From positions 682,001 to 746,000 of the forward strand of contig JASFAU010000015.1 in the NCBI GenBank assembly GCA_039704465.1: 64,000 nucleotides of DNA. Direction: 5' to 3'. This document shows positions 1 through 64,000 of this stretch, piece after piece. A program made the translations under genes and the position numbers. Numbering within the stretch: position 1 is the stretch's first letter; every line of letters begins with the position of its first letter. Under the pieces are notes generated by a model. The model had not been told where the DNA came from and did not search any database. It worked only from the letters and a program-made list of their open reading frames with translations. This stretch comes from Plasmodiophora brassicae. Lineage: Eukaryota > Endomyxa > Phytomyxea > Plasmodiophorida > Plasmodiophoridae.

Positions 1-500
1 CCACGCTTGCCTCGGTTGTCTCAGCTTCTGCATGGCCAGGATCCGCCACAGTTGTCGGCGTTGACGTTGACGGCGAGGGGGGGCACTGGCGCGGCGAGAC
101 GAGCCGCCGGCGCCAATCCACATCTGGATTAGTCTGGGCTAGCCAGGGCAGACCCAGGATGACGGGATAGGTCGGCGAATTGATCAGATTCAGGACGATC
201 TCACACGAGAACTGGGCGTCCACCGTCGTTCTCAACGGCTGAGTCTCCTGTGATATAGGTGCGAGCTGGCGGCCGTCGACAACGCGGACAGGTATCGGAC
301 GATGCGTCGGGCGGGTAGGCAGAACGTGGAGCCGCGCGAAGGACCAGTCGATAAAGTTGCTAGTCGCGCCACAGTCGATCAAGGCCGTTGTCGAGATACT
401 TTCGGACCCGGTGTATATGGTCATCGGAAGTACGAGATGCGGGACAGAGCGGGCGTGGAGAAACATGAGATCGCTTATTTGAACAGGGTCGGGTTCGGAT
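1..500 (-). pseudogene. Protease region of gypsy-3 pol (partial)
   Basis: Read on the minus strand from about 390 to 125, the frame gives an aspartic protease: TALIDCGATSNFID (catalytic D, codon at 374-376) followed by PIPVRVVDGRQL and VILGLPWLAQTNPD, the usual order in Ty3/gypsy retropepsins. It lies in a different frame from gag and a TAA follows soon after the gag stop in the gag frame, so expression would need a frameshift, or the copy is broken. The gene runs off the window. Confidence 0.75.
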
Positions 501-543
501 GACAATGCAGAGTTTACTGGGTGGCCGGCGAACCCGTTGGCGG

Positions 544-1392
544 TCACCCTTGGACATTTCCCGGTGCAACCGGCGGCCGTTTCGGGCAATCCGCGATCCG
601 GTGGCCATCTTCTTTGCAGTAGAAGCAGAGGCCGTCCTTGCGGGCACGCTCACGGGCATCGGCGGCGACAACCTTCGGAACGGGGTAGCGCGGGCAGAGG
701 TGTTTCGCCTTTTTGACCATCTCGTCGAAGTCGGTGATCATGTCCTCGAACAGTTTTTCCGACAAGGCAGTATGCAGCGACTTCCGGAACTTCGACGCGC
801 GCCGGGCCGAACTCATCTTGAAGGTTGCATCCGCGCGCTGAAGCGCTTGATACAAATTGTTGAACATCAACACATGCTCTTCGACAGGTTCGGTCTGGGT
901 GAGGTTGTCGAAGCACTCCTCCAGCTGTTCGAACGTCGGCACCGGAAACCATTTTGACATCGCGTAGGACAGGTCGGCCATCGTGGCGTCGTCCGGCAGC
1001 CCGAAATAGACTTCCAACGCCGGGCCTTCCAGCGATCTAAGAAGGGCGCTGTGCGCCGCCGGCGGAAGGCGGGTCGTCGATGACGGGAGCTGCAGCGTCC
1101 TTGACAGACACTTCAGAAAGTCGCGGGAGTTCGTGGAACTGTCGCGAATACGCCCGGTAAAGCGGGGCAGGTGGATCTGGTGGTCGACGATGTGTCGGGA
1201 TGTCGGCGACGGCTCGCTCGGCGGCATCTTGTCGGGCAGCGAGCGATTTATCGCTGTCCCAACGGCATCTTCGACCCGGTCGGCCACTACGGACTGCATA
1301 GCTTTCAGCTGGTGCAGCATGTCGCTGACAGTGAGCGTGAGGTCCCGCACTTGATCTGCCAGTGCGGCGATCTGGTCCTCGCTCGTTGTCAT
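544..1392 (-). CDS. Gag polyprotein of gypsy-3
   Basis: About 282 aa from the ATG at 1392 (an upstream in-frame GTG is not needed). The N-terminus is a predicted coiled coil (EDQIAALADQVRDL...), the middle is the capsid-like helical region (SNAHS-type 'ALLRSLEGPALEVYFGL'), and the C-terminus carries one CCHC zinc knuckle, CFYCKEDGHRIADC, followed by a Pro-rich tail. Gag forms the virus-like particle and binds the RNA through the knuckle. The ORF is open throughout and ends in TGA at 544-546, followed by the pol region in another frame. Confidence 0.85.
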   Translation of the reverse strand: MTTSEDQIAALADQVRDLTLTVSDMLHQLKAMQSVVADRVEDAVGTAINRSLPDKMPPSEPSPTSRHIVDHQIHLPRFTGRIRDSSTNSRDFLKCLSRTLQLPSSTTRLPPAAHSALLRSLEGPALEVYFGLPDDATMADLSYAMSKWFPVPTFEQLEECFDNLTQTEPVEEHVLMFNNLYQALQRADATFKMSSARRASKFRKSLHTALSEKLFEDMITDFDEMVKKAKHLCPRYPVPKVVAADARERARKDGLCFYCKEDGHRIADCPKRPPVAPGNVQG

Positions 1393-1408
1393 CGCGAACA
1401 CACCGGTA

Positions 1409-1555
1409 GACGGACAGGAAACGGGAACGGGAACAGGAACGGGCGGGGAGCGGGCGGGCGGAACGGAGCGGGCGGAACGGAGCGGGCGGAACGGAGCGGG
1501 CGGAACGGAGCGGGCGGAACGGAGCGGGCGGAACGGGGCGGGCGGGACGGCGGTG
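1409..1555. repeat. GC-rich minisatellite, 14-bp unit
   Basis: Six or so tandem copies of CGGAACGGAGCGGG (clearest at 1461-1545), preceded by a degenerate GGGAAC run from about 1417. It sits between gypsy-3 and the truncated end of Copia-1 copy A. Reading frames across it (GGRNGAG repeats) are products of the repeat and not genes. The next ~100 bases to 1662 hold nothing recognisable. Confidence 0.85.
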
Positions 1556-1662
1556 ACCGTTGGTTAGTCCGTCAAAATGTCACGATCAGGCAAGCTGATG
1601 CAACGAACGCTTGACGGACTGGCGAAGTCCGTCGCGGGGTTCGGGATTTATTCAGTTATCAC

Positions 1663-4600
1663 ACCGTGCGTCATGGTGCCGGCGAGGTACTTAAGAACGC
1701 GTTGCCCCGCACGCCAATGCTGGATGCCGGGATTCGAGGAGAATTGGGCCAGTACATTCGTTATGTACGCGATGTCGGGACGGCATCGATGGGCGAGCCA
1801 TGTCAGGCAGCCAATAAGTTTGAGGTACGGCTTGGTCGCCATTTCGTCACGGTCGAGGTCGCTTTGTGGACTCATTGTCGTTGATAGGTGAACGCCAGGC
1901 TGGTGCGGCGTGTCGACCGGATGACAATGCGACATGTTGAAGTCGCTCAACACCTTCTCGATGTACTCGGCTTGGTCAAGGGTGATGGCGCCGGTGCCAG
2001 GTTCGCGTCGGATGCGCATGCCAAGCAGGGTCGACGGTTCACCTTGATCGGTGATCTCGGCCATCGTGGAGAGCTTCTCGAGAACGGATTCCGCGAACGG
2101 GACGTCATTGTACGCCAGCAGACCGTCGTCGGTGTGCACCGACATGATCATGAACTTTCCATCGCGATCGTACCGGAAGACGCAGGGGTCCGCGATGATC
2201 GATTCGAATCCGAGTGATAACAGCATCTCCCGAAGCGTCTTGTACCAACGTTCGGCGCCTTGTTTCGTTCCATAAAGGGCCTTTTGCAGTTGACGAACTC
2301 GGTACGGGACGTGATGATCGGTGAAGCCATCCGGCTGACGAATGTAAACATCATGGAGCATGTCGGCGTTCAGGTATGCGGCCCCCCAGTCGGCGAAGAT
2401 GCAGGCCGTGCTGCGCCGCGAGCGCTAGGATAACGAGGAACGCAGTGGCACGGGCGGTCGGCGCGAACGTATCGTCGAAGTCGATGCCGGGGCGTTGTCG
2501 GAAGCCCTGAGCACAGAGTCGGGCGGTGAACTTGCGGATGCCACCGTTGCCACTGAGCGAGGACTTCACTCGGAACACCCACTTGGCGCCAACAGCGATC
2601 TTACTTTTCGGCAGGTCGATTAGCGGGCCGAACGTGTCCTTGGCGTCCAGTGTTGCCATCTGGGTGACGGCGGCGTCCCACCAGTGGCCAGCGAAAGGTG
2701 ATGAGAGGGCATCGACCATTGAGTTGGGTACGGGAATGTCGGTCGCTTTCAGCTTCGACAGGTCGGGTCGTGGTAGACGGGCTGGGTCGATCGGGGCGGA
2801 TACCTTGGCTCGACATGCCTTGGCAGCGGCGCCGCGACATGTCGGACGGTTGGACCTGATGGCCTGATCGATCAGACGGCGCTCCTCAACCTGCTGCCAA
2901 TGCCGGATCAGTCGGCGGGAGCGACGAGGAGGGCGCTGTGTCGGGAACGTTAGGGTCGGATTCTGGAACCAGGCGTCGACCGTCGAGGACCACCGTGTCG
3001 ACGAACGATTGGCCGCCTCCGGCGCCTTCCACCATTCACCAGGCGGTTGACGACGACGATTCGATCGGCGAGGGCGTGGCACGTCGATGACATTGTGGTC
3101 AACGATATCAGCAGCATCGGAATTGTCGTGGACGTCGGGGTCGGCAGCTTCGTTGGGAGAGTCGTTGCTGGACGCCGAACCTTCGTAGTCGGGATCATCT
3201 TCAGCGTCATCATCATCTTCGTCGGTGGATACGTCATCAGGAGACGGTGAGCGCGACGGTCGGACGATCTCGGAAGGCGATGACGCAGCGGCAGGTGACG
3301 GAGGCTCGGGAGGGGATGCTGCGAGAGAGGATGCTGACGTCGATGGTAGAGGTGCCATGACGGCGTCGGAAGAGACGGGCGTCGGGACGATCGTGTCAAC
3401 GTTCGGCGCAGAGCTCGACTCGGGACTGGACGGTGGCGCTGATGATGAACTAGCAGGGCTGGATCTTCCAAAGCCGAATGTGAACGAGGTCTCCAGGAAC
3501 TCGGCAGTCGTGCTCTCGAACGTGTCTTCCCGGTCCACGTCGTAGAACCGCCAAGCCTTCATGCCGGGCGTGAAACCGATAAACACAGCGCGAACACGAC
3601 GAGGCTCCAACTTGCTCGGCTTCTTCGTGGCTGGATGCGGTCGCATGGCATAGGCATCGCAACCGTAGACACGAAGGGCCGAGATGTCAGGTAGGGCGCG
3701 ACGAGCAGCCTCGAACGATGTGCGACGCCCGGGAAGGACTGATCTCGGGTGGATGTTGTACAGTATCGCAGAGTAGGACAGCGACCAGGGCCACGTGGAG
3801 TCAGGCATGCTAGAGTGGCACCGGATTGAGCTTTCGATACCTCAGAGCGTGTGGTTGACGCTTTCAGCGCGGCCGTTCTGCTCGGGCGTGTACGGGACAG
3901 ATTTGCGGTGCAGGATGCCGGACTCGTTGTAGAACAGGACGCACGCCTTGGAGTTGTACTCGCCGCCACCGTCAGTCTGGAACGTCCGGATACCACGTCC
4001 TTCCTGGTTGCGAAGACGCGCGTCATAGTGCTTGATGACGTCGAGCGCCTCCGATTTGCGACGTAGCAGATAGACGGACAGGTACCGAGAGGAATCGTCA
4101 AGCATGGTCTGGTAGTACTCAAAGCCGCCGGCACCGACGACAGGCCACCGTCCGGACAGATCGCTATGGACGAGATCGCCAACACGACGCGCGCGCGACG
4201 TACTGGGAGGGAATGATGACCGTTTGCCCTTGGCGAGTAAACATGCAGCGCATGGACATCGATCTTGCGGCCTCGGGATTGGCCCGTCGAACTTCATGCC
4301 ACGACAACGTTTGTGCAGGATGCGCAGGTTGCCGTAACCCAGGTGGCCGGTTCGAGCGTGCCAGACAGCTGGAGCTGCGGCGGTGACCTTAGCGACGCGG
4401 CATGAGACGCTGGATGCGATCAAGGAGCAGACTCGGGCGGAATGAAGTGTGCCGGGCGCGGAGGTTGGAGCGGATAATGGAATCCGGTACAGGTTATCGT
4501 GTCCTCGTTGACTGACGGCCACTGGCTGACCGACGGGCGCCGTCCAGTTGGCCCCCGAGTAGATCTTCGCGGTATCGCCGTCGAACACGATCTTGTGACC

Positions 4601-5487
4601 TGATCTGGTGAGCTGGCCAACTGATACTAGCGCTTGGCCAAGTCGGGGAACGTGCAGCGAATCGATACTCGTCGCCTGGACATCCATGCCGAATGACGTC
4701 ACGCCTCGACCGGAAGTGGTCGTACGCGACAGATCGGCTAGCTCAACTTCCGGTCCGGTGCCTTGGCGATAGCAGCTGAGATGTCGGCGCAGGGGCGTCA
4801 TCGTCGTGGAACACGCTGAGTCCAGTAGGCCTACTGAGTTCGCGTACACGTCGATGGCGTGGCGTGCCGACAAAGCACGCATCGGCTCGGGCGCCGGATC
4901 GATCGGATGAGCGCCAGACGTTGGATACTCGTTGGACGTTGGTGAGGATGTATTGCTTTTCGCGTTGCTGTCGCGGTACCAGATGTGTCGTTGCAGCGTG
5001 CATTCGCCGTTAGTGTGCTTGGATCCGGGATGGAAGACGCAGGACTCGTTGCGTCGTGGTCCACGGGGACGCGTCGATGTGGCACAACTGGAGCGGTTGG
5101 CCGTTTGGAACGCGTCGTGTCGGTCCCGCACGTCTTGGACTCTGATCTCCTCGCTTGTCAACGACCCGACGACCTCGGAGACACTGTGCAGCGTGTCCAG
5201 AGCACGATTGTGCAGGCCAGCGACGACGGCGTCGAGATCGGATGATGCGTTGGCCAAGATGAGGACGGCGACCAATGCGTCGGTGAGGGACAGCATCTCG
5301 GTCGGTAACGTCGACCGGACGCGATGAGCCGCTGCTTGAACTCGGGCGGCGTACGTGGCGACCGACTCGCCGGGCATGTGCTGGACCGTGACGAGGTCGC
5401 GGACGGCGCGCACGACCGATGCCAGCGACGACGGGCTGTACGCCTGGAACAGCACGCGCCAGCACTTGGCAGCCGAGCCTGCCTGAA
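1663..5487 (-). pseudogene. Copia-1 A gag C-terminus, protease, integrase, RT (broken)
   Basis: From 5487 downwards: rest of gag with a CX3HX4HX4C knuckle-like motif, protease (LLDSACSTT), GAG-pre-integrase, integrase core (LVHSDLSG, FQTDGGGEY, PEQNGRAE) and RT. A nonsense change turns the Cys codon of HTLC into TGA (about 3846), and a deletion near 2380 shifts the frame in RT (HLRQVDW lost). RT continues in another frame to 1663, including the unusual HTDD box. With a stop, a frameshift and no RNase H end, this copy cannot make a full Pol. Confidence 0.85.
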
Positions 5488-5492
5488 ACAAA

Positions 5493-5687
5493 TGTCGAGG
5501 ACCATGTCCTACCACCGGTACACGATGACGCTGTGACTGTGCGCGGCTGTGTCACGTCCACAACAGAGGCTCCGCCACCGTCGCCGTTGCCGGTAACGGC
5601 TTTGGCAAGCCCTGTTACACTGCGTTACGTCGCCATCGTCTCGCGCCGATGTCAGTGGAATAAATCACTTCGTTATCGTCTTCATCA
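5493..5687 (+). repeat. Composite element LTR 1
   Basis: 195-bp LTR, begins TGTCGAGGACC and ends CTTCATCA (TG...CA). It contains AATAAA-like sequence near 5660 (GGAATAAATC). The primer-binding site starts at 5688 with no gap. Confidence 0.9.
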
Positions 5688-5736
5688 GATTAACAGTCGT
5701 AACAGCGCTCTGGGCGTCTCGCTCGCGTCCAACGTC

Positions 5737-6772
5737 ATGGCCGATCGCGGCCGAACGGCGGCGGAATCAGATGTCCAAGATCTCGACGCGCAGCTCGCTG
5801 AGGCCGAGCGACAGGAGAAGATCGCGCGCATCGCATTCCTGCGACAGCAAACCGCATCGTACTCCTGCATCGCCACGACGCCGACGACGCAGCCTCGCCC
5901 AACCACTGTGGACGGCGTAGTGCGTCCAGGTACAGATCGCGTGCCTCCGCCTCGGTTCGACGGCAAGCACGAATCGTTTGCCGCTTGGGCGCCCGCCGCC
6001 GCGTCTTGGTTTACCAACCGTGGATTCGCGGGAATTGTCGGCATCGACCTGGACGGATCGCCGACTCCGAGTATCCCCGACAATGTGGACGAGGATCTGG
6101 AGGCAACTGCTCGGGAGATACTCTTGTTTCAGATGGTCGACAAGACCGTTCTGATCGGCTACAACTTGCTGTACGCCGGTACATCGACGCAATGCTGGCG
6201 CGCTCTCTTCCGCATGCTGCGACCCTGCACGTTTTCGTCTGTCATTCGTGCTTCTAAAGATTTGTTCAGTGTTCGACAGCAAGCCGGTGAATCGGTCGCC
6301 TTGTACGCGGCTCGTCTGCAAGCCGCTGCCCAACGTTTCCGTACAACAGTCCCGAACGACATGCTTCACATGACGGATTCCTTCCTGGCTGTCCTGATGG
6401 CTGGCAACGCCTCATCAGAATTGGACACGGCCGCATCCAACCTGCACAGTCGTGGACTCGAACCGCGGCCTACCGTCACTGAGGTCGCATCAGAAGAGCA
6501 GCGCATTCAAGAGGCTCATGCTGACCGGGAGATATCGTTCGCAACGGCGAACCGTGCAAGCGCTACCGCACACCCGATCAAGGCTCCCGAACGCGATGGA
6601 CTGTGCGTCCTACATACGACCTTGAGGAAGCCGCACACGAATGGCAACTGTTTCCTACAGCGCTCGTTGTGGCGGACGACATCGAATACATCGTCGCAAC
6701 CTGATCAGTACGTCCCGGTTTGCGCCATGTCTGCCCGTCACCCCGCCGTAGACAACAGTTCCGTCGGCCTGC
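5737..6772 (+). pseudogene. Gag fragment of Copia-2 type inside the composite
   Basis: From ATG 5737 (MADRGRTAAESDVQDLDAQLAEAERQEK) the protein follows the Copia-2 gag at 24,891-27,453 nearly residue for residue through the CX3H...HTNGNC knuckle. It has an internal 5-residue deletion (EVVSTLTSEEQ became EVASEEQ) and stops matching at NSSVGLL, exactly where the protease active site (DSGCS) should begin, because LTR 2 starts there. It is thus a gag-only derivative. Whether it makes functional Gag is unknown. Confidence 0.8.
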
Positions 6773-6967
6773 TGTCGAGGACCATGTCCTACCACCGGCA
6801 CACGATGACATTGTGTGGGTGCGCGGCTGTGTCACGTCCACAACAGAGGCTCCGCCACCGTCGCCGTTGCCGGTAACGGCTTTGGCAAGCCCTGTTACAC
6901 TGCGTTACGTCGCCATCGTCTCGCGCCGATGTCGGTGGAATAAATCACTTCGTTATTGTCGTTCTTA
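6773..6967 (+). repeat. Composite element LTR 2
   Basis: 195 bp, same family as LTR 1 with scattered differences (for example GATGACATTGTGTGGG against GATGACGCTGTGACTG). It is followed at 6968 by the same primer-binding site, so it is structurally a 5' LTR. No polypurine tract precedes it. Confidence 0.9.
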
Positions 6968-7496
6968 GATTAACAGTCGTAGCGTTCGCGCGCTTCGAGG
7001 CGGCGAGCCCGCCGGCGCCCGGCGCGCCGGTGCCATCCAGAGCCAGTCCCGCGTCACTGCGTCTCTGCCCTGACCCTGCTTCTGCACAACGCGCCACGAA
7101 CGCCCACTCCAGTCGCGCCACGCGCCAGAGAGCCGAGGCAGATCGTGCAAGCAAGGCAGGCCGTCATTACGGGAATCCAGAACCAGTTCCGGGACGTAAG
7201 CGCCAGGCGTACGCCGGTCGTACGGGCCTCAATCGCTTGCCTCAACCTCTTCTCGATATAACGTTGTCCGCCGGCGCCTTCGGCGTCGGTGTCGTCCCGA
7301 GCCAGGTCCTTCAGTCTCTGTCGTCACTGTCGACTCCGCCCCAGCATATCGCGCCATACATGTCAGCTCTAGCTACGCCACGATCAGTCTCGTGTCGCGT
7401 CAACAAGCCAAGACATACAAGCACGAGCAAGGTCGTGTTGTACATGATCCAGAGTCGAAGATCCAGCCGGGACACGTCCGTTCGACCTCCAACGGC
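6968..7496. other. Internal spacer of composite, no gene seen
   Basis: Begins with GATTAACAGTCGTA (primer-binding site) and then has about 515 bases of GC-rich sequence. Open frames exist on both strands but none shows retroelement motifs. With LTR 2 and LTR 3 it has the form of a TRIM/LARD-like non-autonomous element of about 0.9 kb. Confidence 0.6.
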
Positions 7497-7691
7497 ACGC
7501 AAGGACCATGTCCTACCACCGGTACACGATGACGCTGTGACTGTGCGCGGCTGTGTCACGTCCACAACAGAGGCTCCGCCACCGTCGCCGTTGCCGGTAA
7601 CGGCTTTGGCAAGCCCTGTTACACTGCGTTACGTCGCCATCGTCTCGCGCCGATGTCAGTGGAATAAATCACTTCGTTATCGTCTTCATCA
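7497..7691 (+). repeat. Composite element LTR 3
   Basis: Nearly identical to LTR 1 from 7503 onward and ends CTTCATCA at 7691, but its first six bases (ACGCAA) do not match the TGTCGA start of the other two. It is followed by the target duplication ACAAA at 7692. Confidence 0.85.
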
Positions 7692-7696
7692 ACAAA

Positions 7697-8148
7697 GACA
7701 ACGCGGACGCGATCTTGTGGTCCAGCATGTGGACGAGTAGAATCTCGCGCGCGGCTGCCTCGAGAGCTGGGTCGTGTGCCGTACCGGTTGTCGCAGTCGG
7801 CGAGCCATCTTCGTTGATCCCGATGACGTCCGCGTACCCACGATTGCGAAACCAGAGTGCAGCTGTCTGAACCCAGGACGTGAACGAGTCGGGAGTACCG
7901 TCGAACTTGGGCATGGGCAGTCGGCCTGCGTCGCTTCGGCTGTGCGCCTCGGCGATGATCGGCATGGCCGGGGTCGATGGACAGCTGGTCGGACGCGCCA
8001 GCTGCTGCTGCAGGACACGGAGACGGTCGATCTTCTCCTGCCTGGCGATCGTTGCCTCCGCTTCGGCAATTCGGGTGTCGATCTCCTCGAGCGACAGATG
8101 ACGCAGCGGGTCGTCATCCGTGTTAGGCGTCGCCTGGCGCTCAGCCAT
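7697..8148 (-). pseudogene. Copia-1 A gag, N-terminal part
   Basis: Starts at ATG 8148 with MAERQATPNTDDDPL, a coiled-coil stretch (EEIDTRIAEAEATIARQEKIDRL) and the Gag-like domain 'FDGTPDSFTSWVQTAALWFRNRGY'. It is open until the composite insertion at 7691, after SALSL. The rest of gag resumes on the other side of the insertion (below 5488). The same sequence without interruption is found at 34,474 onward. Confidence 0.85.
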
Positions 8149-8288
8149 GGCGAGTAGAGGCTCAGCGCCTGCGCCTATACGACTGTTAATCTGAGAAAGA
8201 CAATAATGGTATATAACCGATCAGCCGCCCCGCAGCTGCCCCAGAACTGCCCGACTGGCGCAGTCCGTAACTGCCCAACAGACACTGG

Positions 8289-8472
8289 CGCTGTGACAAT
8301 TAGGGGAACGTGCGCTGTGACAATTAGGGGAACGTGCGCTGTGACAATTAGGGGAACGTGCGCTGTGACAATTAGGGGAACGTGCGCTGTGACAATTAGG
8401 GGAACGTGCGCTGTGACAATTAGGGAACGTGCGCTGTGACAATTAGGGGAACGTGCGCTGTGACAATTAGGG
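8289..8472. repeat. 24-bp minisatellite, about 8 copies
   Basis: Tandem copies of CGCTGTGACAATTAGGGGAACGTG. Most units are identical; one lacks a G. It lies just beyond the broken 5' LTR of Copia-1 A. The unit length and lack of spacers rule out CRISPR, and reading frames over it (NCHSARSP) are artefacts. Positions 8208-8288 and 8473-8502 show nothing else. Confidence 0.95.
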
Positions 8473-8502
8473 AGTAATAGGCATTTTAAGACATCAAATC
8501 TA

Positions 8503-8551
8503 TCGTGTATTTGGACTGCCGAAGCCGTCGGTTGCCGTGGACGTTTATTCA
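8503..8551 (-). repeat. Dispersed LTR-like repeat, left half (split by Copia-3)
   Basis: The stretch GACTGCCGAAGCCGTCGG... up to the Copia-3 target site, joined to 13,903-13,975, is the reverse complement of 29,620-29,715 just upstream of gypsy-2. In that orientation it includes AATAAACGTCC. It is probably the R/polyA part of a gypsy-2-family LTR, here as a solo remnant that was the landing site of Copia-3. Confidence 0.65.
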
Positions 8552-8731
8552 TGATTCATAATGGGAAGGCTAGCGACAGTGGCCGACCCATGAGTCACGA
8601 CGACGTGACGCAACTGGTGCACAGTGGCGACCGTGCCACTGTGTGTGCGACGTCATGGGGACGTCGGCTTCCCCCACGTTAGATACACTGGGGACTTTCA
8701 CTTTCCTAAGCGCTTCGAACTGCTTGAATCA
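8552..8731 (+). repeat. Copia-3 5' LTR
   Basis: 180 bp, TGATTCATAATGGG to CTTGAATCA. No difference from the 3' LTR was found by eye. It carries short inner repeats around TGACGCAACTGG. Confidence 0.95.
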
Positions 8732-8745
8732 GATTAAGAGTCCCA
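8732..8745 (+). promoter_or_regulatory. Copia-3 primer-binding site (tRNA-Lys CUU half)
   Basis: GATTAAGAGTCCCA directly abuts the LTR. It lacks the TGG expected for a tRNA 3' end and is instead the complement of a typical eukaryotic tRNA-Lys(CUU) anticodon arm, GGGACTCTTAATC, ending at about nucleotide 40. This fits priming by a tRNA 5' half as in Drosophila copia. Confidence 0.7.
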
Positions 8746-8752
8746 CTCTCTG

Positions 8753-10219
8753 ATGGCGACGATCCCAAGCATCCCAGCCGACCTGGCCCAAGCAGAGGCC
8801 GTGATCGCCCAGATAAGCGCTGCGCTGTCCGAGGCCCAGCGGCAGCAGGATCGGCTGGAGGCGGAGGTTGAACGTCTGCAAGCAGCGGCGGCCGGGAGCG
8901 GGACCGGCCAGCGCGAGAACGCGGCGCTCAAGGATCGTCTGGCGCGGCTGGAAGCTGCGCAGAAGGAAAGGCTGACGGGCCTGAAGGAGTCCGGCATCAA
9001 GATCTCCGTCCAGCTGAAGGGCAAGGACAATTACCTGGTCTGGGCGTCGTCGATGACGACGATGCTCAAGAAGTCGGGCCTGCAAAAGGCCGTGGAGCCC
9101 GCGACGCGCGGGCACAACGAAGAGCCGGCGTCGGAGCAAGAGAGGCTCCACGCAATGTACGCTATCAAGAAGAACGTGCATGAAGACGAACTTCCCTTGA
9201 TACTCGACATACCCGACGACCGTCCGGACCTGGCGTGGAGCGCCATCCAGACGGAGTATTCCGGCCAAACGGGCACGGACCTGGCGATGTTCGACATTCT
9301 TCTGTCAACAACAAAGCTTAAGGCGGGCGCCGACCTCACGGAGACCAAGGCGCACCTGACGGCGATGCGCGACCTGGGCATCAACCTGGCCCGGGCGGAT
9401 CCGAATCGGACGAAGACTGAGTCGGACATGGCGACGAACCTTATCTCGCTGCCATACACCGAGTACAAGGACTTAGTCAACGCGATGCTGCGCGGTCCCA
9501 TCGGAGAGCTGACGCAAAGCAAGGTCCGCGCAGAAGTGCTCGCTCAGTACAAGCGGGGAGCGATAGAGCGCGGCGACGACGACAGCGGCTCCTCGGCGGC
9601 CATGACGACGACGGGGTTCTCCGGCAAGTGCTTCAACTGTGGAAAGGCTGGACACAGGGCGGCCGACTGCCGTAGCCGCAAGAAGACCGGCAACGCCGAG
9701 CGCGGCAAGGCCAGGAACGGCAAGCGGAAGGGGGGCAAAGAGGAAGGCGGTTCGGCGTCGATCGCGCTCCTGACGAGCCTGGCGGGCGTCGAGGACGCGC
9801 CGCGGAAGGGCATCCGCGACTTCATCGTCGACAACGCGGCGACGTGCGGCCACGTGTCCACCCACAAGGCGCACTTCGAGGAGCTGGACTTCATCGCCGA
9901 CAAGGACCGGCCGACGATCGGCGGCATCGGCCCGCAGCGAATCAAGGTCCATGCCAGGGGCAACGTCCGCCTCAAGCTGGCTAACGGCAAGTCGATCACG
10001 CTGACAAACGTCGCGTACGCGCCAGATGCATCCGCGAACATCTTCGCGGTGCGTTCGGCACTCCTGCAGCTCGGCAAGGACGGCAAGACGGGCGCGGAGC
10101 ACCATGAGCAGACGCGCTCAGCCCGGCTCCTGGACGGGGCCGGAAGGACGATCGTGACCAGTACGGTCCGCAAGGGCCTGTACTACCTGGATCTGCACAA
10201 GGTCCAGGATTTCGAGTAG
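8753..10219 (+). CDS. Copia-3 Gag-protease polyprotein
   Basis: 488 aa from ATG 8753. The N-terminus is a coiled coil (about residues 10-80), followed by the Ty1/copia gag domain (KGKDNYLVWASSM...), a CCHC knuckle CFNCGKAGHRAADC near residue 295, a Lys/Arg-rich basic tract, and a protease domain with FIVDNAATCGHVS. The catalytic box reads DNAA instead of the usual DSGA. Integrase continues in a different frame after the TAG at 10,217-10,219. The ORF itself is intact. Confidence 0.9.
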   Translation: MATIPSIPADLAQAEAVIAQISAALSEAQRQQDRLEAEVERLQAAAAGSGTGQRENAALKDRLARLEAAQKERLTGLKESGIKISVQLKGKDNYLVWASSMTTMLKKSGLQKAVEPATRGHNEEPASEQERLHAMYAIKKNVHEDELPLILDIPDDRPDLAWSAIQTEYSGQTGTDLAMFDILLSTTKLKAGADLTETKAHLTAMRDLGINLARADPNRTKTESDMATNLISLPYTEYKDLVNAMLRGPIGELTQSKVRAEVLAQYKRGAIERGDDDSGSSAAMTTTGFSGKCFNCGKAGHRAADCRSRKKTGNAERGKARNGKRKGGKEEGGSASIALLTSLAGVEDAPRKGIRDFIVDNAATCGHVSTHKAHFEELDFIADKDRPTIGGIGPQRIKVHARGNVRLKLANGKSITLTNVAYAPDASANIFAVRSALLQLGKDGKTGAEHHEQTRSARLLDGAGRTIVTSTVRKGLYYLDLHKVQDFE

Positions 10220-10224
10220 CGGGG

Positions 10225-13200
10225 GTGGCGCTGGCCGCCCCCGATCACGATCATCCAAACCAGCCAGAAAACAAGAGCCCGAGCAAGGAGGAGCCGGCCG
10301 AGAAGAAGGAAACGCGCAAGCCCGCGGACGTAAAGCGCGACAGAACGATATCATTGGCGGAGGCGCACGCGAGGTGCGGCCACCTGTCCACGATCACGAT
10401 CAGAAAGGCAGTCAAGAACGGGGCAATCACCGGTCTCAACATCGACGAGGCCGACCTGGCGAGCGACGAGGTGCCCAGGTGCAAGGTGTGCATCGAGGCC
10501 AACCTCAACCGAACGGCGATCCCGCGGAGACGGACACGGACGGTGCTCTCGAAGCTGCAGATCGTCGGGGCGGACCTGCAGACGTTCGACACCAGGTCGC
10601 ATGACGGAAAGACGTACATGGCGTGCTACGTTGACCACGCGACTGGTGTCGGTGCCACGGTCAACCTGGCAAATAAGGGTGACCAGGAGCAAGTCGTCAT
10701 GGACGTGCTGACCCGGCTCGAGGTCATGGGCGGCACACGCGTCGACACGTTCCGCGCCGACCAGGGCGGCGAGTTCACCTCGACGCGCCTGGCGAAGCTG
10801 CTGCGCGAGCGGGGAATCGCACAGGAGTTCAGCGACACGGACCGCCCGCACCAGAACGGTCTCGCGGAGACGTTCGGTGGCAAGATTGTCAAGATGATGC
10901 GCGCAGCTCGTGTCCAGTCAGGCGTCCCGCGCAAGTACGGACCGAGAACGGGCGGCATCAGACGTGGGTAGCCAACCGCGTGCCGCTCCAACGACACGGC
11001 CACCGGACGACGCCAATCGAGGAACTGACGGGGGAACAAGCAGACCTGTCGAGGGCGATGCCATTCGGTTGCGAGGCGTGGGTCAGGATCCGGCGGCAAA
11101 AGAAGTGCAAGCTGGACGCCAGGGCCGAGCGCGCGGTCCACATGGGGGTGTGCATCGACAAGAAGGCGTACCGGCTGCTGCTGTGGCACAGCCGCAAGAT
11201 GATCGAGTCTTCGGACGTGGTCTTCTTCCCCAACGAATTCCCGTTCAAGGATGACAGCGGCTCCCGCGGAGAGGAGACCCGCAAGCGCCAAGAGACGGCG
11301 CAAGCCCAGCTGCAAGGAGGCGGCGATGGCGGTCAAGACGATCGTCATGGGCAAGAAGACGACGGCGGTCGGGACGATCGCGTCGCACGACAAGACGACG
11401 GCGATCGAGAAGGTCGCGTCGGTCAACAACAGGGCGGCGCCAGGAGGATGGCCGCGCCATTCAGCGAGGCGGCGGCGGGGACGACCGTGCCAGGGAACTC
11501 GCAGGTGCCGGTGAAGACCGGCATGACGGACGCGATGAGCAAGCAGCTCAGGGCGGCGGGGATCGAGGACCTGCTGCTCAAGGCGTCCCTGAACCGAGGC
11601 GGTCGACGCGCATCAGAGGAGCGCCCGCTCGGTTTGCCGACGTGGACTACGACGGCGAAGCGCGGCGCCAGAGGGCGGCCAGCGCCAGGGCGGCAGCAGG
11701 GGCTGCCGACAACGTCGACCAGGCGGCAGCAGCAGATGCTGTCGACCACGACAACGAGGCCAACGACGACCCGGACAACGAGGCGGGGATCGAGGACCTG
11801 CTGCTCAAGGCGTCCCTGAACCGAGGCGGTCGACGCGCATCAGAGGAGCGCCCGCTCGGTTTGCCGACGTGGACTACGACGGCGAAGCGCGGCGCCAGAG
11901 GGCGGCCAGCGCCAGGGCGGCAGCAGGGGCTGCCGACAACGTCGACCAGGCGGCAGCAGCAGATGCTGTCGACCACGACAACGAGGCCAACGACGACCCG
12001 GACAACGAGGACCAGGTCAACCAGGACGAGGCGCTCGAGAACGAGGACAGCTACCTGGAGGAGGAGGACGCTGGCAACGCGTTCCTCACTGAGTACGAGG
12101 CCGAGAACGGGCCTGACCGGGACAAGTACCTGGCGGCGCAGGTCGAGGAGATGCAGTCGCTGAAGGAAGCGGGCACGTATGAGATCGTGGACCGCCCGAC
12201 CGACGCTCAAGTGCTGCCAACAATGTTCGTGCACACGACGAAGCGCGACGAGGACGGGGAGATCACGCGCCACAAGGCCCGCTTCTGCGTCAAGGGATGC
12301 TGCGACAAGTTCAAGGGCCAGAAGGAGACGTACTCGCCGACGCTCCGGTATGCGACGTTGCGCATCATGGTGGCGCTGGCGGCCATGCTGGGCGTGGTCA
12401 TCCACCAGCTGGACGTTAAGACGGCGTTCCTGAATGGAGACCTGCCGTACCCGATCTACTGTGAACAGCCGAAGAACTTCGTGGTCGGAGGACGCGGCAA
12501 GGTGATGAAGCTCCTGAAGGCGCTGTACGGCCTGGTCGAGGCGCCGAAGCTCTGGTACGATAAGCTCGTATCAGTTCTGTTCGAAATCGGCTTCACAAGG
12601 GTGACCGGCGACCCGTGCCTGTTCGTTATGTTCACGACGAAGGACGGCCGCAGACAGATCACGATCCTCGGGGTGTTCGTGGACGACTTTATGATGTTTG
12701 GCACGGATCCCGACGTCATCGAGTACGTCAAGGCAGCGTTGGGCAAGAAGTTCAAGATGAAGGACCTCGGCATCGCGAGATGGATCCTGGGGATGCGCAT
12801 CAAGCAGGAGGCAACGCGCATCACGATCGACCAACAGCAGTACGCCAAGGAGGTGGTCGCGCGGTTCCAGACCGACATCGACGAGGCAGCCGCCGGGCGC
12901 CGCTTGCGCGCGCCGGCCACGGCTCTGCCTGTCGGGGCAGATTATGCCCCGGCGAACCGACGGTGTTCCGCACCAGCATGAGCGGTACCGCGAGGGCGTT
13001 GGTTGCCTGGCGCATCTGTCGATCGGCACGATGCCGACAATCACGCACGCGGTGTCGCAGCTGTCGCGTCACCTGAACAACCCGGGTCGGGAGCATTTCG
13101 AGGCGATGCTCCACGTGCTGCGATATGTCCAGAACAACACGGATGTCGGCATCATCTACGCGAAGAGCAAGACACCGGCGACTGAATTCGACCCGATGGC

Positions 13201-13716
13201 ACTGAACAAAGACAACGTGAAGGAGTCGGAGCCCCGGGCGGCGGTCGACTCGGACTTTGCGATGGACCCGGACACATCCAAGTCGGTCACGGGATTCATC
13301 GTCACGCTGATGGACGCAGCTGTGAGCTGGCGATCGAAGCAGCAAAGCCTGGTGGCGACCTCCTCAGCGCACGCGGAGTACGTGGCGGCCAGCGAGCTGG
13401 CGCGTGAAGTAGTGTGGGTCCGGATGCTCCTCACCGACATCGGTTCACTCTGACGGACCCGTCGATTGTGCTGGAGGACAACACGGCTGCCGAGCAGATG
13501 GTGAAGACGCTCGGGGTCACGGACCGGAACAAGCACATTCGGGTGAAATGGCACTATGTGCGAGAGTGCGTCCAGGAGGGACTGCTCCGGTTCGAGCGCG
13601 TGGCGTCAAAGAACAATCCGGCGGACGCGCTCACCAAGCCGACCACTCGTGAACCTGTGGAGGTCATGAAGAGGGCGGCCGGGATGGGTCGGGTGGACCT
13701 GTCGCTGGCGCCTTAG
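10225..13716 (+). pseudogene. Copia-3 pol: integrase, RT, RNase H (frameshifted)
   Basis: Integrase: HARCGHLS...CKVCIEA zinc region, catalytic D in GADLQTFD, D in FRADQGGEF, E in HQNGLAET (10,340-10,900). It continues in other frames as HQTWVANRVPL...VHMGVCIDKKAYRLL. RT starts after an acidic linker and holds YEIVDRP...HQLDVKTAFLNGDLPYPIY and the catalytic FVDDFMMFG near 12,680. RNase H and the end (SSAHAEYVAASELAREVVW; NPADALTKP) run to TAG at 13,716. At least four frame changes separate these blocks, one caused by the 227-bp duplication at 11,558-12,010, so no single Pol is encoded as written. Confidence 0.85.
11558..12010 (+). repeat. 227-bp tandem duplication in Copia-3 pol
   Basis: The segment starting GGGGATCGAGGACCTGC occurs at about 11,558 and again at about 11,785 and is near-identical across 227 bp, encoding LLLKASLNRGG...DDPDNE twice. 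The length is not a multiple of three, so the second copy shifts the frame between the integrase tail and RT. Confidence 0.9.
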
Positions 13717-13722
13717 GGCGGC

Positions 13723-13902
13723 TGATTCATAATGGGAAGGCTAGCGACAGTGGCCGACCCATGAGTCACGACGACGTGACGCAACTGGTGCACAGTGGCG
13801 ACCGTGCCACTGTGTGTGCGACGTCATGGGGACGTCGGCTTCCCCCACGTTAGATACACTGGGGACTTTCACTTTCCTAAGCGCTTCGAACTGCTTGAAT
13901 CA
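13723..13902 (+). repeat. Copia-3 3' LTR
   Basis: 180 bp, same as 8552-8731. It is followed by target duplication ATTCA and then the right half of the dispersed LTR-like repeat. Confidence 0.95.
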
Positions 13903-14038
13903 ATTCAAACTGCGCGGCTGCGCGACCTCCGTCGCGGCCGTGCCATAACATGCGGCGTGGCGAGGGCCCAAAAGTCGCACATGTCGGGGGCACAGTCGCA
14001 CTTTTCGATAGTGCGCCCGTCGGGCAGATCACGGTTAG
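13903..14038 (-). repeat. Right half of dispersed LTR-like repeat
   Basis: After removing Copia-3 and one ATTCA, the sequence reads through to AAACTGCGCGGCTGCGCGACC...GCCGTGCCATAACA, matching the inverse of 29,620-29,680. From about 13,975 to 14,038 the match fades and nothing is recognised. Confidence 0.55.
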
Positions 14039-14207
14039 TGGAGTGGATGTATTACGTACGGCGTGTGCGGCGGACGTTACAGTGGCGACGTAGTCGCCGA
14101 CGGTGTAACGGTTGCCAACGCCGGCGGGCACGGAGTCGCGGAGTGCGTGACGGCGTTCACGTGCTGCAGGCATGTGCTGCTGGTCGTAGTGGATACGTTG
14201 TTCGACA
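14039..14207 (-). repeat. Copia-1 LTR fragment, reverse orientation
   Basis: Matches the reverse complement of the 184-bp Copia-1 LTR except for its last ~17 bases, which are missing at the 14,039 side. It ends TTCGACA at 14,207. No target duplication is visible, so it is a solo or recombined LTR fused to the 5'-truncated gypsy-1. Confidence 0.85.
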
Positions 14208-17200
14208 CATGGAACAGGGGCTACCCCGCAAGTGGAGGCGGAGGCTCCGAAGGCTTGCCTTCAAGAGATGGAATGTCTGGAGAACGAAGATGGGACCAGA
14301 TCCGGCAGCCAAGGTCACACCTTGCCGAACGCGGTTAAGGCAGGGAGCGCGACCGTACCGTTGTAAGGCGCGGAGGTACAGCAAGGAACAAAGTGAGTTC
14401 CTGGAACAGTTCGTATCCCTGTTGAAGAAATACGGGTTGGTCTATGAAAACTACAACAGTGAGTGGGCCTCACCGGTGGTTGTTGTTCGGAAACCCGGGA
14501 ACAGAGGATGGCGAATGTGTGTTGATCTAAGAGAGGTCAACATGTTGTGCGAAGCAACTGCATGGCCGATGCCGTTCCTAGAAGCCATTGTGCAACACTT
14601 GGCAGGATCCAAGTATTGGTTCTCTTTGGACGCATTTAAGGGCTTTTGGTTAATGCCTCTGGCAAAGGAATGTCAGGAAATATTCTCGTTCGCGACAGAC
14701 AGGGGAATATACACTCCTACCAGAACAATTCAGGGAGGGTTGAATTCGTCGCCTCAGTTCCAGGCACGGATGGCAGAAATATTCTCCGAATTACTGATGA
14801 AGGCACTCATCATCTGGATTGATGACATTCTGGGGCATGCTAGAACTGAACAAGAATTGTTCAGAGTGTTAGACATGACACTGCATGTGGCTGAGAAGCA
14901 TAACCTGAAATTCAATCTGGATAAGTGCGACTTCTTCTTGAGGAAGGTGAAATTCGCAGGGCGTATCTTCACGCCAGAGGGAACCACCCATGATCCAGAG
15001 CGAATACGAGCGCTGCAAGAAATGCAGACTCCCAGGACTGCAAGAGATTTGCAGCAATTCCTATATGCGGTACAGTGGATGAGCAAGTCAATACCGGAGT
15101 ACAGCCGTATTGCCTTACCACTGCAGGAGATTTATGAGAAATCCATGAAGGATCAGCCGAAGCGTACCAGATCGGTCACCGGGGGAGTAAGACTGAAAAG
15201 GCATGGCTGGAGTGAACTGCATGACACAGCTTTTGAAGAGCTGAAGGAATTGATTGGGAGGAACACCCAACTAGCATATCCAAGGAAGGATATGATCCAG
15301 TGTGTGTTTGCAGATGCAAGCAAGTACCACAGGGCAGGAAGGGTAACGCATATTCCCATGGAGGACAGAGATCTTCCAACCTGGGAGGCCCATCACCAAC
15401 CATTGGGTTTCTCAGGCCACAAATTCGCGGGTTCAGAACTTAACTGGGCGACTCCAGATAAGAAAGCCAGCGCACTGTTGGATGTAGTGGAGAAACTGGA
15501 GTATCTCCTACAGACGGGAAAACCATTCAGATTGTACACGGATCACAGGAACCTGATGCACATATATGACCCACAGAAGTGCACGCAACCAGCAGCGGAA
15601 CGGCTGGAGCGCTGGGGTATGAGGTTGCGGAAGTACAACTTCGTCATTGAGCATATTCCTGGGGATAAGAACGTGTGGGCTGACCTGCAAACGAGATGGG
15701 GTGCAGAAACTGGTCTCGGAAGAGATGCTGATTTGGAACACCAAATCGACACCGGACGGGTAAAGTACGGAGACACCACAAATGTCTTCCGAATACTCCG
15801 AATTCGAAGTGATGAGGATCGGGACAGTTATCCGGAAGCTTCGAATGGGGGCGTGGGGAATGAGGATCAGGAGATACATCCGGAAACCCATGACCGCGGT
15901 GTACCCAATAACACGGGTGTGGAGAATGAGGATCAGGAGATACATCCGGAAATCCACAAACGTTGGGGGCAATTCGCTGAGAAATTCAGAATCCAACCCA
16001 CACTGGAAGAGAAGCTTATCTGGCCTACAGAAACTGAAATCAGTGAAAGGCAACTGAAATTCTTCACGAAGGATAAGCTACGCAACCTGAGGAAGAACGA
16101 GGCTGGGTTATGGGTAAACCAGCGAGGACAGGTTGTGATCCCATCGGAAGATGTGGAGATGAGAGTCAGGTTGACGGTTATTGCACATGCTGCAGGACTT
16201 GCACATCGTAGCATTAACCAAATGACACTTCTACTGCGAAGTAAATTCCTCTGGAATGGCATATCAGCGGACATTAAGCAAATCGCGAAGAACTGCTTAC
16301 ACTGCCGACCCACACGAGGTGGTGAGGTGCGTCCACGACCACTGGGTCCAGCATGCCATGCTAAAAGACGGGGAGAGGTGAAGAGGCGGGACATGATTTC
16401 AAATGGATACTGGTATTGAGAGACGACTTCTCGGGACTCGTACACCTAGTGCCAACGATAGTACCTGACAGCTTGGTCACGGTACAGGCACTGATGGAAT
16501 GGAGGTCCAAGAATGGCACACCTAAGACAATTGTGTCAGACCAGGCATCATACTTCATGTCAGAGGTAACCAGGGAGTATAACAAGCTGTGCAATGTGAA
16601 ACAACATTGGACGACGGCTTATATACATTACCCGAACGGAACGGTGGAAGTGGTCAACAGACATGTACTGGCATTATTTCGTACAATCTGCTCAGACTTG
16701 AGATGGCAGAAGGAAGAATGGCCATGGCTGCTAAAGGTGGTGGAGCATGTGCTCAACCACCGGCCACAGCAACGACTTGGGGGCCGAGCGCCTGTGCAGG
16801 TTCACAGCGGGCTGGAACCTGACAACCCTCTGGATGGAATCTGCATCAACCCCGTCAGGGAGACACAAATCAATGTCACAGAAATGACTTCTGATGAAAT
16901 TGTGAAGCTCACTGATGAGCTAATAGCCGCGCTGAATCAGATGCACAAGGAAGTCGCTGATCTCAGTGAACGCCAGAGAGCACAGCGGCGACAGAGGGTT
17001 TCGGAAAATCGTATCCCGCCGAATGTATATCCGGGAGATTTCGTCCTTCGAGCAGAAACGCTCAGAGCTGGTGAGAAATTATTTCTCAAATGGAGAGGTC
17101 CATATCGTGTCACAGACGTCCACTCGGGATATGTCTTCGAGGTCGAAGACATAATCAGTGGGGACAAACACGTGGTACATGGTAGCCGACTTCAATTCTA

Positions 17201-17533
17201 CTGTGATAAGAACCTCAACATCACGGAAGAGCTCAGGGAGCAAATCGCCTATGACAACGCCAAATGGGAAATTGACACGATATCTGATGCACGCATGAAT
17301 CGTGAACAAACCTTGGAGTTACTCATCAAATGGCGCGGCTTCAGCGAGGATGAATCCTCATGGGAGCCAGCTCGAATCATCATTGAAGACCAACCACGAA
17401 TGGTGCAGGAATTCATCGATGAACACAAAAGTCATGCATTGGCAACAGTGTTGCAGGACATGATGCCGCAACAATCCAATGTCATGAATCGTAGGTCATC
17501 ACAACCGAAACAGGTGAAGGCCAAGCGGAAGTC
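14208..17533 (+). pseudogene. Gypsy-1 pol: RT, RNase H, integrase, chromodomain (5' truncated, split)
   Basis: Order of domains: RT N-lobe (LRQGARPYRCKARRYSKEQSEFL...WASPVVVV), RT core with catalytic IIWIDDILGHA near 14,815, RNase H (CVFADASKYH...LYTDHRNLMHI), integrase zinc region (HAAGLAHRSINQM...KNCLHCRP) and integrase core (VSDQASYF; YPNGTVEVVNR) in a second frame from about 16,400, then a chromodomain (LELLIKWRGFSEDESSWEPARII) near 17,320. Gag and protease are absent. A frameshift near 16,385 hits the first integrase Asp region. Copia-1 B is inserted at 17,533; the last codons lie at 22,779-22,827. Confidence 0.9.
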
Positions 17534-17717
17534 TGTCGAACAACGTATCCACTACGACCAGCAGCACATGCCTGCAGCACGTGAACGCCGTCACGCACTC
17601 CGCGACTCCGTGCCCGCCGGCGTTGGCAACCGTTACACCGTCGGCGACTACGTCGCCACTGTAACGTCCGCCGCACACGCCGTACGTAATACATCCACTT
17701 CATTATTGTCCTTCTCA
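17534..17717 (+). repeat. Copia-1 B 5' LTR
   Basis: 184 bp, TGTCGAACAACG to CCTTCTCA. Essentially identical to the 3' LTR and to the LTRs of copy E. Confidence 0.95.
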
Positions 17718-17731
17718 GATTAACAGTCGTA
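17718..17731 (+). promoter_or_regulatory. Copia-1 primer-binding site (tRNA-Asn GUU half)
   Basis: GATTAACAGTCGTA abuts the LTR. Its complement, CGACTGTTAATC, is the anticodon arm of a typical tRNA-Asn(GUU), ending at nucleotide 40. The same 12-14 bases follow the LTRs at 5688, 6968, 34,431 and, on the minus strand, near 8191, 23,426 and 27,502. Confidence 0.7.
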
Positions 17732-17760
17732 TAGGCGCAGGCGCTGAGCCTCTACTCGCC

Positions 17761-20700
17761 ATGGCCGAGCGCCAGGCGACGCCTAACACGGATGACGACC
17801 CGCTGCGTCATCTGTCGCTCGAGGAGATCGACACCCGAATTGCCGAAGCGGAGGCAACGATCGCCAGGCAGGAGAAGATCGACCGTCTCCGTGTCCTGCA
17901 GCAGCAGCTGGCGCGTCCGACCAGCTGTACATCGACCCGGCCATGCCGATCATCGCCGAGGCGCACAGCCGAAGCGACGCAGGCCGACTGCCCATGCCCA
18001 AGTTCGACGGTACTCCCGACTCGTTCACGTCCTGGGTTCAGACAGCTGCACTCTGGTTTCGCAATCGTGGGTACGCGGACGTCATCGGGATCAACGAAGA
18101 TGGCTCGCCGACTGCGACAACCGGTACGGCACACGACCCAGCTCTCGAGGCAGCGCGCGCGAGATTCTACTCGTCCACATGCTGGACCACAAGATCGCGT
18201 CCGCGTTGTCTTTGTTTCAGGCAGGCTCGGCTGCCAAGTGCTGGCGCGTGCTGTTCCAGGCGTACAGCCCGTCGTCGCTGGCATCGGTCGTGCGCGCCGT
18301 CCGCGACCTCGTCACGGTCCAGCACATGCCCGGCGAGTCGGTCGCCACGTACGCCGCCCGAGTTCAAGCAGCGGCTCATCGCGTCCGGTCGACGGTACCG
18401 ACCGAGATGCTGTCCCTCACCGACGCATTGGTCGCCGTCCTCATCTTGGCCAACGCATCATCCGATCTCGACGCCGTCGTCGCTGGCCTGCACAATCGTG
18501 CTCTGGACACGCTGCCCAGTGTCTCCGAGGTCGTCGGGTCGTTGACAAGCGAGGAGATCAGAGTCCAAGACGTGCGGGACCGACACGACGCGTTCCAAAC
18601 GGCCAACCGCTCCAGTTGCGCCACATCGACGCGTCCCCGTGGACCACGACGCAACGAGTCCTGCGTCTTCCATCCCGGATCCAAGCACACTAACGGCGAA
18701 TGCACGCTGCAACGACACATCTGGTACCGCGACAGCAACGCGAAAAGCAATACATCCTCACCAACGTCCAACGAGTATCCAACGTCTGGCGCTCATCCGA
18801 TCGATCCGGCGCCCGAGCCGATGCGTGCTTTGTCGGCACGCCACGCCATCGACGTGTACGCGAACTCAGTAGGCCTACTGGACTCAGCGTGTTCCACGAC
18901 GATGACGCCCCTGCGCCGACATCTCAGCTGCTATCGCAAGGGCACCGGACCGGAAGTTGAGCTAGCCGATCTGTCGCGTACGACCACTTCCGGTCGAGGC
19001 GTGACGTCATTCGGCATGGATGTCCAGGCGACGAGTATCGATTCGCTGCACGTTCCCCGACTTGGCCAAGCGCTAGTATCAGTTGGCCAGCTCACCAGAT
19101 CAGGTCACAAGATCGTGTTCGACGGCGATACCGCGAAGATCTACTCGGGGGCCAACTGGACGGCGCCCGTCGGTCAGCCAGTGGCCGTCAGTCAACGAGG
19201 ACACGATAACCTGTACCGGATTCCATTATCCGCTCCAACCTCCGCGCCCGGCACACTTCACTCTGCCCGAGTCTGCTCCTTGATCGCATCCAGCGTCTCA
19301 TGCCGCGTCGCTAAGGTCACCGCCGCAGCTCCAGCTGTCTGGCACGCTCGAACCGGCCACCTGGGTTACGGCAACCTGCGCATCCTGCACAAACGTTGTC
19401 GTGGCATGAAGTTCGACGGGCCAATCCCGAGGCCGAGATCGATGTCCATGTCCTGCGCTGCATGTTTACTCGCCAAGGGCAAACGGTCAACATTCCCTCC
19501 CAGTACGTCGCGCGCGCGTCGTGTTGGCGATCTCGTCCATAGCGATCTGTCCGGACGGTGGCCTGTCGTCGGTGTCGGCGGCTTTGAGTACTACCAGACC
19601 ATGCTGGACGATTCCTCTCGGTACCTGTCCGTCTATCTGCTACGTCGCAAATCGGAGGCGCTCGACGTCATCAAGCACTATGACGCGCGTCTTCGCAACC
19701 AGGAAGGACGTGGTATCCGGACGTTCCAGACTGACGGTGGCGGCGAGTACAACTCCAAGGCGTGCGTCCTGTTCTACAACGAGTCCGGCATCCTGCACCG
19801 CAAATCTGTCCCGTACACGCCCGAGCAGAACGGCCGCGCTGAAAGCGTCAACCACACGCTCTGCGGTATCGAAAGCTCAATCCGGTGCCACTCTCGCATG
19901 CCTGACTCCACGTGGCCCTGGTCGCTGTCCTACTCTGATACTGTGTACAACATCCACCCGAGATCAGTCCTTCCCGGGCGTCGCACATCGTTCGAGGCTG
20001 CTCGTCGCGCCCTACCTAACATCTCGGCCCTTCGTGTCTACGGTTGCGATGCCTATGCCATGCGACCGCATCCAGCCACGAAGAAGCCGAGCAAGTTGGA
20101 GCCTCGTCGTGTTCGCGCTGTGTTTATCGGTTTCACGCCCGGCATGAAGGCTTGGCGGTTCTACGACGTGGGCCGGGAAGACACGTTCGAGAGCACGACT
20201 GCCGAGTTCCTGGAGACCTCGTTCACATTCGGCTTTGGAAGATCCAGCCCTGCTAGTTCATCATCAGCGCCACCGTCCAGTCCCGAGTCGAGCTCTGCGC
20301 CGAACGTTGACACGATCGTCCCGACGCCCGTCTCTTCCGACGCCGTCATGGCACCTCTACCATCGACGTCAGCATCCTCTCTCGCAGCATCCCCTCCCGA
20401 GCCTCCGTCACCTGCCGCTGCGTCATCGCCTTCCGAGATCGTCCGACCGACCGTCGCGCTCACCGTCTCCTGATGACGTATCCACCGACGAAGATGATGA
20501 TGACGCTGAAGATGATCCCGACTACGAAGGTTCGGCGTCCAGCAACGACTCTCCCAACGAAGCTGCCGACCCCGACGTCCACGACAATTCCGACGCTGCT
20601 GATATCGTTGACCACAATGTCATCGACGTGCCACGCCCTCGCCGATCGAATCGTCGTCGTCAACCGCCTGGTGAATGGTGGAAGGCGCCGGAGGCGGCCA

Positions 20701-22589
20701 ATCGTTCGTCGACACGGTGGTCCTCGACGGTCGACGCCTGGTTCCAGAATCCGACCCTAACGTTCCCGACACAGCGCCCTCCTCGTCGCTCCCGCCGACT
20801 GATCCGGCATTGGCAGCAGGTTGAGGAGCGCCGTCTGATCGATCAGGCCATCAGGTCCAACCGTCCGACATGTCGCGGCGCCGCTGCCAAGGCATGTCGA
20901 GCCAAGGTATCCGCCCCGATCGACCCAGCCCGTCTACCACGACCCGACCTGTCGAAGCTGAAAGCGACCGACATTCCCGTACCCAACTCAATGGCCGATG
21001 CCCTCTCATCACCTTTCGCTGGCCACTGGTGGGACGCCGCCGTCACCCAGATGGCAACACTGGACGCCAGGACACGTTCGGCCCGCTAATCGACCTGCCG
21101 AAAAGTAAGATCGCTGTTGGCGCCAAGTGGGTGTTCCGAGTGAAGTCCTCGCTCAGTGGCAACGGTGGCATCCGCAAGTTCACCGCCCGACTCTGTGCTC
21201 AGGGCTTCCGACAACGCCCCGGCATCGACTTCGACGATACGTTCGCGCCGACCGCCCGTGCCACTGCGTTCCTCGTTATCCTAGCGCTCGCGGCGCAGCA
21301 CGGCCTGCATCTTCGCCAGGTCGACTGGGTGGCCGCATACCTGAACGCCGACATGCTCCATGATGTTTACATTCGTCAGCCGGATGGCTTCACCGATCAT
21401 CACGTCCCGTACCGAGTTCGTCAACTGCAAAAGGCCCTTTATGGAACGAAACAAGGCGCCGAACGTTGGTACAAGACGCTTCGGGAGATGCTGTTATCAC
21501 TCGGATTCGAATCGATCATCGCGGACCCCTGCGTCTTCCGGTACGATCGCGATGGAAAGTTCATGATCATGTCGGTGCACACCGACGACGGTCTGCTGGC
21601 GTACAATGACGTCCCGTTCGCGGAATCCGTTCTCGAGAAGCTCTCCACGATGGCCGAGATCACCGATCAAGGTGAACCGTCGACCCTGCTTGGCATGCGC
21701 ATCCGACGCGAACCTGGCACCGGCGCCATCACCCTTGACCAAGCCGAGTACATCGAGAAGGTGTTGAGCGACTTCAACATGTCGCATTGTCATCCGGTCG
21801 ACACACCGCACCAGCCTGGCGTTCACCTATCAACGACAATGAGTCCACAAAGCGACCTCGACCGTGACGAAATGGCGACCAAGCCGTACCTCAAACTTAT
21901 TGGCTGCCTGACATGGCTCGCCCATCGATGCCGTCCCGACATCGCGTACATAACGAATGTACTGGCCCAATTCTCCTCGAATCCCGGCATCCAGCATTGG
22001 CGTGCGGGGCAACGCGTTCTTAAGTACCTCGCCGGCACCATGACGCACGGCATCCGATACGAACGCCAGCCCGAAGATCGTCTGATCGCATACGCCGACG
22101 CTGATTGGGCATCCGACCCTGACACGCGACGGTCGCGCTCCGGCCACATCATCCTGCTGGCTGGCGGCCCCGTGCACTGGCAGTCACGTCGCCAAGACCT
22201 GGGCGCAGTCAAAGTTAGCTTATCGTCCACACATGCAGAGATCAAGTCGCTGTGTGCTGTTACCCGCCAGCTGGCCTGGATCCGGTCATTCCTGACCGAA
22301 ATCGGCTTCGCACGCTCCAGTCCGACGATCGTATACGAGGACAATCAAGGCGCGAAGGCCTGGTCTGGCTATCGTCGGATGGATGATCGCACGAAGGACA
22401 TCGAGGTGCAGTTTCACTACACCCGGGAGGCCGTCGAGGCCAGTTTGATCGTGGTCCACAAGTGCCCGTCCGCCGAGATGGCTGCAGACTACCTCACGAA
22501 GCCCGCTCTCAGCACCTCGTATCATGCGAACCTGCTCCTGGCCGGCATCATCGACACAAGTCCCAGGCCGTGTGCTGCTGGAGGGGGCG
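17761..22589 (+). pseudogene. Copia-1 B gag-pol (several frameshifts)
   Basis: Gag begins at ATG 17,761 (MAERQATPNTDDD). A one-base loss near 17,935 and another near 18,150 break the frame; from there gag, protease (LLDSACSTT), GAG-pre-integrase, integrase (HSDLSG, TDGGGEY, PEQNGRAE) run open to 20,473. The acidic/Ser-rich linker and RT start are in another frame to 21,089, and RT (DTFGPLIDLP...; SVHTDDGLLAYN) plus RNase H are open to the end (KCPSAEMAADYLTKPALS). The stop lies inside the 3' LTR. Positional comparison with copy E shows all breaks are small indels. Confidence 0.85.
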
Positions 22590-22773
22590 TGTCGAACAAC
22601 GTATCCACTACGACCAGCAGCACATGCCTGCAGCACGTGAACGCCGTCACGCACTCCGCGACTCCGTGCCCGCCGGCGTTGGCAACCGTTACACCGTCGG
22701 CGACTACGTCGCCACTGTAACGTCCGCCGCACACGCCGTACGTAATACATCCACTTCATTATTGTCCTTCTCA
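22590..22773 (+). repeat. Copia-1 B 3' LTR
   Basis: 184 bp, TG...CA, preceded by the polypurine tract and followed by target duplication AAGTC. Confidence 0.95.
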
Positions 22774-22778
22774 AAGTC

Positions 22779-22827
22779 GACGGGTAAGGCAGAAGCCAAC
22801 GCCAAGCGTCGACGGCGCCGCAACTGA
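22779..22827 (+). pseudogene. Gypsy-1 pol C-terminus after the Copia-1 insertion
   Basis: Removing Copia-1 B and one copy of AAGTC joins ...QVKAKRKS in frame to TGKAEANAKRRRRRN and a TGA at 22,825-22,827. The run of arginines looks like a nuclear localisation signal after the chromodomain. The exact in-frame join confirms that the copia element landed in gypsy-1. Confidence 0.9.
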
Positions 22828-23173
22828 ACACCGCACAGTTGTAGCCACTGGGCAAAATAGTTTTTAGTGGGTTTAGCGGGTGAGCACGATGCAAGCCCCG
22901 CAGTACCTTGAAGTGGACTTCATGGTCTCAGGGCCGCTCGACATCGTATCGTCGAGGTCCAACGCAAAACGATTGTTGCGACGGACTAGGGAAAACATAA
23001 CCTACGGAAGAATGATTCCCACATAATTTTTTCTAGCAAGCTTAACTACAACATGTAATGTGCAAGACACGATTTATTCTGTACAGCAAGACGTCTACAG
23101 CGCCAACAACAGGGTCAAAGCGCAACAGGGGGACTTTAGCTTGACGAGGGGAGTGTATCATATGCACAGCCTA
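22828..23173. other. Gypsy-1 3' non-coding region
   Basis: No gene. A purine stretch GACGAGGGGAG (about 23,140-23,150) followed by TGTATCATATGCACAG looks like a polypurine tract and the first bases of the gypsy-1 3' LTR, which would be cut by the TRIM insertion at 23,179. The opposite LTR is missing, so the boundary cannot be confirmed. Confidence 0.4.
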
Positions 23174-23178
23174 GCTGC

Positions 23179-23305
23179 TGAAAAACGCGGGCGCCGCTGG
23201 GAATCGAACCCAGGGCCAACGGTTGAACGTACCGCTGCTGTACCACTCAGCTACGGCGCCTGAAGTCCGACTGGCGTGAGGATTGGATGTATGTAATTCC
23301 TGACA
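23179..23305 (-). repeat. TRIM 3' LTR
   Basis: 127 bp, identical to 23,427-23,553 by eye. It contains the tRNA-like gene 23,190-23,260 and the T5 run four bases beyond its end. Confidence 0.9.
23190..23260 (-). tRNA. tRNA-like gene in the TRIM 3' LTR (anticodon position GUU, odd loop)
   Basis: 71 nt fold as a full cloverleaf: acceptor GGCGCCG/CGGCGCC (7 bp), D arm GCTG-AGTGGTA-CAGC, anticodon stem GCGGT/ACCGT with loop ACGTTCA, five-base variable loop, T arm CTGGG-TTCGATT-CCCAG. The A box TAGCTGAGTGG and B box GGTTCGATTCC fit Pol III consensus, and TTTTT follows after CGCG. Positions 34-36 read GUU (Asn), but the loop has C at 33 and C at 37 where U and a purine are expected, so a working role in translation is doubtful. 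CCA is not encoded. Confidence 0.7.
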
Positions 23306-23314
23306 CGCCCCCTC
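23306..23314 (-). promoter_or_regulatory. TRIM polypurine tract
   Basis: GAGGGGGCG on the minus strand immediately before the 3' LTR. It is the same nonamer found before the 3' LTRs of Copia-1 at 22,581 and 39,286 and (slightly changed) of the fragment at 39,986. Confidence 0.8.
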
Positions 23315-23412
23315 AATCCGTAGCCAGGTGTGACGATGGTGTCTGTCCTGGGATCTACTACGGAAGAGGGCCCATTGGCGCCACGCATTTCTGTATGGCT
23401 ATGTATAGCGCA

Positions 23413-23426
23413 TACGACTGTTAATC
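23413..23426 (-). promoter_or_regulatory. TRIM primer-binding site
   Basis: GATTAACAGTCGTA directly after the 5' LTR, identical to the Copia-1 site; complementary to a tRNA-Asn(GUU) anticodon arm. Confidence 0.8.
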
Positions 23427-23553
23427 TGAAAAACGCGGGCGCCGCTGGGAATCGAACCCAGGGCCAACGGTTGAACGTACCGCTGCTGTACCACTCAGCT
23501 ACGGCGCCTGAAGTCCGACTGGCGTGAGGATTGGATGTATGTAATTCCTGACA
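23427..23553 (-). repeat. TRIM 5' LTR
   Basis: 127 bp. It begins (minus strand) TGTCAGGAATTACATACATCC and ends CGCGTTTTTCA. It contains the second tRNA-like gene. Confidence 0.9.
23438..23508 (-). tRNA. tRNA-like gene in the TRIM 5' LTR
   Basis: Same 71 nt as 23,190-23,260. In this LTR the T5 terminator falls just before the primer-binding site, so a Pol III transcript starting here would stop inside the LTR and could not be a full-length genomic RNA. Confidence 0.7.
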
Positions 23554-23558
23554 GCTGC

Positions 23559-23815
23559 ACCTATGATGATCACGGTCACACCTTGAACCGGCATGCAACT
23601 CCGCTAGACCACAACTACCGGAAACTCCGGGCAGGCACAGTCAACAGTCCCACAAGGTCCAGTCATGTGTTCCCAGAATAGACCGCGGACTCCGGAGACC
23701 GTGGCGGACTCCGGAGACACACTGGAGGTTGGCAGACCAGCGGGCCAGGAATATATCAGAGTTCGAACTGCTTTTCGATGACAACGTCTCAATGCTAGAT
23801 TGAGAGATGTCACAG
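23559..23815. other. Spacer without recognised features
   Basis: About 257 bases between the TRIM and Copia-2 copy G. It holds a short direct repeat (GGACTCCGGAGAC twice near 23,690-23,720) but no gene or LTR that I can identify. Confidence 0.5.
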
Positions 23816-24695
23816 AACCCTTGAGCGCAGAGACGAGCGCTGAACTTACGGATGCCACCGTCGCCACTGAGCGAAGACTTGACCCGGAACACCCACTTGG
23901 CGCCAACAGCGATCTTACCTTTCGGCAGGTCGATGAGCGGGCCGAACGTGCCCTTGGAGTCCAGCGTTGCCATCTGGGTGAGGGCAGCGTCCCACCAGTG
24001 GCCGGCGAACGACGATGAGAGGGCCTCGGCCATCGTATTAGGAACAGGAACATCGATCGCTTTCAGACTCGACAGATCGGGTCGTGGTAGAGCTGCTGGG
24101 TCGATTGGCGCCTGTATCTTAACGCGGCAGGCGGAGACAATGCCACCACGAGCGGCCGGTCGATGGGATCGGATGGCCTCGCGGATGAGCCGGCGTTCTT
24201 CGACCTGTTGCCAGTGGTGAATCTGGCGGCGCGATGGGCGTGGCGGACGTTGAATTGGGGCTCTCAGCACTGGGTGCTGGAACCAGGCGTCCACCGTTGA
24301 CGCCCACCGGGTGGAGGACCGGTTTGCCTTCGCGGGACCCTTCCACCATTCGCCCGGTGGTTGACGGTGACGTGTAGATCGACGAGGATGCGGCATGTCC
24401 AGAACATCGTCGTCGGCGACGACATCAGCCGCAATATCCATGTCAGCAGGAGAGTCATCACCATCGTTGGCGGCATCAGCCGCAATATTCATGTCAGCAG
24501 GAGAATCAGCACCAGCGTCGTTGCCGGCCTCCTGATGGTCCTTAACGTCGGCATCAACGATGCTGGATGCGCGGTTGCCGTCGTGGTTATCAGCGTCGAC
24601 AGCAGCGTCGTTACCAGAATGACCGACGTTGCCGGCGAGATCAGGCAGGGGAGCATGATGGGTATGCGCAGATGGTTGAAGACGATCAGATGACG
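23816..24695 (-). pseudogene. Copia-2 linker and start of RT
   Basis: Continues the frame of the upstream ORF once the solo LTR and one GAGAC are removed. It has an Asp/Ala-rich linker (repeats of ADMDIAADV), the HRQPPGEWWKGP stretch, then the RT start (LIDLPKGKIAVGAKWVFRVKSSLSGDGGIRKFSARLCAQGF). The element ends there. Confidence 0.85.
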
Positions 24696-24700
24696 GAGAC

Positions 24701-24890
24701 TGTCGAACTCCATATCCAGCAGCACACTCGTGCAGCACACCGACGCTGCCACGCACTCCGCAAGTCTGGTGTCAGCGCCGCCCGCGATGATGTAACGTGC
24801 ACCGCGTCTCACGTCTACGACGTTGCCCGTCACACCCAATATCTTCGCTCTATATCCATCAATATATCTCACTCTGATTTCGTCGTTTCA
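24701..24890 (+). repeat. Solo LTR of the Copia-2 family inserted in copy G
   Basis: 190 bp, TGTCGAACTCCATATCC to TTCGTCGTTTCA, plus strand, flanked by GAGAC on both sides (24,696-24,700 and 24,891-24,895). Its last 32 bases equal the 5' LTR remnant of copy G (27,503-27,534), so it belongs to the same family. A full element must have inserted antisense and then been lost by LTR-LTR recombination. Confidence 0.9.
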
Positions 24891-27453
24891 GAGACGACAC
24901 GACATTGGATGACACCGGAACGGGGGACGCTGATGGTAGCCGTGGGATAACGGCGTCGGCAGCAGCGGGTGATGATGTACGAACGGCAACGGTGGACGGG
25001 GAACTGGACGCGAGTACGGGCGCGGCCTGTGAAGACTCGAGACCAGAGTTCGACCGCCCGAAGCCGAAGGTGAACGACGTTTCCAGGAATTCGGCCGTCG
25101 TGCTCTCGAATGTGTCACCTCGTTCGACGTCATAGAAGCGCCATGCCTTCATCCCTGGCGTAAAGCCGATGAATACAGCGCGAACGCGACGATGATCCAG
25201 CTTGGTCGGCTTCTTCGAAGAGGGGTGAGGGCGCATGGCGTACGCGTCGCAGCCGTAGACGCGCAGGGAAGAGACATCAGGTTTAGCGAAGCGAGCCGCC
25301 TGGAACGATGAGCGACGCCCCGGAAGGACGGATCGAGGATGGACATTGTAGAGGACGGCAGAATACGAGAGCGACCAGGGCCAGGTGAAATCGGGCATAC
25401 GCGCGTGACACCGGATAGCGCCTTCGATACAGCACAGGCTGTAGTTGACAATTTCGGCTCGGCCGTTCTGCTCGGGCGTATACGGAACCGACTTGCGATG
25501 AAGGATGCCGGACTCATTGTAGAACGTAACGCATGCCTTGGAATTAAACTCGCCCCCGCCGTCTGTTTGGAAGTCGGAAATGCCACGTCCCTCCTGGTTG
25601 CGTAGACGTGCATCGTAGTGCTTGATGACATCGAGGGCGTCCGATTTTCGACGGAGCAGGTAGACGGTCAGGTAGCGCGTTGAATCATCAAGCATGGTCT
25701 GGTAATACTCGAAACCGCCAATACCGACGACAGGCCACCGCCCGGAGAGGTCACTATGGACGAGATCGCCAACGCGACGTGCTCGTGACGTACTGGGAGG
25801 GAATGATGAGCGCTTGTCTTTGGTGAGAAGACAGGCCTCGCATGGACATCGATACTGAAGCTTGGGAATGGGCTGATCGAAAGCCATTCCCCGACAGCGG
25901 CGCTGCAGGAGACGCAGATTGACGTAGCCGAGATGTCCAACGCACGCGTGCCAAAGGGCGGGCGATGCGGAGGCGACTGTGGCGGCGCGGCAGGACACGC
26001 TGGGCGCAGCCGATGAATAAATTTCAGTTGACGATGGGGCAGCGGGAGCACGCAGGGCGATCCTGTAGAGATTATCGGCTCCTCGCGTGCTGACCGCTAG
26101 CGGGGTCCCGACAGGGGACGTCCAGTGGTCCTTGGAATAGATGGTCGCGTTGGGCCCATCGAAGACGATCTTGTGCCCGGATCGGGTGAGCTGTCCAACG
26201 GAGACGAGCGCTTGGCCGAGTCGTGGGACGTGCAGCGAATCGATAGGCGTCATCTGGGACTGATCAGCGCCCAATGACGTCACGCCACGTCCGGAAGTGG
26301 TCGTACGAGACAGGTCTGCAAGTTCAACAGTCGGTCCGGCGACATGTCGGTAAGCGCCGAGATGCTCGCGCAGGGGCGTCATTGTGGTGGAACATCCAGA
26401 ATCGAGCAGGCCGACGGAGCTGTTGTCTACGGCGGGGTGACGGGCAGACATGGCGCGAACCGGGACGTACTGATCAGGTTGCGACGATGTATTCGATGTC
26501 GTCCGCCACAACGAGCGCTGTAGGAAACAGTTGCCATTCGTGTGCGGCTTCCTCAAGGTCGTATGTAGGACGCACAGTCCATCCCGTTCTGGAGCCTTGA
26601 TCGGGTGTGCGGTGGCGCTTGCGCGGTTCGCCGTTGCGAACGATATCTCCCGGTCAGCATGAGCCTCTTGAATGCGCTGCTCTTCTGATGTGAGCGTGGA
26701 CACGACCTCAGTGACAGTAGGCCGCGGTTCGAGTCCACGACTGTGCAGGTTGGATGCGGCCGTGTCGAATTCTGATGAGGCGTTGCCAGCCATCAGGACA
26801 GCCAGGAAGGAATCCGTCATGTGAAGCATGTCGTTCGGGACTGTTGTACGGAAACGTTGGGCAGCGGCTTGCAGACGAGCCGCGTACAAGGCGACCGATT
26901 CACCGGCTTGCTGTCGAACACTGAACAAATCTTTAGAAGCACGAATGACAGACGAAAACGTGCAGGGTCGCAGCATGCGGAAGAGAGCGCGCCAGCATTG
27001 CGCCGATGTACCGGCGTGCAGCAAGTTGTAGCCGATCAGAACGGTCTTGTCGACCATCTGAAACAAGAGTATCTCCCGAGCAGTTGCCTCCAGATCCGCG
27101 TCCACATTGTCGGGGATACTCGGAGTCGGCGATCCGTCCAGGTCGATGCCGACAATTTCCGCGAATCCACGGTTGGTAAACCAAGACGCGGCGGCGGGCG
27201 CCCAAGCGGCAAACGATTCGTGCTTGCCGTCGAACCGAGGCGGAGGCACGCGATCTGTACCTGGACGCACTACGCCGTCCACAATGATTGGGCGAGGCTG
27301 CGTCGTCGGCGTCGTGGCGATGCAGGAGTACGATGCGGTTTGCTGTCGCAGGAATGCGATGCGCGCGATCTTCTCCTGTCGCTCGGCCTCAGCGAGCTGC
27401 GCGTCGAGATCTTGGACATCTGATTCCGCCGCCGTTCGGCCGCGATCGGCCAT
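24891..27453 (-). CDS. Copia-2 Gag-protease-integrase ORF
   Basis: About 854 residues in one open frame from ATG 27,453 (MADRGRTAAESDVQDLDAQLAEAERQEK, coiled coil). Gag domain (FDGKHESFAAWAPAAASWF...), CX3H...HTNGNC knuckle, protease LLDSGCSTT, GAG-pre-integrase (LWHACVGHLGYVNLRLL...CPCEACLLTK), integrase catalytic HSDLSGRW, FQTDGGGEF, PEQNGRAE, then the fungal-type C-terminal stretch (SFTFGFGRS). It is intact up to the inserted solo LTR, so this part may still be translatable, but there is no usable RT downstream. Confidence 0.85.
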
Positions 27454-27534
27454 GACGTTGGACGCGAGCGAGACGCCCAGAGCGCAGTTACGACTGTTAA
27501 TCTGAAACGACGAAATCAGAGTGAGATATATTGA

Positions 27535-27753
27535 GGGTCGTCAGAATTAGCCCTATCTGGTCCGGGAGAAGCGCTTCTAGCGGTACGCTTCTTTTGCTAA
27601 GAAGCTGCTTCTCCGGATAAGAAGCTCGGGTGCACCCTGCTTCAAACTCTGAAGAAGCAGCTTCTCCCCGGAATGAGCGCGGTGGCGGTCTTTTTGATCG
27701 GGTGACGTCGGGTATGCGACAGAGATTACAGTGGCCTGCGCTGTCCATCAACC
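27535..27753. other. 5' flank of Harbinger element with inverted repeats
   Basis: No gene. It contains several copies of AGAAGC and its complement (AAGAAGCTGCTTCTCC, GAAGAAGCAGCTTCTCCCC; 27,595-27,670) that can pair into hairpins. This is the kind of subterminal repeat seen in PIF/Harbinger elements, and the element may start at about 27,535 inside the Copia-2 LTR. The matching right end was not found, so terminal repeats are unproven. Confidence 0.45.
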
Positions 27754-29058
27754 ATGCCATCGAAGGAGAACGCTTCGGAGAGGCACCAGACCCTTGCTGC
27801 GCTAGACAGCATGATCAGAACGATGGTCGTTGACGAAAGCACTTGCAGAGCACTCAATCCGCAGCGAGCACTGGCGATCCGCAACGAAATCACGCGGCTC
27901 CTTGAGTTGAAATGGGGAATCACATGCCATCGTTATATGCTACCTAGGAGAATTATCCCCAAGGGCAATTACCTGTACCGTGTTCTGTCCGGGCTCGACG
28001 ACACGGAGTTCAAACAGGACATGAGAGTTTGCAAATCGACTTTTGCGTACATCGTCCACCTTCTCCAGGGTGACCTTTCGATTCTTCCGTTCTGGTGACT
28101 GCTTATTTCCCTGACAAATGCTGTCTTAGGCGACCCAATATTTCACAATGAATCCCGCCACCAGCAGGCACCCGTCTGGGTCCAACTTGCCGTCGCACTT
28201 GATTCCCTGGGCAGAGACGGCTCAGCGGCTTCGACTGACTGTGGGAAGCGGCGAATTGGCGTCGCCTACGGGACTGCGAAGGCCTTCTGTCGTCGAGTTA
28301 TTGTCGCCTTGAACAGGCTGGCGAAGCGTTTCATAACGTGGCCTGATGTTGAAGAAAGACGCCGACTCTGTGCGCGATCGGCTGCCTCTGGGTTCCGTTA
28401 CGCGGTTGGAGCAGTCGATGGAACGGACTGTGTCTTGGCCTTTAGACCGAGCTTGGACGGTGAGACTTGGTATTCCCACAAGGGGCATTATGCGATGAAG
28501 GCCATTATCGTTGGCGACGACCGCCGCCTGATCAGGTATGTCCACATTGGGTGGCCTGGTTCGGTCCACAATTCGACAATGTGGGCCTCGTCAGACCTGC
28601 ATCGCCATCCCGAGCAACATTTTTCCGACAACGAATATCTCATCGGTGACGCTGGCTTCACTCTATCGTGCGAGCATAGGCTACTGGTCCCGTATAAGCG
28701 CCCCAAGTCTTCTCTCCCCGACAACGCGAAGTTCAACCAGCTGCTGTCGAAATATAGGGTCATGATCGAAAACTTGCTTGGCATCCTCAAGGGACGCTTT
28801 CCATCGCTTCATGGCAACCGACTTCGCCTCACGAATCCCGCCGACTGCGAGAATGCTGCTATGTGGGACATAGCATGTATGGTGCTGCATAACATCGTGA
28901 TTAGCCTCAACAATACCGACGATAACGTCGAGGAGTACGTGGCTCAGGAAATCGACAAAACGGATCATAAGCGAATTTATCAGTCCGACGAGGACTGGCG
29001 AAAGTCCATTCAGGCGGAGGTACTACAATGGGCACACATGAATGAAGTAAAACTGTAA
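27754..29058 (+). CDS. PIF/Harbinger transposase (DDE_Tnp_4), one intron
   Basis: Two exons, 27,754-28,069 and 28,130-29,058, joined across a 60-nt intron (GTGACC...CTGAC...TTAG); 414 aa. Without splicing the frame stops at 28,098. The joined protein reads ...VHLLQGDPIFHNESRHQQAPVWVQLAVAL, matching the family helix-turn-helix region, and has the nuclease triad: D202 (AVDGTD), D279 (LIGDAGF), E319 (RVMIENLLG). The C-terminal MWDIACMVLHNIVI is a family hallmark. No stop or frameshift is seen, so the enzyme may be active. Harbinger elements need a second Myb/SANT-like protein; the minus ORF next door is a candidate. Confidence 0.9.
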
Positions 29059-29065
29059 TCCTTGC

Positions 29066-29500
29066 TTAATGTGTATTATCAGAATCTGGAAATACGCTGC
29101 CCAGGATTTCTCGAATTTCAGCGTTCGTCTTGCCTTGCGCCGCGAGATCTTTGACAAGGTCAGCCTTGAGTGTCTGGACTTTCAACTGGTACTCCCTTTC
29201 CCTCAGGCAAAGGTCTTGCTCCCTGAACCGCCTTTCTTCTTCATATTTTTCTCGTTCGAATGCAAGTTGACGTTCTTGATATTTTGTGTACACGGTCGTG
29301 AAGTCACGCCTAGGGCGCTTGGTATTCTTATCGCGAGGAGGCCACGTGGACGAGGGCCGCTTAGGCGATGCATCCGGGCCGAGATCACCACCTTGGGCGT
29401 CATTACCATCAGCGCCGGGATCTGTGCTGGAACTACTTCCCTCACTTGAAGTCCTGCAGTCGCCAGCAGTATTTTCCACCTGTTGAAATGCTGTTGTCAA
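29066..29500 (-). CDS. Coiled-coil ORF beside the transposase (partial; possible Harbinger accessory protein)
   Basis: Convergent with the transposase, with the stop only 8 bases from its stop. 144 codons open from a TTG at 29,500 but no ATG, so the N-terminal part is missing. The C-terminus is a charged helix (FTTVYTKYQERQLAFEREKYEEERRFREQDLCLREREYQLKVQTLKADL) ending GKTNAEIREILGSVFPD. This resembles the C-terminal half of Myb/trihelix partner proteins of Harbinger transposons, but no DNA-binding domain is present here. Upstream sequence changes at about 29,490 to the gypsy-2 leader. Confidence 0.5.
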   Translation of the reverse strand: MTTAFQQVENTAGDCRTSSEGSSSSTDPGADGNDAQGGDLGPDASPKRPSSTWPPRDKNTKRPRRDFTTVYTKYQERQLAFEREKYEEERRFREQDLCLREREYQLKVQTLKADLVKDLAAQGKTNAEIREILGSVFPDSDNTH

Positions 29501-29941
29501 AACTCTTGCTGACAGGAGATTCCTCAGACGCGTACACAGTTAAGGCTGGAGACGTCGGCGTCGTGCTGCGAAGACATAGCGGATTCGGACCCGACACCTA
29601 TTGTTATGGCACGGCTGTTATGGCACGGCCGCGACGGGGGTCGCGCGGGGGTCGCGCAGCCGCGCAGTTTGAATAAACGTCCACGGCAACCGACGGCTTC
29701 GGCAGTCGGTTAATTCCGTGTTGTGGAGACAATAGTCGTCCGTCGTGTCGTCTCCTGACATCTTAACCGACCTTAACCGTTCGTCACCGTCTGTCGTCGC
29801 ATCGTCTGTCGCTGTCTGTCGTCACCGTCTGTCGTCGCATCGTCTGTCGCCGTCTGTCGTCACCGTCTGTCGTCGCATCGTCTCTCGATCGTCTACCTTC
29901 GGCCTGTCCGCCCCCTTCGTTCTTCGCTCGTGTACGTCTCG
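29501..29941 (+). other. Leader/probable 5' LTR of gypsy-2 (boundaries unclear)
   Basis: Non-coding. It contains the dispersed repeat also found inverted around Copia-3 (29,620-29,715) with AATAAA at 29,672, then TTGTGGAGACAATAG (a possible TGG-type primer site near 29,724), then the tandem repeat below and the gag start. With the other LTR absent, LTR limits cannot be set. Confidence 0.45.
29787..29893. repeat. Short tandem repeat CGTCTGTCGTC(A/G)C
   Basis: About 2.5 copies of a ~41-bp unit made of CGTCTGTCGTCACC and CGTCTGTCGTCGCATCG. It lies in the untranslated leader 50 bases before the gypsy-2 gag ATG. Confidence 0.8.
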
Positions 29942-30928
29942 ATGACGGTCACGCGCTCCGGCTCGACGGGCTCGACGGCTGACGAAGCCAAGTGCCCAAC
30001 GACGCCTCCCTCTCCCATCGACCCAACGACCTTGGCCGATGTGGACGCCGCCGATCGCGCCCTCGCGGGTGCCTTACGGGCCTTCCAGATCCAACAGGAT
30101 GCGTTCTTCACGGAAATGCGGGCTCGCGCTGAGGAGCAGCTGAAGATCTTTACCAACGCGCTTGCCAGTCCACACTCTACGCCGCCTACGCCCATGACCG
30201 ATCCCTCGGCAACATCTGCTGAGCCGTCGTCACATGGCAACGATCCTGTTGTCACGACGACTAAGGTGTCGTTGAGCGAATTTTCCGGCAATTCCGACGA
30301 CCTGCCGGCGAGCGAGTGGCTGGCGCTATTCGCTAGCATTGCCCGCGTCGATCTCTCGTCGACCCAGCCACTGTCAGCGGGCGCTCGTGCGCTCCTGGCT
30401 AGCTGCCTGAAGGGCGAAGCGCGTTTCGTTTTTCGTCAACTGGATGCGACCGCCTCCCCAGCCGCGTTCGCCGCGCTGCTCCGGTTTAATTTTCCAGAAC
30501 CGGACGTCGAGACCCTCGAATCCCGGTTCGATGCCCTTCGTCAAACGGGACCGTTCGATGCTCATCTGCGTCGGTTCATGTACCTGTACAACGCCGTACA
30601 GTCGGCCTCGAAGGGCGAGTACAGTCTCCCGTCAAAGCGCCTGGCGACGAAGTTCCGCAAGTCGCTCGCCCCAGAGCTTTCGACCGAGCTCTTCAAGCTC
30701 AATCCGCCGACATTCGACGCCATGGTCAAAGAGGCAGCGCGCCTGGCCCCCCTCTATGCCCCGGCACACGCGCTCCTAGCTACGGATGCCTCGCCGACCA
30801 CTCGGACCAAGCTAACGCCGGAGGAGCGCGAGCGCTGCAAACGGCAAGGATTGTGCATGTATTGCCGGCAGCCCGGCCATATGGTCGCAACATGCCCACA
30901 TCGTCCGCCGGGAAATGGTCAAGGGTGA
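29942..30928 (+). CDS. Gypsy-2 Gag
   Basis: 328 aa from ATG 29,942; the in-frame GTG at 29,930 is less likely. It has an N-terminal Pro/Thr-rich segment, helical region ([23 protein letters not shown]), capsid-like domain ([29 protein letters not shown]...), and a CCHC knuckle [14 protein letters not shown] near the end. It ends GNGQG-TGA. Same architecture as gypsy-3 Gag. No internal stop. Confidence 0.9.
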
Positions 30929-33900
30929 CTGCTCCCGGGTTGGTTGGCAGCTCACCCTCTCTCGATACACGAATGTTCTTCGTCCTCGCAACCCGACACT
31001 GTCCTCGTCACTGCTCTTTGTTTCGCAACTGTTCATTCATCTCATCATTTATTCGTTCCGTTTCAATCCACGGGCGATCGCCCGTGGGCGACGACGGCCC
31101 TTTTGGACTGTGGAGCGACATCTTCCTTCGTCGACGCCGGTTTCGCCCGCCGCTATGGCCTGCCACTCCGCTCCAAAGCACAACCGATTCCAGTCAAGGT
31201 TGTTGACGGCCGTCACCTGCCACCGATCACATTGGAGACGGCGCCATTGCCGTGTTCCGTCAACGGGGCCTTCCACGACACAATTGTCCTCAACGTTATT
31301 GACGCTCCGAGTCACCGTATAATCCTGGGACTGCCCTGGCTCGAACAGCACAATCCGGATATCGACTGGCTTCGTCGCACCGTACGCGAACGCATTACTC
31401 GGGGATCACCGCGTTTGTGGCTCGATGCTCGGGCCGGTGGGAACCCCACCGGCTCTGCCGACACGGTTGCCTGCTCTGCTGACACGGTCGCCCTTTCTGA
31501 TGCCACAGTCGCCTGCTCTCCTGACACGGCCGTCTGCTCTCCTGACACGGCCGCGTTATTATGCTGCGCCGAGGGGTTGCCCGTCGAACCCGGCCCGCTT
31601 CCGAGCGCACCGCCTTTGGACATTGATCACTTCGTCGCCTCGTCGTCTCCCGTTACTGCCCAGCCGTTACCACCGGTGGGTGCTTCTCTGGTCGCCGTCG
31701 ACGTTCCGGAACTAGTGCAGCCTGCGCCTGCTACTGACCAGCCATTAGTGCCGGTGGCTGCTTCTCTGGTCGACGGTCCGGAACTCGTGCCGCCCGTGTC
31801 TGCCGCTGGTCGACCAGAGAATTCCGCCGCACCGCCTGAGTCGGCGACCGCAGCTGCCGCCACTGTTCCGCCACCGCTTCCGCCTCTTTCGTGCTTGGCA
31901 CCGGCCCCCTCTTGTTCAGAACATCCCTCGGTTTCGCCGGCACGTCGCCGCGCGGGTCGACGCGCCCCTTTCGCCTGCTCAGGGCGCAGCAGTCCACACG
32001 GGTCACTCGCCTCCCAGCTGTGTGCGCTCGTGGGGCTGGTCGCCCTCCTGGTATTGATTGCCAACAGCTCCGCCCCGAGACGTGCGCCTTCCATGCTTCC
32101 GGATCCCTGCGTCATCGACAACGCCTTGCTGACTTCCGTGCCACAGGCCTCCACGTCGTCGTCGGTTGGAACGGATCCGTCGACTACGGAGCCGCCAGGC
32201 GAACCTGTGGAGCCGCTCTCCATCGCGTTTGTTTCCGCCGAACCGTTCTTAGACGACGTGCAAGACGGCGCAGACTGCTATGCCATCCACTACACATGGT
32301 CACCGTCCGATTCCGCTGCCCACGCCGCGGAACTACCGCCGCAATATCAGGAGTTTACTGACGTGTTCGATAAGGCGAACTCAACGACTCTTCCTGATCA
32401 CCGATCGTTCGACTGTCCGATTGACCTGAAACCTGGTGGCGACCCGCCGTATTGCCGTCTGTACGGGCTGTCACCCCGGGAACAAGAAGCCTTGAAGGAG
32501 TATCTCAGGATCAACCTGGAAGCTAATCTCATTCGTCCATCCCGTTCATCGGCGGGCGCCCCAATTCTGTTCGTCAAGAAGAAGGACGGTAGTCTTCGCC
32601 TGTGCGTAGATTACCGTGGTCTAAACTCTGTTACTATCAAGAACCGATATCCGGTTCCACTTATCGACCAGCTCTTGATCCAGCTCGGCTCCGGAACAAT
32701 CTTCACGAAAATCGACCTCCGCAGCGCCTATAACCAAGTTCGGATCCGAGAAGGCGATGAGTGGAAGACGGCCTTCCGCACGCCGTACGGCTTGTTCGAG
32801 TACTTAGTCATGCCGTTTGGCTTAGCCAACGCGCCGGCCTCCTTCCAGTACTTCATGAACGAGACGTTCAAGGATTTCCTTGATGTATTTGTGGTAATCT
32901 ACTTGGACGACATCCTGATCTACTCATCGACTCCCGAGGACCATGAACGCCATGTCCGTCTCGTCCTACACCGACTCCGCACTGCTCAACTCCACGCTAA
33001 ACTGGAGAAGTGCGTCTTCAATACGGACGAAGTGGAATTTTTAGGTTTCTTGGTGTCCTCCTCCGGGATACGGGTTGAACCCTCCAGGATCGATTGCATT
33101 CTCTCGTGGCAACAGCCGACCGACGTCCACGGGGTGCAGGTGTTTCTCGGGTTCGCTAACTTCTATCGCAAGTTCGTTCCCCACTTCGCAGAGCTGGCCT
33201 TACCGCTGACAAATCTCACGCGTGATAACGTGCCGTTTCGTTGGGATCAATCGGCAGACGCCGCATTCACGGCGCTCAAGGTTGCTTTCACGTCAGCCCC
33301 TGTCCTTGCTCATTTCGACCCAGATCGCCCGTGCGAAGTGGAAACGGATGCTTCCGATTTCGCGGTGGCAATGGTCTTGTCGCAGCGGGGCCCCGATGAT
33401 GAACTTCACCCGTTGGCATTCTTCTCGCGCAAGCTCGCGCCTACTGATATCAATTTTCCTATCTACGACAAGGAACTTCTCGCGGTCGTCCAGACCTTCG
33501 AAAAGTGGCGTCAGTTCCTGGACTCATCGCGACACCAGACCGTCATCCACAGCGATCATCGGAATCTGGAATACTTCACCAGCACTCACAAACTGAATCG
33601 TCGTCAAGTCCGATGGTCCCAACTGCTTAACGAATTTGATTTCGTTATCCAACACCGACCAGGCCGTCTTCATGGCAAGGCGGACGCCCTGACTCGTCGC
33701 CCCGAATACGCGCCTTCTGATCAGGATGAGGTTGTGCTCCAGCAGTCACTCCTGCTCCTTCCAGCGTCGCGGCTCGGGCCAGGACCCCTACAGGAGGTCC
33801 AGATCAACGTGGCCGATACTACAACCGACGCACTCCTCGATCGTATCCGCCGCAACCAAGCTTCCGACCCGTTTGTGTGCCGCACCCGTCAGCGACTTCA

Positions 33901-34246
33901 TCGTCCGAGCGGCCGCCACTTTAGCGTCCGAGACGACGTTCTATACCGTGGACATTCTGTGGTCGTCTCTGGCGATGACTGCAAACTGGACATTCTTCGC
34001 TCTTTCCACGATAATGTCACGGCGGGCCACCTCGGTATTCGGAAAACCGTGCAGTTAATTCGCCGCGAATTTTGGTGGCCGGGTTTGACCCCTTTCGTAG
34101 CCCGTTACGTGCTCTCCTGCGATACGTGTCGTCGGACTAAGACGGCTCGGCACAAGCCCTTCGGATTACTCATGCCACTCCCTCTGCCGACGACTCTTTG
34201 GCGGTCCATTTCCATGGACTTCGTGGTTAAGCTTCCCTGTTCGAAC
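30929..34246 (+). CDS. Gypsy-2 Pol: protease, RT, RNase H, truncated integrase
   Basis: Continues the gag frame after the TGA for 1106 codons without another stop. Protease ALLDCGATSSFVD...ILGLPWLEQHNPD; a long Ser/Pro/Ala linker with a hydrophobic stretch (CALVGLVALLVLIAN); RT with KIDLRSAYNQVRI, FGLANAPASFQ and catalytic VIYLDDILIYS near 32,900; RNase H (ETDASDFAVAMVLSQ, DKELLAVV, HSDHRNLEYF, HGKADALTRRP); integrase HHCC (HDNVTAGHLG...CDTCRRTK) and the first core Asp in SMDFVVKLP. After 34,246 the frame runs into the Copia-1 LTR. There is no ATG near the start, so readthrough of the gag TGA is the simplest route. Confidence 0.85.
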
Positions 34247-34430
34247 TGTCGAACAACGTATCCACTACGACCAGCAGCACATGCCTGCAGCACGTGAACG
34301 CCGTCACGCACTCCGCGACTCCGTGCCCGCCGGCGTTGGCAACCGTTACACCGTCGGCGACTACGTCGCCACTGTAACGTCCGCCGCACACGCCGTACGT
34401 AATACATCCACTTCATTATTGTCCTTCTCA
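34247..34430 (+). repeat. Copia-1 E 5' LTR
   Basis: 184 bp, TGTCGAACAACG to CCTTCTCA, same as copy B. Confidence 0.95.
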
Positions 34431-34473
34431 GATTAACAGTCGTATAGGCGCAGGCGCTGAGCCTCTACTCGCC

Positions 34474-37400
34474 ATGGCCGAGCGCCAGGCGACGCCTAAC
34501 ACGGATGACGACCCGCTGGGTCATCTGTCGCTCGAGGAGATCGACACCCGAATTGCCGAAGCGGAGGCAACGATCGCCAGGCAGGAGAAGATCGACCGTC
34601 TCCGTGTCCTGCAGCAGCAGCTGGCGCGTCCGACCAGCTGTCCATCGACCCCGGCCATGCCGATCATCGCCGAGGCGCACAGCCGAAGCGACGCAGGCCG
34701 ACTGCCCATGCCCAAGTTCGACGGTACTCCCGACTCGTTCACGTCCTGGGTTCAGACAGCTGCACTCTGGTTTCGCAATCGTGGGTACGCGGACGTCATC
34801 GGGATCAACGAAGATGGCTCGCCGACTGCGACAACCGGTACGGCACACGACCCAGCTCTCGAGGCAGCCGCGCGCGAGATTCTACTCGTCCACATGCTGG
34901 ACCACAAGATCGCGTCCGCATTGTCTTTGTTTCAGGCAGGCTCGGCTGCCAAGTGCTGGCGCGTGCTGTTCCAGGCGTACAGCCCGTCGTCGCTGGCATC
35001 GGTCGTGCGCGCCGTCCGCGACCTCGTCACGGTCCAGCACATGCCCGGCGAGTCGGTCGCCACGTACGCCGCCCGAGTTCAAGCAGCGGCTCATCGCGTC
35101 CGGTCGACGGTACCGACCGAGATGCTGTCCCTCACCGACGCATTGGTCGCCGTCCTCATCTTGGCCAACGCATCATCCGATCTCGACGCCGTCGTCGCTG
35201 GCCTGCACAATCGTGCTCTGGACACGCTGCCCAGTGTCTCCGAGGTCGTCGGGTCGTTGACAAGCGAGGAGATCAGGGTCCAAGACGTGCGGGACCGACA
35301 CGACGCGTTCCAAACGGCCAACCGCTCCAGTTGCGCCACATCGACGCGTCCCCGTGGACCACGACGCAACGAGTCCTGCGTCTTCCATCCCGGATCCAAG
35401 CACACTAACGGCGAATGCACGCTGCAACGACACATCTGGTACCGCGACAGCAACGCGAAAAGCAATACATCCTCACCAACGTCCAACGAGTATCCAACGT
35501 CTGGCGCTCATCCGATCGATCCGGCGCCCGAGCCGATGCGTGCTTTGTCGGCACGCCACGCCATCGACGTGTACGCGAACTCAGTAGGCCTACTGGACTC
35601 AGCGTGTTCCACGACGATGACGCCCCTGCGCCGACATCTCAGCTGCTATCGCCAAGGCACCGGACCGGAAGTTGAGCTAGCCGATCTGTCGCGTACGACC
35701 ACTTCCGGTCGTGGCGTGACGTCATTCGGCATGGATGTCCAGGCGACGAGTATCGATTCGCTGCACGTTCCCCGACTTGGCCAAGCGCTAGTATCAGTTG
35801 GCCAGCTCACCAGATCAGGTCACAAGATCGTGTTCGACGGCGATACCGCGAAGATCTACTCGGGGGCCAACTGGACGGCGCCCGTCGGTCAGCCAGTGGC
35901 CGTCAGTCAACGAGGACACGATAACCTGTACCGGATTCCATTATCCGCTCCAACCTCCGCGCCCGGCACACTTCACTCTGCCCGAGTCTGCTCCTTGATC
36001 GCATCCAGCGTCTCATGCCGCGTCGCTAAGGTCACCGCCGCAGCTCCAGCTGTCTGGCACGCTCGAACCGGCCACCTGGGTTACGGCAACCTGCGCATCC
36101 TGCACAAACGTTGTCGTGGCATGAAGTTCGACGGGCCAATCCCGAGGCCGCAAGATCGATGTCCATGCGCTGCATGTTTACTCGCCAAGGGCAAACGGTC
36201 ATCATTCCTCCCAGTACGTCGCGCGCGCGTCGTGTTGGCGATCTCGTCCATAGCGATCTGTCCGGACGGTGGCCTGTCGTCGGTGTCGGCGGCTTTGAGT
36301 ACTACCAGACCATGCTGGACGATTCCTCTCGGTACCTGTCCGTCTATCTGCTACGTCGCAAATCGGAGGCGCTCGACGTCATCAAGCACTATGACGCGCG
36401 TCTTCGCAACCAGGAAGGACGTGGTATCCGGACGTTCCAGACCGACGGTGGCGGCGAGTACAACTCCAAGGCGTGCGTCCTGTTCTACAACGAGTCCGGC
36501 ATCCTGCACCGCAAATCTGTCCCGTACACGCCCGAGCAGAACGGCCGCGCTGAAAGCGTCAACCACACGCTCTGCGGTATCGAAAGCTCAATCCGGTGCC
36601 ACTCTCGCATGCCTGACTCCACGTGGCCCTGGTCGCTGTCCTACTCTGCGATACTGTACAACATCCACCCCAGATCAGTCCTTCCCGGGCGTCGCACATC
36701 GTTCGAGGCTGCTCGTCGCGCTCTACCTAACATCTCGGCCCTTCGTGTCTACGGTTGCGATGCCTATGCCATGCGACCGCATCCAGCCACGAAGAAGCCG
36801 AGCAAGTTGGAGCCTCGTCGTGTTCGCGCTGTGTTTATCGGTTTCACGCCCGGCATGAAGGCTTGGCGGTTCTACGACGTGGACCGGGAAGACACGTTCG
36901 AGAGCACGACTGCCGAGTTCCTGGAGACCTCGTTCACATTCGGCTTTGGAAGATCCAGCCCTGCTAGTTCATCATCAGCGCCACCGTCCAGTCCCGAGTC
37001 GAGCTCTGCGCCGAACGTTGACACGATCGTCCCGACGCCCGTCTCTTCCGACGCCGTCATGGCACCTCTACCATCGACGTCAGCATCCCCTCTCGCAGCA
37101 TCCCCTCCCGAGCCTCCGTCACCTGCCGCTGCGTCATCGTCTTCCGAGGTCGTCCGACCGTCGCGCTCACCGTCTCCTGATGACGTATCCACCGACGAAG
37201 ATGATGATGACGCTGAAGATGATCCCGACTACGAAGGTTCGGCGTCCAGCAACGACTCTCCCAACGAAGCTGCCGACCCCGACGTCCACGACAATTCCGA
37301 TGCTGCTGATATCGTTGACCACAATGTCATCGACGTGCCACGCCCTCGCCGATCGAATCGTCGTCGTCAACCGCCTGGTGAATGGTGGAAGGCGCCGGAG

Positions 37401-39294
37401 GCGGCCAATCGTTCGTCGACACGGTGGTCCTCGACGGTCGACGCCTGGTCCAGAATCCGACCCTAACGTTCCCGACACAGCGCCCTCCTCGTCGCTCCCG
37501 CCGACTGATCCGGCATTGGCAGCAGGTTGAGGAGCGCCGTCTGATCGATCAGGCCATCAGGTCCAACCGTCCGACATGTCGCGCGCCGCTGCCAAGGCAT
37601 GTCGAGCCAAGGTATCCGCCCCGATCGACCCAGCCCGTCTACCACGACCCGACCTGTCGAAGCTGAAAGCGACCGACATTCCCGTACCCAACTCAATGGT
37701 CGATGCCCTCTCATCACCTTTCGCTGGCCACTGGTGGGACGCCGCCGTCACCCAGATGGCAACACTGGACGCCAAGGACACGTTCGGCCCGCTAATCGAC
37801 CTGCCGAAAAGTAAGATCGCTGTTGGCGCCAAGTGGGTGTTCCGAGTGAAGTCCTCGCTCAGTGGCAACGGTGGCATCCGCAAGTTCACCGCCCGACTCT
37901 GTGCTCAGGGCTTCCGACAACGCCCCGGCATCGACTTCGACGATACGTTCGCGCCGACCGCCCGTGCCACTGCGTTCCTCGTTATCCTAGCGCTCGCGGC
38001 GCAGCACGGCCTGCATCTTCGCCAGGTCGACTGGGTGGCCGCATACCTGAACGCCGACATGCTCCATGATGTTTACATTCGTCAGCCGGATGGCTTCACC
38101 GATCATCACGTCCCGTACCGAGTTCGTCAACTGCAAAAGGCCCTTTATGGAACGAAACAAGGCGCCGAACGTTGGTACAAGACGCTTCGGGAGATGCTGT
38201 TATCACTCGGATTCGAATCGATCATCGCGGACCCCTGCGTCTTCCGGTACGATCGCGATGGAAAGTTCATGATCATGTCGGTGCACACCGACGACGGTCT
38301 GCTGGCGTACAATGACGTCCCGTTCGCGGAATCCGTTCTCGAAGCTCTCCACGATGGCCGAGATCACCGATCAAGGTGAACCGTCGACCCTGCTTGGCAT
38401 GCGCATCCGACGCGAACCTGGCACCGGCGCCATCACCCTTGACCGCCGAGTACATCGAGAAGGTGTTGAGCGACTTCAACATGTCGCATTGTCATCCGGT
38501 CGACACGCCGCACCAGCCTGGCGTTCACCTATCAACGACAATGAGTCCACAAAGCGACCTCGACCGTGACGAAATGGCGACCAAGCCGTACCTCAAACTT
38601 ATTGGCTGCCTGACATGGCTCGCCCATCGATGCCGTCCCGACATCGCGTACATAACGAATGTACTGGCCCAATTCTCCTCGAATCCCGGCATCCAGCATT
38701 GGCGTGCGGGGCAACGCGTTCTTAAGTACCTCGCCGGCACCATGACGCACGGCATCCGATACGAACGCCAGCCCGAAGATCGTCTGATCGCATACGCCGA
38801 CGCTGATTGGGCATCCGACCCTGACACGCGACGGTCGCGCTCCGGCCACATCATCCTGCTGGCTGGCGGCCCCGTGCACTGGCAGTCACGTCGCCAAGAC
38901 CTGGGCGCAGTCAAAGTTAGCTTATCGTCCACACATGCAGAGATCAAGTCGCTGCTGTGTGCTGTTACCCGCCAGCTGGCCTGGATCCGGTCATTCCTGA
39001 CCGAAATCGGCTTCGCACGCTCCAGTCCGACGATCGTATACGAGGACAATCAAGGCGCGAAGGCCTGGTCTGGCTATCGTCGGATGGATGATCGCACGAA
39101 GGACATCGAGGTGCAGTTTCACTACACCCGGGAGGCCGTCGAGGCCAGTTTGATCGTGGTCCACAAGTGCCCGTCCGCCGAGATGGCTGCAGACTACCTC
39201 ACGACGCCCGCTCTCAGCACCTCGTATCATGCGAACCTGCTCCTGGCCGGCATCATCGACACAAGTCCCAGGCCGTGTGCTGCTGGAGGGGGCG
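34474..39294 (+). pseudogene. Copia-1 E gag-pol (small frameshifts)
   Basis: Best copy of the Copia-1 N-terminus: gag, protease and GAG-pre-integrase are open from ATG 34,474 to about 36,205 (KRSSF). A one-base loss there moves integrase to another frame (36,205-37,448); another loss near 37,448 and more near 37,580, 38,342 and 38,443 break linker, RT and RT C-terminus. RT motifs: LRQVDWVAAYLNADML, SVHTDDGLLAYN; RNase H: VHWQSRRQDLGAVKVSLSSTHAEIKSL, AADYLTTPAL. All breaks are one- or two-base indels, several in short homopolymers. Confidence 0.85.
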
Positions 39295-39477
39295 TGTCGA
39301 ACAACGTATCCACTACGACCAGCAGCACATGCCTGCAGCACGTGAACGCCGTCACGCACTCCGCGACTCCGTGCCCGCCGGCGTTGCAACCGTTACACCG
39401 TCGGCGACTACGTCGCCACTGTAACGTCCGCCGCACACGCCGTACGTAATACATCCACTTCATTATTGTCCTTCTCA
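39295..39477 (+). repeat. Copia-1 E 3' LTR
   Basis: 183 bp; differs from the 5' LTR by one missing G (GCGTTGCAACC against GCGTTGGCAACC). Confidence 0.95.
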
Positions 39478-39797
39478 GATAGGAACGAGAGCATTGTATG
39501 CGCTGCTCCCAGATCATCCTCGAACCAACTTTGTTGACGGAATCGTTTCAGCCATCGAGATCTTCCACGACCAGCCCCCATTGCAGAGATGATGCGGGGC
39601 CCGCCACCACCAACCACGAACTATAGCTCATAGATTGCGCGGGTTCCGCGGTGGGGACAATCGTGGTCTAAAGCCCGCTTATTGCGTAAATTCTGTGCGT
39701 AACTCATAGATATAGGCCCCGCGTTGGAGATGCTCTAATCGCTGTGACAGCTAACGGCACACTACTGCGTCCTCACGTCATCTTCAAAGGACAACCC
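39478..39797. other. Spacer, no features recognised
   Basis: About 320 bases with no gene, LTR or repeat that I can recognise. Confidence 0.5.
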
Positions 39798-40932
39798 TAA
39801 GGAAGACAATAACGAAGTGAGTGTATTTCGTACGGCGTTTGCGCAACGGCACTGTGGACGTTACAGTGGCGACGTAGTCGCCGGCGACGAAACGGCTGCC
39901 AACGGCGGCGAGCGCGGAGTTTCGGAATGCGTGACGGGGTGCTGCAGGCATGTGCTGCTGGTTGTACTGGACATGTTGTTTGACACGCCCCCTCCAGCAG
40001 CACACGCCCTGGTACCGGTGTCGATGATGCCGGCCAGGATCAGGTTCGGGTGATAAGAAGTGCTGAGGGCGGGCTTCGTCAGGTAGTCGGCCGCCATCTC
40101 GGCGGACGGGCACTTGTGGACCACAATCAGACCGGCCTCGACTGCCTCTCTGGTGTAGTGGAACTGGACCTCGATATCCTTCGTTCGATCGTCCATCCGA
40201 CGGTAGCCAGACCAGGCCTTCGCGCCTTGGTTGTCTTCGTGTACGATCGTCGGGCCGGGACGCGGGAAGCCGATCTCCGCCAGGAACGACCGGATCCAGG
40301 ACAGCTGACGGGTAACAGCGCAGAGCGATTTGATCTCAGCGTGCGTTGACGACAGACTAACCAACCTTAACGGCGCCTAGGTCCTGGCGTCGCGACTGCC
40401 AGTGCACGGGACCGCCGGCCAGCAGAATGATATCACCGGAACGGGAACGTCGCGTGTCCGCATCCGAGGCCCAGTCGGCATCGGCGTAAGCGACCAGGCG
40501 ATCCTCGAGTTGCCGTTCGTATCGAATGCCGTGCGTCTTCGTGCCGGCGAGGTACTTGAGGACGCGTTGCCCCGCGCGCCAGTGGGAGATGCCGGGGTTC
40601 GACGAGAATTGGGCGAGGACGTTCGTGATATACGCAATATCCGGACGGCATCGATGGGCGAGCCATGTCAAGCATCCGATGAGCTTCAGGTAGGGCTTGT
40701 TCGTCATTTCGTCCCGTTCGATGTCCGTCTGTGGACTCATCGATTTCGTCAGGTGAACGCCAGGTTGATGTGGCGTGTCGACCGGGTGACAATGTGGCAT
40801 GTTGAAGTCGCTCAACACCTTGTCGATGTACTCGGCCTGGTCGAGCATGATGGCGCCGGTGGCAGGTTCGCGACGGATGCGCATGCCGAGCAGCGTCGAT
40901 GGTTCGCCCTGATCCGTGATCTCAGCCATCGT
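39798..40932 (-). mobile_element. Copia 3' fragment F (RT end, RNase H, 3' LTR)
   Basis: Minus-strand remnant. The 188-bp 3' LTR (39,798-39,985) starts TGTCAAACAACATG, a diverged relative of the Copia-1 LTR; polypurine tract GGAGGGGGCG lies at 39,986-39,995. Coding homology runs from KPALSTSY... back to the RT C-terminal part (MAEITDQGEPSTLLGMRIRREP) at 40,932 where it joins gypsy-4 sequence abruptly. Confidence 0.85.
39986..40932 (-). pseudogene. Copia RT C-terminus and RNase H (fragment F)
   Basis: Two frames: 40,932 to about 40,362 (LDQAEYIDKVLSDFNMPHCHPVDTPHQPGVHLTKSMSPQ...RRQDLGAVKV) and 40,364 to 39,986 (SLSSTHAEIKSLCAVTRQLSWIRSFLAEIGF...EMAADYLTKPALS), separated by a small indel (GGTTGGTTAG for GTTAG). 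The N-terminal 60% of pol is missing. Confidence 0.85.
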
Positions 40933-41506
40933 AAGGTGAGTTGGTTCGAGAGGGCACGGGACGCGTGGGCGAATCCGAGGGGACAGCTTGGTCCACGACA
41001 GTTGGGTCGGAGGAAGTGGCAAGAAAGAGTAAACTCGGATCTTGATCAAGGGGCGGTGTGTCGCAGGAGCTCGGACGGGGTGGATCAGGGATACGTTGAC
41101 ACGTGGGCGGACTTCGAGTAAACTGAACAGAGTAGGTCCGCCAGTCAATCATTGGATTGTTTTCTTGGAGCCATGGTAGGCCCAGAATGAGGGCAGCATG
41201 TGGTGACGAAAAGACATTAAGACAGAGTGACTCCATGTGGTCATAGTCTGATAGCGTCGTCGGGGCCGTTTTGAGGCGGACAGGGGAAAGCGGTCGTCCG
41301 TCCACAACGTGTAGAGAGACCGGAGTGGATTTGGGGACGAGTGAGATGCCCATTGCCGTGGCGATATCGTGGTCGATGAAGTTGTGGCTAGCTCCACTGT
41401 CTACCAGTGCGGATAGGTGGATGGCGGAGCCTGTCGCCGGATGGATAAAAACTGGGAGGACGAAGAGGGGTGGGCGGTAGGTAGGGAATAGGCTAGCCGC
41501 GTACAT
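40933..41506 (-). pseudogene. Gypsy-4 protease
   Basis: Open frame with a retropepsin: SALVDSGASHNFIDHDIA (catalytic DSGA), VVDGRPLSPVRL, ILGLPWLQENNPMIDW. It ends at the junction with copia fragment F, where the joined frame would make a chimeric gypsy-protease/copia-RT reading frame that is only a product of the breakpoint. Confidence 0.8.
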
Positions 41507-41563
41507 GGAGGGGTCGGGGTTTTGCGATGTAGGTGATGTATTGTGGATGGCACAGGGACCGAC

Positions 41564-42400
41564 TCATTCACCCGTGCCGTTCGGCGGAGCGGGCGCAGGT
41601 GGTGGGCGCGGTGGACGTGTCGGGCATTCCGCAATGGTGTGGCCGGCCTCCCGACAGTAGAGGCAGAGGCCAAGACTGTTGCAGCGTTCGCCCTCTTCGG
41701 GCGTGAGAGTGGTCCGTGACAGGATGTGCCGGGTGCGAGGACGTTGCTGGGACGAGTCGGCGTCGGGACGGTGGGTGGGGCGGCAGTGACTGCGGCACGG
41801 AACGACACGTGGGGGTCCATGTAAAGTACGCTTTGGATCGCAGCGTCGAGCGCCGACGGCTGGCATGGGCGTACAGCCATGCCAAGGGCGGGATGTAGAG
41901 ACGAGACAAATTTGTCGGCTAGGAGTTTGCCGCCCAGAGTGAAGTCGCCGTTAGACGATGCGAGGGCTTGGCGGTATAGTGTTTGGAACTGGCGGACGTG
42001 GCTCTCCAGATCCGGCGTTTGTTGCCGACAGGAGTCAAAGGCCGCCTTCGCCCGAACAGTTGAAACGTCTGGAAATGAACGCAGTAGTGTGGTGAACAGG
42101 TCAGCAATCCACCCGGCGACCATGACGTCGACGGCGACGGTCAGCGCCGGGCCTTGAAGTGCCGAGGACAATGCGTCGAACGCGTAGTCCGGCAGCGGGG
42201 CCGTGGACAGTGGGTCAAGGCGAAGGCGGCGCATACACAACACGAACCACTGGCTAGCAGTTAGGCCATCGTGCGCCCTGTCCCCTGTGAAAGCGGGGAG
42301 TTTGCCAGCTTTGATCGGTGGAGTGGGAGTCGGCGACGAGTCCGGCAGACCGCTGCTCGTCGCGTCAGGGTGGGACGGGGCGTCGCCATGTTCCTCTCGA
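41564..42400 (-). pseudogene. Gypsy-4 gag (frameshifted)
   Basis: The capsid-like part (FDALSSALQGPALTVAVDVMVAGWIADLF...[17 protein letters not shown]) is in one frame and the CCHC knuckle [14 protein letters not shown] with its Pro-rich tail in another, shifted near 41,730. No start codon was found in the first frame above 42,234, so the N-terminus is unclear. Confidence 0.75.
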
Positions 42401-42479
42401 TGGTCGTCCAGTAAGAATTTGTTTGTCAGAGCCGTGGCGCGTGATCGGCATAACGGTAGGATAGTGAGGCGAGGCAGCA

Positions 42480-42575
42480 GAAGGGGGCATTATGCAGGAC
42501 GGCGCCTGCAACAGCAGCGGCGACGGCGGCAACAGCAACAGTAACAGCGGCGGTAACAGCAACAGGCGAGCGCTT
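42480..42575. repeat. Simple CAG/CAACAG-rich repeat
   Basis: Runs of GGCAACAGCAACAGTAACAGCGGCGG form an impure trinucleotide repeat near the likely 5' leader of gypsy-4. The rest of 42,401-42,826 shows nothing recognisable. Confidence 0.7.
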
Positions 42576-42826
42576 TATGGGCCCACAACCAATCAAGGCA
42601 ACCAATAACAGAGTGATATATTAGTCCGCAGAGGCAATGGACGTGTCTGACTGGTGAAGGAGGCAGTACACTACTTGAGGGTGTTGCCAGGTGGTAGTGC
42701 TTGAGGGTGCGTGTCTTGACTCACGTCAGACGAAGAATCCGAGGATGCTTCTGCCGACATTCAACGACCGGGACGGATTCTTCTACTGGCCGTCGCATGA
42801 AACAGCGGAAGAAGACGTCATGGGTT

Positions 42827-42950
42827 TAGCCGGCTAAGCCGATAGCTAGCCGGCTAAATGTCCCGCTAGCCGGGTAAGCCGATAGCTAGCCGGCTAAATG
42901 TCCCGCTAGCCGGCTACCAAAACGTTTTAGCCGGCTAGCCGTTAGCCGCG
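42827..42950. repeat. 40-bp repeat built on the palindrome TAGCCGGCTA
   Basis: Two full copies of a ~40-bp unit (TAGCCGGCTAAGCCGATAGC followed by TAGCCGGCTAAATGTCCCGC) plus partial units up to TTAGCCGGCTAGCCGTTAGC. Each unit contains the 10-bp palindrome twice. It could be subterminal repeats of a DNA transposon, given the hAT-like scrap that follows. Confidence 0.8.
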
Positions 42951-42997
42951 CCGTGAACATCCCTAGCTTCTGCGCCCTGCAGGAGTTTTGTGGTGGT

Positions 42998-43129
42998 GTG
43001 GCTACTGTCTCCGCAAACACCACCCGCGTTGAAGCTGACTTCTCGACAATGAATCGGGAGAATTGCAGTGGTGGCAAGCCATCGCTCTCCGACTTCTAGC
43101 TGCCAGGAATTATGCATCCAGGTCAAATT
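42998..43129 (+). pseudogene. Remnant of a hAT-type transposase C-terminus
   Basis: One frame reads VATVSANTTRVEADFSTMNRENCSGGKPSLSDF-stop-LPGIMHPGQI. The pattern S-x4-RVE-DFS and the following LSDF-x-L-x-GI resemble the dimerisation end of hAT-like transposases. Only about 44 codons remain and they contain an in-frame TAG at 43,097. Assigned from motif memory only. Confidence 0.35.
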
Positions 43130-43519
43130 GACACACAGTACGCTTCACTGATCAGTGAGATCAGTCCTTTACCTCCCTTGTGACGACCGAACACGATGAG
43201 TCAACCACACGGATTGACCGACTGAGGTCGGTCCGCGCCGTGGACGTTTATTGTATTGGCGTCGTCAGCACCAAATGCAACAACGTCGCAGAAATCGCGA
43301 CGCGCACAATTTGGACGCAGTCTTGCGCACAAATTGGGACCCAGCGGCTATCAGCCGTTTAGCGGCTGATGGGTGGCGGTCATTGGCGGTCCGCGTCGCA
43401 ATTTCACGCACTCCGTGGTGGGGACGCAAAAATTTCATTTTGTCCCGAAAGCGCCAATAGCGCTACGAAGGAGCCCAATTTGGTGCCGGCTGAGTCGCCA
43501 ACACGACTCAGTCGTGACA
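43130..43519. other. Non-coding stretch with small inverted repeats
   Basis: No gene. Short hairpin-forming pairs occur (CTATCAGCCGTTTAGCGGCTGATGG near 43,349; ACTGATCAGTGAGATCAGT near 43,147; CGACTCAGTCGTGAC near 43,505). It could be a decayed DNA-transposon or MITE, unproven. Confidence 0.4.
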
Positions 43520-43535
43520 TTCCTGACGGATCCTA
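43520..43535. repeat. Target-site duplication, left copy
   Basis: TTCCTGACGGATCCTA, repeated exactly at 44,074-44,089. Confidence 0.9.
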
Positions 43536-44073
43536 ACATTCTCAAGTCTGCAAAGGACAAAACGTGCCTATACATCTAACAACACGCCAAGACCACCAAC
43601 ACCACCCCGAACGAAGAACAAACCCGTGCTGATATGCGACCAACGAGATCTCGCGGTGCAGGTTACCTGCCCCGCCAAGGCCACAGGGCCTAAATGTTAT
43701 GGGTGCCCGACAGCCCAGTAAGTGTCGTTTAGGAGTTTTCTTAGGGGATCACTTGAGCAGGTTGGAAGGCGAAGGAGCGCCTGTAAAACAGGTGACCACC
43801 TCCCTCGTGGGGGTGGATGTCGTCAGTAGTGTAGCCAGATCAACCACAGTGAGGAAGATCAAGGTCTACGAACCTGTGGGGTGCTCATTGAGCCCTCAGA
43901 CTCGCCCCGGAGTCGCCAACCTGCGAGATCCCAGCACAAAGGTGACAGGCCGGCACTGCCAGGCCGGGAGAAGCTGCCGTTCTGGAAGCGATCCTACGGT
44001 CCTCGGACCCGAGACCGAGGCGCCTGCCTGAAAAGCGCGAAACACAACTAAACTAAACTAAACTAAACTAAAC
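43536..44073 (+). mobile_element. Short retroposon (SINE or truncated LINE) with (CTAAA)n tail
   Basis: 538 bases bounded by an exact 16-bp direct repeat. The right end is a pentanucleotide tail, (CTAAA)n over about 25 bases (44,046-44,073), as found on non-LTR retrotransposons. The body has no RT and no clear ORF; I saw no good Pol III A/B boxes, so it may be a LINE 3' end rather than a SINE. Confidence 0.75.
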
Positions 44074-44089
44074 TTCCTGACGGATCCTA
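44074..44089. repeat. Target-site duplication, right copy
   Basis: Exact copy of 43,520-43,535 directly after the tail. Confidence 0.9.
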
Positions 44090-44443
44090 TTCGTTCTACT
44101 AATACATTCCACCTTGTAACCCTGAATAACCTAAGTAAGGTTCAGCGACGAGCAGTAAACAAGCTGTAAATAGTGTCCGGACACTAAATAGAGAGGGGCT
44201 GCCAAATGGTCAAAAACGGCGTTCCATAAAAAAGCCATGTTTGGTGTCGATTACGCACCCTAACCTAAACTAAACTATGAGTTCCTCACGGAGAGCGCCT
44301 TCCCAAAAACACTATAGCGAATCAAACCAAACTATTTAAAGTACTTCCAAATGGATACTCAAGAAACACAACGTGCAAATCGGGTTGTTAATTGATCGTA
44401 TTCATGGATGACTGAGGCCGGATACAAAATCTAACGCTGCAAA
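44090..44443. other. TBCD 3' flank
   Basis: AT-richer non-coding sequence between the retroposon and the TBCD stop. It contains the palindrome TAGTGTCCGGACACTA (44,176-44,191) and a second AACCTAAACTAAAC run (44,262-44,276) reminiscent of the retroposon tail. Confidence 0.5.
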
Positions 44444-47400
44444 TTAGTGAATTCCCTCGAATCGGATGCAAGCATTACCTGAATAACAGTAGTGTCCGTT
44501 GTCACTGAGTGTACTTGACTGATCATACAATTTCGTTTGGGACAGACGAGCGCCGGAAGCATTTGTAACGATGCCCAGCGACGTCTGCAGCGAGGCAATT
44601 TGTTCCTCGTCTGGACATTCTAGCCACGAGACCCCCAACACTATGTCGAGGACGGCATTGAACTGAGTCTCATCCAGCCCCACAGTGGCGGCATCGAGCG
44701 CAACCAGCTGACTGTAAAGTGACTCAGCCATAACACTTCGAATTCTGGGGAACCGATGGACAAGTAACTTCATGACACAGCGGAAGTTGCCGTCACGAAC
44801 CGTTCGGTGTAGAGCATTGAATTGAAGTAAAGCGCATACGAGAGGAATAGATGCAATGCGGGAGGAAATCGTTCGCGACTCGCGAATGATTCGCTTTCGG
44901 ATATCGTTGACAACCCGAAAATGAATGCGACAGTTGGGCCTGGTCAAGACGTACCCAAGAGTTTTGAAAAGAGGGACAGTGACTCGATTATCACCTTGGT
45001 GATCGTCAAACAATGCAATGCTGCGAATCGCCAGAGTCTCGCAGAGATTATCGGCATTGTCGAGAGCAGAATCAATCGCACGAAGAGCAGACTTCGACAC
45101 AGACACGGTCTGCCCACCAGCACTAAGGATAAGCCCAGAAAACACATGCTTCCCATACACTGCATCTCCCAAGAGCGGGGCTAGCCTTAAATGAGAATGA
45201 ACCCAGTCCTCAGGCTGCATAACAATGCTACACAATGTTTGGCATTTGCTAGACACTTGCATTAGTGTTCCCCACGCTGCCTCTCTGATCCGATCCAGCT
45301 TTTCGCAGGCCTGTTTGACAAGAGCTTGCATGGCAGTTTCGACCAAGGGAAGATGCTGTTCGCCTTGGATTCGCTCAATGGCTGCCGCAATATGTTCCAT
45401 GGCCGCGAGGCGAACCCAGCTTCCAACGTCGCCTCGACTGTCGATGGCGTAGTCATCCAATGCCTTCACAAGAACTTGCAATAGCAAATTGGAAGGTTCT
45501 GTGTGTCCCGAGCCAAAAGAAGCAGGTGGGTCAATAGCGACAGCGCATTCTAGAGACAACAAAGAAGCGAGGGAATGTACACCTTGCACGCGAGTCTCCA
45601 CGTCAAGCCGGTCGTCAGGCTGAACCGGTAGAGTGGCTTTGATGAGGGCGAGGACAGTTCTGGCAGTAGGGCGGTTGTAGACACCTAGAGCCATGCAATG
45701 GCCCCTAACCAGCGGTACGTTGAGAGATGTCTCCAAGATATGGACCGAATTATCCACCAAATCGTCAAGAGGCAACTGCCGTGAGTACTGGAGAACGACT
45801 GAACGTAGGGCACTGGTGGCCGAAAGCTGCACTGGCTGCAACGGTTGTTCCAGACATTCAATGACGATCGCATGCAACTTCTCGACAGTCCGACTGGCCA
45901 ACGGCATTCCCGCTGCCGATATGGATTCGACGAGCGCACAAACAGCACTGCGCAGCATGTCAGAGCCACGCCCCTTGAACATGCCACCTGTCTCGACTCG
46001 AATCGGCAGGTTCCTCACTGGGCCTTGCAGCTCATCGGGAACTCGACCCAACCGACGGATGCAACAAGACAGAGCGTGGATAGCGCCATGCCTTTCGGAA
46101 ATGTCGTCCGACAGACATCGGGGAATTACGTCTGCGCATGATGCAGGATCGATGAGGGAGAGTGCATCGCCGCTCAGCAGACGTATCCGCAAATCCCAGT
46201 GACCGACCTTGTACATGAGGAGGTGTCGGACCAAGCTATGACGATAGGCATCACTGATTGCTGCAACAGCAGGCGCTACTCTCTTGAAGGAATTCGACAC
46301 GATCCCGACAGATGCGTAGTCTGCTGTCGTAGTCACACGGATGCCTTCTGGGAAAAGCCCATGCCGACCGGCGTTTTCCTGGAATGCGGCAGATGCAGCT
46401 CGACGGACGTTGACATCCCTATCGAAAACAGCGACAGGCACGAGAGCGCACGCAAGGGACAATGCATGTCCAGCTAGGTCGGTTGCCGTGTAGGCCCGTC
46501 CCAGCGACCAGGCAACAAAACAGGCCGAATCCCGAACGTGAACCCCAACAGCGTGCGATCCTCGACTGCGTTCGAAAACGAGGCCGTCGACAACTATTGG
46601 GATTACTTCATGAAGGCGCTCGGGCAGGATTAGGCCACGCCGGATGAGTTCAGCCAGGCAGAGGAGCCCGCCGTGCCACACATCGGCGTTATAAGGTTCC
46701 GAGCGCAAATTATCAAATACGGAAGAAACGATATCGTCGGCGAGCTGGCGGCCTAACCGCATCGTGCACCGACCAATGCCTTTAGCCGATGACCATCGAA
46801 CAACGGTATTTGCATCAGAAAGGCCGGCCAACAGGCGGGCGATAATGGATTCGACCCGTACGAGGTCATAAATTTTGTCGAGCACGAGGCCATATGCCCC
46901 TGGAGTAACGTCCCCTTTGGGCGAGTTCGCACTGGATACTTCGTCGACAGGTTTGTAAGACGAGCCAGGCCAGGTTAGGGCATGCAGCAACGACCGACGA
47001 CCACGATTGTACAGCCAGGAGGGTATGGAATTTGGCATCATCGAAAGACCTGCTCGCTGTAGGATCTTCATGGACAGCTTCCGCACGGTGACGCTAGACG
47101 AAAGAGTGTCACGCGCTAAGCACGCGTCGGCGATGGTTGGCGCATACTGCTGGACGCGATCCCGGGGCACGACCTTGAGGACCTGCACCAGAGCCGTCAT
47201 TGCTCCAATGCACTCGTCATTGGCATCGTTTGCATCGGCGACTATAGGCAGGATGCGCTGAAGGAACTGCTGCATGCGGTCATTGGCCATCGGGTCAGAT
47301 CGTGACAGAATGCGAGCAGTACAGGCGGCAGCGGCAGATGACAGAGGAACCGGCCTGCACAGGTACGTGATGGACAAGTCAAGCAGAGCCCGCGACGGAT

Positions 47401-47911
47401 CCGCATAGGGAAGGATGGTTTCCAGCTGGAATGGAACCAGAACACAGACTGCCAGCCACTGCATCAGGGCGTACTGCGTCGTCCACGGCACAGGATCACG
47501 TTTGGCGCCGAGATAATCGGTTACAAATGTGAGGTCGGCTACGGTGTGCGGGAGCAACTGTCGAACGGTACTCGCACCGCGTACGTTGCACAACGTGTAG
47601 ATCATCAGCGAGCAAGCGTCGACGATGGGCGGACACTGCTTATTGCCGGTCAACAGCGACGCAATACGTGACACCAGATCCGGCAGATATGCGTCAAGGA
47701 GCTCACCGTGCTCCTGGAACGCTGACAACAGCGCAGTCGCCCGTTCAGCGCCGGCGGCCGGATCGCCAGCGAACGCGTCATCGCGGAGCAGGTCGGTGAC
47801 CTGTGTAGCGGCATGGCGCGCCGACTGATACGACACGGCGCAATCGGGCACGTCGTCGCACGCATCCTGGTCGGCACGGGCGCTATCGACCAGCATCGCC
47901 GGCGCGTCCAT
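44444..47911 (-). CDS. TBCD: Tubulin-specific chaperone D (beta-tubulin cofactor D)
   Basis: 1155 aa in one exon from ATG 47,911; the frame extends upstream to 48,082 but begins without a good ATG. Cofactor D captures beta-tubulin and, with cofactors C and E, assembles the alpha/beta-tubulin dimer in the cytoplasm. The whole protein is a HEAT/ARM-like solenoid. The best-conserved block is near residues 345-590: VRWSSAKGIGRCTMRLGRQLADDIV, WHGGLLCLAELIRRGLILPERL, VRDSACFVAWSLGRAY, DVNVRRAASAAFQENAGRHG, YKVGHWDLRIRLLSGDAL, the family core. The C-terminal TFCD_C region follows (EAAWGTLMQVSSKCQTLC, FKTLGYVLTRP). Length fits the family (about 1100-1200). It is divergent from MAT1 with 326 bp between starts. 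Confidence 0.93.
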   Translation of the reverse strand: MDAPAMLVDSARADQDACDDVPDCAVSYQSARHAATQVTDLLRDDAFAGDPAAGAERATALLSAFQEHGELLDAYLPDLVSRIASLLTGNKQCPPIVDACSLMIYTLCNVRGASTVRQLLPHTVADLTFVTDYLGAKRDPVPWTTQYALMQWLAVCVLVPFQLETILPYADPSRALLDLSITYLCRPVPLSSAAAACTARILSRSDPMANDRMQQFLQRILPIVADANDANDECIGAMTALVQVLKVVPRDRVQQYAPTIADACLARDTLSSSVTVRKLSMKILQRAGLSMMPNSIPSWLYNRGRRSLLHALTWPGSSYKPVDEVSSANSPKGDVTPGAYGLVLDKIYDLVRVESIIARLLAGLSDANTVVRWSSAKGIGRCTMRLGRQLADDIVSSVFDNLRSEPYNADVWHGGLLCLAELIRRGLILPERLHEVIPIVVDGLVFERSRGSHAVGVHVRDSACFVAWSLGRAYTATDLAGHALSLACALVPVAVFDRDVNVRRAASAAFQENAGRHGLFPEGIRVTTTADYASVGIVSNSFKRVAPAVAAISDAYRHSLVRHLLMYKVGHWDLRIRLLSGDALSLIDPASCADVIPRCLSDDISERHGAIHALSCCIRRLGRVPDELQGPVRNLPIRVETGGMFKGRGSDMLRSAVCALVESISAAGMPLASRTVEKLHAIVIECLEQPLQPVQLSATSALRSVVLQYSRQLPLDDLVDNSVHILETSLNVPLVRGHCMALGVYNRPTARTVLALIKATLPVQPDDRLDVETRVQGVHSLASLLSLECAVAIDPPASFGSGHTEPSNLLLQVLVKALDDYAIDSRGDVGSWVRLAAMEHIAAAIERIQGEQHLPLVETAMQALVKQACEKLDRIREAAWGTLMQVSSKCQTLCSIVMQPEDWVHSHLRLAPLLGDAVYGKHVFSGLILSAGGQTVSVSKSALRAIDSALDNADNLCETLAIRSIALFDDHQGDNRVTVPLFKTLGYVLTRPNCRIHFRVVNDIRKRIIRESRTISSRIASIPLVCALLQFNALHRTVRDGNFRCVMKLLVHRFPRIRSVMAESLYSQLVALDAATVGLDETQFNAVLDIVLGVSWLECPDEEQIASLQTSLGIVTNASGARLSQTKLYDQSSTLSDNGHYCYSGNACIRFEGIH

Positions 47912-48237
47912 CGATACCCGTCGCCGCGCCGCCGCCGCCGCCCCAAAAAATGTTCCGCTACGTACGCTGTCGGACCGTCCGACCCTCCATGCAGCTCCTG
48001 CCGTACGTACGTACGCGCTGCAGCAGCACTCATGTCCCGGGCGGCAACTGCAGTCAACGCGCGTCGCCCTCGATATCCGCACATAACAGTACAGGTCATC
48101 GCACCGGCGCTGACCTAATGTATTTCGTATTCGTCAACGTCCCAGGTCGCAACGCGATCCTTCGGACCATACGGCGCCGTGCGGAATGCGCGAACCTCGC
48201 CAGCCGTCGCTGCCCACGGTCGTCGCCGCCTTGACGG
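47912..48237. promoter_or_regulatory. Divergent intergenic region TBCD / MAT1
   Basis: 326 bp that must hold the promoters of both genes. It contains GTACGTACGTACG near 48,003. No TATA box stands out. Confidence 0.5.
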
Positions 48238-49290
48238 ATGGGCCCCGGACCTGACGCGTCCGCTGCGGACGATGACATTGACCAGGTCTGCGCCGAGTGT
48301 CGTACGTCGCGGGCGCTGGTCCCAGACATCCAGCTGCGCTATACGACCTGCTGTGGCGCCTGCGTGTACGTTCTCCCGATGGTCGATCGTGCAGCGCGAC
48401 GTCGGTCACTGACCGATGCGTACCGCAGATGCGTCGAATGCATATCGGGGAAGTTCAGGCGTGGTCGTTCGGTGCCCTGCTGGGGGTGCCAACGCCCTGT
48501 CACCAAGACGTCGTTCGATGCGCGTACGTTCGCCCAACAAAAGTACGAGAACGAGGCCCGGTACCGCAAGCTCACTGATGATACGTACGTGTCATGTCGA
48601 CGTCTGTACGCCGTCCGGCCTCGTCTGACACAGGCGCCGCGCGTCCTCACAGGTTCCATGCCCTGTCGCGCGACGACTTCCCGTCGGATGAGGCGTACAA
48701 TGACCACCTGGAGATGGTCGAAGACATTCTGTTCGATCTGACATATGGCGATCCGGACCAGGTGGCACAAGCAGAACGGTATAGCGAGACCGTGCGGTGA
48801 CACGCCCGCGTGCTGGTTCCGTCTGACCCCCAATGCCATGCGCGTAGACGTATAGCCCAGTTTAAAACGGACCATGCCGATCGGCTAACGGCTCGCATGA
48901 CGGCGCGGATCGCCGAACAGAACCTGGCCGAAGACGCGGCGAATGCTGGCCCGGCACCTGATCATGCTCGTACGCCTGTCGAACCGGGCGTCGTCCATGG
49001 GCTGTCCAAGGCGGCCGTCTCCACGATTCCGCCACCGAAACTGCTGCTCGTGCAACCGAGCATCGCGCTGGACCAGGTGGACACGTCAAACATGACCAGT
49101 AGCCAGCTGCGGGCGCATAAGTACGTTCGCATGTCCCTGCAGCGTCGGCAGTGGCCGCTGACGTGTGTCGGGCAGGTACGCTCTGTGGCAACGAAAGATC
49201 GCAGCCGCCAGGGCCGCCGGCTTTCGCAAGGAGATCTGTGAGGCCAGGTATACCCAGGAAGCCTACAACGGCCTGTTCACGTTTCACTGA
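48238..49290 (+). CDS. TFB3: CDK-activating kinase assembly factor MAT1/Tfb3 (TFIIH subunit)
   Basis: Five exons: 48,238-48,365, 48,429-48,584, 48,653-48,796, 48,848-49,120, 49,176-49,290; introns of 63, 68, 51 and 55 nt, all with CTGAC before the acceptor; 271 aa. MAT1 stabilises CDK7-cyclin H and ties it to core TFIIH. N-terminal RING: C18xxC21, Cys near 39, C44xxC47, C60xxC63; the usual His ligand is Ala41, with Cys42 beside it. The family stretch FHALSRDDFPSDEAYNDHLEMVEDILFDL follows, then a coiled coil, and the C-terminal AAGFRKEICEARYTQEAYNGLFTFH matches the conserved MAT1 tail. Shorter than the human (309 aa) and yeast (321 aa) proteins. Exon limits were inferred by eye. Confidence 0.88.
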
Positions 49291-49548
49291 TATCTGTAAA
49301 CGATATGGCGGGCTGGTGCATGACGACGGAGCGAACGGGATGCAGCCGTTGCCATGTATTTCCATCTAGAACAGTAGTTGTGCCATACCGCCCGACTTGT
49401 CCTACAGAGTGTCGCCATACGCACGTGCAGCTAGGCGATCCACGTTCCGTAAAAGAGCAAGCGCACCTTGGGCGGGTGTGCTGCGATTTGGATCGATCAG
49501 CCCCCGGGAGCAGCGTACCAGCTGTACGATGCAGTTGGACGTACCTGA
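49291..49548. other. 3' intergenic region after MAT1
   Basis: 258 bp between convergent stop codons; no feature recognised. Confidence 0.5.
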
Positions 49549-50268
49549 TTACGTTTTTACACTGGCGTCGCCCTCCGGCGCGTCGTTTGAATTGGAAGGC
49601 GGCGATGGGGGTGGTGGCGCCTGCTGCTCGACCACGAACTGGAGCAGAGGTTCGACCAGCTCGGGTACCGAGGGCGTCGTGTCGACCTCCTGAGCCACCG
49701 TCCGGAACAGGGCGGCACAGGGTATCCGCGCCAGGTCCTCCGAGCGCCCTTGCAGTTGAACGAGCAGCGACTTGACGGGGATCACCGATCGGTGCACAGG
49801 CCGAGATATGGCCAGACCGCACTGCAGAATCAGCAGGCCCGCCACGATCATCTTCAGGTGGACGGACGACAACCGCTGGCGCATGATCGGATGCTCGAAG
49901 GCGAGGTCGAGCGCGAACCGGATCAGCTGGAGCTCGTCGTGCAACCCGCGGGAGATGAGCGCCTCGGCGCCGACGTTGGACGTCACCAGGGCGACGCACA
50001 GACAGAAGAGGCGACAGACGAAATCATCCGGATTCTCGTACCCGTGGCGAACCGCCAGGATCGTCTCGACCTCGGCAACGCAGATGTTCAGGCACCGTTC
50101 CAGCTGGACGTTCGACGGTTGCTCCGGCGGCACGACACGACGGTAGGCAGGCAGGACGCGCGCCAGATTCGCGTTCATGGCGTTCGGCTCGACGATGAAG
50201 TCGACCGCATACCTAGTGTAGTACTCGACCAGGTACGTCCAGGTGCCGTCGGCGAACAGTGTCGTCAT
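49549..50268 (-). CDS. Unknown helical protein, or C-terminal exon of the homeodomain gene
   Basis: 239 codons from ATG 50,268: a helical, Leu/Cys-rich body (YYTRYAVDFIVEPNAMNANLARVLPAYRRVV...LERCLNICVAEVETILAVRHGY...FVCRLFCLCVALVTSNVGAEALISRG...MIVAGLLILQCGLAISRPV) and a Pro/Ser tail (QQAPPPPSPPSNSN). No family recognised. A possible 63-nt intron (50,285-50,347, GTAAGG...CGTAG) would fuse it in frame to the end of the homeodomain ORF just upstream (...VQPEFRPGADMTTLF). That intron lacks the CTGAC or CTCAC signal of most neighbours, so both models are open. Confidence 0.6.
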   Translation of the reverse strand: MTTLFADGTWTYLVEYYTRYAVDFIVEPNAMNANLARVLPAYRRVVPPEQPSNVQLERCLNICVAEVETILAVRHGYENPDDFVCRLFCLCVALVTSNVGAEALISRGLHDELQLIRFALDLAFEHPIMRQRLSSVHLKMIVAGLLILQCGLAISRPVHRSVIPVKSLLVQLQGRSEDLARIPCAALFRTVAQEVDTTPSVPELVEPLLQFVVEQQAPPPPSPPSNSNDAPEGDASVKT

Positions 50269-50343
50269 GTCGGCGCCCGGTCGACTACGCCATGCGTTGG
50301 CAGCAATGAGAACCTCGGGACCCGACTGACGGCAGCAACGGCC

Positions 50344-51095
50344 TTACAATTCGGGCTGTACAGGGACAACGGCCTGCTCCAGCAGCGAATCGAGTTGGCG
50401 GAACCGCCTGGCGATCTCGCCGTGCACAACGACCTGCAGCGTGAAGGCAGTGAGACGAGCGCGTACAGCGGCGGTTGGCGAGTCGGTACCAGGTGCTGCC
50501 GCAGCCGACCCGACACGTGCGCCTGGACGGACGTCCAGACGACGAGGCCGACCCGGAAGAACTGTGGCGCCGCCCCCTCCATCGTCTTGAACTGCTGCAG
50601 GTGCGTGGCGTATCGTGTCAGCAGGCCGTGCAGGTGGGCGCAGGGCACGCCCGGCAGTTGCAGGCGGCTGAGCTCGACCTCGATGGGCGCCATCTCGTCC
50701 TCGAACGGCGACCTGGCGACCGACGGCAGGAACGGCATGGCCAGAGGCCCGCTGATCGTTGCACATCGCCTGCCGTAGGCTTGCACGTCCTCGGCGAGAT
50801 CAATGGCGATCGGCGGGGCCCCGGGCGCCGGAGCCGCCACCGCTGTTGCCGTCGCCGCGGTCGCCCGGTCATCGTCCCGTCGAACACGATGCTTGTCGCG
50901 TGTGATACGATTGGAGAACCAGTTGTAGATGCGTTGGAACTCGATGCCGGTCTCGGCGGACAGCCTGTCAATGTCAGCACGCAACGGGCGACGACAACCA
51001 TGGGCGCGGTACGCCGCCTCGAACGCCACCGAGTGCGCCTTGGACAGGATGTGGCGTCGCTGCGCAGCGTCGGCACTGGCATCCAGATGGCCCAT
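50344..51095 (-). CDS. Divergent homeodomain protein
   Basis: Two exons, 50,490-51,095 and 50,344-50,433, with a 56-nt intron (GTACCG...CTCAC...CTGCAG); 231 aa from ATG 51,095. A homeodomain occupies about residues 13-72: RRHILSKAHSVAFEAAYRAHGCRRPLRAD..., with recognition helix IYNWFSNRITRDKHR. W48, F49 and N51 (homeodomain numbering) are kept; R53 appears as I. Basic residues flank it on the C side (RVRRDDDR). The rest is an Ala/Pro linker and helices (LHGLLTRYATHLQQF; VVVHGEIARRFRQLDSLLEQAV). A sequence-specific DNA-binding regulator is likely; targets are unknown. In fungi such proteins include mating-type factors, but nothing here proves that. The protein may continue into 49,549-50,268. 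Confidence 0.75.
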
Positions 51096-51577
51096 GACCG
51101 GATCGACAGTGGCAGGCGACGTGGTCAGGCGCGTGGCATGCCGCGATGAAGCTGTCACCGTTGCGACACGATCGTCAATGTAACGGCGGGGCGATCGAGG
51201 CCTCTCACGGACCCCGTGGAAGCACCCACCAGAACCAACAGCCGCCGGGCACCCGCAGCCGCCGGGCACCCGCAGCCGCGTCGGCAACCCCCCACGGCCC
51301 CGTCCAAAGCAAGCGCCGGTACACGCCCGTCTCCGTAGCAGCCAGTGTGCCCGATGGGAACGCCTGCGCCAGATGATGGTGGCCTCGGTTCTCGTCCAGC
51401 GCACCGCCCTGAATCGGCAGGTGACCCCCCTCTCGCGCTGGAGGCGTGGCTGCTTCGACTGATAATCGTGGCAGGGCAGTGGCTGCCGCGTCGACTCGAA
51501 CCGACGCACACGTTCATTGGGAGCACGCGCACATAGGAGACGGTCGCGCGTACTGCGTCGACCACGGTTGCCGCTGT
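51096..51577. other. Intergenic region homeodomain gene / RIC1
   Basis: 482 bp with no convincing gene. It contains a 17-bp repeat AGCCGCCGGGCACCCGC twice (51,240-51,275). A long open frame crosses it on the minus strand but has no protein-like features. Confidence 0.5.
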
Positions 51578-54500
51578 TCACTGAATGAACCAGGAGAGGA
51601 TGCCATCGATCCACCCGTCCGGCGCCTTGGCGTCCGCGTGGACCGCATCGGGGCGCACCGGCAGCGGCATCAGGTCGACAGCGGACGGGCGGCGTTCGGG
51701 CAGCAGCATACGCGGGCTGGTCACGGTCGACGACAACGACGACGACGGGGCGGCGCTGTCCGACAGGGTCGCATCGGAGACGCGGCGCTGGAGCTCGGCG
51801 CCCGTGTCGTAGTTGCTGCAGTTGCGCGCCCGCGACATCTGCAGGAACCGCATCAGCTGGACGGCGATGCGCATGGTCCTGGGCGTCAGCTCCGTGGACG
51901 TCAGCGCGTCCAGCAGGCGGACGGCGTTCTGATGGGCGATCAGGGACCCCTCGGTGCGCTGCAGGACCAGCAGGTAGTGCGACGCGGACGCCAGGTCGCC
52001 GCGCTGCAGGCACTCCTCGAACAGGGCCAGCGGGACGCCGGCCAGCGGGAACAGGCGGCCCCAGTGCGAGAAGTCCGTCTTGCGGGCGCAGCGCACGACG
52101 ACCTGCAGGTACAGCGGGTACCGCCGCACGAACTTCAGGACGAGGTCGACCGCCGTGCTCCGCTTGCCGTCCTGCGTGTCCGCCTCCATCGACGCATGCA
52201 GGAGCATCTCCAGCGCATGCAGCAGGAACGGGCTGTCCTGGAACCGGTCGACCATGTCGCGCGCCAGCGCGTCCCGCCCGAGAACGATCTCGTGCAGCAG
52301 GACGACGTGCAGGTACGACTCCTGCTTGATCTGCAGCGAGGCACACCCGGTCGGCAGGCGCCCTTGCCTGACGGCCAGGATCATGCCGACGCGGGCGGCG
52401 ACGCCGACCGGTTGCACATCGCGCGACACGCCAAACACGGACAACGGCGTCAGGCGGCCCGTCATGGGCAGGCCACGCGGCAGGGCACCCGACGACGGCA
52501 GCCAGATCTGCGCCCCCGCCCCGCTCGAGTACGTCCACAGCAGCCTGTTCTCGTGGTCGCCCTCGTGGATGGGCCCCACCCAGAACCGCTCGACGTTGTC
52601 GCACAGGAACACAACGTCGTCGGACGCATCGTCACCGTCCTGGTCGCTGGCCGGGAACGTCCGGATCAGCAGGCGGCGGTCGCGCGTCAGCTGGAGGATG
52701 CCGACGGCGAGACCGGACGGCAGGCGGTGCGCGGGTGCGCTCGGCACGGCCGACGCCCAGGGCCAGACCCAGCTCAGGCGTCGTCGACCGCGATCACCGG
52801 CCGCGCCCGCCCCATCAGCCGCATCGGCGGGCCCGGGCGCCTCTTCCATGTACTGCCAGGCGAGTTGCAGGTCGATGGACGGGGCGTGCGGCAGGCGCAT
52901 CTGGCGCACCAGGTGGCATTGGATGCGCAGGCGCGCCAGGTCGGCGCCGGCAATGTGGCCACCGAGCGGCGGCGGGTAGACGCGGTCAGGGAAGCGGGCG
53001 CGCACAGCGTATAGCTGTTGCAGGCCGTCGCCGAGGGACACGAGCAGCAGGCCCGCGTACGGGTCCATGTCGATCGAGGCAACCGGGCCGGGCACCGGGA
53101 ACGACACCAGCTGCCCCGTGTCCGACAGGTCCTGCCTCGGCATCATCAGGACGTGGTCGTCCGTGCCAGCCACGAGCACGTACTCGCCGAACCAGCGCAG
53201 CGCCCTGCACCGGTAGGCGCAGGTCGGCGCCGTCCACCGCCACCTGCATCACCGATCGTGGGCACGCGCGCCCGACACGACCGCGACAGGGCGACCTACA
53301 TACCTTTGGAGCAGGTCGTTGAACACGGCGACACCACGAGGCCCAGCGACGGCCAGCTGCCTGCCGCTGTCCGATATTGTCGCCAGGCGAACGCCGTCGC
53401 GTCCCAGAGGGTACTCGGGCGGTACGACGCGCGCCAGGGTGCTTTCCCCCGACGACCACAGATGGATGCGATCGCGGCCGAACAGCACCAGGTGCCGATG
53501 ACATCGTTCCTGCGCCCGAACGAGCGCCATCGTGTGCAGCCCGTGTCGGTCCGCGTACGACAGCGACCATTGGCGAATGTCGACGTGGGCGCACCCGTCG
53601 TGGGCAACGTCGACGGATGCGCGTGCGCTGTCATGGAGCGTCCAGGAGCAGTAGAGACGCGCCCAGGTTCCCGTGGACAGGACGGCGAGGCCGCAGCGCG
53701 CCCATCCGACCGCGAACGCCGACCCGCTGCCGTCGACGGCAATGCAGGACACAGGGCCCGACCCGGGATGACGCCAGTCGGACATGGCAATGGGTTCCAT
53801 GTGCCCGGATCCCAGCGCCAGCGTCGACAGGCTGCCATCGGCATGCCCGACGATGACGGTGCGGTCGGACGCGTTCAGGGCGACGCACGACACGCCCAGC
53901 GGCGACTCGACGAGGCGACACGGGAACTGCTGGGCGGCGGGTCGCCCTTCGCCCTGGTCGACCCAGGAGCGAACCTGCTCCTGCGTAACGGGCGAGCAGA
54001 CGACAATGTTGGCGGCATCGGTCGTCACGGCCACGATCGCCTGCAGCGTCGAATCGTATTCCACGCCCATCAGCGGGTGCGGGTGCGCCCAGGGCAGGGC
54101 GATTCGCCTGCCCTGTGGCAGATGGGATCGCAGATCGGGACGGACCCAGTCGAACACCCAGACCTGACCACCACGGATCAGTCCTGGCACGACAGGGGCA
54201 GCATGGCAGACCGGCATATACGTACCTGGGCGTCGGCAGTGAACACCAGCAGGCGGTCGTCGACGGTGACCTGCGTCGTGATGCGCACGGCCGATGCAGG
54301 TAACTGCATGCAGGATGATTCCTCGAACGGGGACGATAGGGAGGGCTGCTCGAAGAATGTGATGCCCAGGTCGGACCACAGGACAGCGACGCTGACGGAC
54401 GACGACGAGCAGCGGATGGCCAGATCGATCGGCTTCCCCAGGCGGGAGCCCAGCTCGCTTCGCAGACGTGTACGCGTCACCTGCCGCCGACCGGCGTACA

Positions 54501-54630
54501 GGATTAGCGCGGGTTCGTTCGTCAGCATGACTGCCACGTCGTCATCGCTGGCCGCACACGACGACGCCGTCCGGCAGCGCAGGACGACCGCAGCGGGCCC
54601 GCACGAGTGCCGCCATCCGCTGACAAACAT
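51578..54630 (-). CDS. RIC1: RIC1 homologue (Ric1-Rgp1 Rab6/Ypt6 exchange factor subunit)
   Basis: Three exons: 54,226-54,630, 53,304-54,163, 51,578-53,243; introns of 62 and 60 nt; 976 aa. RIC1 with RGP1 activates Rab6/Ypt6 on Golgi membranes for endosome-to-Golgi traffic. The start ATG 54,630 gives MFVSGWRHSC, like the MYFLSGWP start of animal RIC1. The N-terminal half is a beta-propeller (ADAQVWVFDWVR..., PHPLMGVEYDSTLQAIVAVTTDAANIVV, GRDGVRLATISDSGRQLAVAGPRGVAVFNDLLQRW). The C-terminal Ric1 domain has ESYLHVVLLHEIVLGRDALARDMVDRFQDSPFLLHALEMLLHASMEAD, FVRRYPLYLQVVVRCARKTDFSHWGRLFPLAGVPLALFEECLQRGDLASASHYLLVLQ, its best-known block. Slightly shorter than yeast Ric1 (1056 aa). Confidence 0.9.
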
Positions 54631-54936
54631 GTTCCCAGGTCGGTAGTCAATGGGCGCGGCCGTCCACGTCACGTCTCACCATTCAGCGCAAGACGCCCGT
54701 CGCACCTGGCGAATCGGTCAGTGGCTGTGAGGTCAGCCACGGCGCCTGCCTGCCTGGCCCCCTGCGCCTCCAACCGCCAAAAAAATACGACGCCCACGGT
54801 GACAGTCGACGTGGGCCACCGCGATCCTCCTGGCCTGTTTTGCCGGACCACTTACGGGAGGAGCGCGCGAAACCCCGCCGCGTGAACTGCACCGCGCGCC
54901 GTTTCGCCAGTGAACCAGCTCATGTACGTGTTACAA
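54631..54936. other. Intergenic region RIC1 / histidine kinase
   Basis: 306 bp between the RIC1 start and the kinase stop, so it includes the RIC1 promoter. No motif stands out. Confidence 0.5.
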
Positions 54937-57921
54937 TTATTTAGGTTTATCCAGAGGCGCGGGGTCGCCGAGGCGGGCACCTGCGTCGGTGGCGTTGGTC
55001 GGTGTGGCGGCGCCGGGCGTCGTCCCGGCGGACCGGCGCCTGGTCATCAGCTCGGCCATCTTGGCGATCAGCTGGTTGCGGGAGAACGGCTTGGGCAGGA
55101 CGTCGTCGACGTAGATGAGGCGCGGGTCCGCCTGGCTGTTGGAGATGGCGGCCGCCGTGATCAGGATAATAACCAGGTGGGACGACGGCGGTGCCACAGC
55201 GCCGGCAATGGCGGCCCGCTCGTCATCGCGAACCGCCTTGGCGAAATCCAGGCCGTCCACGACGGGCATCTATGTGACATGCGACGGTCGCGTCAGGACG
55301 GCGGCGTTCGACGCGGCGGGTCGTCCGGTACCCGACCGACTACGTACCATGAGGTCGGTGAGGACGGCGTCGAACGGTCGCAGGCGGGTCGGCGGGTTGT
55401 CAACGAACATGCGTGCCCTGACCAGGTCGATCGCTTCACGCCCGTTGGTACACGTCTCGTACGTATAGCCGGCCGTCTCTATGATGCGGCCGATGACCTT
55501 GAGGTTGATGGCGTTATCTGTCGCAGGCGATCAGACGGCAATAGTGACGGCGCCCAATCCTAGTATACCGTCGACGAGGAGCAGGTGCAGGGATTGTGCT
55601 GCGAACAGCCGCGGCGATTGCTTGAACGATATCGAGGGCGTCCTGGCCACCGATTTCCTTCGCGTCATCTCGAGGACCGCCTTCGACACGCAGGTCGTCA
55701 CGACCGGTTTGTGCAGGACGTACAGCCGGTTCGGGTCGGTGCTCGCGTCGTGGGGCGTGCCCAGGGCGAACAACCCGACAACGGGCACGGTCGGCCAAGC
55801 CTCCATGACGCCAGGCAGGTGATGGGTGCGGTCGTGGTCGTCGACGACGTCGAGGACGGCGACACCGACACGATCGGCGTGCTGCGACATGAACTGGCGC
55901 AGGTCGGAGAAATCGCTGAACGGCACCGGGCGGAACCCGAGCTCGCTGACGACGCAGGACAGCTTCGTCAGCGCTATCGGCACGTTGTCGTAGACGACGG
56001 CAAACGGCGCCAGCGGCCCCGTCAGCGTAATGTCTGTGTCGGCCGGCGGCATGTGGCTCGGGTCGTACCGAAACGGGATCGACATGTGGAACGTCGTGCC
56101 CAGGTTCCGCCCCGGCGACGTCGCATAGATCCGCCCGCCCATCAACCGCACCAACGACTGGCATATCTGACGCGCGTGCAAGTCAGTATGCTGGGCGCAG
56201 CCGGTGCCGCAGACGACCAATGATCGTACCGACAGGCCCAGGCCCGTCCCGCCGTACATCCGGGTCGTTTCGGGCGATGCCTGCCAGAACGGTTTGAACA
56301 GGCCGTCGATGGCCGTCTCCGTCAGGCCGATGCCCTTGTCGGCGACCGTGATCAGCAGCGACAGCCAGCCATCGTCGTCGCGCGCGCTCTCCGTGTCGAC
56401 GTCGATCGTGACGACGATCTCGTTCCTCGTGTTGTCGATCGTGAACTGCGTAGCGAAACAGGGGAAGGTCAGGGAGCGCCCCGGCGTGCACAGCGCGCGC
56501 TCCAGCGCCCTCACCGACCTTGACGGCGTTGCCGATCACATTCTGCAGGATCTGCCGCAGGCGCATCTGCAGGAATCGGTTTCACAATCCAATGCCCGTT
56601 GGCCGACGCTGGCGACTACTGTACCGGGTCGCCAATGATAATCTCGGGCACCCTCGACGTGATGTCCCCAACGATCTCGATCGGCGACGATCCTGGGGCG
56701 TTGCCGCGAACCAACTAGGTCAGGTGGGCGGATGCGCACGGTTAGCTAGGGCCCCTCGGAGCCTGGAGTGGGGGAAGCCGGCAAGACCAACCTTCAGTAT
56801 ACTGCGGACCATGGTCACGATGTTGAAGGGAATGGCCTCCAGCGCGCACTTCCCTGACGTTATCTTCTGGTAGTCAAGGACATCGTTCACTGTGCAGCCA
56901 GCCGCATGAGTCGACGGAGAACGGTAGCGCGACAGACGACGGACCGAGTGCGAGTAACGTTTCCGCCGACGCGTGCATGGTCTCCACCAGGTCGCGCTGG
57001 TTCTCGTCAAGGTCGGTCTCCGCACACAATTGCACTGGGACGGCAGACACTGCGATTAGCACGGCGGCGCGGGTTCGGTGGGCACCCGCTCAGCATACCT
57101 AGCCCGATGATCTGCGTTAACGGCGTACGTAGTTCGTGGGTGGCATTCGCGATGAACGCCTTGGATGTATCGAGTGCGTTCTGCACGTCGTCGTACTTCT
57201 TGTCGTCGAACAGCCGCTTGCTCTGGATGATCTTGTTCACCTTGTAGGAGACGATGCAGACGATGATGTAGACGACGTTGCTGACGGCCAGGCGCCATGC
57301 CAGGTCCGGCGTCGTCGAGCACCTCGCGTTGAAGTCGTTGGACGCCAGCGTGCTGGCCGGCAGGAAGTTCAGGTCCAGCCAGCCGGCCGCCGTCCAGAAC
57401 ACGGCCGCCCGTCTCGACCCGGTCAACAGGCTAGCCAGCAACGGGTACAAGGCGTTGACCGGCGTGCTGATGCCGTCCCCGTTCGTGGCAATCTCATGGG
57501 CGAGGTCGACAATAAAGATGGACCCGATGACCATGTTTCCAATCAGGTAGATATGGTCGGTTAGACGTGCGAGCGCCTCGGACGAGATGTCCTTGGCGGA
57601 GCTGATTTGGAAGATGCGCGTGCTGACGATGAACCCGAGGACGCCGGTGATGGCCAGCGTGAGCGCCAGCGCCATCACGGCATCAGACAACTGGCCGTGG
57701 GCGAAGCAGACGACGGCGACGACGACAGAGAAGATGTGCATGACAAGCAGCATCCATATGATCAGCCGCGTGACCAGGAACAGGTCGTAGCGCACCCCGC
57801 TGAGGCGCCGGTTCACAAAGTAGCTCATGAGGGCGGGCCCGCCGCCCGTCTCAACCTCGGTGACATCGTCGTGCGCCGACGGCTGATTCACGACGATCCG
57901 CGACGCCGGCCTGTCCACCAT
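54937..57921 (-). CDS. Membrane hybrid histidine kinase with two receiver domains
   Basis: Nine exons (57,099-57,921; 56,945-57,034; 56,788-56,889; 56,625-56,692; 56,519-56,566; 56,230-56,445; 55,569-56,166; 55,348-55,517; 54,937-55,269), 815 aa. About six hydrophobic helices (residues 40-235: LIIWMLLVMHIFSVVVAVV...NVVYIIVCIVSY) form the sensor, with no PAS domain seen. HisKA: FIANATHELRTPLTQIIG with phospho-acceptor H262. HATPase: N box NVIGNAVK (about 370-377), DKGIG (413-417), F box FKPFWQ, G2 box GTGLGLS (443-449). A degenerate receiver (about 470-600; VLDVV and HKP kept, acidic pair lost) is followed by a full receiver: LLLVDDN, phospho-acceptor D703 in LTDLMMP, K765 in LPKPFS. It would start a phosphorelay through an Hpt protein. 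Exon 3/4 limits are the least certain. Confidence 0.88.
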
Positions 57922-57943
57922 GTCGCGGCGGCCAACTGCGACT

Positions 57944-58859
57944 ATGACTAGGTGTCCGCGGTGTCGCGTCGGGGTTGCCTTCTGCGACTACGCGGACAAA
58001 ACTGCCGGGTCGGATGTTGCACGGCGTGCCGCGTGTGCGCATCATCAGTGGGACGGCGCGCAGCACCCCACTTGCGGGCAGCGCTACGGCCTTTTTCGTG
58101 CCGTTCCGGCACTGCAGGTCGTCCCGGTCTCCGAGCAGGCGCACTCCGACGCGGATCCGCTGCACTGGGGGGTGCCGCGGGGCAGCCCGGCGCCGGAACC
58201 GGGCACTCCGGGGACGCCGTAGGCCTCCGTACGCCAGTCAGTCGACCCCGTGCGCCCAGGAGTTCGTGGGGGCCACAACGCCCGCTCCGCAACAGCAAAG
58301 GACGCGGCCGGTTCCGATCCAGGCATCATCGGCCGACGAACTGGACATGATGAAGACCAAGAGCAGGGCGGTGGCCGGTGTCGACGACGACGACGACGAC
58401 CGCGAGCGCACCGTTGGCGAGAAGCCCGCGATGGATATCGACGACGGCGACGGCGACGACGATGACGACGACACGGACGACGAAGATACGCGCTCGGTTG
58501 AGGACAGCGAGGAGCGCGTGTCGGCCTACGATGAAGCGTTGCTGGCGCGCAGCGTCGGTCAGGCGGCGCTGGACATGCTGGGCGACGTCAGCATGCGGGC
58601 GGCCACATCGCCGACGCCGACGTCGTCCAGCGAGCACCAGCTCGTGGAGCTCCAGCAGCGCCTGCAACGGGACCAGGCGCAGCGATCCATGCGCGCCTCG
58701 TCACGGGCCATGCTCGCCAAGGTCACCCTGTCCGAGAACGTGAAACTGCTCGAGCGCATCGGCATCGTCGACGAGGCCGGCGCCGCTACCCTCCACCAGA
58801 CCAGACTCCAGCTCGATCGCGCGCAACGCATCGAGCAAGGTGGCGAATCCTGGGCGTAG
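57944..58859 (+). CDS. Unknown Cys-rich/acidic protein (two-exon model)
   Basis: Tentative exons 57,944-58,171 and 58,260-58,859, 275 aa; an in-frame ATG at 57,920 would overlap the start codon of the kinase on the other strand. Exon 1 has a possible zinc site (CPRCRVGVAFC...CAHHQ...C). Exon 2 has a Pro/Gln stretch, an Asp-rich run (repeated DDDDDD, 58,384-58,490), then helical, charged sequence (AYDEALLARSVGQAALDMLGDV; SSEHQLVELQQRLQRDQAQRSMRASSRAMLAKVTLSENVKLLERIGIVDEAG). The intron (GTGCCG...CCCAG, 88 nt) lacks CTGAC, so exon 1 is uncertain; exon 2 looks coding. Function unknown; probably nuclear from its acidity. The next plus-strand gene starts 66 bp downstream. Confidence 0.5.
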
Positions 58860-58925
58860 GTCAAACAGCGCGCGCTGGCCCGTCTCCGATCGTACTGACT
58901 TGCACACTGGGGCTGATGCAGGGCC

Positions 58926-60446
58926 ATGTCGCTGGACGAGGTGACGTCGATCTGCGACCGTCTGGCGGACGAATCCGTTGCCCAGTTCCTGAACCTGCTC
59001 GACCATCAGCAGCGTTTGCAGGCGCGCGACAACGACCGCAAGCTGACGATCCTGCTGCGGACGCTGCGCCTGGCGTGCGCCCTGGTCGCCCACGTCAAGC
59101 ACCTCGTCGCGCAGCGACGCGAGGCGGCGCACGGCCTGGTACAGGACGCCCTCGGCACGGTGGGCGCCCCGCTGCCCGACGACATCGTCGACATGGTCCA
59201 GCGGGAACGCGCGCTGTGCCTGAACGACCAGATCGTGGCACAGGTCGACGAGTGGATCGACAAGGAGGTCCACGGAGTCATGCAGCTGGACGTGCCGTCG
59301 AGCGTCGCCGAAGCGACCCTGTCGTCACTCGTCAGCAAGCTGCACAGCCTGGCAGATCGCGAGAAGCAGCGCATCGTCGAGCAGCGCGACCTGGCGCCCA
59401 GGTACGCCAGCGCGTTACGGTCCCTGTTGGTCATGTCGCCCGCCGAACGCCAACCGATCGTCGCCAATCCCGTTTTCGAGCCTGGCATCTGCGAAGGTGG
59501 CGTGCCGCCGGCGTTCGTCGCGCGCACGCCCCGCCTGGTGCCGGCGACGGTCGATGTGCGCCAACCGATGACGATGCGACCGACGACGCCGATCCCGTCG
59601 GCCAAGTTCCCCAAGGTGTCCGGCGCCCTGCGTCACCACGCGTCCGAGTCGGCGTTCCGCCCGAAACCCGCGTCGTCATCGAGGACGGCGCCGGTGGAGA
59701 CGGCGCGCACCGGTGGCGTGCCCGTGCCGGCGCCGGTCATGACGCCGCTGGCGATCGTGTCGGCGGCGGCGCACCAGGCGTCGACGGCGTCGGCGTCGGC
59801 GGCCCCGGTGGCGCCCGGCGAGGGCCGGCCCATGCCCAAGGATTTCACGTCGGTGCGGTGCGCGTCGTCCACCGACCAAGTCACGCGCTACGTCTGCCGC
59901 TGCACGTTCGACAATGACGAGCCCTTCGAATGGTACAATGGCACGGCGGTGCGCGCTGTGCAGCCAACACTGACCGGGGCGCATGTCCGCGCAAATAGGT
60001 ACTACATGGTGTACGCCGCCAAGAACCAGCGCGAGCTGGAGTTCCCGTACAGCCCGACGCAGCAGCTGTCCGTCGTCCTGCCGCAGGGCCTGTTCGTCGT
60101 CGACTCGATCTGCGAGTGCATCTCGACGGAGGCGGACACGGTCGTGTCGCTGAAGAGCAAGAAGAAGAGCTTCTTCCGGGCGCTGACCAACCTAGGCTAC
60201 GCCTTCAAGATGCAGGCGAAGCGGATGAAGAAGTTCCAGAAGCAGGCGTGGTGCGCGACCAAGTCGGGCACCATCCAGTGGATACGCCGCGTGCGGACGT
60301 TCTCCACGAACACGCTGCAGATCACGGACGCCCAGCTGGAGAACCTGATCGCGTTCATCGAGAACAGGGTCGTCCCCATCGTGGAGCAGTGGGGTCAGAT
60401 CGAGCGAGCCGTGTTCGACCCCGCCGTTGGTCGCGTCGTGCAATAG
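58926..60446 (+). CDS. Unknown 506-aa protein, helical N-terminus and conserved-looking C-terminal domain
   Basis: Single exon from ATG 58,926. Residues 1-200 are helical (SLDEVTSICDRLADESVAQFLNLLDHQQRLQARDNDRKL...SLVSKLHSLADREKQRIVEQRDLAPRYASALRSLL). Residues 200-310 are a Pro/Ala/Thr-rich low-complexity linker. Residues 310-506 look like a folded domain rich in aromatic residues and cysteines (YVCRCTFDNDEPFEWYNGTAVRAVQPTL...ANRYYMVYAAKNQRELEFPYSPTQQLSVVLPQGLFVVDSICECI), followed by a basic helix (KSKKKSFFRALTNLGYAFKMQAKRMKKFQKQ) and ENLIAFIENRVVPIVEQWGQIE. I do not recognise a family. No signal peptide or membrane segment. Confidence 0.75.
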   Translation: MSLDEVTSICDRLADESVAQFLNLLDHQQRLQARDNDRKLTILLRTLRLACALVAHVKHLVAQRREAAHGLVQDALGTVGAPLPDDIVDMVQRERALCLNDQIVAQVDEWIDKEVHGVMQLDVPSSVAEATLSSLVSKLHSLADREKQRIVEQRDLAPRYASALRSLLVMSPAERQPIVANPVFEPGICEGGVPPAFVARTPRLVPATVDVRQPMTMRPTTPIPSAKFPKVSGALRHHASESAFRPKPASSSRTAPVETARTGGVPVPAPVMTPLAIVSAAAHQASTASASAAPVAPGEGRPMPKDFTSVRCASSTDQVTRYVCRCTFDNDEPFEWYNGTAVRAVQPTLTGAHVRANRYYMVYAAKNQRELEFPYSPTQQLSVVLPQGLFVVDSICECISTEADTVVSLKSKKKSFFRALTNLGYAFKMQAKRMKKFQKQAWCATKSGTIQWIRRVRTFSTNTLQITDAQLENLIAFIENRVVPIVEQWGQIERAVFDPAVGRVVQ

Positions 60447-60611
60447 CGACGCCGCACCAAGCAGGATGTCGAAGTCGGCTCGGTAGGGCGCGATATAGCG
60501 ATAAACCCTAGAGACCTTACATATACAGACTGGCATGCACACACACGCACATACACACACACACGCACACATAAATGGGTAAATAACTTATGCGAATACT
60601 ATATGGTTCCA
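60447..60611. repeat. Convergent intergenic region with (CA)n microsatellite
   Basis: 165 bp between convergent stops, including a mixed CACACA/CGCACATACA tract at about 60,537-60,571. Confidence 0.8.
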
Positions 60612-61079
60612 TCAGGGGTCGTTGCTCGACGATTGTCGGCCGCGCTGCTTGCGTTTCTTGGCGGTCTGGCGGATTGCGCGCTGGATGTCGTCCGTCGACG
60701 CCAGCGACGACTGGAACTCGGAATACGACTTGCGCCGTTTCTCCGTTGCCTTGCCTCGGCAATCATCATCATCGTCATCGTCGTCGTCGTCGTCGTCGAT
60801 AGTTCTTTTGCGAAGGTCGACGACGTCATCCGCACGCCTTGCAATGGCTTTCGTGATCTTGCGGATGACTGGTGTCGACGTCAGGGTCGACTGCTGGTGT
60901 GACGGTTTCGCACCCAGACCGCACCGCCGTGCAGGTGCCGCCGCGCAGGTTTCTGGTTCCACGACTGATTCTGCATCGACCGTATCACAGCCCGACGTTG
61001 CCGCCAGCCACGACCGGGCCAGACGTTCCGATTCGCTGCGATCCAGCTCGAAGGTGACGAGGCGCGCCCGTCCCGCCAT
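60612..61079 (-). CDS. Small charged protein, unknown
   Basis: 155 aa from ATG 61,079 (the frame runs upstream only from a TTG). The N-terminus MAGRARLVTFELDRSESERLARSWLAAT is followed by a Ser/Thr/Ala segment, a basic helix (VIRKITKAIARRADDVVDLRKRTI), a run of 12 Asp encoded by a GAC/GAT repeat (about 60,762-60,800), and a basic end (KATEKRRKSYSEFQSSLASTDDIQRAIRQTAKKRKQRGRQSS) with a likely nuclear signal. An unseen intron is possible. No family recognised. Confidence 0.55.
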   Translation of the reverse strand: MAGRARLVTFELDRSESERLARSWLAATSGCDTVDAESVVEPETCAAAPARRCGLGAKPSHQQSTLTSTPVIRKITKAIARRADDVVDLRKRTIDDDDDDDDDDDDCRGKATEKRRKSYSEFQSSLASTDDIQRAIRQTAKKRKQRGRQSSSNDP

Positions 61080-61234
61080 GGCCCGGCTGTGCCACGGAGT
61101 CCGCCGCGGACCCCGTCGCCGGCAGTGCTCGCCAGTCGACTGACCGGCCAACGGCAACTGATATAGAGAGAACGTTGCGCAAAGTGTTTATCCAGAACCG
61201 TCACACCAGGCAGACTCAAACGATGGTAACAGGA

Positions 61235-61813
61235 TCAGGCATTGCAAGAGGTCTTGTTGGAAAGCGCCGTGATGAAGCTTACGGTGTTGCTGTTGTACTC
61301 TGGTTGCTGTTTCAGGACCTGTTCGTTGGCGTATGCGGTCAGGAAACGGGACCCGAGCTGCCCGAGGACCACGTTCAGGAACGCGGTGTTGGGCGTCTCG
61401 CAGACGAGCGATACGATTGGCGGTTGCGAACGAATCTCGGCGGTCGTCAGGTTCGTCCTCGCTCGCTGCTTGACGATCAGCTCGGGTGGCGCCTGGCAGA
61501 ACGGCATCCCGCTCACGTTGAGGCACTTCGGGAACGTGTCGTGGTCGGTGATGACGCTGACGTTGCACTGCTGCACGGGGCTGGCGTCTTTCACCCACGT
61601 CTTGTTCGAGGCACTCCAGTGGTAGGTCGACGTGGCGTTGTTGATATGCGTCAACACGATGCCACCGGCGAACGGGTTCGACGCCGAGAACGCCTCCGTC
61701 TGGTTGTTCGGGTCGTCGACCACGTAGATCAGCGTGCTGTTGTCGCAGGAGAACTCAGCGGACAGGGCGCCCGAAACCAGGGCCAGCGCTACGACGCCGC
61801 AGACCAGCTTCAT
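61235..61813 (-). CDS. Secreted or surface glycoprotein candidate
   Basis: 192 aa from ATG 61,813. A clear signal peptide MKLVCGVVALALVSGALSA precedes mature EFSCDNSTLIYVVDDPNNQTEAF. The mature part has six cysteines and about eight N-glycosylation sequons (NST, NQT, NAT, NKT, NVS, NVS, NLT, NKT) and ends SNKTSCNA without a membrane anchor or GPI-like tail. Single exon. It lies divergent to DBF4 with 481 bp between starts. It matches no family I know; small lineage-specific secreted proteins of this kind are common in fungi. Function unknown. Confidence 0.75.
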   Translation of the reverse strand: MKLVCGVVALALVSGALSAEFSCDNSTLIYVVDDPNNQTEAFSASNPFAGGIVLTHINNATSTYHWSASNKTWVKDASPVQQCNVSVITDHDTFPKCLNVSGMPFCQAPPELIVKQRARTNLTTAEIRSQPPIVSLVCETPNTAFLNVVLGQLGSRFLTAYANEQVLKQQPEYNSNTVSFITALSNKTSCNA

Positions 61814-62294
61814 CCTGGAACGGAACTGCTTTGCCGGGGCGGCCGACATCCGGCCGAACGGCCGACCGTCCGCCAGCACGCGGCCGAACCTGCGCCCTTC
61901 ATCGCCCCAAACCGTGATGTCGCCCTCCTTCGAGTGCCTACCCGAATTCGACCAGCGCCATAACGCTATCGTCGTTCGAGTCGTCTCTGCCGTGGCAGGC
62001 CCCGCAGACCAGCGGCGATATGCCGCGCAATGGTCGTCGCTGTGTGACTGTGGCGCGCGCAGACCGGGCCAGTAGCCAGCAGCAGCAGGTCGACCAACAA
62101 ACCGAAAAAAACGCTCGCAACTCGCTGGCACCCGGTGTGTGTTTTTTTGCGCGCGCCTCTGGGGACGCCGCGCCGGGCGCCAACTTCGGATCTCTTCGGG
62201 CTGCCGCGTCTGTCTGTCGACCCCCCGGGGCCAGGGGCAGCCCGCGTCGTCCGGCGTCGATCCGCGCCGACAGTATCATTGGCGCGCACACGCC
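61814..62294. promoter_or_regulatory. Divergent intergenic region secreted protein / DBF4
   Basis: 481 bp with promoters for both genes. It includes poly-A/T runs (62,103-62,109; 62,142-62,150) but no clear TATA or cell-cycle element. Confidence 0.45.
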
Positions 62295-63421
62295 ATGCTG
62301 CCCCCTTTGCCGGATCCGAAGCGCAGCGACAGCACGGCGACGCTGGGGGCGGCGCCGGGCGCCCTGTTGGTCAGCCGCCACTCCAGCGTCGCGTCGGAAT
62401 CGCACCACGACAGGGCGCGGTCCACCGGCGGCGGCGGCGTCCTGGGCGTCGCGTTCGCCGTCGACCCCGACTGCACCGTTGTGTCCTCTCGCCTGTCGTC
62501 GATCAGGCGCGCCCTGTCCGGCCAGGGCGCCCGCCTCGTCCCGATCCTGTCGCCGGGCGTCCAGTACCTCGTGTCGAACCGCAAGCGGCCGCTGTCGCAG
62601 CACAACGCGGTCGAACCGATCGCCAGGACGATCGCGTCGGCGAGGAAACGCTCGGCGCAGCTGGCGCTGAAGGCGTCGACCGGCGGCGGCGCCCATGTCG
62701 ACCCCGTGCAGCGCATCGACCACATCGAACGCGCCCGGCACCTCGGCGTCGCCGTCATCACCGTCGACGCCCTGCTCAGGCGCGTCAAGTCGCGCCAGCC
62801 GACCACCACGTCGCTGGAGAAGCCCAGGTCTGCGTCCGCCGTCCCGATGAGGAATGGGGTCCTCGTCGAAACGCTGACCGGCGGGTTGTCGCTGTGTCTC
62901 AGGCGGGCGAGCACGCGCGAGCTGCCCTCGTACACGAGGAACAAGGTCGGGTTGCAGGACCTGCAGGAGGAGCACCTGCCCATCGTAAGCGGGACGGCGC
63001 GATCGCGCGGCAGGTCGCACTCGCATCTGACCCGGGTTCGTCGTCGCAGTGGAAGGAGCTCGTCGACGGCCCGCCCCGCCTGCACTCCGATTCGTTCCCG
63101 CCGGATTGCCCGTTCGTCTCCCGGCGGTGCAGGAGCCTAGCGTCGGCGCTGGAATTGGATCGCCCGAGGAAGAAGGCGAAGAAGACGACGACGACGACGA
63201 CGCGGGCCGGGTACTGCGAGTCCTGCAAAGTGATGGTCGCCGATGTCGACCTGCACTGCGCGTCGGACGCGCACCGGGCCGCCGTCTGCGACGACGCGTC
63301 CCGCTGGGCGCAGCTGGACAAGCTCATCGAGCAGCTGGGCGCGGTACCCGTCCTGGAACGCCTACGAGACCTGGACCGGGCCGTCGTACCCTCCGTGCTC
63401 GAGGACCGCCAAATATCGTAA
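62295..63421 (+). CDS. DBF4: DBF4-like regulatory subunit of Cdc7 kinase
   Basis: Two exons, 62,295-62,984 and 63,050-63,421, with a 65-nt intron (GTAAGC...CTGAC...CGCAG); 353 aa. DBF4 activates CDC7 to fire replication origins by phosphorylating MCM. Three family motifs are in order: a BRCT-like motif N (GVAFAVDPDCTVVSSRLSSIRRALSGQGARLVPILSPGVQYLVSNRKRP ... ARHLGVAVITVDALLRRV, about residues 50-165), a motif M-like stretch spanning the splice (RNKVGLQDLQEEHLPIWKELVDG, 215-237), and the motif C zinc finger GYCESCKVMVADVDLHCASDAH with C286, C289, H299, H305 (CX2CX9HX5H). Shorter than yeast Dbf4 (704 aa) and human DBF4 (674 aa), so a compact form. Confidence 0.88.
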
Positions 63422-63578
63422 ACGTATATGCTGTCCAACGAACGTTCATGCGGAGCGCCAGTGGTGGCCCCGTCCACCCTCCTGCGTGCCTGAATGGATG
63501 GCAGCGGATGTCGCCCGTGTATTCGTGTAGATGGACACGCAGGGAGTGGACGACGACGTCCAGCAGTGTGTAGGCGCG
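63422..63578. other. Convergent intergenic region DBF4 / coiled-coil gene
   Basis: 157 bp between convergent stop codons; nothing recognised. Confidence 0.5.
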
Positions 63579-64000
63579 CTAGATGGGTATCCGGGCCATG
63601 AGATCCTTGATCTGCGCGTCCGACTCGCTCTGCTGCTCCAGGAGCTCCTTGATGGACGGCATCGGGTCACCTTCGCTGGCGCCCTGTCCGACGTCACTGC
63701 CCTGTCAGTGCATCGCGCGCCCGGAGCGCGCCCGCGGTACACGCCGCACCTGTTTCACAGCAGCCAGCTCGCGTATCACATCCGCCAGGCGCTCCCGCAG
63801 CTCTTTCGTCGTCTGTTTCTGCTTCAGGCGGTCCTGTGGGGGCGTTCCACCGTTCAGATCGTCGGTACAACCGGGTCGGGGAGGGCCAGCCCGTCCGTAC
63901 CTTCTTCAGGCTGCGGATCGTCGCCTCCAGCGCCGCCTGCGACTGCGCCGCCTCCGCCTCGAGGTCCTTCACCTTCAGGGCCGCCTGTCGGTACCGCTGG
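63579..64000 (-). CDS. C-terminus of a coiled-coil protein (partial)
   Basis: Three exon pieces: 63,901-64,000 (running off the window), 63,750-63,833 and 63,579-63,683; introns of 67 and 66 nt, the second with CTGAC. Joined sequence: QRYRQAALKVKDLEAEAAQSQAALEATIRSLKK, then DRLKQKQTTKELRERLADVIRELAAVKQ, then GASEGDPMPSIKELLEQQSESDAQIKDLMARIPI and stop. The heptad pattern marks a long coiled coil; no family can be named from this end alone. Confidence 0.7.

Follow-up and report, generated by a model that had tools for sequence, protein, structure and literature searches.

A 375-bp element with a tRNA-like unit in each LTR

At positions 23179 to 23553 of the window, by which we mean the whole 64-kb stretch of Plasmodiophora brassicae DNA analysed here, lies a 375-bp LTR element on the minus strand, in which two LTRs of 127 bp, 100% identical to each other, enclose an internal region of 121 bp. 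In the sense of the element, the 5' LTR occupies 23427-23553, the internal region 23306-23426 and the 3' LTR 23179-23305, and each LTR reads TGTC...TTTTTCA with a U3 of 45 bp. A primer-binding site (PBS; 23407-23426, minus strand) abuts the 5' LTR, the polypurine tract GAGGGGGCG (PPT; 23306-23314, minus strand) abuts the 3' LTR, and the whole is flanked by a 5-bp target site duplication, GCTGC, at 23174-23178 and 23554-23558. Eight ORFs of at least 30 aa overlap the element, the longest of which (115 aa) extends past its edge. The LTR mini-element described in the original prediction is thus confirmed, well beyond chance, and we reject a chance repeat as a reading of it. A plasmid collection held no match to the element, which carries little weight for a protist.

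ARAGORN calls a tRNA gene in the 5' LTR (23437-23508) and another in the 3' LTR (23189-23260), both on the minus strand, and none elsewhere in the window. Each unit scores 57.6 bits against the Rfam tRNA model (RF00005; E 1.2e-11, gathering score 29), and the LTRs have no Rfam match to 5S rRNA at E up to 1. In the 5' LTR, an A box TAGCTGAGTGG (23491-23501, minus strand, LTR position 53) and a B box GGTTCGATTCC (23448-23458, minus strand, LTR position 96) match the Pol III promoter consensus. A T5 tract ends each LTR, at 23429-23433 (element position 121) and 23181-23185 (element position 369), both on the minus strand, and these are the only runs of four or more T in the sense of the element. 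The tRNA-like Pol III promoter predicted for each LTR is therefore present, as is the anticodon loop ACGTTCA with C33 and C37, which ARAGORN labels Asn-GTT. Of the 71-nt unit with a T5 four bases later that had been proposed, the unit stands, with a called length of 72 (the 71 plus the last base) and the T5 three bases later.

The product of a neighbouring gene, tubulin chaperone D, shows 100% identity to a P. brassicae protein across 94% of the query. In one genome (21 contigs, 25.3 Mb), searches with the whole element, with the LTR and with the internal region recovered at least seven loci with at least ten LTR copies, namely, two full copies, one solo LTR, two Copia hybrids and two broken copies. 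The full copies, in the window (contig C15) and on C3, are identical across 375 bp and have different target duplications (GCTGC versus GTGAT), and the solo LTR, on C14, has its own, GACAT; 5-bp duplications are thus found at all three non-hybrid loci with intact ends, the remaining four of the seven loci being broken or hybrid. Of the broken copies, that on C16 has diverged further and is a tandem fragment in the order internal-LTR-internal-LTR, with part of U3 missing from both LTRs, and that on C2 is one internal region plus LTR, broken on its left side. The 121-bp internal region gave six matches at E up to 10, every one at a family locus, and no Copia match at that threshold. The A and B boxes are exact in 9 of the 10 LTR copies found, a conservation weakly tested by the seven loci recovered, and the T5 and the tRNA unit are kept in all 10; the most diverged copy, on C1, differs by a single change in the B box and a single insertion in the D loop. 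The family foreseen by the original prediction is therefore real, and neither of two outcomes that would have spoken against it, a tRNA unit inserted by chance at this site alone or a lack of LTRs without the internal region, was encountered.

Primer-binding site and Copia hybrids

Immediately downstream of the 5' LTR come 14 bases that are perfectly complementary to a segment of the anticodon arm of host tRNA-Asn(GTT), for which we found four genes carrying this 14-nt segment. When the next bases are included, pairing with nucleotides 22-41 of this tRNA is possible over 20 nt, with a single G-U, and ends in its anticodon stem. The tRNA-like unit was also considered as the element's own primer and rejected, since it contains no stretch longer than 4 nt that is exactly complementary to the 20-nt PBS, compared to 14 nt in tRNA-Asn. 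On the strength of this complementarity, the primer is likely a host tRNA-Asn(GTT) cut near the anticodon. At the level of the genome, the PBS together with the LTR end occurs at 94 sites with at most one mismatch, compared to none for a reversed-pattern control.

This PBS is common to the window element and to two coding LTR retrotransposon families of the same genome, Copia-A and Copia-B, whose leaders pair with tRNA-Asn over 14-15 nt. A Copia-A copy lies in the window at 17534-22773 on the plus strand (LTRs 17534-17717 and 22590-22773, duplication AAGTC), with its reading frames broken into several ORFs; Copia-B is the type whose gag start comes after the PBS at window positions 5688 and 27502. 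Copia-A also has the PPT of the window element at its 3' LTR junction: the PPT/LTR junction GAGGGGGCGTGTC recurs in Copia-A at 22581 and 39286, and, if one mismatch is allowed, the window contains five matches to it, compared to 0.27 expected. Among the best 120 of 540 matches to the Copia-A reverse transcriptase frame, the nearest is a P. brassicae protein (85%), followed by two unnamed proteins (59 and 55%), with Puccinia proteins at 36-37%, so that transfer from rust fungi is unsupported, as judged on this frame alone.

Two loci join the mini-element to Copia physically. On C12, the order is Copia-A LTR, PBS, Helenus internal region, Helenus LTR, PBS, Copia-A body and Copia-A LTR (Helenus being the element class discussed below). 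The Helenus unit of 248 bp (middle plus LTR) is bordered on either side by a copy of the shared LTR end and PBS, and its middle differs from the window copy by one base; the Copia-A has both LTRs and its own duplication, TGCAT, and sits in a Copia-B copy. The structure could have arisen by recombination with a one-LTR circle or, equally well, by template switching within a particle shared by the two elements. On C1, the tRNA-LTR is followed by the PBS and then by the Copia-B gag start, at a truncated and rearranged locus. Joined at the PBS, these hybrids provide a physical link between the element and a helper that goes beyond inference from shared sequence. Taken with the shared PBS and PPT, they suggest that Copia, named in the original prediction as the source of the enzymes, is the probable helper partner.

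Such mixing extends to other elements. For the 62 of the 94 PBS sites that have both flanks (the other 32 were excluded), single-linkage clustering of the flanks at 75% identity sorted the upstream flanks into nine clusters, one of which (LTR6) is not an LTR, and the downstream flanks into eleven; the two sets are combined across the shared PBS, at sites that include window positions 5688, 17718, 27502 and 8181. Among these 62 sites, the Helenus LTR lies upstream of its own middle at three, of Copia-A at one and of Copia-B at one, the Helenus middle follows a Copia-A LTR at one, and other LTR and internal modules are likewise mixed at the PBS. The PBS behaves as if it were a general exchange point among the elements that share it.

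Several further arrangements were seen around this PBS. A second group with the same PBS, from 6965-6981 of the window onward, has the LTR named LTR2 in common and differs in its leader (INT3), accounts for 9 of the 62 sites and may be another non-autonomous family, with no tRNA in its LTR; in one INT3 example (locus L055), pairing with tRNA-Asn likewise extends over 20 nt with one G-U. At C2:1514722-1517696 (G000), five PBS-like sites about 740 bp apart point in one direction, which, judged by site positions alone, looks like a tandem array of LTR and internal units. At C1:1103486-1104242 (L007:744-1500), the PBS is followed by nine bases identical to the start of the Helenus middle, with antisense Copia-B gag before it and an AT-rich repeat, of which there are five other good genome copies, after it; a second tRNA-LTR at C1:1103486 was rejected, as the box-B-like letters before this PBS are antisense Copia-B gag. 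Within the window, LTR-like sequence preceding the PBS at 8178 contains a 24-bp minisatellite of 7.8 copies (8288-8472), and a Copia-like coding region contains a perfect 227-bp tandem duplication (11555-12010).

Relation to Helenus and other known elements

The original prediction held that no tRNA equivalent of plant Cassandra elements had been described. This was wrong, as Helenus (Kojima 2024, PMC10886601) is that equivalent, and the interpretation given with the prediction is, as a whole, partly supported. The available text of PMC10886601 defines Helenus as terminal-repeat retrotransposons in miniature (TRIMs) with tRNA-derived sequence in their LTRs and reports them from fungi, animals and plants, with A and B boxes in both LTRs, a PBS, a PPT and no transposition genes, as in the window element. 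The latter also agrees with Helenus in having two LTRs within a total length below about 1.3 kb, in the placement of PBS and PPT, in duplications of 4-5 bp and in a shared PBS, and is assigned to it by architecture. Further parallels in the same available text are 5-bp duplications and a mostly anticodon-loop PBS common with Copia in fungal Helenus, tRNA-Asn-GTT as a primer (named once), solo LTRs flanked by duplications, and a zebrafish family that occurs in tandem arrays. Since this architecture was named in 2024, the P. brassicae element is a further member from another branch of life and not a new kind.

What is new here is the host group and the Copia hybrids, along with a primer and a terminator worked out in more detail. 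The host is Rhizarian, whereas the words "Rhizaria" and "protist" are absent from the main text of PMC10886601, so that tRNA-LTR mini-elements now extend to a eukaryotic branch that the founding paper does not name. Among the matches listed from the open-licence literature, we saw no Rhizarian report of such an element, and none is named in the available text of two P. brassicae genome papers (PMC6823432 and PMC4815078) or of a choanoflagellate survey (PMC6875170); a 2026 meeting report, as far as its text was available, mentions Helenus in passing. Helenus-Copia hybrids were found here, whereas PMC10886601 does not use "hybrid," "chimer" or "template switch." According to its available text, helpers were inferred from shared sequence, the one Copia pair of a fungal Helenus has internal ends but not LTRs in common, and how the dependence of such mini-elements persists is not known. 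There, too, the predicted tRNAs are mostly non-functional, multiple origins are preferred and Pol III transcription is left unproven.

Among other known systems, tRNA-derived SINEs are likewise non-coding elements with a tRNA-derived Pol III promoter. To our knowledge, they lack LTRs, a PBS and an integrase-type duplication, and Drosophila copia and yeast Ty5 are autonomous and carry no tRNA gene in their LTRs. The latter two resemble the window element in priming from a tRNA anticodon loop (cited in the available text of PMC10886601). The plant TRIM Cassandra has a Pol III gene with promoter and terminator in each LTR, but this is 5S rRNA instead of a tRNA, and its autonomous partner is called unknown in the available text of PMC7215508; with a tRNA and no 5S match in its LTR, membership of the window element in Cassandra is rejected. 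The nemertean TRIM Ajax also combines an LTR Pol III promoter sequence with 5-bp duplications, but the sequence is partial 5S rRNA (available text of PMC10886601).

Proposed cycle and alternative explanations

Our main reading, to which we assign a probability of about 0.88, is that the window element is a non-autonomous, Helenus-type TRIM, each LTR of which carries a Pol III promoter derived from a tRNA, and that it follows the cycle below, of which the transcription part is inferred from the sequence. Pol III would initiate in the 5' LTR, at its tRNA-like unit or close to it, and most transcripts would end at the T5 three bases past the unit, giving an LTR-limited RNA of about 75-80 nt. A minority would read through to the T5 of the 3' LTR; from the positions of the features, the resulting RNA would be about 328 nt long, with nearly the whole tRNA-like unit as its repeated R and a U5 of a few bases. 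Host tRNA-Asn(GTT), cut near the anticodon and complementary to the PBS, would prime reverse transcription there. Copia-A, and perhaps Copia-B, would provide reverse transcriptase and integrase, the PBS being common to both and the PPT and the 5-bp duplication to Copia-A. Exchange at the shared PBS would then account for the Copia hybrid structures seen on C12 and C1.

The terminator bears on how often the full-length RNA could arise. The first T run within 50 bases after host nuclear tRNA genes (n = 45) is T4 in 15, T5 in 22, T6 in 5, T7 in 2 and T8 in 1, so that T5, judged by these flanks, is an ordinary Pol III stop in this genome. No other length is as frequent, and Pol III would therefore be expected to terminate mostly within the 5' LTR; because it would seldom cross this LTR, a long RNA would need read-through or another polymerase. 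Retention of the T5 thus favours LTR-limited RNA, with the full template RNA as the predicted exception. The LTR ends of other PBS-sharing modules are also T-rich, which suggests that the T5 tract may serve as terminator and LTR end alike. For LTR elements with Pol III promoters, this poses the question of how a template RNA crosses the terminator of its own 5' LTR, for which at least seven loci and a likely helper in one 25-Mb genome provide a small, clean test case. Computed folds add little: the single tRNA-like unit folds modestly better than shuffles (z -2.13; -1.49 with its trailer), and its best single predicted structure is not a cloverleaf. For the proposed 328-nt RNA, the computed fold is much more stable than those of shuffles (z -6.97) and pairs one tRNA unit, by its 5' half, with the 3' half of the other. 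We draw no conclusion from this, as such pairing is favoured by the direct repeats and their self-complementary GGCGCC arm.

A broader scenario, possible but tentative, is that the shared PBS is a swap point at which the tRNA-LTR element, with its Pol III LTR, and full Copia elements, with their Pol II LTRs, exchange these LTRs. Copia would thereby gain a tRNA promoter, as on C1, a Copia provirus would carry Helenus cargo, as on C12, and the terminator of the 5' LTR would turn most Helenus transcription into free tRNA-like RNA of 75-80 nt.

The strongest competitor to the main reading, which we consider unlikely, is that Pol II makes the genomic RNA from the short U3, the tRNA-like unit serving RNase P processing, first-strand transfer, insulation or the production of a by-product RNA. 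The resemblance of the T5 to a normal host terminator argues against Pol III crossing the 5' LTR. Moreover, ARAGORN finds no tRNA in 28 of 30 PBS loci, the two exceptions having a Helenus LTR, nor in any of 20 further PBS loci, and these tRNA-free elements with the same PBS presumably use Pol II. Yet the U3 is no longer than 45 bp, the A and B boxes match the consensus and are unchanged in 9 of 10 copies, and Cassandra, which faces a similar terminator problem, is reportedly transcribed from LTR to LTR (available text of PMC10886601).

Considerably less probable is that the tRNA-LTR belongs to an autonomous Copia-B subfamily, of which the 375-bp copies would be deletion derivatives. On C1, the tRNA-LTR does lie directly upstream of a Copia-B PBS and gag start, but this arrangement occurs at 1 of the 62 PBS sites examined (94 in total) and at a truncated and rearranged locus. 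Unlike what a simple deletion would leave, the internal region matched no Copia, and the mixing of modules at the PBS in other elements can explain the C1 locus without such a subfamily.

That a host tRNA gene was captured by chance, or that the unit decodes as tRNA-Asn, is very improbable, despite the good covariance score and the name given by ARAGORN, in that the unit is present in every LTR copy found. No host nuclear tRNA gene of the same sequence was found among 45 compared; the best identity is 49/72 (Ala-TGC), and in a comparison to 25 genes with looser gaps, the best is 55 aligned identities. These 45 comprise 41 of the 46 nuclear genes among 63 listed, plus the four tRNA-Asn genes, with contig C21 taken as mitochondrial and excluded; the 63 were scored out of 482 candidates, and the list is incomplete, as the Helenus units themselves are absent from it. 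No clear parent of the LTR unit is seen among these genes, and its origin from a particular host tRNA is not supported. The C33, C37 and C discriminator of the unit are unsuited to tRNA-Asn, and the four host tRNA-Asn genes differ from it, so that it does not qualify as a functional tRNA-Asn and we reject it as a decoding tRNA. This supports the proposal, made with the original prediction, of selection for promoter or fold instead of decoding, and makes the element a caution against false tRNA-Asn calls.

Finally, an assembly artefact or segmental duplication, to which the 100% identity of the C15 and C3 copies over 375 bp might point, has a negligible probability, given that flanks and target duplications differ and that empty sites could be read for both full copies. 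The equivalent of the window site is a paralogous stretch, C16:647494-648128 (90% and 85% identity on the two sides), which reads ...CAGCCTA GCTGC ACCTATGATG..., with a single GCTGC and without the element, as expected for an insertion. For the C3 copy, the equivalent lies inside the window itself, in a Gypsy copy with one GTGAT at 33222-33226 on the plus strand. The family is small and recently active in P. brassicae (Rhizaria, Endomyxa, Phytomyxea).
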